A stretch of DNA of 39,638 bases from Candidatus Rokuibacteriota bacterium (GTDB lineage: Bacteria > Methylomirabilota > Methylomirabilia > Rokubacteriales > CSP1-6): NCBI GenBank assembly GCA_016866775.1, contig VGLJ01000044.1:1-39638 (forward strand). The letters run 5' to 3'. The notes under the pieces were generated by a model, which ran no database searches, was not told the DNA's origin, and saw only the letters and a list, made by a program, of their open reading frames with translations. The first letter of the stretch is position 1. Every line of letters begins with the position of its first letter. Positions 1 to 39,638 of the stretch are shown one piece after another. The translations under genes were made by a program, and so were the position numbers.

Positions 1-370
1 CGGGCGTGGGGCTCGCCGAAGATCCCCGTGACGGTTGGACTCGGTCGGAATCCGGGAAACCGATACGCATCCCACAGCCGACGCGGTCGTCGCGGAGGTG
101 GCATGCGGCGATCATCGCCGAATCTCGTGACCCTGCCGCAACGTTTCCGACCGCTGCCAGAGCGGGTTTCATCATCCTCGGCGGCCGCTTCTCACCCACT
201 CACTTCCACGAAGAGCCCTTTTTCATTCGAATGTGACGCTCTGTGCTGTTCACGTGAGCAGTACGCCGCGCGCTGCTCGCAGCCTATGCAGCCGGCGGAA
301 ATGGTGGCGAGCTAAGTCGCTGATTTCGTGAAGGGCGCGTGTGGCACTTCGCTTGCCTTGAACCGAGCGC
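1..370. other. Non-coding left edge with two short palindromes
   Basis: I find no convincing gene here: the short open frames have no recognisable domain and no ribosome binding site. The stretch around 200-310 is visibly less GC-rich than the coding DNA that follows. It contains a perfect 10-base palindrome, CATTCGAATG (224-233), and an imperfect 16-base palindrome, CTGTTCACGTGAGCAG (246-261). These could be operators for the ANTAR gene at 371 or for a gene left of the window. That role is inference only. Confidence 0.4.
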
Positions 371-997
371 ATGAGGGGCGAGCCCCGCTGGAAAGTCGCG
401 ATCGTCGACGACCACGAGCGCTCGCGCGCCGCGCTCCGTGCCGCCATCTGGGCGGCCGGCGGTGAAGTGGCCGGCGAGGCGTATCGCGGCGCCGACGCGC
501 TCGCGCTGGTGCAGGGCACGCGCCCGCACGTCGCCGTGTTCGCGGTCGGCTTGCCCGACGGCGACGGCATCGACGTCGCGACCGAGGTGATCGACAAGGC
601 CGGCTGCCCGGTCGTGCTCTTCACCAGTCACACCGACGAGAAGCTCACCGAGCGCGCGCGCGAGGCGGGCGTGATGGCGTACCTCCTGAAGCCGCTGCGG
701 CCCGCGGAGCTCGCCCCGGCGCTCGATCTCGCGGTGGCGCGCTTCCGCGAGACCCAGGAGCTCAAGCAGACGCTCGAGGATCGCAAGGTGATCCAGCGCG
801 CGAAGGGCCGCCTCATGGCGCGTCACGCGCTGACCGAGGAGCAGGCGTTCCAGCGCATGCGTCGCGCGGCCATGGACACGCGGCGCCCGATGGTCGAGAT
901 CGCGCGCGCCCTGCTCGTCTCCGATACTGTCCCCACGGGAGCGTCCTCGCTCCCCACGGGAGCGTCCTCGCTCCCCACGGGACCACAGAGTTCCTGA
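371..997 (+). CDS. AmiR/NasT-type ANTAR antiterminator with a degenerate receiver domain
   Basis: This 208-aa protein has a receiver-like domain (about residues 7-120) and a C-terminal ANTAR RNA-binding domain (about 127-184). The ANTAR core is clear: AKGRLM at 144-149, then EEQAFQRMRRAAM. ANTAR proteins bind paired hexaloop hairpins in nascent leaders and prevent termination. The receiver keeps the acidic pair D13-D14 and the switch Lys K107. The phosphoacceptor Asp, expected before GLPDGDG, is Ala58. Pseudomonas AmiR likewise has a non-phosphorylatable receiver and is controlled by AmiC, a relative of UrtA-type binding proteins. Control by ligand or partner protein rather than by a kinase is therefore likely (inference). 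The last residues (TGASSLP, twice) come from a tandem DNA repeat. The gene lies 106 bases before urtA, its probable target. Confidence 0.9.
   Translation: MRGEPRWKVAIVDDHERSRAALRAAIWAAGGEVAGEAYRGADALALVQGTRPHVAVFAVGLPDGDGIDVATEVIDKAGCPVVLFTSHTDEKLTERAREAGVMAYLLKPLRPAELAPALDLAVARFRETQELKQTLEDRKVIQRAKGRLMARHALTEEQAFQRMRRAAMDTRRPMVEIARALLVSDTVPTGASSLPTGASSLPTGPQSS
931..982 (+). repeat. Tandem 21-base hairpin-forming repeat, 2.5 copies
   Basis: The unit CCCCACGGGAGCGTCCTCGCT occurs at 931-951 and 952-972, followed by a partial copy at 973-982. The unit is a multiple of three and encodes a TGASSLP repeat at the end of the ANTAR protein. Where two copies join, GCTCCC-CAC-GGGAGC (949-963) can form a 6-bp hairpin. 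Confidence 0.85.
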
Positions 998-1103
998 CCG
1001 CTCGCGTGCTTGCGATCGAATCTGGACAACGAGGTCCAATCGCGAGGGCGACGACGCCGTCGCCCGGGTCCGATCCCCAATGTCCTCCACGAAAGGAGCT
1101 CGT
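998..1103 (+). promoter_or_regulatory. Structured urtA leader: candidate ANTAR target and RBS-sequestering hairpin
   Basis: Three hairpins can be drawn. Hairpin A (1023-1038) pairs TGGAC with GTCCA around the hexaloop AACGAG, which has A at position 1 and G at position 4, the published signature of ANTAR target loops. Hairpin B (1046-1065) pairs GGGCGAC with GTCGCCC around GACGCC; it has G at position 4 but not A at position 1, and can close to a tetraloop. Hairpin C (1085-1098) pairs CTCC with GGAG around ACGAAA and so hides the Shine-Dalgarno AAAGGAG of urtA. There is no T-run after hairpin B, so it is not a textbook terminator. Regulation is inferred. Confidence 0.5.
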
Positions 1104-2402
1104 ATGTCCACCGTCTCGCGTCGAAGTTTCCTGAAGGGCACCCTTGCCGCCGGCGCCGGCCTCGCGGCCGGCGTCGGGCTGCCGAGCATCATCACCGCTC
1201 AGGGCAAGGAGCCGGTGAAGATCGGCGTCCTCCACTCGCTGTCCGGCACGATGGCGATCAGCGAAGTCTCGCTGCGCGACGTCGTGCTGATGGCGGTCGA
1301 GGAGGTCAACGCCAAGGGCGGCGTGATGGGCCGCAAGATCCAGCCCGTCGTCGTCGACCCCGCGTCGAACTGGGACCTCTTCGCCGAGAAGGCGAAGCAG
1401 CTCCTGCTCCAGGACAAGGTCGCGGTCGTTTTTGGCTGCTGGACGTCGGTCAGCCGCAAGTCCGTGCTGCCCGTCTTCGAGAACAACAACGGCCTGCTCT
1501 TCTATCCGGTCCAGTATGAAGGGGAGGAGTGCAGCAAGAACGTCTTCTACACCGGCGCCACGCCGAACCAGCAGCTCATCCCCGGCGCCGAGTACCTGAT
1601 GTCGAAGGAGGGCGGCGCCTACAAGAAGTTCTACCTGCTCGGCACCGACTACGTGTTCCCGCGCACGGCGAACAAGATCCTCCGCGCGTTCCTGCTCGCC
1701 AAGGGCGTGCCCGCGTCGAACATCGAGGAGGAATACACGCCGTTCAGCCACCAGGACTACCAGACGATCGTCGGCAAGATCAAACGCTTCTCCTCGGGCG
1801 GCGGCGCGTGCGTGCTCTCGACGATCAACGGCGACAGCAACGTGCCGTTCTACAAGGAGTTCGCGAACCAGGGCCTGCGCTCGGAGAACGCGCCGATCAT
1901 GGCGTACAGCGTCGCGGAGGACGAGCTGCGCGGCATGGACACCTCGGCGCTCGTCGGCCACCTCGCGGCGTGGAACTACTTCCAGTCGGTCGAGTCGCCC
2001 GCGAACACGAAGTTCGTCAAGGCGTTCAAGGACTACTGCAAGAAGCGCAACCTGCCGGGCGGCGACAAGCGCGTGACGGACGATCCGATCGAGGCCGCCT
2101 ACTTCGGCGTCCACGTCTGGAAGCAGGCCGTCGAGAAGGCGAAGAGCTTCGAGGTCGACGCGGTGCGCAAGGCCGTGTACGGCCAGACCTTCGCGGCGCC
2201 GGTCGGCACCATCAAGATGCACGAGCACAACCACCACACGTACCGTCCCGTGCTCATCGGCGAGATCCTGAAGAACGGCCAGTTCAAGATCATCTCGCGC
2301 ACCAAGGGCAACGTGGAGCCGGAGCCGTGGAGCAAGTACACGAGCCCGGACAAGGGCTGCGACTGGGTGAAGCACCAGGGGACGTATCAGAAGAAGGCGT
2401 AG
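1104..2402 (+). CDS. urtA: Urea ABC transporter substrate-binding protein
   Basis: This is the periplasmic urea receptor of the UrtABCDE high-affinity importer, a type-1 Peripla_BP_5 protein related to AmiC. The start is ATG 1104, preceded by AAAGGAG at 1092-1098; an in-frame ATG at 1080 has no RBS. The 432-aa product begins with a twin-arginine signal (SRRSFLKG, residues 5-12, then a hydrophobic stretch ending near ITAQG). The mature part starts with the typical VKIGVLHSLSGTMAISE segment and contains PASNWDLFAEKAK and GCWTSVSRKSVLPVFE, as expected for UrtA. Length is normal for the family. It is first in the urt operon, and its upstream leader may be read by the ANTAR protein at 371. Confidence 0.96.
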   Translation: MSTVSRRSFLKGTLAAGAGLAAGVGLPSIITAQGKEPVKIGVLHSLSGTMAISEVSLRDVVLMAVEEVNAKGGVMGRKIQPVVVDPASNWDLFAEKAKQLLLQDKVAVVFGCWTSVSRKSVLPVFENNNGLLFYPVQYEGEECSKNVFYTGATPNQQLIPGAEYLMSKEGGAYKKFYLLGTDYVFPRTANKILRAFLLAKGVPASNIEEEYTPFSHQDYQTIVGKIKRFSSGGGACVLSTINGDSNVPFYKEFANQGLRSENAPIMAYSVAEDELRGMDTSALVGHLAAWNYFQSVESPANTKFVKAFKDYCKKRNLPGGDKRVTDDPIEAAYFGVHVWKQAVEKAKSFEVDAVRKAVYGQTFAAPVGTIKMHEHNHHTYRPVLIGEILKNGQFKIISRTKGNVEPEPWSKYTSPDKGCDWVKHQGTYQKKA

Positions 2403-2422
2403 GAACGCCCGAGACGGCCCGA

Positions 2423-4063
2423 GTGAAGCGACTGCTCCTGCTGGTGTTCGTGGCGTGGCTCGCCGGTCCGACGGCGAGCCACGCGCAGTCCGCCGTGAAG
2501 GCGCTCGCGGACCTCGCGCTCGAGGACGGGGACACGCGCGACGCCGCCGTCACGGTGCTGGGGTCCACGCGCGACCCGAAGTGGCTCGAGTTCCTCACGG
2601 CGTTGCGCGACGGCAACGTCTACGCGAGGAAGGACGGCGGCACGACCGAGATCGTGGTCGCCGGCGCCAAGTCGACGAAGGGCGACCAGGACGTCGTCGA
2701 GATCACGACCGCGTACGATCGCACGCCGCTCGGCACCGTGCCGCTCGCGTCGCTCACGGAAGTGGCCGCCGATCGCCGCCTCCGCATCACCATCAAGCCG
2801 TTCCTGGAAGCGGACGAGACGCGTGAGCAGCTGGCGAGTCCCGATCCGGAGATGCGGTATGGCGCCGCCGTGAAGCTCGGGCACCAGGCGGACGCCGCCG
2901 CGGCCACGGTGGTCGAAGCGGCGATCGCCAAGGAGACGAACGCGCGCGTGCGGCACGCGCTGCACGAGGCGCTCGCGCTCATCCGCCTGGCGCATGGCGA
3001 GCCGGCCGTGCGCGTGCTCGCCGCCCGGACGCTCGGCGGCCTGCATTCGTTCGAGGCCATGCCGGCGCTGCAGAAGCTCGCGTCCGACGCCGCCGCCTCG
3101 GCGGCGGAGCGCGACGCCGCGACGGCCGCGATCCGCCGCGTCGAGCGCTGGGGTCTGATGATCCGGACGCTGGAGACGGTGTTCCACGGCGCCTCGCTCG
3201 CGTCGATCCTCCTCTTGATGTCGGTGGGCCTCGCGATCGTCTTCGGGCTCATGGGCGTGATCAACATGGCGCACGGCGAGCTGATGGCGCTCGGGGCCTA
3301 CAGCACGTTCGTCGTCCAGAACATCGTCAGGGCGCGCTGGCCGGACTGGTTCGACGCCTACTTCGTGGTCGCGCTGCCGGTGTCGTTCGTCGTCGCGGCC
3401 GCGGTCGGCGTTGTGCTCGAGCGCGGCGTCATCCGTCGGCTCTACGGCCGTCCGCTCGAGACGCTGCTGCTCACGTGGGGCGCGTCGCTGATCGTCCAGC
3501 AGGGTCTTCGCCTGTGGTTCGGCGCCGCGAACGTCGACGTCTCGTCGCCGCGCTGGCTCTCGGGCGGCTTCACGTTGATGACCGGGCTCACGCTGCCGTT
3601 CAACCGGCTCTTCGTCATCGGGCTGGCGGGGGTGAGCGTCGCCGGGATGTACTGGCTCCTGTTCCGCACGAACCGCGGGCTCACGATCCGCGCGGTGACG
3701 CAGAACCGCGCGATGAGCGCGTGCCTCGGCGTGCGCGCGGGTGCGGTCGACGCGGTCACGTTCGGGCTCGGCGCCGGGCTCGCGGGGCTCGCGGGCGCAG
3801 CACTCACGCAGATCGGCAACGTGGGGCCGTCGCTCGGCCAGAACTACATCGTCGACTCGTTCATGGTCGTCGTGACCGGCGGGGTGGGAAAGCTCGCGGG
3901 CACGATCCTCGCGGCCGCGGGGATCGGCGGCCTGAACAAGGGCATCGAGCCCGCGCTCGGCGCGGTCTTCGCGAAGGTCGCGATCCTCATCGCGGTCATC
4001 CTCTTCCTGCAGCGGCGGCCGGCCGGGCTGTTCGCGCCGCGAGGGCGTCATGCCGAAGCGTGA
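2423..4063 (+). CDS. urtB: Urea ABC transporter permease with a long exported N-terminal region
   Basis: This is one of the two inner-membrane permeases of the urea importer (branched-chain amino acid permease family). The start chosen is GTG 2423, which gives a signal peptide (KRLLLLVFVAWLAG...SHA) and 546 aa. Residues about 25-240 are an alanine-rich helical region with HEAT-like repeats, outside the transport core. The permease core begins near residue 245 (LASILLLMSVGLAIVFGLMGVINMAHGE) and ends at RRPAGLFAPRGR. A long N-terminal extension is common in UrtB of many proteobacteria, so it is not unique. The gap to urtA is 20 bases, and the stop overlaps urtC by 14 bases. Confidence 0.94.
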   Translation: MKRLLLLVFVAWLAGPTASHAQSAVKALADLALEDGDTRDAAVTVLGSTRDPKWLEFLTALRDGNVYARKDGGTTEIVVAGAKSTKGDQDVVEITTAYDRTPLGTVPLASLTEVAADRRLRITIKPFLEADETREQLASPDPEMRYGAAVKLGHQADAAAATVVEAAIAKETNARVRHALHEALALIRLAHGEPAVRVLAARTLGGLHSFEAMPALQKLASDAAASAAERDAATAAIRRVERWGLMIRTLETVFHGASLASILLLMSVGLAIVFGLMGVINMAHGELMALGAYSTFVVQNIVRARWPDWFDAYFVVALPVSFVVAAAVGVVLERGVIRRLYGRPLETLLLTWGASLIVQQGLRLWFGAANVDVSSPRWLSGGFTLMTGLTLPFNRLFVIGLAGVSVAGMYWLLFRTNRGLTIRAVTQNRAMSACLGVRAGAVDAVTFGLGAGLAGLAGAALTQIGNVGPSLGQNYIVDSFMVVVTGGVGKLAGTILAAAGIGGLNKGIEPALGAVFAKVAILIAVILFLQRRPAGLFAPRGRHAEA

Positions 4064-5165
4064 GACGGGAGCACTCGTCGCGATCGCGTTCGTCCTCGTC
4101 GTCGTGCTTCCGCTGCTGAACGCGCTGCCGCCGTCGTCGCCGTTCCACGTCTCCAACTTCACGCTGAACCTCTTCGGCAAGTTCCTGACCTACGCGATCC
4201 TGGCGCTCGGGCTCGACCTCCTGTGGGGCTACGCCGGCGTGCTGAGCCTCGGGCACGGCGTGTTCTTCGGGCTCGGCGCGTACGCGATGGGCATGCACCT
4301 GATGCTGGAGATCGGCACGCAGAGCGTCTACCAGAGCGCGCTGCCCGACTTCATGGTCTGGAACCAGGTGAAGACGCTGCCGCTCTTCTGGTGGCCGTTC
4401 CACAGCGCTCTGGTCACGCTGATCGCGATCGTCGCGATCCCCGCGCTCGTCGCGGCGGCGTTCGGCTTCCTCGCGTTCCGCAGCCGGATTCGCGGCGTCT
4501 ACTTCTCGATCATCACGCAGGCGCTCGCGCTGTCCGCGTGGCTCGTCTTCAACCGCAACGAGATGAACCTCGGCGGCACCAACGGGCTCGCCGACTTCAA
4601 GACGATCTTCGGCTTCCGCCTGAACCAGGCGTCGACGCAGCGTGGCCTCTACGTCGCGACGGCGCTCGCGCTCGCGGGCGCGTACCTGTTGTGCCGATGG
4701 ATCACGCGCACGCGCGCCGGCAAGGTGCTGGTCGCGATCCGCGACAGCGAGACCCGCGTGCTGTTCTCGGGCTACGCGCCGGCGAACTACAAGCTGTTCG
4801 TCTTCGTGGTCTCCGCAGCGCTCGCGGGGGTGGCCGGCGCGCTCTACGCGCCGCAGGTCGGGATCATCACCCCCGCGAAGATCGGCGTGCTGCCGTCGAT
4901 CGAGATGGTCGTGTGGGTCGCGGCGGGCGGCCGCGGCACGCTGGTCGGCGCGGTCGTCGGCGCGTTCGGCGTGAACTGGATCCAGAGCTGGCTCACGACC
5001 AGCTATCCGGACCTGTGGCTCCTGTTCCTCGGCGCGCTCTTCATGGGCGTCGTCTTGTTCTTCCCCGACGGAGTTGTCGGCGCCGTCGCGCGGCTCTGGG
5101 CGCGCGCCCGCGCGGTGGGCCGCCGCGCGCCGGTCGAGCGCGCGCTGGAACAGGCGGCGCGATGA
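4050..5165 (+). CDS. urtC: Urea ABC transporter permease UrtC
   Basis: This is the second membrane-spanning subunit of the urea importer (LivM-like), 371 aa. It starts at ATG 4050 inside the urtB end. Hydrophobic segments run along the whole length. Family landmarks are LLWGYAGVLSLGHGVFFGLGAY (about residues 53-74), a loop holding NRNEMNLGGTNGL, and GRGTLVGAVVGAFGVNW near the C-terminus. It pairs with UrtB to form the pore. Its TGA stop overlaps the ATG of urtD (ATGA), which indicates translational coupling. Confidence 0.95.
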   Translation: MPKRETGALVAIAFVLVVVLPLLNALPPSSPFHVSNFTLNLFGKFLTYAILALGLDLLWGYAGVLSLGHGVFFGLGAYAMGMHLMLEIGTQSVYQSALPDFMVWNQVKTLPLFWWPFHSALVTLIAIVAIPALVAAAFGFLAFRSRIRGVYFSIITQALALSAWLVFNRNEMNLGGTNGLADFKTIFGFRLNQASTQRGLYVATALALAGAYLLCRWITRTRAGKVLVAIRDSETRVLFSGYAPANYKLFVFVVSAALAGVAGALYAPQVGIITPAKIGVLPSIEMVVWVAAGGRGTLVGAVVGAFGVNWIQSWLTTSYPDLWLLFLGALFMGVVLFFPDGVVGAVARLWARARAVGRRAPVERALEQAAR

Positions 5166-5956
5166 CGGATGCCGGCGCGATCATCTACTGCGAGGACGTG
5201 ACCGTCGACTACGACGGCTTCAAGGCGCTGAGCCGGCTCAACTTCTTCATGGACCGCCGGGAGCTGCGCGTCGTGATCGGCCCGAACGGCGCCGGCAAGA
5301 CGACGCTGCTCGACGTGATCTCCGGCCGCGTGAAGCCGGCCACCGGCCGCGTGATCTTCGGCCATCACACCGACCTGCTCCCGCTCAGGGAGAACCAGAT
5401 CGCCGCGCTCGGGGTCGGGCGGAAGTTCCAGACGCCGTCGGTGTTCGTGAACCTCACCGTGCGCGACAACGTGGAGCTCTCGCTGCGGCGGGCGAGCAAG
5501 GGCGTGTTCGCCACGCTCTTCGAGCGCAACACACAGGCGCGCCTCCGGCGCGACGGCGACGAGGAGGCGCGGATCGACGCGACGCTCGAGAGGGTGGGCC
5601 TCGCGCCCAAAGCGGACTGGCTGGCGGGACGGCTCTCGCACGGGGAAAAGCAGTGGCTCGAGATCGGCATGGTGATCGCGCAGGATCCCGAGCTGCTGCT
5701 GGTCGACGAGCCGGTCGCGGGCATGACCGACGAGGAGACGGCACGGACGGGTGAGCTGCTCCGGTCCATCGCCGCGGACCGCTCGGTGCTCGTCATCGAG
5801 CACGACATGGAGTTCGTGCGGCAGATCGCCCGCAAGGTGACCGTGCTGCACCAGGGCACCGTGCTCTGCGAGGGCCCCGTCGAGCAGGTGCAATCGGATC
5901 CCCGCGTGCTCGAGGTCTACCTCGGTCAGCGCAAGGACACGCATGCTGACCGTTGA
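5162..5956 (+). CDS. urtD: Urea ABC transporter ATPase UrtD
   Basis: This is a cytoplasmic ATP-binding subunit of the urea importer (LivG-like), 264 aa. The Walker A motif GPNGAGKT lies near residue 41, the ABC signature is LSHGEKQWLEIGM, and the Walker B is LLLVDEPVAGM. The helical insert typical of LivG/UrtD proteins follows the Q-loop region (KFQTPSVFVNLTVRDN). The start at ATG 5162 overlaps the urtC stop. The end overlaps urtE by 14 bases, so the two ATPases are probably made in equal amounts. Confidence 0.96.
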   Translation: MTDAGAIIYCEDVTVDYDGFKALSRLNFFMDRRELRVVIGPNGAGKTTLLDVISGRVKPATGRVIFGHHTDLLPLRENQIAALGVGRKFQTPSVFVNLTVRDNVELSLRRASKGVFATLFERNTQARLRRDGDEEARIDATLERVGLAPKADWLAGRLSHGEKQWLEIGMVIAQDPELLLVDEPVAGMTDEETARTGELLRSIAADRSVLVIEHDMEFVRQIARKVTVLHQGTVLCEGPVEQVQSDPRVLEVYLGQRKDTHADR

Positions 5957-6632
5957 GCGCCTCGACGCCGCGTACGGCGACTCGCAGGTCCTGTGGAGCG
6001 TCGACCTCACGGTGCCGGCGAAGAGCGTCGTGTGCCTGATGGGAAGAAACGGTGTCGGCAAGACGACGCTGCTGAAGACGATCATGGGACTGATCCCGGC
6101 GCGCGGGGGCCGCGTGACGTTCGCCGGCGCCGACGTCACGCGGTGGTCGAGCGATCGTCGCGCGCGCGCCGGCATCGGCTACGTCCCGCAGGGCCGCGAG
6201 ATCTTTCCACACCTGACGGTCGAGGAAAACCTTCGGATGGCGCTGCTCGGCTGCGGACGCGCGGACGCCATCGACGACGCGCTCGAGCTCTTTCCCGCGC
6301 TCAAGCCGCTGCTCCGCCGCAAGGGCGGCGTGCTGTCGGGCGGCGAGCAGCAGCAGCTCGCGATCGGCCGCGCGCTGCTTACGCGGCCGAAGGTGCTCAT
6401 GCTGGACGAGCCCACGGAAGGTATCCAGCCCTCGATCGTGCTGGAGATCGAGGACGCGATCCGCCGCATCGCCGGCGAGCTCGGGCTCGCCGTGCTGCTG
6501 GTGGAGCAGTACCTGGACTTCGCCGAGCGGCTCGCGGATGCTTACGCCATCATGGCGAAGGGCGCCGTCGTCGCCGCCGGGGTGACGAGCGAGCTGCGCC
6601 TCGAGACCGTCAAGCACCACCTGTCGCTCTGA
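5943..6632 (+). CDS. urtE: Urea ABC transporter ATPase UrtE
   Basis: This is the second ATP-binding subunit of the urea importer (LivF-like), 229 aa. Motifs are Walker A GRNGVGKTT (near residue 34), signature LSGGEQQQLAIGRAL and Walker B VLMLDEPTEGIQPS. The GIQPS after Walker B is usual for UrtE/LivF proteins. It starts at ATG 5943 within the urtD end. It is the last transporter gene. A 54-base spacer with a GC hairpin separates it from ureA, so transporter and urease may share one transcript with a processing or attenuation point between them. Confidence 0.96.
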   Translation: MLTVERLDAAYGDSQVLWSVDLTVPAKSVVCLMGRNGVGKTTLLKTIMGLIPARGGRVTFAGADVTRWSSDRRARAGIGYVPQGREIFPHLTVEENLRMALLGCGRADAIDDALELFPALKPLLRRKGGVLSGGEQQQLAIGRALLTRPKVLMLDEPTEGIQPSIVLEIEDAIRRIAGELGLAVLLVEQYLDFAERLADAYAIMAKGAVVAAGVTSELRLETVKHHLSL

Positions 6633-6633
6633 C

Positions 6634-6686
6634 CAGGGGGGTTTGGGGGTCCTCAGTCGTGGGGCCCCCATGTTCAAGGAGAGCCG
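6634..6686 (+). repeat. Hairpin-plus-RBS segment, copy 1 (before ureA)
   Basis: The stem GGGGGTCC (6645-6652) pairs with GGGCCCCC (6662-6669) around a 9-base loop, followed by TGTTCAAGGAGA, which is the ureA ribosome binding site. The segment is closely similar to 7591-7643 before ureB; stem and RBS are conserved and the loop differs. There is no T-run, so an attenuator or mRNA-stability element is more likely than an intrinsic terminator. Confidence 0.7.
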
Positions 6687-6989
6687 ATGCATCTCACGCC
6701 GCGCGAGCAGGAGAAGCTCCTCATCTTCACCGCCGCGGAGGTCGCGCGACGCCGCCGCGGTCGCGGGCTGAAGCTCAACCATCCGGAAGCCGTGGCGCTG
6801 ATCACCGCGGAGATCCTGGAAGGCATCCGTGACGGGCGCTCCGTCTCCGAGCTGATGGAGTTCGGCGCGACGATCCTGCGCCGCGACGACGTCATGGAAG
6901 GCGTGCCCGAGATGGTCGACGAGGTGCAGGTGGAGGGCACGTTTCCCGACGGCACGAAGCTCGTGACCGTGCACCAGCCGATCCGATGA
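6687..6989 (+). CDS. ureA: Urease gamma subunit
   Basis: This is the small structural subunit of the nickel enzyme urease, which hydrolyses urea to ammonia and carbamate in the cytoplasm. The 100-aa product has the usual length and the family opening [19 protein letters not shown], and ends [20 protein letters not shown] lies just before ATG 6687. Its stop overlaps the next start by 4 bases (ATGA). The next gene is a LysE-type exporter rather than ureB, which is unusual. Confidence 0.97.
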
Positions 6990-7651
6990 CGCTCGAGACC
7001 TGGGCGCTCTTCGCGATCACCGAGGCGGCGCTCTGCTTCACGCCGGGGCCCGCGGTGCTGCTCGTCCTGTCGCAAGGCTTGACGCGCGGCACCGGCCCGT
7101 CGGTCTACGCGAACCTCGGCATCCTCACCGGCAACGCGGTCTACTTCGCGCTGTCGGCGACGGGGCTCGGCGCGGTGCTCCTGGCCTCGTATGAGCTGTT
7201 CTCGGCGATCCGCTGGATCGGCGCCGCGTACCTCGTGTGGCTCGGCGTGACCGCGTTCTTCGGCCGGTCGCGGGTACTCACGGTCGACGCGGCGGCGCCG
7301 ACGAGTGCCGCGCGCACGTTCGTCAACGGCGTCGTGCTCCAGGTCGCCAACCCGAAGGCGCTGGTCTTCTTCGTCGCGCTGCTGCCGCCGTTCATCGATC
7401 CGCGCGGCGCGGTGCTGCCGCAGGTGGCGATCCTCGGCGTGACGAGCGTGATCATCGAGTTCGTCGTGCTGCTCGCGTACGGCGCGCTCGCGGGACGCCT
7501 CACCGTGGTGGCCGCGCGGCCGCGCTTCCACACGCTCGCGAACCGCGTGGCGGGCACGATGCTGGTCGCGGCGGGTGTGAGCGTGGCCTTACAGAGGGGG
7601 CTTGGGGGTCCGGTGTCATGGGGCCCCCAGGTTCAGGGGAGATCCGCGTGA
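6986..7651 (+). CDS. LysE/RhtB-family amino acid exporter inserted in the urease operon
   Basis: This 221-aa inner-membrane protein belongs to the LysE/RhtB translocator family. It shows the [14 protein letters not shown] motif near the N-terminus, the [14 protein letters not shown] segment, [17 protein letters not shown], and about six hydrophobic segments. These transporters export amino acids or small amine-containing molecules; the substrate here is unknown. It lies between ureA and ureB, overlapping each by 4 bases, so it is translationally coupled to both. Its last roughly 20 residues are read from the second hairpin-RBS repeat and are not hydrophobic family sequence. That suggests the C-terminus was remodelled when the segment was inserted or duplicated. 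Confidence 0.9.
7591..7647 (+). repeat. Hairpin-plus-RBS segment, copy 2 (before ureB)
   Basis: The stem GGGGGTCC (7604-7611) pairs with GGGCCCCC (7621-7628) around loop GGTGTCATG, followed by GTTCAGGGGAGA, the ureB ribosome binding site. By eye about three quarters of the bases match copy 1 at 6634-6683. This copy also encodes the end of the LysE-family protein. Confidence 0.7.
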
Positions 7652-7998
7652 TCCCAGGCGAGTACCTGCTCGGCGACGGCGACATCGTCGCCAACGAAGG
7701 CCGCGCGACGGTGGAACTCGTCGTTGCCAACACGGGCGATCGGCCGATCCAGGTGGGCTCCCACTTCCACTTCTTCGAGGTCAACCGCGCGCTGCGCTTC
7801 GAGCGCGGAAGGGCGTTCGGCATGCGGCTCAACATCCCCGCGGGCACGGCGGTGCGCTTCGAGCCCGGGGACGAGAAGCGCGTCACGCTCGTCGAGATCG
7901 CCGGGGCCAGGCGCGTGTTCGGCCTGAACGGGCTCACCGAGGGCCAGGCGAAGGACGCGGCACTCGCGCGCCTCGCGGCGTGGGAGCGGCCGTCGTGA
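7648..7998 (+). CDS. ureB: Urease beta subunit
   Basis: This is the second small urease subunit, 116 aa, starting at GTG 7648 ([12 protein letters not shown], the standard UreB opening). The conserved [14 protein letters not shown] and [18 protein letters not shown] segments are present. The C-terminus ([18 protein letters not shown]) is a little longer than in short UreB proteins. CAGGGGAG at about 7635-7642 is the RBS. The stop overlaps the GTG of ureC. Confidence 0.96.
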
Positions 7999-9713
7999 CG
8001 CTCAGACTGACCCGCCGGCAGTACGCCGATCTCTACGGGCCGACGGTCGGCGACCGCGTGCGGCTGGCGGACACCGAGCTGTTCGTCCGCGTCGAGCGCG
8101 ATCTCACCGTGCCCGGCGAAGAGGCGAAGTTCGGCGGCGGCAAGGTCATCCGCGACGGCATGGGGCAGTCCGCGCGTGCCACGCGCGCCGAGGGCGTGCT
8201 CGACTGCGTGATCACCAACGCGCTGATCGTCGACCACTGGGGGATCGTGAAGGCGGACATCGGCATCCGCGACGGCCGCATCGTCGGCGTCGGCAAGGCC
8301 GGGAATCCGGATCTCATGGCCGGCGTGTCGCCGTCGATGGTCGTGGGCGCCTCGACGGAGGTCATCGCGGGCGAAGGGCGCATCGTCACCGCGGGCGGGC
8401 TCGACAGCCACATCCACTTCATCTGCCCGCAGCTCGTGGGGGACGCGATCAGCGCGGGCCTCACCACGCTCCTCGGTGGCGGGACCGGGCCGGCGACGGG
8501 GACGAACGCGACGACGTGCGCGCCGGGTGAGTGGAACATCCACCGCATGCTCGAAGCGGCCGAGGCGTTTCCCATGAACCTCGGGTTCCTCGGCAAGGGC
8601 AACGCCTCCGCGCCGGAGCCGTTGCGCGAGCAGATCCACGCGGGCGCGATCGGCCTGAAGCTGCACGAGGACTGGGGGACGACACCGGCGGCGATCGACA
8701 CCGCGCTCGGCGTGGCCGAGGAGCTCGACGTCCAGGTCGCCATCCACACCGACACGCTGAACGAGTCCGGGTTCGTCGAGGACTCGATCCGCGCGTTCAA
8801 GGGGCGGACGATCCACACGTATCACACCGAGGGCGCCGGTGGCGGCCACGCGCCCGACATCATCAAGGTGTGCGGCGAGCCGAACTGTCTGCCGTCGTCC
8901 ACGAATCCCACGATGCCGTTCACCGTGAACACGATGGACGAGCACCTCGACATGCTGATGGTCTGCCACCACCTGAATCCGAAGATCCCCGAGGACCTGG
9001 CGTTCGCCGAGTCGCGGATCCGCGCGGAGACGATCGCGGCGGAAGACGTGCTGCACGACCTCGGCGCGATCAGCATGATGTCGTCCGACTCGCAGGCGAT
9101 GGGCCGCATCGGCGAGGTCGTGATCCGCACGTGGCAGACGGCCGACAAGATGAAGCGACAGCGCGGGGCGCTGCCCGGTGAGACCGCCGGCGACGACAAC
9201 CGGCGCGTGAAGCGCTACGTGGCGAAGTACACGATCAACCCGGCGATCGCGCACGGCCTCGCCTCCGAGGTGGGGTCGGTCGAGACCGGCAAGCTCGCGG
9301 ACCTCGTCGTGTGGAAGCCGGCGTTCTTCGGCGTGAAGCCCGAGCTCGTGCTCAAAGGCGGCTTCATCGCGTGGGCGGCGATGGGCGACCCGAACGCCTC
9401 GATCCCCACGCCACAGCCCGTGCTCTACCGGCCGATGTTCGCGGCGCACGGCCGGGCCCGCGCGTCCACGTGCGTGACGTTCGTCTCGCGTGCGGCGCTC
9501 GACGCCGGCGTGCCGGCGCGTCTCGGGCTCACGCGTCGTGCCGTCGCCGTCTCGCGCTGCCGGTCGATCGGCAAGCGCGACATGGTCCACAACAACGCGC
9601 TGCCCCGCATCGAGGTCGACGCGGAGACGTACGAAGTCCGCGCCGACGGCGAGCTGCTCACGTGCGAGGCGGCGCGCGTGCTGCCGATGGCGCAGCGCTA
9701 TTTCCTGTTCTGA
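7995..9713 (+). CDS. ureC: Urease alpha (catalytic) subunit
   Basis: This is the catalytic nickel-binding subunit, 572 aa, full length, starting at GTG 7995. Active-site motifs are intact. HIHF carries the two His metal ligands. GLKLHEDWG carries the Lys that becomes carbamylated. [10 protein letters not shown] and [12 protein letters not shown] carry further His ligands. MVCHHL in the flap carries the catalytic His, and SSDSQAMGR carries the Asp ligand. The enzyme should therefore be active once nickel is loaded by the UreEFGD proteins encoded just downstream. It is coupled to ureB by a 4-base overlap. Confidence 0.98.
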
Positions 9714-9714
9714 G

Positions 9715-10170
9715 ATGAACGACGCGCCGGTCGTCACCGCCACCCGCGTGCACGTGCACGATGACCAGCTGGCTCGCCTCGAGCGCGATCGTCTCGTGCT
9801 CTCCGCGGAAGAGCGGCGGTGGGGACGGCGCCGCGTCAAGACGGAGAAAGGCCGCGAGCTCGTGCTCGCGCTCCCGACGGGCAGCGTCCTGGAGCCGGGG
9901 CACGTCCTTCACGTCGATCGCGAGTCCTACGTCGTCATCGAAGCCGCGGTCGAAGCCGTGCTGGTCATCTCGCCGCGCGATCGTGACGAGATGGTCCGCG
10001 TCGCGTTCGAGGTGGGCAATCGCCACTTCACCGTCGCCATCGACGGCGATCGCCTGCTCGTCCCCGACGACGTCGCGATGGAGCAGCTGCTCGAGCGGAT
10101 CGGCGTGCCGTGGAAGCGCGATCGCGCCGTGTTCGCGCCCCTCGGCGCCGGGCATCGCCATGACCATTGA
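9715..10170 (+). CDS. ureE: Urease nickel metallochaperone UreE
   Basis: UreE delivers Ni(II) to the urease apoprotein complex. The 151-aa frame begins one base after the ureC stop. It has the N-terminal peptide-binding-like region (RLVLSAEERRWGRRRVKTEKGRE) and the C-terminal metal-binding fold (VGNRHFTVAIDGDRLLV, VPDDVAMEQLL). The tail GAGHRHDH has three His residues, far shorter than the long His tail of the Klebsiella protein. The end overlaps ureF by 11 bases. Confidence 0.94.
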   Translation: MNDAPVVTATRVHVHDDQLARLERDRLVLSAEERRWGRRRVKTEKGRELVLALPTGSVLEPGHVLHVDRESYVVIEAAVEAVLVISPRDRDEMVRVAFEVGNRHFTVAIDGDRLLVPDDVAMEQLLERIGVPWKRDRAVFAPLGAGHRHDH

Positions 10171-10846
10171 CCTGCTCGCGCTGCTGCAGATCAGCGATGG
10201 CCTCTTCCCGGCCGGGGGCTTCGCGCACTCGCTCGGACTCGAGACCTACACGCAGGCCGGCGTCGTCAAGGACGGTGCGGGCGTGGACGCGTTCGTGCGG
10301 GCGCATCTCGACGGGAGCGCCGGACCGGGTGACGCCGTCGCCGTCGTGGCCGCGGTTCGCGCGGGAGCTGCCGCCCAGCTCGCCCCCTGCCTCGAGCTCG
10401 ACGCGCGGGTGGACGCGATGCGGTTCGTCCCCGAGTTCACGGCCGCGAGCAGGCAGATGGGGCGGCAGACGCTGCGCGTGGCCGCCGCCTGGCAGCGCGA
10501 TGCGCTCGTCGAAGCCTTCAACGCGCGCGTCGAGTCCGGAGCGACGCCCGGCCACTATCCGGTCGTGTTCGGGATCGTCGCGGGACGCTGCGGCATCGAC
10601 CCCCAAGCCGCGGCGGCCGCGTACCTCTTTGCGACGGCTTCGATGCTCGTGAACGCGGCGCTGCGGCTGCTCGCCATCGGCCAGGTCGAAGGACAGCGCG
10701 TGCTGGCGGCGCTCCGGCCGCGCATCGCGGCCCTCGCCGCAGACGCCGCCCGGGCGTCGATCGGCGACATGTGGAGCTTCACGCCCGGCCTCGAGCTCGC
10801 GGGCCTTCGCCACGCGGGGCTCGACATGAGGCTGTTCCGATCGTGA
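10160..10846 (+). CDS. ureF: Urease accessory protein UreF
   Basis: UreF forms the UreD-UreF-UreG activation complex and guides nickel and CO2 insertion into UreC. The 228-aa helical protein opens with [23 protein letters not shown], the diagnostic UreF segment, and ends [22 protein letters not shown], the conserved C-terminus that contacts UreG. ATG 10160 overlaps the ureE end, and the TGA overlaps the GTG of ureG. Confidence 0.95.
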
Positions 10847-11469
10847 TTCCGAAACCGCTCAAGATCGGCATCGGCGGCCCGGTCGGCTCGGGCAAGACCG
10901 CGCTGACGGAGGCGTTGTGCCTGCGCTTCCGCGACGAGGTCGACATGGCCGTCATCACCAACGACATCTATACGAAGGAGGACGCGGAGTTCCTCGTGCG
11001 CCGCGGCGCCTTGCCGCCTCCGCGCGTGCTCGGCGTGGAGACGGGCGGCTGCCCGCACACGGCGATACGGGAAGATGCTTCGGTGAATCTCGAGGCGATA
11101 CGAGAACTGACGACTCGATTTCCAGCACTCGACCTGCTGATCGTGGAGAGCGGCGGCGATAATTTGGCGGCAACGTTCAGCCCCGAGCTGGTCGACGCCA
11201 CGATCTACGTGATCGACGTCGCCGAGGGCGAGAAGATCCCGCGCAAGGGCGGCCCCGGCATCACGCGCTCCGACCTGCTCGTCATCAACAAGATCGATCT
11301 CGCGCCCTACGTGGGCGCCGACCTCGCGGTGATGGACCGCGACGCTCGGCGCATGCGCGGGGAGCGCCCGTTCGTCTTCACCAACCTGAGGGATGGCGTC
11401 GGCGTGGACGCCGTGGTGGAGTGGATCCGCAAGGACCTCCTGCTCGCGTCGGGCGCGACGGCGCGCTGA
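10843..11469 (+). CDS. ureG: Urease accessory GTPase UreG
   Basis: This SIMIBI-class GTPase drives nickel transfer during urease maturation; 208 aa from GTG 10843. It shows a P-loop GPVGSGKT, the metal-binding Cys-Pro-His motif in [19 protein letters not shown], the [17 protein letters not shown] segment and the NKID guanine-specificity motif. There is no long N-terminal His stretch. It overlaps ureF by 4 bases and is itself overlapped by the likely ureD start. Confidence 0.97.
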
Positions 11470-12260
11470 GCCTGCGCTTCGAGCGGAGGGGCGATGCCAC
11501 CGTGCTCGCCGGCTGCCGCTCGACGCTGCCGCTGCAGGTGCTCTCGCCGCTGGCGCTCGACGATGCCTCGCTCGTGGTCTCGATCCTCAACCCGACGGGC
11601 TCGGTGCTCGGCGGCGATCGTCTGCGCATCGATGTCCACGCGGGCGCCGGCGCTCACGCGCTGCTGACGACGCCGTCCGCGACGCGCGTCCACCGGACGG
11701 ACGGTCCCGTCGCGGTGCAGGAGGTTCAGCTCGCCGTCGAGTCCGGCGCGGCGGTGGAGTGGGTGCCGGACCACACGATCCCGCACGCGGGCGCCGCCTT
11801 TCGCCAGGTCATTCGCGCCCACGTCGCGGGGGATGCGACGCTCCTCGCGGTCGACGCGTTCGCCGTCGGCCGCGTGGCGCGCGGCGAAGCGTTCGATTTT
11901 CGCAGTCTCGAGAGCGCGCTCCAGATCGTCGACGACGACGGCTGGCTCCTGCACGACCGGTTCGTGCTGGCGGGCGAGGATCGGTGGCGCGGCCTGGGGT
12001 TCTGTGAAGGTGCGCCGTATCTCGCGACCATCGTGGCCGTGGCGCCGGCGCCCGCGGAGACGCTCGCGCGCGAGGCCGGCGCGGCGCTCGCCGCCGTCTG
12101 CGGGATGCGCGGGGGGGTCGGGCGCCTGCCGCGACGCGGGATCCTCGTGCGCTGCCTCGCCGAGACGGCGCCCGCGCTCGGCGACGCCGTGCGCGCCACG
12201 TGGAACGCGCTCCGGACGGCGGCGCTCGGCGCCGAGCCGCTCGACCTCAGAAAGTACTAG
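11421..12260 (+). CDS. ureD: Urease accessory protein UreD/UreH
   Basis: UreD is the scaffold that binds urease and recruits UreF-UreG. The frame reads [29 protein letters not shown], then [38 protein letters not shown], which is typical UreD sequence. The first in-frame start is GTG 11421, inside ureG (about 49-base overlap). The true start is uncertain because no ATG lies closer to the conserved part. Having ureD last, after ureG, is one of several known orders. It completes a full set of structural and accessory urease genes; no nickel importer is encoded nearby. Confidence 0.92.
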
Positions 12261-12262
12261 CG

Positions 12263-12505
12263 ATGATCGCGGGGCTCGCGCATACTCGCGCCGACATGCG
12301 GCGCCACCGCCATCGCCGCTCCTGGGGCAGGCGCTTACGCCAGTCGTTCCGCGGCGTGGGCGTGGTGTTCGTCCTGGTGCTGGTCGGTGCCGTCGCGCGC
12401 GTCTGGATCGTCCTTCCCGCGGTCGACACGGCGTTCTCCACGTTCATGGGCATGCCGGACGCTTCCGCGATCGCGGACCTGGAACGAAAAGCGAGGGGCC
12501 GATGA
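12263..12505 (+). CDS. Small basic single-span membrane protein, unknown
   Basis: This 80-aa frame starts at ATG 12263, or at ATG 12296 for a 69-aa form. A strongly basic N-terminus (RRHRHRRSWGRRLRQ) is followed by one clear membrane segment (GVVFVLVLVGAVARVWIVLPAV) and a short polar tail. I recognise no family. It begins two bases after the ureD stop, so it may be the last gene of the urease transcript, or it may belong with the phosphate genes behind it. There is no strong RBS. Confidence 0.5.
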   Translation: MIAGLAHTRADMRRHRHRRSWGRRLRQSFRGVGVVFVLVLVGAVARVWIVLPAVDTAFSTFMGMPDASAIADLERKARGR

Positions 12506-12539
12506 CTGCGGTACACTCGCAGGAAAACGACGAGGTGCG

Positions 12540-13157
12540 ATGTTCAACCTGATCCCGAAGGAAGTCCGCTTCTTCGAGTTGTTCGATCAGCAGTCCGAGC
12601 ACATCATCAAGGCCGCCGCGCTCTTGCACGAACTCGTCCACAACTTCGCCGACGCGCGTGCCAAGGCGCATCTCATCAAGGAAGTCGAGCACCAGGGCGA
12701 TCAGGTCACGCACGAGATCGTCAAGCGCCTGAACACCACGTTCATCACGCCGATCGACCGCGAGGACATCCATGCCCTCGCGACGCGCCTCGACGACGTG
12801 CTCGACTACATCGAGGCCGCGGCCGAGCGCCTCGTCGTCTACCGCATCAAGGAGCCGACCTCCGCGTGCCGCGCGATGGCCGAGGTCATCATCCGGCAGG
12901 TCGCCTCCATGGACCGCGCGATCAAGTGCCTGCGCACGATGGATCCGGGGTTCCACGAGCACGCGGTGGAGGTGAACCGGCTCGAGAACAGCGCGGACAA
13001 CCTCCTCCGCGACAGCCTCGCCGCGCTGTTCGAGGAGCAGGGCGATCCCATCGAGGTCATCAAGTGGAAGGAGATCTACGAGACGATGGAGATCGTCACC
13101 GACCGTTGCGAGGACGTGGCGAACGTGATCGAAGCGATCATCCTCAAGATGGCCTGA
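12540..13157 (+). CDS. DUF47 (PhoU-like) regulator of phosphate permease
   Basis: This 205-aa all-helical protein belongs to the DUF47/YkaA family, which is almost always encoded beside PiT phosphate permeases and is thought to modulate them. Typical segments are the N-terminal FFELFDQQSEHIIKAA, HQGDQVTHEIVKRLNTTFITPIDREDIHALATRLDDVLDYIEA, and the C-terminal WKEIYETMEIVTDRCEDVANVIEAI. A TACACT box at 12512-12517 could be a -10 element. The PiT gene follows after 19 bases, which supports the assignment. Confidence 0.93.
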   Translation: MFNLIPKEVRFFELFDQQSEHIIKAAALLHELVHNFADARAKAHLIKEVEHQGDQVTHEIVKRLNTTFITPIDREDIHALATRLDDVLDYIEAAAERLVVYRIKEPTSACRAMAEVIIRQVASMDRAIKCLRTMDPGFHEHAVEVNRLENSADNLLRDSLAALFEEQGDPIEVIKWKEIYETMEIVTDRCEDVANVIEAIILKMA

Positions 13158-13176
13158 GCCGCCCACCCCGCCGCCC

Positions 13177-14166
13177 GTGCTGACCGCCGTCGTCTTCATC
13201 GTCCTCATCGCGTTGATCTTCGACTTCATCAACGGCTTTCACGACGCCGCCAACTCGATCGCCACCGTCGTCTCCACGCGCGTGCTGACGCCGCTGCAGG
13301 CCGTCGTGTGGGCGGCGTTCTTCAACTTCGTCGCGGCGTTCGGCTTCGGGGTGAGCGTCGCCGAGACGGTCGGCAAGGGCGTCGTGGAATCGAACGTCAT
13401 CGATCAGTGGGTCATCCTCGCCGGGCTCACGGGCGCCATCGCCTGGGACCTCATCACCTGGTACTGGGGCCTGCCGACGAGCTCTTCGCACGCGCTGATC
13501 GGCGGGTTCGCCGGGGCGGCGGTGATCAAGGGCGGGTTCCCGGCGCTGATCGCGTCGGGCCTGATCAAGATCGCCGTGTTCATGATCGTCGCGCCGCTCA
13601 TCGGCTTCACGGTCGGCGTCATGCTGATGCTCGCCACGGTGTGGATCTTCCGTCGCGCCACGCCAGGGCGCGTCGACTGGCTCTTCCGGCGGCTGCAGCT
13701 CGTCTCCGCGGCGGCGTACAGCCTCGGCCACGGCACGAACGACGCGCAGAAGACGATGGGCATCATCGCGGTGCTGCTCTTCACGACGGGCCACCTCGGC
13801 CCGGAGTTCCACGTGCCGTTCTGGGTGATCATGGCCGCGCACGCCGCGATCGGGCTCGGCACGCTCGCGGGCGGCTGGCGCATCGTCAAGACGATGGGCA
13901 TGCGCATCACGAAGCTCCGGCCCGTCGGCGGCTTCTGCGCGGAGGCGGCCGGCGCGATGACGTTGATCGGCACCGCCGTCGGCGGCATTCCGGTCAGCAC
14001 CACGCAGACCATCATCGGCTCGATCATGGGCGTGGGCGCGCTCCAGCGCGTGTCCGCGGTGCGGTGGGGCGTGGCCGGCCGGATCTTCTGGGCGTGGGTG
14101 TTCACGATCCCCGCGTCGGCGGTCGTCGCCGCCGCCACGTGGCTGCTCCTTCGCGTCGTCGTCTGA
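13177..14166 (+). CDS. pit: PiT-family inorganic phosphate transporter
   Basis: This is an inner-membrane phosphate permease (PiT family), 329 aa from GTG 13177. Both PiT signature repeats are present: GFHDAANSIATVVSTR near residue 20 and LGHGTNDAQKTMGI in the second half. GLPTSSSHALIGG and GIPVSTTQTIIGS are the paired transport motifs. About ten hydrophobic segments are visible. It lies directly behind the DUF47 gene, so the two probably act as one low-affinity phosphate or metal-phosphate uptake unit. Confidence 0.95.
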   Translation: MLTAVVFIVLIALIFDFINGFHDAANSIATVVSTRVLTPLQAVVWAAFFNFVAAFGFGVSVAETVGKGVVESNVIDQWVILAGLTGAIAWDLITWYWGLPTSSSHALIGGFAGAAVIKGGFPALIASGLIKIAVFMIVAPLIGFTVGVMLMLATVWIFRRATPGRVDWLFRRLQLVSAAAYSLGHGTNDAQKTMGIIAVLLFTTGHLGPEFHVPFWVIMAAHAAIGLGTLAGGWRIVKTMGMRITKLRPVGGFCAEAAGAMTLIGTAVGGIPVSTTQTIIGSIMGVGALQRVSAVRWGVAGRIFWAWVFTIPASAVVAAATWLLLRVVV

Positions 14167-14170
14167 GTCG

Positions 14171-14677
14171 GTGACGACGCGCCTCGCGCGCCCCGCCGAC
14201 GCCGACGCGATCGCGCGCATCTACAACCAGGGCATCGCCGCGCGCATCGCCACGTTCGAGACCGAGCCGCGCACGGCGGCGCAGATCGCCGCGCAGCTCG
14301 CCGACAAGGGCGACCGGTTTCCCACGGTGGTGGTGGAGCGTGACGGCCGGGTCGTCGCGTGGGCGACCGCCGGCGCGTATCGCAGCCGGCCCGCCTACGC
14401 GGGCGTCGCCGAGCATTCGGTGTACGTCGATCGCGCCGCGCGCGGCACGGGCGCGGGCCGCGCGGCGCTGGAGGCGCTGTCGCAGGCCTACGCCGAGCGC
14501 GGCTTCTGGAAGCTCTGCTCGCGCATCTTTCGGGAGCACACCGCGAGCCTCGCGCTCCACGAGCGGAGCGGCTTTCGCGTGGTCGGGGTCTACCGGCGCC
14601 ACGGGAAGCTCGACGGGGAGTGGCGTGACTGCGTGATCGTGGAGAAGCTGCTCGGCCCGGCGCTCGATGCGGGCTGA
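14171..14677 (+). CDS. GNAT N-acetyltransferase, phosphinothricin/ArsN1-like
   Basis: This 168-aa GNAT protein starts at GTG 14171. It has the opening RPADADAIARIYNQGI, the acetyl-CoA loop RAARGTGAGRAAL, and the C-terminal ERSGFRVVGVYRRHGKLDGEWRDCVIVEKLL, typical of the Pat/Bar and ArsN1 group that acetylates phosphinothricin, arsinothricin or methionine sulfoximine. Which amine is the substrate cannot be read from the sequence. The next segment is a decayed EamA transporter, so a resistance or export pair may once have existed here. Confidence 0.88.
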   Translation: MTTRLARPADADAIARIYNQGIAARIATFETEPRTAAQIAAQLADKGDRFPTVVVERDGRVVAWATAGAYRSRPAYAGVAEHSVYVDRAARGTGAGRAALEALSQAYAERGFWKLCSRIFREHTASLALHERSGFRVVGVYRRHGKLDGEWRDCVIVEKLLGPALDAG

Positions 14678-14696
14678 GGCCGTCCCCTGTTGCCGC

Positions 14697-14864
14697 TGGC
14701 CCGGCGTCCCGGCCCCGCGCGCCGCGATCTTCCTGACGGTGCAGCCGATCGCCGGCGCCCTGCTCGGGGTCGCCGTGCCGGGCGATCGCTTCAGCGAATT
14801 CACGGTGATCGGCCGCAGCCTGATCGTCGGAGGCCCGCTCGTTACGGCCCGGCGCGACGAGTAG
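14697..14864 (+). pseudogene. C-terminal remnant of an EamA/DMT-type transporter
   Basis: The frame reads PRAAIFLTVQPIAGALLGVAVPGDRFSEFTVIG and then SLIVGGPLVTARR. This matches the last two membrane segments of EamA (drug/metabolite transporter) proteins, which usually read like AAIFLYLEPVxAxLLG...E.L...IGxxLIxxGVxL. Nothing of the other eight segments is present upstream, because the GNAT gene ends at 14677. I read it as a decayed gene fragment. An unrelated small membrane ORF is possible but less likely. Confidence 0.6.
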
Positions 14865-14890
14865 TTGGCGGTTCTACGGGGCGCGCTGGG

Positions 14891-14896
14891 TATACT
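14891..14896 (+). promoter_or_regulatory. -10 box TATACT just before a GTG start (leaderless candidate)
   Basis: TATACT ends six bases before GTG 14903, so transcription would begin at or next to the start codon. No Shine-Dalgarno is present. TTGGCG at 14865-14870 is a possible -35, but the 20-base spacer is long. Confidence 0.5.
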
Positions 14897-14902
14897 CGAC
14901 TC

Positions 14903-15934
14903 GTGCCGGAGTCTCGGCGGTATCAGCTCCAGAACGAAGCGGCGAATCGACTCATCGGCGACCTGCTCAACGAAGCCGGCGTCCCCGTCGACCGTCGCGG
15001 CCTCTACCAGCAGCTCCTGACTACGGTCCTGAAGCTGCACGAGGATGGTGCGTCCCTCGCCGACGTCAAGATCACGAACGCGTCGCTCAAGGAGCTGCGG
15101 TACGCGTACAAGGTCTTCGCGCCGTATCGTCACGTGCGCAAGGTCACGGTCTTCGGCTCCGCGCGCACGCCGGGGACCGACGACGCCGCGGTCGCCGCGC
15201 GCGAGTTCGGCCGCCGCATGGTGGACGAGGGCTGGATGGTCGTCACCGGCGCCGGTGCGGGCATCATGGGCGCGTCGCAGGAAGGCGCCGGCGGCGAGCG
15301 CAGCTTCGGCCTCAACATCCGCCTGCCGTTCGAGCAGGAAGCGAATCCGTGGATCGCCGCCGATCCGAAGCTCATCACCTTCAAGTACTTCTTCACGCGC
15401 AAGCTCTTCCTCGTGAAGGAAGCGAGCGCGATCGCGCTGTTCCCCGGCGGCTTCGGCACGATGGACGAGGTCTTCGAGCTCCTCACGCTGATGCAGACGG
15501 GGAAGGCGACGATCGTGCCGGTCGTCCTCGTGGAGGCGGGCCCGAAGCCGTACTGGCGGATCTGGGACCGCTGGGTCCAGGCCACGCTCGTCGAGCGCCG
15601 CCTGATCGACGGCAACGACCCGGCGTTCTACCGGATCGTGGACGGCGCCGAGGCCGCCGCGCGCGAGCTCACGACCTTCTACCGTGTGTTCCACTCCGCG
15701 CGCATCGTGGGCGAGAAGCTCGTGTTCCGGCTGCATCGCCTCCTCACCGACGACCAGCTCCGGGACATGCAGACGCGCTTCGAGGACATCTTGAAGGGGC
15801 CGGCCGATCAGTCGCCGACGCCGATCCCGCAGGAGCTCGACGAGCATCCCGAGCTGCCGCGCCTGATCCTGCCGTTCAACCGCTCGTCGTACAGCCGGCT
15901 GCGCCAGCTCATCGACTACCTGAACGCTCTGTAG
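14903..15934 (+). CDS. LOG-family (TIGR00730-like) protein, putative nucleoside 5'-monophosphate phosphoribohydrolase
   Basis: This 343-aa protein starts at GTG 14903. Its central Rossmann-like domain carries VTVFGSARTPG, VVTGAGAGIMGASQEGA and the LOG-family motif PGGFGTMDEVFE (usual PGGxGTxxE). LOG proteins release free base from nucleoside monophosphates. Older databases call them lysine decarboxylases, which is unlikely to be right. An N-terminal extension of about 75 residues and a C-terminal one of about 100 residues make it longer than minimal LOG proteins (about 190 aa), as seen in a long bacterial subgroup. It looks monocistronic with a possible leaderless promoter. Confidence 0.85.
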   Translation: MPESRRYQLQNEAANRLIGDLLNEAGVPVDRRGLYQQLLTTVLKLHEDGASLADVKITNASLKELRYAYKVFAPYRHVRKVTVFGSARTPGTDDAAVAAREFGRRMVDEGWMVVTGAGAGIMGASQEGAGGERSFGLNIRLPFEQEANPWIAADPKLITFKYFFTRKLFLVKEASAIALFPGGFGTMDEVFELLTLMQTGKATIVPVVLVEAGPKPYWRIWDRWVQATLVERRLIDGNDPAFYRIVDGAEAAARELTTFYRVFHSARIVGEKLVFRLHRLLTDDQLRDMQTRFEDILKGPADQSPTPIPQELDEHPELPRLILPFNRSSYSRLRQLIDYLNAL

Positions 15935-15997
15935 GGCCGCACGTGTGCCCGGAATTGCACATCGACACAAGACCGCGTTACGGAGTATCTGGTATTC

Positions 15998-16246
15998 ATG
16001 ACACGGCGCACGGCGCTCGAGCGGATCGTCGATGAGAGAGTCGGCCAAACACTCGTCGGGAGTGTCAGTGTCACGATCGATCGGATTGCCGAAGAAATCG
16101 CCCGCGAAGCGCTCGCTGACGACACCTTCAGGAGAATGATTCGAGAGCTGGTCCGTCTGCGTTCGCGGGAACTGCTCGATGATCTTCTGAGCAACGGCCC
16201 GTCCCGGAAACTGCCTCGACGCCGGCGGCGCGATTCGAGACGGTAG
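15998..16246 (+). CDS. Small helical protein with basic tail, unknown
   Basis: This 82-aa frame starts at ATG 15998. The body is predicted helical (ERIVDERVGQTLVGSVSVTIDRIAEEIAREAL, MIRELVRLRSRELLDDLL), and the C-terminus is strongly basic (RKLPRRRRRDSRR), which could contact nucleic acid. I recognise no family. The coding stretch and its 60-base upstream region are less GC-rich than the neighbours. There is no strong RBS. A real gene is plausible but not proven. Confidence 0.5.
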   Translation: MTRRTALERIVDERVGQTLVGSVSVTIDRIAEEIAREALADDTFRRMIRELVRLRSRELLDDLLSNGPSRKLPRRRRRDSRR

Positions 16247-16260
16247 CCACCCTCCGGGGA

Positions 16261-16449
16261 TTACTCACTTTCGGGGCGCTCCTCCGTCACCTGGCACTCG
16301 GCGCAGACCCACGTGCGGAAGACGCGCTTGGTGGCGTCGTCGCGCCGCAGGGTCCACGGGATGAAGGCGAGGCGCCCGCAGCGCGGGCAGCGCTCGGGAC
16401 GGGCCCCAGCGGGCACGGCCGACGGCAGCCACGGGATCTTCGCGGGCAT
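16261..16449 (-). CDS. Small zinc-ribbon protein
   Basis: This 62-aa protein is read leftward from ATG 16449. CPRCGRLAF and WVCAECQ form a four-cysteine zinc ribbon separated by about 25 residues. The role is unknown. It is divergent from nadE. A TAAGCT box (plus-strand 16457-16462) lies seven bases before the start, with no Shine-Dalgarno between, so this too could be a leaderless transcript. Confidence 0.6.
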   Translation of the reverse strand: MPAKIPWLPSAVPAGARPERCPRCGRLAFIPWTLRRDDATKRVFRTWVCAECQVTEERPESE

Positions 16450-16487
16450 CGCGCCGAGCTTATCATCCGGCGCGCGCGGGCGGACGC

Positions 16488-16493
16488 TACAAT
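16488..16493 (+). promoter_or_regulatory. -10 box TACAAT just before nadE (leaderless candidate)
   Basis: TACAAT ends six bases before GTG 16500. The intervening bases (GACTCC) hold no Shine-Dalgarno. No good -35 is visible at normal spacing. Confidence 0.45.
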
Positions 16494-16499
16494 GACTCC

Positions 16500-18221
16500 G
16501 TGAGGCGCTTCCGGGTCGGGCTCGCGCAGATCAACCCCACCGTGGGGGACTTCGACGGGAACGTGCGGAAGATCGTCGAGGGGATGGAGCACGCGCGCCG
16601 GCTCGGCTGCCGCCTCGTCGCCTTTCCCGAGCTCGCGATCACCGGCTATCCCCCGGAGGATCTCCTCTTCAAGCAGGCATTCATCGAGGCGAACCTCCGC
16701 GCCCTCGACCAGGTCACACGCGTCTCGCGCGGTCTGACGGCCGTGGTCGGGTTCGTCGACAAGCAGGACGACATCTTCAACGCGGCGGCCATCCTTCACG
16801 ACGGCGCGCGGGTCGGCGTGTATCACAAGCAGTACCTGCCGAACTACGGAGTCTTCGACGAGAACCGGTACTTCCAGGCCGGCACCGAGACGCCCGTGTT
16901 CGAGTGTGGCGACGCCACGTTCGCCGTGAACATCTGCGAGGACATCTGGTATCCGAGCGGGCCCACGCGGCGGCAGGCGCTCGCGGGCGCGGAGCTGGTC
17001 GTCACCATCAACGGCTCGCCCTTCCACGCGGGCAAGGCGCAGCACCGCGAGACGATGCTCGCCACGCGCGCTGCGGACGACCTCGTCTGCGTGGCGTTCG
17101 TCAACATGGTCGGCGGCCAGGACGAGCTCGTGTTCGACGGCGGCAGCGTGATCTTCAACGAGCGCGCGGAGCTCATGGCGCGCGGCCGCGCGTTCGCCCA
17201 GGACTTCGTCGTCGCCGACGTCGACCTCGACGCCGTGTTCCACGCGCGGCTGCGCGATGCGCGCCGCCGCCAGGAGAAGCTCGGGGCGCACGACGCGGTC
17301 TCGCGCGTGGTGCTGCCGGCATGTCCCGCGATGCCGGCGCCCGCCGTCACGCCGGCGATCGCGGCGCCGCTCGGGCGCGTCGACGAGGTGTTCCAGGCGC
17401 TCGTGCTGGGCACGCGCGACTACGTGCAGAAGAGCGGCTTCGCGCGGGTCGTCATCGGGCTCTCGGGCGGGATCGACTCGGCGCTCGTGGCCGCGGTCGC
17501 GGTCGAGGCGCTCGGCCGTGACAACGTGGTCGGCGTGACCATGCCCTCGCCGTACTCGTCGGCGGGCACGCGCAGCGACGCGCAGCGAGTCGCGAAGAAC
17601 CTCGGGATCGAGTTCATGAAGCTGCCGATCACCGGCGTGTTCCAGCAGTTCAAGCGCGCGCTCGCGCAGCCGTTCAAGGGGCTGCCGCAAGACGTGGCCG
17701 AGGAGAACATCCAGGCGCGGATCCGCGGCACGCTCCTGATGGCGCTGTCGAACAAGTTCGGCTGGCTCGTGCTGACCACGGGGAACAAGAGCGAGATCGG
17801 CGTGGGCTACTCGACCCTCTACGGCGACATGGCGGGCGGCTTCGCGGTGATCAAGGACGTGCCGAAGACGCTGGTCTACGAGCTGGCGGCGCACGTGAAC
17901 GCGCGCGCCGGGCGCGCCCTGGTCCCCCAGAGCATCATCGAGCGAGCGCCCTCCGCAGAGCTGCGCCCCGACCAGAAGGACCAGGACTCGCTGCCGCCGT
18001 ATCCGGAGCTCGACGCGATCCTGCGCGCCTACGTCGAGGAGGACCGCAGCGTGAGCGAGCTGGCGGCGCTGGGCTTCGACCCCGACATCGCGGCCAAGGT
18101 CGCGCGCATGGTCGACCGCAACGAGTACAAGCGCCGCCAGGGCCCGATCGGCGTGAAGATCACGCCGCGCGCGTTCGGCCGCGACTGGCGCCTGCCGTTG
18201 GTGAACCGCTTCCGAGAGTGA
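16500..18221 (+). CDS. nadE: Glutamine-dependent NAD+ synthetase
   Basis: This enzyme catalyses the last step of NAD synthesis, amidating nicotinic acid adenine dinucleotide with glutamine. The 573-aa protein has an N-terminal nitrilase-type glutaminase domain with the Glu-Lys-Cys triad (E44 in FPELAITGY, K110 in YHKQYLPNYGVFDE, C146 in NICEDIW). The C-terminal synthetase has the PP-loop SGGIDSALVAA and the TTGNKSEIGVGYSTLYGDMAGGFAVIKD substrate region. Length fits the two-domain bacterial type. It is probably transcribed alone, with strong hairpins just behind it. Confidence 0.97.
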   Translation: MRRFRVGLAQINPTVGDFDGNVRKIVEGMEHARRLGCRLVAFPELAITGYPPEDLLFKQAFIEANLRALDQVTRVSRGLTAVVGFVDKQDDIFNAAAILHDGARVGVYHKQYLPNYGVFDENRYFQAGTETPVFECGDATFAVNICEDIWYPSGPTRRQALAGAELVVTINGSPFHAGKAQHRETMLATRAADDLVCVAFVNMVGGQDELVFDGGSVIFNERAELMARGRAFAQDFVVADVDLDAVFHARLRDARRRQEKLGAHDAVSRVVLPACPAMPAPAVTPAIAAPLGRVDEVFQALVLGTRDYVQKSGFARVVIGLSGGIDSALVAAVAVEALGRDNVVGVTMPSPYSSAGTRSDAQRVAKNLGIEFMKLPITGVFQQFKRALAQPFKGLPQDVAEENIQARIRGTLLMALSNKFGWLVLTTGNKSEIGVGYSTLYGDMAGGFAVIKDVPKTLVYELAAHVNARAGRALVPQSIIERAPSAELRPDQKDQDSLPPYPELDAILRAYVEEDRSVSELAALGFDPDIAAKVARMVDRNEYKRRQGPIGVKITPRAFGRDWRLPLVNRFRE

Positions 18222-18227
18222 CCCGGA

Positions 18228-18319
18228 GGGGGCTTCGCCCCCCATCCTCGTCGGAGGGGGCCTCGACGGCCCCCTCCGAAGGCTCTCCCAGGAGTCGACT
18301 GCGCCGGCGGAGCCGGCGC
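18228..18319. terminator. Cluster of three strong hairpins between convergent genes
   Basis: Hairpin 1 is GGGGGC-TTC-GCCCCC (18228-18242). Hairpin 2 is a perfect 12-bp stem, TCGGAGGGGGCC with GGCCCCCTCCGA, around TCGAC (18251-18279). Hairpin 3 is GCGCCGGC-GGA-GCCGGCGC (18301-18319). They lie between nadE and the convergent methyltransferase gene and can work on either strand. None has a clear T-run, so termination is inferred from position and stem strength. Confidence 0.65.
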
Positions 18320-18332
18320 TCGAAACGCCTGG

Positions 18333-19106
18333 TCAGATGCGCTGGAAGACGAACAGCTCCAGCGATTCCGAGCGCGGGGTGGGCGGCGCCGCCAGGCAGT
18401 GCGCCTCGTAGCGCGCCAGGCCTGACGCGAACGCCTCGTCCGAAATCAGCCGGAGCGTCGAGAACGCGCGGCGGCGGACGCGCGCCAGCGCCTCGAGGGG
18501 CGTCGTCGCGAACTCCTGCTCCACGATCCGCCAGGCGTGCGTCGCGAACCCCGCGCGCTCGAACGTCGCGCGGAGCTCGGCGCGCGCCGGCATGCGCGCC
18601 TCGTCGACGGCCCGCGCTTCCGGGAAGAAGGCGAGGAACTCGACGCGGTCGAGCAGCTCGCGCGTCGGCGTGCGGACGAAGACGACGCCATGGGGACGGA
18701 CCACGCGATGCAGCTCGGCGACCGCGGGTTCCGGCGGCTTCAAGAAGTGATAGACCATCGACAGCAGCGCGAGGTCGACGGCGCCCGGGTGGAGCGGGAG
18801 GGCTGCCGCGTCCGCGGCGAGAAACGGAAGCGCGCGCCCCGGTCCCGCGGCGCGTCCGCGCAACATTTCGGCCGACGCGTCGACGCCGATCGTCGGCGCC
18901 TCGAACACGTCCGAGAGGAACGCGGTGAACCGGCCCGTCCCGCATCCGACGTCGAGCACGCGGCGAGGCGACGCCCCGCCCCACGCGGCGCGAAACGCGT
19001 CGGTCCACACGGCGCGAGCCGCGGGCGACAGATCCGTCCGGACGTCGGCGTAGGCGCGCGCGAGCTCGGGATTCGCCCAGAGCGCCGCGCCGTCTCCCGC
19101 GCTCAT
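18333..19106 (-). CDS. Class I SAM-dependent methyltransferase
   Basis: This 257-aa cytoplasmic methyltransferase (Methyltransf_11 type) is read leftward from ATG 19106. Motif I is VLDVGCGTGRF. The acidic GVDASAEML and VDLALLSMVYHFLKPPEPAVAELHRVVRP follow as motifs II and III. The substrate is not recognisable. Its start overlaps the SGNH gene stop by 4 bases, making it the last gene of a six-gene minus-strand operon that looks devoted to glycan or envelope synthesis. Confidence 0.88.
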   Translation of the reverse strand: MSAGDGAALWANPELARAYADVRTDLSPAARAVWTDAFRAAWGGASPRRVLDVGCGTGRFTAFLSDVFEAPTIGVDASAEMLRGRAAGPGRALPFLAADAAALPLHPGAVDLALLSMVYHFLKPPEPAVAELHRVVRPHGVVFVRTPTRELLDRVEFLAFFPEARAVDEARMPARAELRATFERAGFATHAWRIVEQEFATTPLEALARVRRRAFSTLRLISDEAFASGLARYEAHCLAAPPTPRSESLELFVFQRI

Positions 19107-20269
19107 CGCGGGCAGCCGGGCACGAGCGCGGCGTCCAGCAGGCCGGCCGCGATGCCTTCCGCCATCACGCGCGCGCCCTCGGCGGTGTGATGGATGTCGT
19201 CGGAGCGAAAGAGCGGACGCGCGGGGTCCGCGCGACGGCGGAACGTCTCGAGCAAGGTGATCACGCGAAAGCCGTGTCGCTGGCCGATCGCGGCCGCTGT
19301 CACGAAGGGACGCTCCGAGGCATAGAGGCCGGGGCCGATGCCGAACACGACGCGGCCCTCCGGCGACTCGTGCGCGGCGACCTGATGCGCGTACGGGTAG
19401 AGCACGACCGCGAAGCGCGCGCCGAGACGCTCGCCGTCGCGCTTCATGGCCGCGAGATAGCGCGCGGTCGTGGCCCACGCCGCCTCTTCGTCACGCGCGG
19501 GCGTGTCGCGCGTGATCGCCAGGCGATCGTAGCGGAGGTCGCCGAGGAGGCCGCGCGCGCGGAGCGCGGCCTCGTCGAGGTTCAAGGCGCCGAATGCCCG
19601 GCGCCCGGCGCCCGACTTCCGGAACCCCTGCCAGAGCAGGAGTCGGCCGAGCCCTTCGTCGGCGACGCGCAGCGACGCGGGCAGCACGGGCGGAAGCAGC
19701 AGCGCGGTCTCGCGTCGGCGGTCCGTCGCGACGCGCAGGGGCAGGCCCTCCGCGTCGCGCTCCGCCAGCGCCGTGCGGATCAGGTCGTCGTGCACGTCGG
19801 TCATGTCGAGGTTGACGACCACGAGGTCCGGCGCGACCGCGCGGCCGATCTCCCGCAGCGTGAGGTATTCGAGGATCGGCGAATAGCTCGCGGTGCCGGC
19901 ATTGACGACTTCGATGCCCGCGCAGCTCGCGCGCAGCGCGCGCTCGGCCCGCCGCGGCACCGTGTCTTCGTCCGGGAAGCCGCCGCCCTCGGTGAACGAG
20001 TCCCCGAGCATGAGCACGCGCACGACGCCCGACGGCTTTGGCGTCGCGATGTCGCGGTCGCGGAGGCCGAGCGCGTTGGTGCGGTAAGGGAAGCCCTGCA
20101 CGACGCCGCTCCAGCTCCGCTGGAGGCGATGGTGGCGAACGGGATCGCTGACGAGGTGCGCCTTGCGCTCGGGCGGCGGCACGACACGCAGCGCGACTTC
20201 GGCGCCGCCGACCGCCACCGCGAGACCCAAGAGGACGAGGCCGGCCAGCCATGGCCAGCGCCCTCTCAC
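19103..20269 (-). CDS. SGNH/GDSL hydrolase-like membrane-anchored protein
   Basis: This 388-aa protein starts at GTG 20269. An N-terminal membrane or signal segment (WLAGLVLLGLAVAVGGAEVALRVV) places the rest outside the cytoplasm. The SGNH blocks are GDSFTEGGGF (nucleophile Ser), NAGTASYSPILEYL and DDIHHTAEGARVMAEGI (catalytic Asp and His). In glycan operons such proteins add or remove acyl groups on polysaccharides. It overlaps the ABC exporter gene (GTGA) and the methyltransferase gene (ATGA). Confidence 0.85.
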   Translation of the reverse strand: MRGRWPWLAGLVLLGLAVAVGGAEVALRVVPPPERKAHLVSDPVRHHRLQRSWSGVVQGFPYRTNALGLRDRDIATPKPSGVVRVLMLGDSFTEGGGFPDEDTVPRRAERALRASCAGIEVVNAGTASYSPILEYLTLREIGRAVAPDLVVVNLDMTDVHDDLIRTALAERDAEGLPLRVATDRRRETALLLPPVLPASLRVADEGLGRLLLWQGFRKSGAGRRAFGALNLDEAALRARGLLGDLRYDRLAITRDTPARDEEAAWATTARYLAAMKRDGERLGARFAVVLYPYAHQVAAHESPEGRVVFGIGPGLYASERPFVTAAAIGQRHGFRVITLLETFRRRADPARPLFRSDDIHHTAEGARVMAEGIAAGLLDAALVPGCPR

Positions 20270-22011
20270 GCGGTCAACCCCTCCATCTGCAGCGCGTGCA
20301 GCCGTCGATAGACGCCGTCGCGCGCGATGAGCTCGTCGTGGCGCCCGATCTCGACGATGCGGCCGCCGTGGACGACGACGATGCGGTCGGCGTTGCGCAC
20401 GGTGGCGAGGCGATGCGCGATGACGAGCACGGTGCGCCCGCGCATGAGATCGGTCAGCGCCTGCTGGACCATGAACTCGCTCTCGGCGTCGAGGTCCGAC
20501 GTCGCCTCGTCGAGGATGAGGATCGGCGGGTCCTTGAGGAAGGCGCGCGCGATGGCGAGCCGCTGCCGCTGGCCGCCCGAGAGCCTCACGCCGCGCTCAC
20601 CGACCAGGGTTTGGTAACCCTCCGGAGAGCCGGCGATGAAGTCCTCCGCGTGCGCCTGGCGCGCGGCGCGCGCGATCTCGTCCATCGTCGCGTCGGGCCG
20701 GCCGTACGCGATGTTGTAGTGGATCGTGTCGCTGAAGAGGAACGTGCCCTGCGTCACCACGCCGAGGAGCGAGCGCAGCGACGCCTGCGTCACGTCACGG
20801 AGGTCGTGGCCGTCGATCGTGATGCGGCCTTCGGTCACGTCGTGGAAGCGGGGCAGGAGGTCGAGCAGCGTCGACTTGCCGGCGCCGCTCATGCCGACGA
20901 ACGCGATGACCTCGCCTTTCGGAATCGTGAGCGAGATGTCGCGCAGCACGAACTCGTCCGCGTCGGCGTAGCGGAAGCCCACGCGGTCGAAGACGACGGC
21001 GTCCCCGAAGCTCGAGAGCGCGGTCGCGCCGGGCCGATCGGCGATGGCCGGCGGCGTGTCGAGGATCTCGAAGACGCGTTCGATGGACGACGTCGACTGC
21101 TGCACGGTGTTCGCGATGCGCGAGAGCTGGCGGACCGGGCCGTAGAGCAGCGCGAGCGCGGTGGTGAACGAGAAGAAGTCGCCCGGGGTCATGTGGCCGG
21201 CGATGACCCGGTGACCGCCGTACCAGAGCGCGCCCATGATGCCGAACGCGGCGAGGATCTCCATCAACGGCTCGGTCGCCTGGTCGGTGCGCTGGTCCTT
21301 GAGCGCGAGCGCCAGCAGCCGCTGGTTGACGCGCGAGAAGCGCTCGCGCTCGTGCTGCTCGCGTCCGAACGCCTTGACGATCTTCGTCCCCGCGAAGGCT
21401 TCGTGGAGGAGCACGTTGAGCTCGGCGATCTTCTCCTGCGCGCGGCGGTTGATGCGGTAGAGGCGCCGGCCGATCTGCCGGACGACGATGCCGACGAAGG
21501 GAAAGACGACCAGCGCGATCAGCGCCAGGCGCCACTCGCGCGCGAGCATCACGGCGACCAGGGCGACGATCATCGCGACCTGCCGGATCGACATGACGAG
21601 GACCGTCGACGACAGCCGCGCCAGGCGGTTGACGTCGGTCACCACGCGCGACATCAGCTCGGCCGAGTGCCGCTGCGCGAAGTACGCGAGCGGCATCGCC
21701 TGGAGATGCGTGTAGACCTCGGCGCGCAGGCGCGCGATCACGCGCTCGCCCACCGACGCCATCAGATACGACTGGCCGTAGCGAGACAGGCCCTTGACCA
21801 CGTAGGCGCCGAGGAGGAGCAGCGGCACCACGCGGAGCGCGACGAGGTCGCGCTTGAGGAAGATGTCGTCCATGGCAGGCTTCACCAGCCACGCGACCGC
21901 GCCCTCCATCGCCGCCACGACGAGCGCCAGCAGGCCGCCGGCGATCAGCACCGGGACGTACGGCCGCACGTACGTGAAGAGCCGGCGATAGAGCGTGAGC
22001 TGCGAGGTCAT
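20266..22011 (-). CDS. MsbA-like ABC exporter (membrane and ATPase domains fused)
   Basis: This 581-aa half-transporter is read from ATG 22011. Residues about 1-310 are the six-span ABC membrane domain (RRLFTYVRPYVPVLIAGGLLAL..., EAFAGTKIVKAFGREQHE). The C-terminal ATPase has Walker A GMSGAGKST, signature LSGGQRQRLAIARAFL and Walker B ILILDEATSDLDAES. It resembles lipid A or lipid-linked glycan flippases (MsbA), but the substrate is inferred from the surrounding glycan genes only. It overlaps the upstream glycosyltransferase gene by 4 bases. Confidence 0.92.
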   Translation of the reverse strand: MTSQLTLYRRLFTYVRPYVPVLIAGGLLALVVAAMEGAVAWLVKPAMDDIFLKRDLVALRVVPLLLLGAYVVKGLSRYGQSYLMASVGERVIARLRAEVYTHLQAMPLAYFAQRHSAELMSRVVTDVNRLARLSSTVLVMSIRQVAMIVALVAVMLAREWRLALIALVVFPFVGIVVRQIGRRLYRINRRAQEKIAELNVLLHEAFAGTKIVKAFGREQHERERFSRVNQRLLALALKDQRTDQATEPLMEILAAFGIMGALWYGGHRVIAGHMTPGDFFSFTTALALLYGPVRQLSRIANTVQQSTSSIERVFEILDTPPAIADRPGATALSSFGDAVVFDRVGFRYADADEFVLRDISLTIPKGEVIAFVGMSGAGKSTLLDLLPRFHDVTEGRITIDGHDLRDVTQASLRSLLGVVTQGTFLFSDTIHYNIAYGRPDATMDEIARAARQAHAEDFIAGSPEGYQTLVGERGVRLSGGQRQRLAIARAFLKDPPILILDEATSDLDAESEFMVQQALTDLMRGRTVLVIAHRLATVRNADRIVVVHGGRIVEIGRHDELIARDGVYRRLHALQMEGLTA

Positions 22012-23111
22012 CGCACGAGCCGGCGATACAAGCGGTCGGTGGCCTCGATCTTCGCGTCGAGCGAGAACTCCGCCTCGACGCGCTTGCGCCCGGCGCGCGC
22101 AAGCGCTCGCCGCCACGTCGGGTCGGCGTGCAGGCGCAGGATGGCCGCGGCCATCGCGTCGGGATCGCGCGGCGGCACGAGCAACCCGGTCTCGCCGTCG
22201 GCGACCAGCTCCGGCATGCCGGCCAGGCGCGTCGCAATCACGGCCCGGCCGCACGCGAGCGCCTCGCGGATCGAGCCGGTGATGCCGAGCCCGGCCCACG
22301 ACGCGTCGACGACGACGTCGGCCGCGGCCATCACGTCCGGCACGTCCTCGCGCGGTCCGATGGCGAGCACGCGATCGCCGATGCCGAGCTCGCGGGCGCG
22401 GTCCGACAGGTGCGCGATCGCGGGCGGCGGCGCGCCGAGAAACAGCAGACGCGCCTCGGGCACGTCGGCCGCCACGCGGCGCATCGCCGCGAGCACGTCG
22501 CTCCAGCCGCGCCACGAGCGGACGCCGACCTGCAGGACGACGAAGTGATCCGGCGCGAATCCGAGCTCGCGCCGCACGGGCGCGCCGTCGAGGCCGGGGT
22601 GGAACCGCCGGACGTCGGTGCCCGAGTAGATGACGGCGATCTTGTCGGCGCGGACGCCCACGGCGACCAGATCGTCCTTGATCGAGCGGCACACCGCGAC
22701 GATCGCGTCGACGCGCGAGGTCGTGTAGCCGAGCCGGTTGAGGCGGCCGGGCACGAAGCTGACGCCGCGGTTCAGCACGAGACGCGGGCGCGGGCCGAGG
22801 AGGCCGGCGAGGATCGCGAGCGTGCGCGCGCGGCCCTTGTGCGCGTGGATCACCTCGATGCCGCGCGCGCGCACGAATCGGCGCAGCCGCCACGCCGCGC
22901 GTGGATCCCAGGCCCGTCCGAGCGGCAGCGTGACGTGGTCGACGCCGGGCGTCGCGAGGCGCGCGCCGTGCACGCCCGGCGGCGTGGCGACCGTGACCAC
23001 GTGGCCGCGCGCGGCCAGCCCGCGCGCGAGCTCGCGCACCTGGATCGCGGCGCCCGTGAAGTAGTCGTTCTTCGGATAGAGCTGAAGGACTCTGAGCGGC
23101 CGGTCGCTCAA
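22008..23111 (-). CDS. GT4-type glycosyltransferase
   Basis: This 367-aa GT-B fold glycosyltransferase most likely starts at TTG 23111, which overlaps the DegT stop (TTGA). The N-terminal half has VLQLYPKNDYFTGAAIQVRELARGLAARGH and IEVIHAHKGRAR. The C-terminal half has VIYSGTDVRRFHP, the donor-binding region SWAGLGITGSIREALACGRAVIA and GLLVPPRDPDAMA, as in family GT4. It probably adds a nucleotide-activated sugar to a lipid-linked glycan exported by the next gene's product. Donor and acceptor are unknown. Confidence 0.92.
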   Translation of the reverse strand: MSDRPLRVLQLYPKNDYFTGAAIQVRELARGLAARGHVVTVATPPGVHGARLATPGVDHVTLPLGRAWDPRAAWRLRRFVRARGIEVIHAHKGRARTLAILAGLLGPRPRLVLNRGVSFVPGRLNRLGYTTSRVDAIVAVCRSIKDDLVAVGVRADKIAVIYSGTDVRRFHPGLDGAPVRRELGFAPDHFVVLQVGVRSWRGWSDVLAAMRRVAADVPEARLLFLGAPPPAIAHLSDRARELGIGDRVLAIGPREDVPDVMAAADVVVDASWAGLGITGSIREALACGRAVIATRLAGMPELVADGETGLLVPPRDPDAMAAAILRLHADPTWRRALARAGRKRVEAEFSLDAKIEATDRLYRRLVR

Positions 23112-24196
23112 CGGCTGAAGAACGCGCGCACCGCCGCCGCCACCCGGTCGATCTCCTCCTCGGTGTGTCCGGGGGACAGCGGCAAGGTGAGGATCTCGTC
23201 GACGAGACGCTCCGTCCGTGGCAGCGCGGGCGCGCCGAGACTTTCCACCGCGGGCTGCCGATGGCCCGGCACCGGGTAGTGAATCCCCGTCTGGATCCCG
23301 CGGTCCTTGAGCCACGCGGCGAGCGCGCCGCGGCGATCGGTGCGCACGACGAAGAGGTGGTACACGTGATGCGCGTGTGGGCGCTCCCCGGGCAGCGCGA
23401 GCGGGAGGCCCGCGAGCGTGTGGTGATAGCGCGCGGCGAGCGCGCGGCGCCGATCGTTCATCGCGTCGAGCCGGCGCAGGCCGACGCGGCCGACCGCGGC
23501 TTGCAGCTCGTTGAACCGGAGATTGAAGCCGACCTCGGCATGGACGTCCTTGTTGAGCCGTCCGTGGTCGCGGAGGCGGCGCGTGCGCGCGGCGATCTCG
23601 CCGTCGTCGGTGACGAGCACGCCGCCGTCGCCCATGACCGTGACGTTCTTCGACGGATAGAAGGAGAACGCCGCCGCGCGGCCGAAGCTCCCGACGCGCC
23701 GGCCGCCCCACGCCGCGCCGTGCGCCTGGCAGCAGTCCTCGAGCGTCCACAAGCCGAAGCGCGTGGTGAGGTCGCGCACGGCCGTCACGTCGACCGGCTG
23801 ACCGTAGATGTGGACGGGCACGACGCCCACGGTGCGCGGCGTCACCTTCGCCGCGGCGTCGGCGGCGTCCATGCCGTACCACGCGTCGACGTCGACGAAG
23901 ACCGGCGTCGCCTCGGCGAAGCAGATGGCCTCGATCGTGGGGAACGCGGTGTGCGAGGGCACGAGGATCTCGTCACCCGCTTTCACGCCGAGTGCCTCGA
24001 GGCCCATCCAGAGCGCGGCCGTGCCGGAGTTCGTGAGCACGGCGTGGTTCACGCCGAGGTATTTCGCCAGGTCGCTCTCGAAGGCGCGGCATTCGGGGCC
24101 GAGGATCCACTGTCGCGAGTCCATCGCTGCGAGGACCGCCTGCTTGAGCTCGTCGTCGACCGCGGGACGGGACAGCGGGATCGGGGCCGCGCTCAC
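23108..24196 (-). CDS. DegT/DnrJ/EryC1 sugar aminotransferase
   Basis: This PLP-dependent aminotransferase (ArnB/WecE group) makes amino sugars from nucleotide-linked keto sugars. The 362-aa protein starts at GTG 24196, with GGGAG about eight bases upstream. It contains LTNSGTAALWMGLEALGV, LEDCCQAHGA, the PLP lysine in FSFYPSKNVTVMGDGG, and the C-terminal GIQTGIHYPVPGHRQPA. It precedes a glycosyltransferase and an MsbA-like exporter, which supports a role in making an unusual sugar for a surface glycan. Confidence 0.93.
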   Translation of the reverse strand: MSAAPIPLSRPAVDDELKQAVLAAMDSRQWILGPECRAFESDLAKYLGVNHAVLTNSGTAALWMGLEALGVKAGDEILVPSHTAFPTIEAICFAEATPVFVDVDAWYGMDAADAAAKVTPRTVGVVPVHIYGQPVDVTAVRDLTTRFGLWTLEDCCQAHGAAWGGRRVGSFGRAAAFSFYPSKNVTVMGDGGVLVTDDGEIAARTRRLRDHGRLNKDVHAEVGFNLRFNELQAAVGRVGLRRLDAMNDRRRALAARYHHTLAGLPLALPGERPHAHHVYHLFVVRTDRRGALAAWLKDRGIQTGIHYPVPGHRQPAVESLGAPALPRTERLVDEILTLPLSPGHTEEEIDRVAAAVRAFFSR

Positions 24197-24201
24197 GAGG
24201 G

Positions 24202-24681
24202 TCAGTCTCCCTTGAGGCTCTCGTACTTGCCGCGGTAGTAGAGCAGCGGCATCCCGTCGGTCGTGCCGCAGTCGTCCACCCGCCCGATGAAGACCGTGTG
24301 GTCGCCTTCGTTGTGCGTGTTGACGATGACGCACTCCACGTGCGCGAGCGCGTCGGCGAGGACCGGCAGGCCGAGCGCGGTGATGCGGTGCGGGACGCCG
24401 TCGAACTTGTCGAGCCGCTGGGTCGCAAACCGTCGCGAGAGATCCTCCTGCTCGCGTCGCAGGAAGTTCACCGCGAAGCGCCCGCGCTCGACGATCGACG
24501 GATAGCTCTGCGACTTGTGGGCGATGCAGACGAGGATCAGCGGCGGATCGAGCGAGACCGAGGCGAAGGCGCTGGCGGTGAGCCCCGTCGGGCGCCCGTC
24601 CGAGTCGCACGTGGTGATGATCGTCACGCCGCTGGCGAAGTGACCGAGAACCTTACGAAAGTCGTCGGGGCCGACCACCAC
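24202..24681 (-). CDS. Flavin reductase-like (FMN-binding split-barrel) protein
   Basis: This 159-aa protein starts at GTG 24681, or at the next codon, GTG 24678. It has the family core FRKVLGHFASGVTIITTCDSDGRPTGLTASAFASVSLDPPLILVC, then FAVNFLRREQEDLSRRFA and DHTVFIGRVDD. Such NAD(P)H:FMN oxidoreductases supply reduced flavin to monooxygenases or reduce flavin-bound substrates. No partner monooxygenase is visible in the window. It is the first gene of the minus-strand glycan operon, five bases ahead of the aminotransferase, and divergent from mrp. Confidence 0.92.
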   Translation of the reverse strand: MVVGPDDFRKVLGHFASGVTIITTCDSDGRPTGLTASAFASVSLDPPLILVCIAHKSQSYPSIVERGRFAVNFLRREQEDLSRRFATQRLDKFDGVPHRITALGLPVLADALAHVECVIVNTHNEGDHTVFIGRVDDCGTTDGMPLLYYRGKYESLKGD

Positions 24682-24719
24682 ATTCTTGTAGCAGGATCGC
24701 GCCCGGGAATGCAAGGCGG

Positions 24720-24725
24720 TATCAT
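24720..24725 (+). promoter_or_regulatory. -10 box TATCAT just before mrp (leaderless candidate)
   Basis: TATCAT ends seven bases before ATG 24733. The intervening CCGTTGC holds no Shine-Dalgarno. Confidence 0.4.
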
Positions 24726-24732
24726 CCGTTGC

Positions 24733-25866
24733 ATGGTCAACCAGGAGAGCGTGCTGGCCGCGTTGCGCGGCGTGAAAGATCCACAAACCCAGCAGGACGT
24801 CGTCGCGCTCGGGCTCGTGCGCGATCTGGCGATCGAAGGCGATCGCGTCGCGTTCAGCCTCGTGTTCACGAGCCAGCCGCCGCAGTCGCGCGTCGCCATG
24901 CACAGCATGGCGACGAAGCTCGTCGGTCAAGTGCCGGGCGTGCGCGACGTGCAGGTCCGCATGGGCGCCGGCGGCGCAGGCGGACAGGCGCACGCTCACG
25001 GCCACCAGCACGGACACGGTCGCGACATGACGACGACGCCGGCGGGCGCCGGCCGCCCCGCGCCGTCGCCGGACCTCATCCCGGGTGTCCGCCACACGAT
25101 CGCCGTCTCGTCGGGCAAGGGTGGTGTCGGCAAGTCGACGGTCGCCGTGAACCTCGCCGCGGCGCTGCGCGCGACCGGCGCGACCGTCGGCATCATCGAC
25201 GCCGACGTGTACGGGCCCGACGTGCCGATGATGCTCGGCGCGCGCGGCAAGCCCGGGATGTTCGACACCCGGATCATTCCCGTCGAGACCCACGGCATCA
25301 AGATGATGTCGATCGGCCTGCTCGTGCCGGAGCGCGAGGCGCTCGTCTGGCGCGGCCCCATGATTCATTCCTTCATCCAGCAGATGCTCAAGGACGTGAG
25401 CTGGGGCGCGCTCGACTATCTCCTGTTCGACATGCCTCCCGGCACCGGCGACGCGCAGCTCTCGCTCTCGCAGGTGATTCCACTGAGCGGCGTGGTGATG
25501 GTGACGACGCCGCAGGACGTCGCGCTGCTCGACGTGCGCAAGGCGCTCGGCATGTTCCAGCGGCTCAACGTGCCCATTCTCGGGATCGTCGAGAACATGA
25601 GCGTGTTCGTGTGCCCGCATTGCCACGAGCCCACCGCGATCTTCGGCGACGCCGGCGGCCAGCGCATCTCGCAGGAGTACGGCGCCCCGCTGCTCGCAAA
25701 GATCCCGCTCGAGCCGGAGACGCGCGTCGCGGGCGACGAAGGCACCCCGATCACGCTGCGCCACCCCGACGGGCCGCAGGCGACGGCGTTCATGGGCCTC
25801 GCGCGCGCCGTCGAGCGGCGGCTCGAGGAGCTCGGGCCGCTGTCGTCGCTGCCCACGATCCGCTGA
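24733..25866 (+). CDS. mrp: Mrp/ApbC iron-sulfur cluster carrier ATPase
   Basis: This 377-aa protein has an N-terminal MIP18/DUF59 domain (about 1-85) and a ParA-type ATPase (from about 115). The deviant Walker A is SSGKGGVGKST, and the Cys pair CPHC near the C-terminus binds the Fe-S cluster transferred to client apoproteins. A His-rich linker (AHAHGHQHGHGRD, about residues 87-99) joins the domains; it is longer and richer in His than I expect and might bind metal. The start at ATG 24733 lacks an RBS. Divergent from the flavin reductase gene. Confidence 0.95.
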   Translation: MVNQESVLAALRGVKDPQTQQDVVALGLVRDLAIEGDRVAFSLVFTSQPPQSRVAMHSMATKLVGQVPGVRDVQVRMGAGGAGGQAHAHGHQHGHGRDMTTTPAGAGRPAPSPDLIPGVRHTIAVSSGKGGVGKSTVAVNLAAALRATGATVGIIDADVYGPDVPMMLGARGKPGMFDTRIIPVETHGIKMMSIGLLVPEREALVWRGPMIHSFIQQMLKDVSWGALDYLLFDMPPGTGDAQLSLSQVIPLSGVVMVTTPQDVALLDVRKALGMFQRLNVPILGIVENMSVFVCPHCHEPTAIFGDAGGQRISQEYGAPLLAKIPLEPETRVAGDEGTPITLRHPDGPQATAFMGLARAVERRLEELGPLSSLPTIR

Positions 25867-25868
25867 GC

Positions 25869-26498
25869 GTGCCGCCGACACTCGCCGTCGCGATCTTTCC
25901 ACTCCCGGACGTGACGTTGTTCCCGCGCACCCTGCTGCCCCTCCACATCTTCGAGGCGCGGTACCGGGCGATGGTGACCGACGCGCTCGCGCGCGACCGC
26001 AAGATCTGCATGGTGCGTCTGCGTCCGGGCTACGAGGAGCAGTACGCCGGCAAGCCGGAGGTGTATCCGGTCGGCGGGCTCGGCGAGATCGCGAGCTGTG
26101 AGCGGCTCGCCACCGGACGCTACGACCTCGTGCTCCGCGGCGAGGCGCGCGTGCGCATCCTGCAGGAGCGGCCGAGCGACACGCTCTATCGCGTCGTCGT
26201 CGCCGAGCGGATCGAGGACGTGGTACCGGTCACCGACGTGAAGCCGATCCTCGACCGGATCCGCGCGGCGTGCCGCACGCTCCTCGGCATCCTCGGCCGG
26301 CCCGTCGATTTCCTCGACAGCGTCTTCGCGGACAACCAGCCGCCGGGCGCGATCGCCGATCGCATCGCCTCCGGCGTGCTGCCCGGTGCCGACGTGCGCC
26401 AGGAGCTGCTCGAGACCGCGGAAGTCGACCTCCGCCTCGGGCGCCTCGCCGTCGCGCTCGACGCGCTCGTCGACGAGCTGAGGCGCAGCCGCTCGTGA
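25869..26498 (+). CDS. Lon substrate-binding (N-terminal) domain protein
   Basis: This 209-aa stand-alone LON_substr_bdg domain (PF02190 type) starts at GTG 25869. The opening AIFPLPDVTLFPRTLLPLHIFEARYRAMVTDAL and the central GLGEIASCERLATGRYDLVLRGEARVRI are typical. There is no ATPase or protease domain. Stand-alone versions are widespread and poorly understood, and may recruit damaged proteins or peptides. It follows mrp after two bases and overlaps the PDZ gene by 4 bases. Confidence 0.92.
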   Translation: MPPTLAVAIFPLPDVTLFPRTLLPLHIFEARYRAMVTDALARDRKICMVRLRPGYEEQYAGKPEVYPVGGLGEIASCERLATGRYDLVLRGEARVRILQERPSDTLYRVVVAERIEDVVPVTDVKPILDRIRAACRTLLGILGRPVDFLDSVFADNQPPGAIADRIASGVLPGADVRQELLETAEVDLRLGRLAVALDALVDELRRSRS

Positions 26499-27166
26499 CG
26501 CGTCTGCTGATCCTCGCGGCGCTCGTGCTCACGCTCGTGACGGACGCGGCGGCGGCCCGCCCGTGGGCGTGGCTGGGTGTCCGCATCCGCGACCTGTCGG
26601 AGCAGGAGATGGACGACATCTCCAGGGCGCACGGCATCCGCGAGGGCTTCGGCGTCTTCATCGTCGACGTCATGGCGGAAACGCCGGCGGCGCGCGCCGG
26701 GCTCAAGAGCGGCGACGTCGTCGTCGCGTTCGAAGATCGCCCGGTCACGGAGACGCGCCTGCTCCAGCGTCTCATCGCGACGGCCGCGCCGGAGACCGAG
26801 GTCCGGCTCGTCGTCCTGCGCCGCGAAGGACGACGCTCCGTGCCGGTGCGCCTCGGCAGCATGCCGCGGGACGTCGCGGGCGACCGCGTCGCCGCACTGT
26901 TCGGGTTCTTCCTGCGGGAGCCGGCCAGCGCCGACGCCGCCCCGCTTGCCGGGACGCCGCTGATCGCGGCCGTCGAGCGGCGGAGCGTGGCCGAGCGTGC
27001 CGGCCTCAAGCAAGGCGATGTCCTCCTCCAGGTCAACGATCGCCCGGTCCTGACCCGGGACGGCGCCCGCGAGGCGCTCGCCGACGCGGGCCCCGCGCGC
27101 TCCCTGCGGCTGGTCGTCCGCCGCGACCACGAGCAGGTGCCGGTGACGCTGGACCCGGCCCAGTAA
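26495..27166 (+). CDS. Exported protein with two PDZ domains
   Basis: This 223-aa protein starts at GTG 26495, with a signal peptide (RLLILAALVLTLVTDAAAA). PDZ 1 covers about residues 35-125 (WLGVRIRDLS..., VMAETPAARAGLKSGDVVVAFEDRPV) and PDZ 2 about 145-220 (AVERRSVAERAGLKQGDVLLQVNDRPV). No protease domain is present, unlike HtrA/DegP. It may bind C-termini of envelope proteins as an adaptor. The coupled Lon-N-domain gene suggests a protein quality-control theme (inference). Confidence 0.88.
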   Translation: MTRLLILAALVLTLVTDAAAARPWAWLGVRIRDLSEQEMDDISRAHGIREGFGVFIVDVMAETPAARAGLKSGDVVVAFEDRPVTETRLLQRLIATAAPETEVRLVVLRREGRRSVPVRLGSMPRDVAGDRVAALFGFFLREPASADAAPLAGTPLIAAVERRSVAERAGLKQGDVLLQVNDRPVLTRDGAREALADAGPARSLRLVVRRDHEQVPVTLDPAQ

Positions 27167-27178
27167 CGGCGTGGTTTC

Positions 27179-27208
27179 TTGACAAAATCCGCACCCGTCA
27201 CTTAAGGT
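27179..27208 (+). promoter_or_regulatory. Sigma70-like promoter of the TRAP operon
   Basis: TTGACA (27179-27184), an 18-base spacer and TAAGGT (27203-27208) form a near-consensus promoter in an AT-richer gap. The predicted leader runs about 35 bases to ATG 27249 and contains GAGGAGG (27235-27241). Confidence 0.7.
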
Positions 27209-27248
27209 GGCGCGCGTCCCACACCCTCGCACACGAGGAGGCTCACCG

Positions 27249-28409
27249 ATGAACCCTCAAGCACCCACCGAGACGCCGCGCCGGAGCTTCCTCCGTGGCG
27301 CGGCCGTGGCGGCCGGCGCGGCAGCGCTCGGCTTCCCGAACGTCGTCAAGGCGCAAGGCCCGATCTCGATGCGCTGGCAGAGCACGTGGCCGGCCAAGGA
27401 CATCTTCCACGAGTACGCGAACGACTTCGCGAAGAAGGTCAACGACATGACCGGCGGCGACCTCAAGATCGAGGTGCTGCCGGCCGGTGCGGTCGTCCCG
27501 GCCTTCGGCCTGCTCGACGCCGTCTCGAAGGGAACGCTCGACGGCGGGCACGGCGTGCTCGTCTACCACTACGGCAAGCAGACCGCGCTCGCGCTGTGGG
27601 GCTCGGGCCCGGCGTTCGGCATGGACGCCAACATGCTCCTGGCCTGGCACAAGTACGGTGGCGGCAAGCAGCTCCTCGACAAGCTCTACAAGTCGATCAA
27701 CGCCAACGTCGTCTCGTTTCCGTACGGCCCGATGCCCACGCAGCCGCTCGGCTGGTTCAAGAAGCCCATCACCAAGCCGGAGGACTTCAAGGGCCTCAAG
27801 TTCCGCACCGTCGGCATCTCCATCGACGTGTTCACGGGCCTCGGCGCGGCCGTCAACGCGCTGCCGGGCGGCGAGATCGTGCCGGCCATGGACCGCGGCC
27901 TCCTCGACGCGGCCGAGTTCAACAACGCCACCTCGGACCGCATCCTCGGCTTCGCGGACGTCTCCAAGGTCTGCATGCTGCAGAGCTATCACCAGAACGC
28001 CGAGCAGTTCGAGATCTCGTTCAACAAGACGAAGTTCGACGCGTTGCCGGACAAGATGAAGGCGATCATCGAGAACGCGGTCGAGGCCGCGTCGTCCGAC
28101 ATGTCGTGGAAGGCGGTCGACCGCTACTCGAAGGACTACATCGAGCTGCAGACGAAGGACAAGGTCCGGTTCTACAAGACGCCGGACTCGGTGCTCCAGA
28201 AGCAGCTCGGGGTCTACGACGAGGCCGCCGCGAAGAAGGGCACCGACAACGCGCTCTTCAAGGAGATCGAGGCTTCGCAGAAGGCCTTCGCCGCGCGCGC
28301 GGTCAAGTGGTACCTCGATACCCAGGTCAGCTCGCGCATGGCCTACAACCACTACTTCACGACGCCCGCGGCGAAGCCCGCCGCCAAGCCGGCCGAGAAG
28401 AAGAGCTAG
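27249..28409 (+). CDS. dctP: TRAP transporter substrate-binding protein (DctP family)
   Basis: This 386-aa periplasmic receptor of a TRAP importer starts at ATG 27249, behind GAGGAGG. It has a twin-arginine signal (RRSFLRGAAVAAGAAALGF). The mature part (MRWQSTWPAKDIFHEYANDFAKKV, ALALWGSGPAFGMDANMLLAWH, GLKFRTVGISIDVFTGLGAAVNALPGGEI) resembles the COG4663 group, annotated for mannitol or chloroaromatic acids. The true ligand is unknown. The C-terminus carries a lysine/proline/alanine tail (KPAAKPAEKKS) not needed for binding. First gene of the TRAP-amidase operon. Confidence 0.93.
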   Translation: MNPQAPTETPRRSFLRGAAVAAGAAALGFPNVVKAQGPISMRWQSTWPAKDIFHEYANDFAKKVNDMTGGDLKIEVLPAGAVVPAFGLLDAVSKGTLDGGHGVLVYHYGKQTALALWGSGPAFGMDANMLLAWHKYGGGKQLLDKLYKSINANVVSFPYGPMPTQPLGWFKKPITKPEDFKGLKFRTVGISIDVFTGLGAAVNALPGGEIVPAMDRGLLDAAEFNNATSDRILGFADVSKVCMLQSYHQNAEQFEISFNKTKFDALPDKMKAIIENAVEAASSDMSWKAVDRYSKDYIELQTKDKVRFYKTPDSVLQKQLGVYDEAAAKKGTDNALFKEIEASQKAFAARAVKWYLDTQVSSRMAYNHYFTTPAAKPAAKPAEKKS

Positions 28410-28430
28410 TCGCGCGGTGATACTCCGTCA

Positions 28431-28464
28431 GGCCAGCCATCCGGCGCGCGCCGGGTGGCCGGCC
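28431..28464 (+). terminator. Intercistronic hairpin between dctP and dctQ
   Basis: GGCC-A-GCCATCCGGC pairs with GCCGGGTGGC-C-GGCC around loop GCGC: 14 pairs with one mismatch and one wobble. There is no T-run. Such hairpins behind binding-protein genes usually protect the upstream mRNA, giving more receptor than permease. That role is inferred. Confidence 0.65.
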
Positions 28465-28478
28465 TCGGCGTTCCATCC

Positions 28479-29144
28479 ATGAGCGAGCGCCTGATCCGTG
28501 CCATCGACACCGTGAGCTACTGGTCGGGCAAGGCGTTCGCCTGGCTCATCGTGGCGCTCACGTTCGTGGTCTCCGTCGAGGTCTTCAAGCGGTACATCCT
28601 CAACGCGCCGACGGCGTGGATCTTCGACTTCAACAACATGCTGTACGGCACGCTGTTCATGATGTGCGGCGCCTACACGCTCGCGGCCGCGGGGCACGTT
28701 CGGGCCGACTTCGTGTACGTCTACATGCGGCCGCGCACCCAGGCGACGCTCGACCTGATCCTCTACGTGCTCTTCTTCATCCCGGGCATCCTCGGTCTGA
28801 TCTACGCGGGCGCGGACTACGCGGCACTCTCGTGGCGCATCGGCGAGCACTCCACGGTCACCGCCGAAGGCCCGCCGGTCTATCACTTCAAGACCGTCAT
28901 CCCCGTGGCCGGCGTCCTCGTCATGGTCCAGGGGCTGGCCGAGATCCTGCGCTGCATCGTCTGCCTCAGGACGGGCACGTGGCCGGCGCGCCTGGAAGAC
29001 GTCGAGGAGAGCGACGTCATCGACACCCAGCTCTCGCACAGCGAGTACGTCGACGAGGAGTCGCGCCGGGCCGCGATGGAAGGCGCGCACGCGATCGACG
29101 AGGCCGCGCGCCACCGCAGCGCCGTCGAGCCGAAGAACCCGTGA
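28479..29144 (+). CDS. dctQ: TRAP transporter small permease (DctQ)
   Basis: This 221-aa four-span membrane subunit starts at ATG 28479. Membrane segments include AFAWLIVALTFVVSVEVF, NNMLYGTLFMMCGAYTLA, LILYVLFFIPGILGLIYAGADYA and VIPVAGVLVMVQGLAEILR. An extra polar C-terminal tail of about 50 residues follows (VEESDVIDTQLSHSEYVDEE...), giving a protein longer than common DctQ (about 170 aa). The stop overlaps the dctM start (GTGA). Confidence 0.92.
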   Translation: MSERLIRAIDTVSYWSGKAFAWLIVALTFVVSVEVFKRYILNAPTAWIFDFNNMLYGTLFMMCGAYTLAAAGHVRADFVYVYMRPRTQATLDLILYVLFFIPGILGLIYAGADYAALSWRIGEHSTVTAEGPPVYHFKTVIPVAGVLVMVQGLAEILRCIVCLRTGTWPARLEDVEESDVIDTQLSHSEYVDEESRRAAMEGAHAIDEAARHRSAVEPKNP

Positions 29145-31189
29145 GCGATCCCTACCTCGGGCTCACGATGCTCGGGCTCATCGTGATCGCCATCATGATG
29201 GGCTTTCCGACGGCGTTCACGCTGATGGGCCTCGGGATGGTGTTCGGCTTCGTCGCCTTCCTGAATCCGGCGCAGCACTGGTACGAGAACCGGGTCTTCG
29301 ACCTCATCGTGCAGCGCACGTACGGCGTCATGACGAACGACACGCTGCTCTCCGTGCCGCTGTTCGTCTTCATGGGCTACATCATGGAGCGCGCGGCGCT
29401 CGTCGACCGCATGTTCCACAGCGTCCAGCTCGCCTTCCGGCGCGTGCCCGCCTCGCTCGCGGTGACGACGCTGCTCGTGTGCGCGTTCTGGGGTATCGCC
29501 TCGGGCATCGTCGGCGCGGTCGTCGTGCTCATGGGCGTCATCGCGATGCGGCCGATGCTCAACGCCGGCTACGACGTGCGCCTCGCGGCCGGCGCCATCA
29601 CCGCCGGGGGCACGCTTGGCATCCTGATCCCGCCGTCGGTCATGCTGATCGTCTACGCGGCGGTCGCGGGCCAGTCGATCGTGAAGCTCTACGCCGCGGC
29701 GATGTTGCCGGGATTCTTCCTGACGGCGCTCTATCTCGCGTACATCCTCGGGTGGGCGACGATCAATCCGCGGATCGCGCCAGCCCTCCCGCCCGATCAG
29801 TACCGCGTGAAGGTGCCCGAGTATCTCCAGCGGCTCGAGCGCGGAGCCGCGCGCCGCGTGGTGCCGGGACTCCTCGGGGCGCTCGTCCGCCCCGCGATGG
29901 CGCGCGGCGTCGCCGGCTACCGGATGCTCGTCAGGGACGCCCTCGCGCTCTCGGTGCCGGTGATGCTGACCGTCGGGACGTTCGGAGCGACGTGGTGGTA
30001 CGTCGTCATCTACAACGCGCCGGAAACCGTCACCGCCGCGGTGACCGCGCCCGCGGCGCCGCTGACGACGCCGTCGGGCGCGCCGTCGGCGCCGGCCGGC
30101 GAGGAGAAGCCGCAAGCGCTTGGCACCCCGACCGAAGAGAAGCCGCAGGAGCTCGGGGCCGCGTCCGAAGCGCCGGCCGCGACCGACGCGCCGACGACAG
30201 AAGGGCCGCCGGAGGAGATGACGTCCCTTCGGGAAGCGCGCACGGGACCGGCGGAGAGCCGGATCCCGGCGCACTTCTACCGGTGGTTCTGGGGCGTGGC
30301 GGCGCTGGCCGTGGCGCTCCTGCTGTTCTACTTCTGGCGCATGGACGGCGAGCAGCTCGAGATCCTGAAGGAGCTGATCGTCTCCGTCGTCCCGCTCGGC
30401 CTGCTGACGGTCGTCGTGCTCGCCGTGATCCTGTTCGGGATCACCACGGCCACGGAGTCGGCGGCGATCGGCGCGCTCGGTGCGCTGTACCTCGCCGTGA
30501 TGGCGCGTTACGCGAAGGAAGTCTGGTGGTGGAGCCTCGTGGGCGCGACCGGTGGCGTCGTCCTCGGGTGGCTCATGCACGAGCCGTGGGCGTCGCTCGT
30601 CGTCTCGTCCTCGCTCGGCGCCGCATTCGCGGGCACGCTCGTGCCCGGGCTGCGCCATCTGCGCCGCTCACGCGAGCTGCGCGAGAACCTCACGCAGTCG
30701 ACGTTCCTCACCGCGAAGACGACGGCGATGGTCTGCTGGCTCTTCATCGGGTCCGCGCTCTTCTCCGCGGTGTTCGCGCTCCACGGCGGGCAGGGGCTCA
30801 TCGAGCGCTGGGTCCTCGGCATGAACCTCTCGCCCCTCGGCTTCCAGATCACCGCGCAGCTGATCATCTTCCTGCTCGGCTGGCCGCTCGAGTGGACCGA
30901 GATCATCGTGATCTTCTGCCCGATCTTCATTCCGCTGCTGAGCCACTTCAACGTCGACCCGATCCTCTTCGGGACGATGGTGGCGGTGAACCTCCAGGCG
31001 GCGTTCCTCTCCCCGCCGGTGGCGATGTCGGCGTTCTATCTGAAGGGCGTGTCGCCCAAGCACGTGACGATCAACCAGATCTTCGCGGGCATGATGCCGT
31101 ACATGCTGATCGTCGTCGTCTGTCTCGTGTTCATGTACATCTGGCCGGGCATGACGCTCTGGCTCCCCGAGTTCCTGTATGGGAAGTGA
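29141..31189 (+). CDS. dctM: TRAP transporter large permease (DctM), greatly enlarged
   Basis: This is the Na+-coupled transport subunit, 682 aa from GTG 29141; common DctM has about 430 aa. The first conserved part (to residue about 220) reads LLSVPLFVFMGYIMERAALVDR and GGTLGILIPPSVMLIVYAAVAGQSI. Residues about 220-405 form an insert with a membrane segment, then a Pro/Ala/Glu-rich linker carrying an EEKPQxLG repeat (roughly 290-370), then another membrane segment. The core resumes at ILKELIVSVVPLGLLTVVVLAVILFGITTATESAAIGA. A second, hydrophobic insert follows, and the usual ending LGWPLEWTEIIVIFCPIFIPLL...FLSPPVAMSAFYLKGVSP is intact. The stop overlaps the amidase start. Confidence 0.93.
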   Translation: MSDPYLGLTMLGLIVIAIMMGFPTAFTLMGLGMVFGFVAFLNPAQHWYENRVFDLIVQRTYGVMTNDTLLSVPLFVFMGYIMERAALVDRMFHSVQLAFRRVPASLAVTTLLVCAFWGIASGIVGAVVVLMGVIAMRPMLNAGYDVRLAAGAITAGGTLGILIPPSVMLIVYAAVAGQSIVKLYAAAMLPGFFLTALYLAYILGWATINPRIAPALPPDQYRVKVPEYLQRLERGAARRVVPGLLGALVRPAMARGVAGYRMLVRDALALSVPVMLTVGTFGATWWYVVIYNAPETVTAAVTAPAAPLTTPSGAPSAPAGEEKPQALGTPTEEKPQELGAASEAPAATDAPTTEGPPEEMTSLREARTGPAESRIPAHFYRWFWGVAALAVALLLFYFWRMDGEQLEILKELIVSVVPLGLLTVVVLAVILFGITTATESAAIGALGALYLAVMARYAKEVWWWSLVGATGGVVLGWLMHEPWASLVVSSSLGAAFAGTLVPGLRHLRRSRELRENLTQSTFLTAKTTAMVCWLFIGSALFSAVFALHGGQGLIERWVLGMNLSPLGFQITAQLIIFLLGWPLEWTEIIVIFCPIFIPLLSHFNVDPILFGTMVAVNLQAAFLSPPVAMSAFYLKGVSPKHVTINQIFAGMMPYMLIVVVCLVFMYIWPGMTLWLPEFLYGK

Positions 31190-32546
31190 CGCGAATCTGA
31201 GCTGGGCCTCGGCGACACAGGCGGCGCAGATGATTCGCGACGGCATCGTCAGCGCCGAGCAGCTCGTGAAGGCGTGTCTCGATCACATCGAGACACGCGA
31301 GCCCGACGTGCAGGCGTGGACCTTCCTGGATCCCGACTACGCGTTGCAGCAGGCCCGCGCCGCCGACGAGCTCCGGCTGTCGGGCCAGCCGATCGGGCCG
31401 CTGCACGGCGTGCCCGTCGGGCTGAAGGACATCATCGACACCGCCGACATGCCGACCGAGAACGGCTCGCCGATTCACGCGGGCCGCACGCCGTCGCGCG
31501 ATGCCACCGTCGTCGCCATGCTGCGCGCGGCGGGCGCGATCGTCATGGGCAAGACGGTCACCACCGAGTTCGCCACGCGCCACCCGGGAAAGACGCGCAA
31601 CCCGCACAATCCCGCGCACACGCCGGGCGGCTCGTCGAGCGGCTCGGCGGCGGCGGTCGCGGCCGGCATGGTGCCGCTGGCGCTCGGCAGCCAGACCACG
31701 GGCTCCACGATCCGTCCCGGCGCGTACTGCGGTGTGTACGCGATGAAGCCGACCTTCGGGCTGATCCCGCGCCATGGGATGTTCCAGCTCTCGCGCAGCT
31801 TCGACCACGTCGGGCTGTTCGCGCGGAGCCTGGACGACATCGCGCTGCTGCTCGAGCAGCTCGCGGGATACGACGAGCGCGACCCGGATTCGCGCCCGCG
31901 CCCGCGCGTGCCCTACCGCGAGATCGCCGCCGCGGAGCCGCCGCTCCCGCCGATGTTCGCGTTCGTGAAGAGCCCGCGCTGGGACCAGGTCGAAGCGGAG
32001 ACGAAGGACGCGTTCGCGGAGCTCGCGGAGCACCTCGGCGCGCAGATGGAGGAAGTGGAGCTGGTGAGCGCGTCCGACGAGGCGCTCCAGTGGCACGAGA
32101 CCGCCTCGGGGCCGGAAGTGGCGCTCAACCTGCGGCGCGAGTGGGAGACCCAGCGTGACGGGCTGTCCGCCGCGCTGCGCGCGCGCATCGCGCGCGGCCT
32201 CGCCGTGCGCGGGATCGACTATCTCGCGGCGCTGCGACGGATCCCTCAGCTCAACGCCAGCTTCACCGAGCTCTTCGAGCAGCGGTACGACGCGATCGTC
32301 ACGCCGGCCGCGTTCGGCCCCGCGCCCGCGGGGCTCGCGTCGACGGGTGATCCCGCGTGCTGCGCGCTGTGGACGTTCACCGGCATGCCCGCGCTCAACG
32401 TGCCGCTCATGCAGGCCGGCAACGGGCTGCCGCTCGGCGTGCAGCTCGTTGGTCCACGCCACGGTGACGGGCGGCTGCTCCGCACCGCGCGCTGGCTCGT
32501 GCAGCACGTCAGCGCCGTGCCCGCCACGCGCCGGCACGGAAGCTGA
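31179..32546 (+). CDS. Amidase signature family hydrolase
   Basis: This 455-aa Ser-cisSer-Lys hydrolase starts at ATG 31179, inside the end of dctM (11-base overlap), so the two are coupled. Lys83 lies in PVGLKDIID, the cis-Ser in GGSSSGS (150-156), and the nucleophile Ser176 in GSQTTGSTIRP, where the usual GSDTGG is altered to GSQTTG. Family members hydrolyse amides from small nitriles' products to aryl amides. Here the coupled TRAP importer may deliver the amide (inference). The 3' end overlaps the convergent MATE gene by 38 bases. Confidence 0.93.
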   Translation: MGSDANLSWASATQAAQMIRDGIVSAEQLVKACLDHIETREPDVQAWTFLDPDYALQQARAADELRLSGQPIGPLHGVPVGLKDIIDTADMPTENGSPIHAGRTPSRDATVVAMLRAAGAIVMGKTVTTEFATRHPGKTRNPHNPAHTPGGSSSGSAAAVAAGMVPLALGSQTTGSTIRPGAYCGVYAMKPTFGLIPRHGMFQLSRSFDHVGLFARSLDDIALLLEQLAGYDERDPDSRPRPRVPYREIAAAEPPLPPMFAFVKSPRWDQVEAETKDAFAELAEHLGAQMEEVELVSASDEALQWHETASGPEVALNLRREWETQRDGLSAALRARIARGLAVRGIDYLAALRRIPQLNASFTELFEQRYDAIVTPAAFGPAPAGLASTGDPACCALWTFTGMPALNVPLMQAGNGLPLGVQLVGPRHGDGRLLRTARWLVQHVSAVPATRRHGS

Positions 32547-33501
32547 CCGCCAGCGTCGTCCCGTACACGATCAGCCCGAGGGCGTTGACGAGCGCGAGTC
32601 CGTCGAGGCCGCCGTCTGTGAGCCGCGTCACGATCCAACCGCCGAGCGAGACGAACACCACGTGGCACGCGGTCGCGAGCAACGGCCAGGACGCACGCCC
32701 CGCGGCCTGGAACGCGTACGAGAGCGCCATGCCGAGTCCGAAGAACGGATACGTGAGGCTCATGATGCGCAGATAGCTCGCGGCATCGGCGCGCACGGCG
32801 GGATCGGCGCTGAAGAACACGATCCAGAGCTCGGGCGCGGTCAGCGCGAGGAGTCCGATGGCTCCGGTCACGGTCATCGAGAGCGCGCCGGCGATCCAGG
32901 CGATCCGCGTCGCGCGGGCGATCCGGCCCGCCCCGAGATTCGTCCCGACCATCGCGAGCACGCCCGCGCTCAAGCCGAACGTCAGCGGGATCTGGACGTA
33001 CTCCAGACGGACGGCCGTGCCGAACGCGGCGAGCGCCGCCGGTCCCTGCGACGCGGCGAAGCCCGTCAGCAGCACGAGCGTCAGGTTCCTCAGGACGGGC
33101 TGCAACGACATCGGGGCACCGACACGAAGGATCTCCGCGAAGAGCCGCCGCTCGAAGCGAACGCCCCGCAGCGAGAGCGTGATCGCCGTGCGCCCGGAGG
33201 CGAGATACCACGCAAGCGCGAGCGTCGAGAGCGCAAGCGAGGTGACCGTCGCCACGCCGGCGCCCCTGACCCCGAGCGCGGGCAGGGGACCGGCGCCGAA
33301 CACCAGCAGAGGCACGAGCAGGACGTGCGCGAGGTCCGCGGCGACGTAGACGACCCCGAGCACCGTCGCCTGGCCCGCGCCGCGGATGACGCTCGTGAGG
33401 AGCAGCCCCGTGCGCGTCGCCGCGGGCGTCGGCGGCGCCGGTCGAACCGGAGCCGTCACGGACGGTTCGAGAGCGGGGAGAGGCGGAGCGGTCACTGACA
33501 T
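32509..33501 (-). CDS. N-terminally truncated MATE-family efflux protein
   Basis: This 330-aa protein is read from ATG 33501, which has a strong RBS (AGGAGGA). After about 40 Pro/Ala-rich residues the MATE sequence begins in mid-protein, at TSVIRGAGQATVLGVVYVAADLAHVLLVPLLVFG. The second half is complete: RVGAPMSLQPVLRN, AFGTAVRLEYVQIPLTFGLSAGVLAMVGTNLGAG and PFFGLGMALSYAFQAAGR. About the first three of twelve membrane segments (120 or so residues) are absent, and no matching piece lies upstream. It is either a decayed pump or a shortened protein. It is third in the leftward arm of the chromate locus. Confidence 0.8.
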   Translation of the reverse strand: MSVTAPPLPALEPSVTAPVRPAPPTPAATRTGLLLTSVIRGAGQATVLGVVYVAADLAHVLLVPLLVFGAGPLPALGVRGAGVATVTSLALSTLALAWYLASGRTAITLSLRGVRFERRLFAEILRVGAPMSLQPVLRNLTLVLLTGFAASQGPAALAAFGTAVRLEYVQIPLTFGLSAGVLAMVGTNLGAGRIARATRIAWIAGALSMTVTGAIGLLALTAPELWIVFFSADPAVRADAASYLRIMSLTYPFFGLGMALSYAFQAAGRASWPLLATACHVVFVSLGGWIVTRLTDGGLDGLALVNALGLIVYGTTLAVSFRAGAWRARR

Positions 33502-33512
33502 CGGCTTCCTCC

Positions 33513-33716
33513 TTAACGGTGTGCGGTGCGGGGCCGCAGGAACGACGGCAACAGGACTCGCGGCGTCGTCCGCTCGAGCCATGCGGCGACCGCCGCGCGC
33601 ACGCCACGGCGCGAGGCCGGCCGCTCGGCGTCGCGCAGCAGGCGCGTGATCGCGGCGTGGTGCTCGGCGTCGGCGACGCGCTGACGGATCAGGGTTTCGT
33701 GGATGTAGTCGTCCAT
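33513..33716 (-). CDS. Small acidic/basic helical protein, unknown
   Basis: This 67-aa frame starts at ATG 33716, with AAAGGAG about eight bases upstream. The sequence opens MDDYIHETLIRQRVADAEHHAAITRLL and ends with a basic SFLRPRTAHR. I recognise no family. It sits between the SOD-rhodanese gene and the MATE gene in the same direction, and its good RBS argues that it is real. Confidence 0.65.
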   Translation of the reverse strand: MDDYIHETLIRQRVADAEHHAAITRLLRDAERPASRRGVRAAVAAWLERTTPRVLLPSFLRPRTAHR

Positions 33717-34678
33717 GTCCGAGTCTCCTTTCGCAGGTCGTCTTCTAGCTGCCGGCGGGCCGGAGCGCGCGCGCGCCGCCGGACGCGTACCAGGCCGACA
33801 CGCCGCCGCGGACGTAGCGCGCGCGTGACGTTGCAGCCGACGTGGAAGCCGTAGGCGCAGTAGACGGCGACGGGCTGCTCCGGCGAGAGCTCGCCGATCC
33901 ACTCGTCCACCCGGTCGGGATCGCGCCACGTCGCGCCGGCCATCACGTCGACCGTGCGCGAGATGTGGTGTCGCGGCCGCGCATCGAGGACCTGCACGGG
34001 CTCTCCCTTCGCGAGCTGCGCTCCGAGCTCCTCGATGGAGAGCGACGGCAGACTGAGGTCGGACGGGTCTTCGTGCGGGAGCGACCGATCGGCACGCACC
34101 GGCGCGAGGCGCTCGCCGACGGCCGCCCAGTTGACGTTCCGCATGAACGCGTCGATGTACGCGGTGGCGTTCGCGCCGAAGTCCAGGTGATACGCGTGCT
34201 CGTACATGTCGAGCGCGAGGACGGGCGCGGCGTCGACCGCCGCCTGTGAGTGATCGCCGGCCGTCTGGTTCGAGAGACGCTTCGAGCGGCGGGACCAGCT
34301 CAGCAGCGCCCAGCCGGAGCCGCCGGCGAGGGACCGGGCGGCGCCGACGAACTCCCGGCGCCAGGCGGCGAAGCTCCCGAAATGCTCTTCGAGGAGCGCC
34401 ACGAGCTCCGCGGGGACCTCGTTGCCCTGTCCGCCGAGGTTCCCGAAATAGAGCTCGTGCAGCGCGACCGCGTTCGCGGCGCTCAGCTCTTCGCGCTTCA
34501 GCGCGCGCAGCCGGTATCCCGGCGCGCCCGCGTCGAGCGCCGCGAGCTCGCGGCGCACGGCGTTCACGGTCCGCACGGCGCCGCCGTAGTCGTTCTCGTA
34601 GTGACTGACGATCAGCCGCTCGGACATTCCGTTCAGCGTCCACGGCCTCACTGCGATGGGGGCGACCGGCTGTTCCAT
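33689..34678 (-). CDS. Fe/Mn superoxide dismutase fused to a rhodanese domain (ChrC-like), apparent frameshift near the end
   Basis: Read from ATG 34678 (RBS AAGGAGG), residues about 15-220 are a Fe/Mn-SOD: YENDYGGAVRTVNAVRREL, NAVALHELYFGN, and LDMYEHAYHLDFGANATAYIDAFMRNVNW with the DxxEH metal ligands. A rhodanese domain follows (VQVLDARPRHHISRTVDVMAGA, then VYCAYGFHVGC). As read, the frame ends at 33689 in Arg-rich nonsense. Shifting one base in the GCGCGCGCG run at 33817-33825 restores GGVSAWYASGGARALRPAGS and a stop at 33745-33747, a normal rhodanese ending. It is therefore a recent frameshift or a sequencing error. SODs of this kind (ChrC) accompany ChrB and ChrA and detoxify oxygen radicals produced by chromate. 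Confidence 0.85.
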   Translation of the reverse strand: MEQPVAPIAVRPWTLNGMSERLIVSHYENDYGGAVRTVNAVRRELAALDAGAPGYRLRALKREELSAANAVALHELYFGNLGGQGNEVPAELVALLEEHFGSFAAWRREFVGAARSLAGGSGWALLSWSRRSKRLSNQTAGDHSQAAVDAAPVLALDMYEHAYHLDFGANATAYIDAFMRNVNWAAVGERLAPVRADRSLPHEDPSDLSLPSLSIEELGAQLAKGEPVQVLDARPRHHISRTVDVMAGATWRDPDRVDEWIGELSPEQPVAVYCAYGFHVGCNVTRALRPRRRVGLVRVRRRARAPARRQLEDDLRKETRTWTTTSTKP

Positions 34679-34710
34679 GGGGCCGTTCCTCCTTGGCCTT
34701 CTTATGTTGC

Positions 34711-34785
34711 TGAACGAAACACTAGTTGCATCTTCGTGGCAAATGAGAAACAGTTGACACATGATAGTAACTAGTGCTTCATTCA
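34711..34785. promoter_or_regulatory. Long inverted repeat in the divergent sod/chrB promoter region
   Basis: The 20-base arm 34711-34730 (core ACACTAGTTG) pairs with 34766-34785 (core AACTAGTGCT), matching at 16 of 20 positions across a 35-base spacer. Each arm contains the palindrome ACTAGT. TTGACA at 34754-34759 between them is a -35 candidate for chrB. The region is AT-richer than its surroundings. It is probably the operator of a repressor, with ChrB itself the obvious candidate, since ChrB is known to regulate chr operons elsewhere. Confidence 0.65.
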
Positions 34786-34790
34786 CGCCC

Positions 34791-35738
34791 ATGAGCGCAC
34801 CGCTCCTCCTCCTGCTGGTGGGACTGCCGCCGTCGCCCTCGAGCCTGCGCGTCAAGGTCTGGCGACGCCTGCGCGGCCTCGGGGCCGTGCCGCTGAAACG
34901 CTCGGCGTACCTCCTGCCCGATACCCCCGACCGCTACGAGGACTTCCAGTGGCTCGCCCAGGAGGTGCAGCGCGAGGGCGGGGACGCGACGCTCGTGCGC
35001 GTGCAGCACATCGAGAACATGACGGACGCCGACGTCCTGCGGCTCTTCCACGAGCCGCGGAACGCGGACTACCGCCAGCTCGCGGCCCGCTACCGCAAGC
35101 TGCTGCAGGGCCTCGAGAAGAAGTCGGCGGCGAAGCGCAGGCGCGTGCAGGACGAGCTGGCCCGGCTCGCGAAAGACCAGCAGCGCATCCATGACATCGA
35201 CTTTTTCGACGCGCCCGGCGGCGCCGAGGTGCGGCGTTTGGAGGAGGCCATCGCCATGCGGACGCGCAAGCCCGAATCGCCGCGCCGTGAAGCGGCGGTG
35301 ACGCTCGATCTGACGAAGCTGCGCGGGCGGACGTGGGTCACGCGTCCGCGCCCCCAGGTCGACCGGATCGCCTCGGCGTGGCTCATCAAGAAATTCATCG
35401 ACCCCGCGGCGACGTTCGTCTTCGCCGCGCCCGCCCAGTTCCCGCCGCAGGCGATCGCCTTCGACGCGCCCAACGTCGAGCTGACGCACCACGGCGAGGA
35501 CTGCACGTTCGAGACGCTGGTGAAGCGGGCGGGGCTCCGGGATCGCCGGGTGAAGCGGCTCGCGGAGATCGTGCACGAGGCGGACCTGCGCGACGGGAAG
35601 TATCCGCACGACGAGGCGCGCGGGATCGACGTCGCGATCCGCGCGCTGGTCGCGGCCTCACCCGACGACCACCGCGTGCTCGAGCAGGGGATGACCTTGT
35701 TCGACGGTCTTTACGCGAACACGTCGACGAAAGGCTGA
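34791..35738 (+). CDS. chrB: Chromate resistance regulator/sensor ChrB, full length
   Basis: This 315-aa protein starts at ATG 34791. The N-terminal ChrB_N part (LLLLVGLPPSPSSLRVKVWRRLRGLGAVPLKRSAYLLPDTPDRYEDFQWLAQEV) is the proposed regulatory region. The C-terminal ChrB_C domain (from about residue 180) reads RPRPQVDRIASAWLIKKFIDPAATFVF, then FDAPNVELTHHGEDCTFETLVKRAGL and FDGLYA. In Ochrobactrum, ChrB controls the chrBACF operon in response to chromate. It faces the ChrC-like SOD gene across a shared inverted repeat, which strengthens the chromate assignment. An in-frame ATG at 34761 lies in the operator and is an unlikely start. Confidence 0.93.
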   Translation: MSAPLLLLLVGLPPSPSSLRVKVWRRLRGLGAVPLKRSAYLLPDTPDRYEDFQWLAQEVQREGGDATLVRVQHIENMTDADVLRLFHEPRNADYRQLAARYRKLLQGLEKKSAAKRRRVQDELARLAKDQQRIHDIDFFDAPGGAEVRRLEEAIAMRTRKPESPRREAAVTLDLTKLRGRTWVTRPRPQVDRIASAWLIKKFIDPAATFVFAAPAQFPPQAIAFDAPNVELTHHGEDCTFETLVKRAGLRDRRVKRLAEIVHEADLRDGKYPHDEARGIDVAIRALVAASPDDHRVLEQGMTLFDGLYANTSTKG

Positions 35739-35745
35739 TGGGCCC

Positions 35746-36717
35746 ATGCTCGTGCTGTCGCGCGACGACGTGCTGGCGACGCTGACGCTGCCGGACTGCA
35801 TCGAGCGCGTCGAGGCCGCCTTCCGCCTGCACGCGGAGGGGCGGACGCTCGGCCCCGGTGTTCTCAGCGTGGAGGCACGCGGCGGCGCCTTCCACGTCAA
35901 GGTCGCCGGCCTCGTCGGCGAGCGCAGCTACCTCGCCGCGAAGACGAACGGGAACTTTCCCGACAACCCCGGGCGCTCGGGGTTGCCGGCCATCCAGGGG
36001 ACCGTCGTGCTCGCGGACGCGAGCAACGGCGTGCCGCTCGCGGTGATGGAGTCGGGCACCATCACGGCGCTCCGGACGGCGGCCGCGACCGCCGTCGCCG
36101 CGAAGCTCCTCGCGCGGAAGGACGCGCGCACGGCGACCATCGTCGGGTGTGGCGTCCAGGGCGCCATCCAGCTCAAGGCCCTCGCCGCGGTCATGTCGCT
36201 CGACCACGTTCGGCTCGTCGACGTCGCCCCGGACCGCGCCCGAGCGATGGCGGCGCAGGCGGAGTCGACGCTCGGGCTGCGCGTGAGCGTGGTCGGCGAC
36301 GTGTGCGCCGCCGTGCGGTCCTCGGACGTCTGCGTGACGTGCACGCCGTCGCGACGCCCGTTCCTCTTCCGCGACGACGTCGCGCCCGGCACGTTCATCG
36401 CGGCGGTGGGCGCCGACGGTCACGGCAAGCAGGAGCTCGATCCTTCGCTCGTTTCGAGTGCGACCCTCGTCGTCGACGTCCTCGAGCAGTGCGCGGAGAT
36501 CGGGGAGCTGCAGCACGCGCTCGCCGGCGGCCTCATGCGCGCGGGCGACGTGCACGCCGAGTTGGCGCAGGTCGTCGCCGGCCGGAAGCCGGGACGGACC
36601 AGTGACGACGAGATCACGATCTTCGACAGCACGGGAACGGCGCTGCAGGACGTCGCGGCCGCGATCGCCGTGTACGAGCGGGCGCGCGCCACCGGACGCG
36701 GAGTCGACGTTGCCTAG
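35746..36717 (+). CDS. Ornithine cyclodeaminase/mu-crystallin family protein
   Basis: This 323-aa NAD(P)-binding protein starts at ATG 35746. Motifs are the N-terminal LSRDDVLATLTLPDCIERVEAAFR, AIQGTVVLADASNGVPLAVMESGTITALRTAAATAVAAKLLA, the Rossmann loop TIVGCGVQGAIQ, and the C-terminal DDEITIFDSTGTALQDVAAA. Family members include ornithine cyclodeaminase, alanine dehydrogenase and ketimine reductase; the reaction here cannot be told. It lies between chrB and chrA with tight spacing (7 bases; 8-base overlap with chrA), an unusual place for this enzyme. Confidence 0.9.
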   Translation: MLVLSRDDVLATLTLPDCIERVEAAFRLHAEGRTLGPGVLSVEARGGAFHVKVAGLVGERSYLAAKTNGNFPDNPGRSGLPAIQGTVVLADASNGVPLAVMESGTITALRTAAATAVAAKLLARKDARTATIVGCGVQGAIQLKALAAVMSLDHVRLVDVAPDRARAMAAQAESTLGLRVSVVGDVCAAVRSSDVCVTCTPSRRPFLFRDDVAPGTFIAAVGADGHGKQELDPSLVSSATLVVDVLEQCAEIGELQHALAGGLMRAGDVHAELAQVVAGRKPGRTSDDEITIFDSTGTALQDVAAAIAVYERARATGRGVDVA

Positions 36718-37879
36718 CAGCTGGAGAGAGATCGCGACGAGCTTCTTCACCCTCGGGGCGACGGCCTACGGCGGGCCCGCGATGATGGGCGTCATGCAGG
36801 CGGAGTTTCAGGAGAAGCGGCAGTGGGTGACGAAGCCGCGCTTCCTCGAGGGCCTCGCGCTGGTGAACGTGCTGCCGGGCGCGACGGCGACGCAGCTCGG
36901 CATCTTCCTCGGCTACGCGCGCGGCGGCTGGTGGGGCGGGCTCCTCGCGGGCCTCTCCTTCGTCGTCCCGGGCTTCGCGATCATGATCGCGCTCACCGTC
37001 GCCTACGCCACGCTCGGGGTCAGCCCGGTCCTGCGCGGCGCGCTCTACGGCCTCGGCCCGGTGGTGCTCGGCATCTTCGTCGTGGCGGTGGTGCGGCTCG
37101 GCGCGAACGCGCTGCGCTCGCTTCCGCACCGCCTGATCGCCGTCGGCGCGGCGCTTGCCGTGCTGGCCGGCCCGCTCGGCGCCGTCCCCGTCCTCCTGCT
37201 CGCCGCCGGCGTCGGGCTCTTCCTCTTTCATTCGCGGCGCGGCGGCGCGCTCGTGCTGGCGGCGCTCGTCGCGGCGGTGATCGTCGTCCGCGTGGTGGGC
37301 TGGCGTCCGCTCTCCGCGTCTCTCACGCCCGGTGACACGCCGACGCTCCCGAGCGTCGCGGCCCTGTTCGCGGCCGTCGGCGCGTTCACGTTCGGCGGCG
37401 GGCTCTCGATGATCGCGCTGATGGAAGAGCTCATGGTCGACCGTCTCGCGTGGCTGACGCCGCAGGAGTTCATCGCCGGCCTCGCGCTCGGTCAGCTCAC
37501 GCCGGGCCCGGTCCTCATGCTCGCGGCGTATGTCGGCTACAAGCTGCTCGGAGTCGGCGGCGCGGTCGTGGCCGCGACGGCGGCCTTCCTGCCGTCGTTC
37601 GTCCTCATGCTGACGCTGCTGCCCGCGTTCGAACGCATCCGCAACCTCGCGTGGGCGAGGGCGGTCATCCAGGGCATCGTCCCCGGCGTGATCGGCGTCA
37701 TGGCCGTGGCGCTCGCGCGCATGGCGCCGGCGGCCGCGCCGGATCCGCTCGCGCTCGCCGTGCTCCTCGCCACCCTCGTGGTGCTGCTGGTCTGGCGTGT
37801 CGCGCCGCTGAAGCTGATGCTGGCTGGCGCGCTGGTCGGGCTGCTCCGGCAGCGTCTCTCGGCGCTCGGGAGGATCTGA
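36710..37879 (+). CDS. chrA: Chromate transporter ChrA, two-domain, first copy
   Basis: This is a CHR-family membrane transporter of 389 aa from TTG 36710, with GGAG just upstream. Both CHR halves are present. The first half has TLGATAYGGPAMMGVMQAEFQEKRQWV and LPGATATQLGIFLGY. The second has FAAVGAFTFGGGLSMIALMEELMVDRLAWLTPQEFIAGLALGQLTPGPVLMLAAYVGYKLLG. About ten membrane segments are visible. ChrA exports chromate across the inner membrane. The start overlaps the OCD-family gene, and the second chrA begins one base after the stop. Confidence 0.93.
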   Translation: MPSSWREIATSFFTLGATAYGGPAMMGVMQAEFQEKRQWVTKPRFLEGLALVNVLPGATATQLGIFLGYARGGWWGGLLAGLSFVVPGFAIMIALTVAYATLGVSPVLRGALYGLGPVVLGIFVVAVVRLGANALRSLPHRLIAVGAALAVLAGPLGAVPVLLLAAGVGLFLFHSRRGGALVLAALVAAVIVVRVVGWRPLSASLTPGDTPTLPSVAALFAAVGAFTFGGGLSMIALMEELMVDRLAWLTPQEFIAGLALGQLTPGPVLMLAAYVGYKLLGVGGAVVAATAAFLPSFVLMLTLLPAFERIRNLAWARAVIQGIVPGVIGVMAVALARMAPAAAPDPLALAVLLATLVVLLVWRVAPLKLMLAGALVGLLRQRLSALGRI

Positions 37880-37880
37880 C

Positions 37881-38993
37881 ATGACGCGACCCACGACGGC
37901 GCAGCTTTTGAAGTACTTCCTCTATCTCGGCAGCCTCGGGTTCGGCGGGCCGGTGGCGCTCGTGGGCTACATGCAGCGCGATCTCGTCGAGCGGCGGCGG
38001 TGGTTCACGAAGGACGAGTACGTGAAGTCGCTGGCGCTCTCGCAGCTCGCGCCGGGCCCGCTCGCCGCGCAGCTCGCGATCTGCCTCGGCTACGTGCACT
38101 CGCGGGTCACGGGCGCCACGCTCGTGGCGTTCGCGTTCATCCTGCCGTCGTTCCTCATGACGCTCGCGATCGGCGCCGCGTACGTCCGCTACGGCGGGCT
38201 CCAGTGGATGCAGGCGGCGTTCTACGGCGTCGGCGCCGCGGTGATCGGCATCATCACGCTCGCCGCGTACAAGCTCGCGCGGCTGACGGTGGCGAAGGAC
38301 AGGCTGCAGTGGGCGATCTTCGCCGTGATGGCCGTGGTGACCGCGTGGACGGAGTCGGAGATCGGCTGGCTCTTCGTCCTCTGCGGCGTCATCGCGGTCG
38401 TGGTCGCGGCGCCGCCGGCCTGGCTGCGGCGCTCGGCGCCCGTGTGCTTCGCGGCGGCGGCCACGCCCGACCTGCTCGCGCAGCTTCTCTGGTTCTTCAC
38501 CAAGGCCGGCGCGTTCGTCTTCGGCAGCGGACTCGCCATCGTGCCGTTCCTCTACGGCGGCGTCGTCCAGGAATACGGCTGGCTGAACGACAAGCAGTTC
38601 CTGGATGCCGTCGCCGTGGCGATGCTGACGCCGGGCCCCATCGTGATCACCGTCGCGTTCATCGGCTACCTCGTGGCGAGCGTGCCCGGCGCGGTCGTGG
38701 CGGGCATCGGGATGTTCCTGCCGGTCTACCTGTTCGTGGTGATTCCGTTCCCCTGGTTCGACCGGATCAGCGGGAACGCACGCGTCAAGGCCTTCGTCGG
38801 CGGTCTCACGGCGGCGGCCTCGGGCGCCATCGCGGGCGCGTGCGTCGTGCTCGCGCGCCGCGCGGTCATCGACGTGCCGACGCTGATCATCGCGCTGGCG
38901 GCCCTCGGCGTGTCGTTGAAGTTCAAAGTCCCCGAGCCCGTGCTCATCGCGGCCGGCGCGGCGGCCGGGTTCCTCATCTTTTCGTTGCGATAG
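37881..38993 (+). CDS. chrA: Chromate transporter ChrA, two-domain, second copy
   Basis: This 370-aa CHR-family protein starts at ATG 37881. The first half has LGSLGFGGPVALVGYMQRDLVERRRWF and LSQLAPGPLAAQLAICLGYVH. The second has TKAGAFVFGSGLAIVPFLYGGVVQEYGWLNDKQFLDAVAVAMLTPGPIVITVAFIGYLV. It is a distinct subtype from the first copy: the motifs differ at most variable positions, so this is not a recent duplication. The two may differ in affinity or direction, or may form a complex (inference). Confidence 0.94.
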   Translation: MTRPTTAQLLKYFLYLGSLGFGGPVALVGYMQRDLVERRRWFTKDEYVKSLALSQLAPGPLAAQLAICLGYVHSRVTGATLVAFAFILPSFLMTLAIGAAYVRYGGLQWMQAAFYGVGAAVIGIITLAAYKLARLTVAKDRLQWAIFAVMAVVTAWTESEIGWLFVLCGVIAVVVAAPPAWLRRSAPVCFAAAATPDLLAQLLWFFTKAGAFVFGSGLAIVPFLYGGVVQEYGWLNDKQFLDAVAVAMLTPGPIVITVAFIGYLVASVPGAVVAGIGMFLPVYLFVVIPFPWFDRISGNARVKAFVGGLTAAASGAIAGACVVLARRAVIDVPTLIIALAALGVSLKFKVPEPVLIAAGAAAGFLIFSLR

Positions 38994-39004
38994 GAGAGCA
39001 CACC

Positions 39005-39638
39005 ATGAAGTGGATCACTCGTGAACGCGCGCGTGTCGACCGCATCGCCTGCCCGTGGCTCATCCGGCGGTTCATCGATCCCGCGCCGGCGTTCCTCTTC
39101 GTCCCCGCGGCCGAGGTGCTGAGCGCCGCGAAGCGCGAAGGCGCGATTCCCTACGACGTCCCGAACGTCGAGCTCGGCCACCGCGGCCCGAAGTGCTCGT
39201 TCGACGCGTTCGTCGAGCGCTACGAGCTGGACGATCCCGCGCTCGCGGCGCTGGCGCCGATCGTGCGCGGCGCCGACACGGACGATCGCGGGCTCACGCC
39301 CGAGTCGGCCGGCCTCTACGCCGCGGCCACGGGCTTTCAGGCCATGAGCCGGGACGACTTCGACAACATGGCGCACCAGTTCCCGATGTACGACGCGCTC
39401 TACACGTTCTGCCAGCAGCAGGTCGCGTCCGTGGCCCGGACGCCGCGCGTCCTCTTCGTCTGCCTGCACGGCGCGGCGAAGAGCGTGGTCGGCGCGGCGT
39501 ACTTCCGCCGCATCGCCGCCGCGCGCGGGCTCGCCGTCGAGGCCGGGGCCGCGGGCACCGAGCCCGACGCGGAGCTGACGCCGGCGGCCGTGAAGGGGCT
39601 CGCCGGCGACGGGCTCCCGGCGGCACCGCAGCGTCCTC
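39005..39638 (+). CDS. ChrB_C domain fused to a low-molecular-weight phosphatase/arsenate-reductase-like domain (partial, cut by window end)
   Basis: The frame starts at ATG 39005, with AGGAGAG at 38992-38998, and is open to the window end (211 codons). Residues 1-about 145 are a ChrB_C domain (RARVDRIACPWLIRRFIDPAPAFLFV, YDVPNVELGHRGPKCSFDAF, IVRGADTDDRG, YDALYTFCQQQ). From about residue 148 an LMW-PTPase/ArsC-like domain begins (RVLFVCLHGAAKSVVGAAYFRR). Its P-loop is C153-LHGAA-K159: the usual CX5R arginine is Lys. This domain could reduce or bind an oxyanion, or act as a phosphatase. Last known gene of the chr operon, 11 bases behind chrA. Confidence 0.85.
   Translation, partial: MKWITRERARVDRIACPWLIRRFIDPAPAFLFVPAAEVLSAAKREGAIPYDVPNVELGHRGPKCSFDAFVERYELDDPALAALAPIVRGADTDDRGLTPESAGLYAAATGFQAMSRDDFDNMAHQFPMYDALYTFCQQQVASVARTPRVLFVCLHGAAKSVVGAAYFRRIAAARGLAVEAGAAGTEPDAELTPAAVKGLAGDGLPAAPQRP

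Follow-up and report, generated by a model that had tools for sequence, protein, structure and literature searches.

The kinases that act on the ANTAR regulators EutV and PdtaR, EutW and PdtaS, are of the HisKA_2 type, and GnfR is an ANTAR protein in a sigma-54 cascade. Pseudo-receivers are common, but whether selection favored the loss of the phosphoacceptor, and what took over from the kinase, is seldom clear. In nitrogen metabolism, NitR of Clostridium saccharobutylicum is an ANTAR regulator of a glutamine synthetase cluster (PMC6316151), and ANTAR RNAs have been predicted upstream of urea transporters, ammonium transporters, P-II and nitrite reductase (Ramesh et al. 2012, PMC3369931). Two hairpins, P1 and P2, with an overlapping terminator are the layout shown for EutV, and ANTAR elements that lack a terminator may act on translation (PMC3369931). 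Precedents exist for ANTAR proteins with pseudo-receivers, for ANTAR regulons linked to nitrogen and for predicted ANTAR RNAs at urea transporters. Here, we describe a regulator from a soil bacterium that, as one element of general nitrogen control, probably governs urea uptake with no sensor kinase involved.

The stretch of DNA that we analyzed, hereafter the window, is 39,638 nucleotides long and comes from a Candidatus Rokuibacteriota assembly. As the earlier note had stated, a gene for a receiver-ANTAR protein lies directly 5' of a urea importer, whose first gene, urtA, begins at position 1104. The features discussed below are collected in Table 1.

Table 1. Positions in the window of the regulator gene, the urtA leader elements and the genes downstream.
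Feature	Position	Strand	Details
Sigma-54 (-24/-12) promoter-like site upstream of the regulator, TGGCACTTCGCTTGC	342..356	+	exact TGGCAC-N5-TTGC match, the sole one in the window
Receiver-ANTAR regulator gene, Ala58 replacing the phosphoacceptor Asp	371..997	+	208 aa
Regulator codon 58, GCG (Ala)	542..544	+	
Perfect tandem repeat of 21 bp, 2.5 copies, in frame, in the divergent C-terminal tail of the regulator	930..982	+	
P1 hairpin, GGAC[AACGAG]GTCC (putative)	1024..1037	+	hexaloop with A1 and G4
P2 hairpin, GGGCGAC[GACGCC]GTCGCCC (putative)	1046..1065	+	hexaloop with G1 and G4; covarying stem
urtA start-codon region, CTCGTATGTCC, complementary to P1 bases 1024-1033 (GGACAACGAG)	1099..1109	+	
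urtA, encoding the binding protein of the urea ABC transporter, with a Tat signal; leads the operon presumed to be controlled	1104..2402	+	TIGR03407 579 bits, TAT_signal
urtB, urtC, urtD, urtE (urtB start approximate)	2423..6632	+	BPD_transp_2, TIGR03408, TIGR03411, ABC_tran
Urease genes ureA, ureB, ureC, ureF, ureG, ureD, 3' of the importer	6687..12260	+	

Pfam identified a Response_reg domain at residues 9-117 of the regulator (6.8e-19, 68 bits) and a C-terminal ANTAR domain at residues 130-182 (2.5e-20, 72.5 bits against a Pfam cut-off of 27.3). The active-site acid pair D13 and D14 is present, as are T85 and K107. The phosphoacceptor aspartate that characterizes canonical response regulators is absent from the protein: Ala58 aligned opposite the phosphoacceptor Asp of Rv1626/PdtaR (1s8n) and EutV (6wsh), with the motif 'vfAvglP' in the regulator compared to 'imDvkmP' and 'lmDiqmP' in those two proteins. 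These domain matches and alignments bear out the initial reading of a receiver that retains D13, D14 and K107 but carries Ala58, followed by an ANTAR domain. The usual residue for receiver phosphorylation is gone, so no phosphate would be accepted at this position. The predicted structure has a good receiver-helix-ANTAR fold (mean pLDDT 88), with EutV (E 5.5e-18) and AmiR (E 1.1e-9) among its fold neighbors and fold-alignment identities of 40% to Rv1626 and 20% to AmiR. By sequence and by fold, the nearest kin of the regulator are PdtaR and EutV and not AmiR, which argues against the analogy that had been drawn with the AmiR/AmiC pair. The tail of the window protein, VPTGASSLPTGASSLPTGP, arises from the 21-bp repeat and is absent from relatives in the homologue alignment; the repeat at 930-982 occupies about the spot at which many relatives have the urtA sigma-54 promoter. 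In the window's subclade, the receiver-ANTAR coiled coil is also one heptad shorter, exactly seven residues that more distant members retain being absent after residue 129.

A homologue search in 148 related genomes returned close matches for most of those in the same family and class, and Ala58 is present in all homologues with more than about 45% identity. Codon 58 specifies Ala in 71 of 72 homologous loci and Gly in the other one, as expected from the proposal that the alanine is conserved, and all four Ala codons are used (GCC 32, GCG 31, GCT 5, GCA 3). Among the homologues adjacent to urtA, we found none that keeps the Asp, the case that the earlier note had named as refuting its reading. 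Codons 13, 14 and 107 specify Asp, Asp and Lys in nearly all 72 loci, and Thr/Ser85 is likewise kept. Residues D14, K107, L61, V59 and A58 are near invariant while their codons vary synonymously, indicating that the receiver domain is under purifying selection. In a maximum-likelihood tree, for which root and direction of change are not given, one branch (98/96) splits 64 Ala58 proteins from 79 Asp58 proteins, the latter mostly from Actinomycetota, Chloroflexota and Armatimonadota. Further pocket residues are lost within the Ala58 clade in the receivers of loci L066, L069 and L070. At L248 (genome G227), a related regulator encoded at most about 3 kb from glnK-amtB shows one more loss of the phosphoacceptor, with a shortened loop and Gly where the family has Ala58.

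The contig begins at window position 1, and genes upstream of the regulator therefore lie outside the window. In relatives, the gene order is glnK-amtB-glnA-[regulator]-urtABCDE-ure, and the linkage to glutamine synthetase, ammonium transporter and P-II genes that characterizes NitR-type regulators is found in this upstream glnK-amtB-glnA. Methylomirabilis-type genomes have amtB-[regulator] with no urtA, the two genes often separated by about 10 bases, and in these the regulator adjoins amtB but not glnK or glnA. In a class to which a Syntrophobacter MAG belongs, most Ala58 homologues again lie near glnA, glnK or amtB where the contig extends far enough. A scan of public genomes found glnK, amtB or glnA within 5 kb of 11 of 11 Ala58 loci compared to 0 of 69 Asp58 loci (Fisher 1e-13, with shared ancestry ignored). 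In the genome to which the window belongs, glnK-amtB-glnA lies 1.6 kb from the edge of contig C27 and points toward that end. An overlap join of C27 to the window contig failed, the two having no 17-mers in common; the position of these genes is consistent with a broken link to the window contig, without proving linkage in this species. Collectively, the sequences delineate a conserved clade of predicted pseudo-receivers, distinct in the Asp/Ala position and tied to glnK-amtB-glnA.

Genomes in which no urtA was detected also retain the regulator, which must therefore serve more than urea. The idea of urea-specific regulation was rejected on the basis of this retention and of the linkage to glnK-amtB-glnA. 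Several smaller observations concern the surrounding genes. Two loci (L090 in G031 and L094 in G012) lack the urt and ure genes, and there the regulator is followed by a DUF47-Pit phosphate transporter pair, which in the window sits 3' of the urease genes. A gene for a LysE-type translocator of 221 aa lies between ureA and ureB (window 6986-7651), unlike in relatives, where ureA and ureB appear adjacent. The Rfam family 5' ureB sRNA (RF02514, 66 bits) matched at 8148-8442 on the minus strand, antisense to the urease coding region; this match is probably conserved urease coding sequence read from the opposite strand and not a real sRNA.

The gap between the regulator and urtA contains two candidate hairpins, in which one of the four key loop bases deviates (position 1 of the P2 loop is G, not A). 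Of 37 distinct regulator-urtA leaders, 23 contain the motif GAC[ANNGNN]GTC, compared to 0.25 expected, and it was found zero times in the glnK-amtB, amtB-glnA, glnA-regulator and amtB-regulator gaps. Covariation of P2 is evident from 99% of cells paired and three pairs with double changes; P1 is invariant in the leader set and so provides no such evidence. We searched with a covariance model, R1, of ten rows, the window sequence among them. The best match in its own genome was at 1020-1068 with 47.7 bits; the next scored 29, 26.6 and 25.2 bits, no further target in that genome stood clearly above background, and the lower-scoring sites inspected there included none of the known nitrogen genes of the query set. 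Genome G009, which was left out of R1, served as a blind test: its regulator lies behind glnA with no urtA nearby, and its best R1 match fell just upstream of urtA on another contig. In G008, the motif is present at urtA and the regulator was undetected in that assembly. Eleven further leaders (L084 type) have a related, conserved pair of candidate hairpins, judged by eye only. Rfam at gathering thresholds returned no ANTAR-type match in the window, and a strict dual-hexaloop scan missed the window because its P2 loop begins with G. On these sequence comparisons, a two-hairpin ANTAR element occupies the urtA leader at 1024-1065 and is conserved in relatives, and it is likely the target of the regulator.

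Leaders that follow or lie close to the regulator at L040, L045, L050 and L070 combine P1-P2 with an overlapping U-run terminator. At L050 and L045, the gene downstream encodes ferredoxin-nitrite reductase (nirA), and nitrite assimilation is likely another target of the Ala58 family. The complete P1-P2-terminator leaders lie at L050:3110-3220 and, in L045 (G057), between the regulator and nirA. We found no intrinsic U-tract terminator overlapping P2 in the window leader, and antitermination there is therefore not supported. The claim of kinase-independent antitermination of the urea operon thus survives in part: a likely RNA target is present in the urtA leader and a HisKA_2 kinase was not found, whereas antitermination at this locus lacks support for want of a U-tract terminator. 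The complementarity between P1 and the urtA start-codon region is realized as pairing with the ATG in the predicted ground state of the window leader. Over 23 leaders, own P1-start pairs had a value of -14.3 kcal/mol compared to -12.7 for permuted pairs (0/10000, shared ancestry uncorrected); in the GGACAA subset the values were -17.5 and -15.7 kcal/mol (4/10000, again uncorrected for shared ancestry), and P1 was usually among the best 17-mers of its own leader. We looked for the same pairing in the terminator-bearing L040 and in the L084-type leaders, which have a different P1, and found none. With P1 and P2 forced in the window fold, the Shine-Dalgarno bases remained paired, indicating that opening of the leader is only partial. 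The modeled alternative folding suggests sequestration of the urtA start codon and hence translational control in the window leader.

The genome has a sigma-54 gene, and nearly all relatives have sites similar to the one in the window at -25 to -50 from the regulator start. A sigma-54 site precedes P1 in 45 of 51 regulator-urtA leaders, compared to 9.4 expected from shuffling, the 51 rows including overlapping loci of the same genomes. Leaders without a site of their own, the window's among them, have short gaps, which suggests that the window urtA leader is co-transcribed with the regulator from the regulator's putative sigma-54 promoter. The site at 342-356 would start transcription a few bases before the ATG and make the regulator mRNA nearly leaderless.

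We consider it moderately probable that this ANTAR protein regulates nitrogen assimilation independently of a kinase, switches the urtA leader through P1 and P2 and uses its receiver as a docking surface for a partner. In support, the genome has no match to a HisKA_2 kinase and the regulator is its only ANTAR gene; kinases of other types would lack their usual target because the phosphoacceptor Asp is missing. Nitrogen limitation would act through the sigma-54 promoter to yield the regulator and, by co-transcription in this locus, the urtA leader; a dimer of the ANTAR protein would then bind P1 and P2 and turn the leader on. Where relatives have a U-tract terminator, this binding would amount to classical antitermination. 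The window clade has no such terminator, and there confinement of P1 to its short hairpin would most likely free the urtA start codon, predicted to be otherwise paired with P1. The receiver, with its acid pocket and Lys but no phosphoacceptor, would most likely dock a nitrogen-assimilation partner rather than serve as a kinase target, with the P-II protein GlnK as the first candidate and glutamine synthetase as the second. GlnK and GlnA are candidate inputs by their linkage to the regulator; the Methylomirabilis-type genomes, in which amtB but neither glnK nor glnA adjoins it, count against them. More tentatively, and with the odds rather against it, the clade may be a phosphorylation-blind group derived from the kinase-driven type that senses the state of P-II or glutamine synthetase by direct contact, in which the window lineage has exchanged terminator control for a translational switch, P1 itself masking the urtA start codon.

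A serious rival, although we think it unlikely, needs no partner: the regulator could be constitutively active, always able to dimerise and bind, with sigma-54/NtrC-type control of its synthesis as the sole signal. The sigma-54 site 5' of the regulator in nearly all relatives would fit such a regulator, as would the content of its own genome, which is 97.5% complete, has no match to a PdtaS/EutW-type HisKA_2 kinase and yielded no clear cytoplasmic AmiC. Nor does any single partner gene lie next to it in every lineage. However, the acid pair, Thr/Ser85 and Lys107 are kept in nearly all 72 loci, conservation that would be puzzling in a receiver without an input, and most urtA leaders have a sigma-54 site of their own, so that the same signal would be read twice. 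An input of the AmiR/NasT kind, in which the regulator is kept inactive by a cytoplasmic binding protein that responds to urea or a different nitrogen compound, has precedent in AmiC-AmiR and NasS-NasT (PMC3369936, PMC3795266) and would suit a receiver that cannot accept phosphate at the usual site. We nevertheless judge it improbable. UrtA has a Tat signal and, as the earlier note had it, is exported; a simple hydropathy rule gave an export-like N-terminus for 19 of the genome's 20 other Peripla_BP_5-type proteins, and the last is an ambiguous frame behind an ABC ATPase. The suggested check for a cytoplasmic AmiC elsewhere in the genome thus gave no clear one among these proteins. In the relatives' loci, no conserved binding-protein gene other than urtA adjoins the regulator, which is itself nearer to PdtaR/EutV than to AmiR.

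The RNA element could instead be ordinary leader structure or a promoter-associated repeat and not an ANTAR target. The window leader has no U-tract terminator and its P2 loop starts with G, as such a reading would allow, but the restriction of the motif to urtA leaders, the A1/G4 hexaloops, the covariation, the tandem arrangement and the blind recovery 5' of urtA in G009 make it quite improbable, and homologous regulators elsewhere have complete P1-P2-terminator leaders. Least probable of all, in our estimate, is that Ala58 marks a decaying receiver, a relic next to an ANTAR domain that works alone. Losses of more pocket residues in L066, L069 and L070 and the Gly58 of L248 would be expected of decay, yet the Response_reg match still scores 68 bits, and near invariance of D14, K107, L61, V59 and A58 alongside synonymous variation points to purifying selection. 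The reading that we favor, a kinase-independent regulator with a docking receiver, makes of this clade a natural experiment: one residue is fixed, the pocket is kept, the gene neighborhood changes at the same branch and an RNA target is predicted. What drives a phosphorylation-blind ANTAR protein thereby becomes a directly testable question, and the proposal would be a first model of how nitrogen uptake is regulated in Rokubacteriales and Methylomirabilis relatives, which are abundant, mostly uncultured bacteria.

Compared with described systems, the regulator resembles NitR as an ANTAR protein in a nitrogen-assimilation cluster, NitR antiterminating GS/GOGAT genes under nitrogen limitation (PMC6316151), but it comes from another phylum and its family has putative sigma-54 promoters and urt/nirA targets. 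EutV and PdtaR/Rv1626 provide the nearest solved structures and share the receiver-coiled coil-ANTAR layout, and the RNA target of EutV is likewise of the two-hairpin type (PMC3369931). In contrast to the window protein, which has Ala and for which no HisKA_2 kinase was found, EutV with EutW and PdtaR with PdtaS keep the Asp and a cognate kinase. Like AmiR with AmiC and NasT with NasS, it would be a kinase-independent receiver-type ANTAR antiterminator of nitrogen genes, and AmiR too has a pseudo-receiver (PMC3369936, PMC7496416). AmiR differs in that fold identity to it is only 20%, against 40% to Rv1626, and the window protein keeps the acid pocket and Lys and has no clear cytoplasmic partner among those searched. 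The nitrogen-fixation response regulator and kinase pair GnfK/GnfR of Geobacter sulfurreducens (PMC7962754) is a further parallel, except that GnfR has a named cognate kinase, GnfK. The two-hairpin motif and the kinds of genes that carry it agree with the predictions of Ramesh et al. 2012, whose text (PMC3369931) contains neither this Methylomirabilota/Syntrophobacter-type clade nor the Ala58 receiver or the P1-start-codon pairing. As far as the searched literature shows, what is new here is a PdtaR/EutV-type clade with a fixed Ala58 in an otherwise intact pocket, its glnK-amtB-glnA neighborhood, its sigma-54 setting and the predicted pairing of P1 with the start codon.
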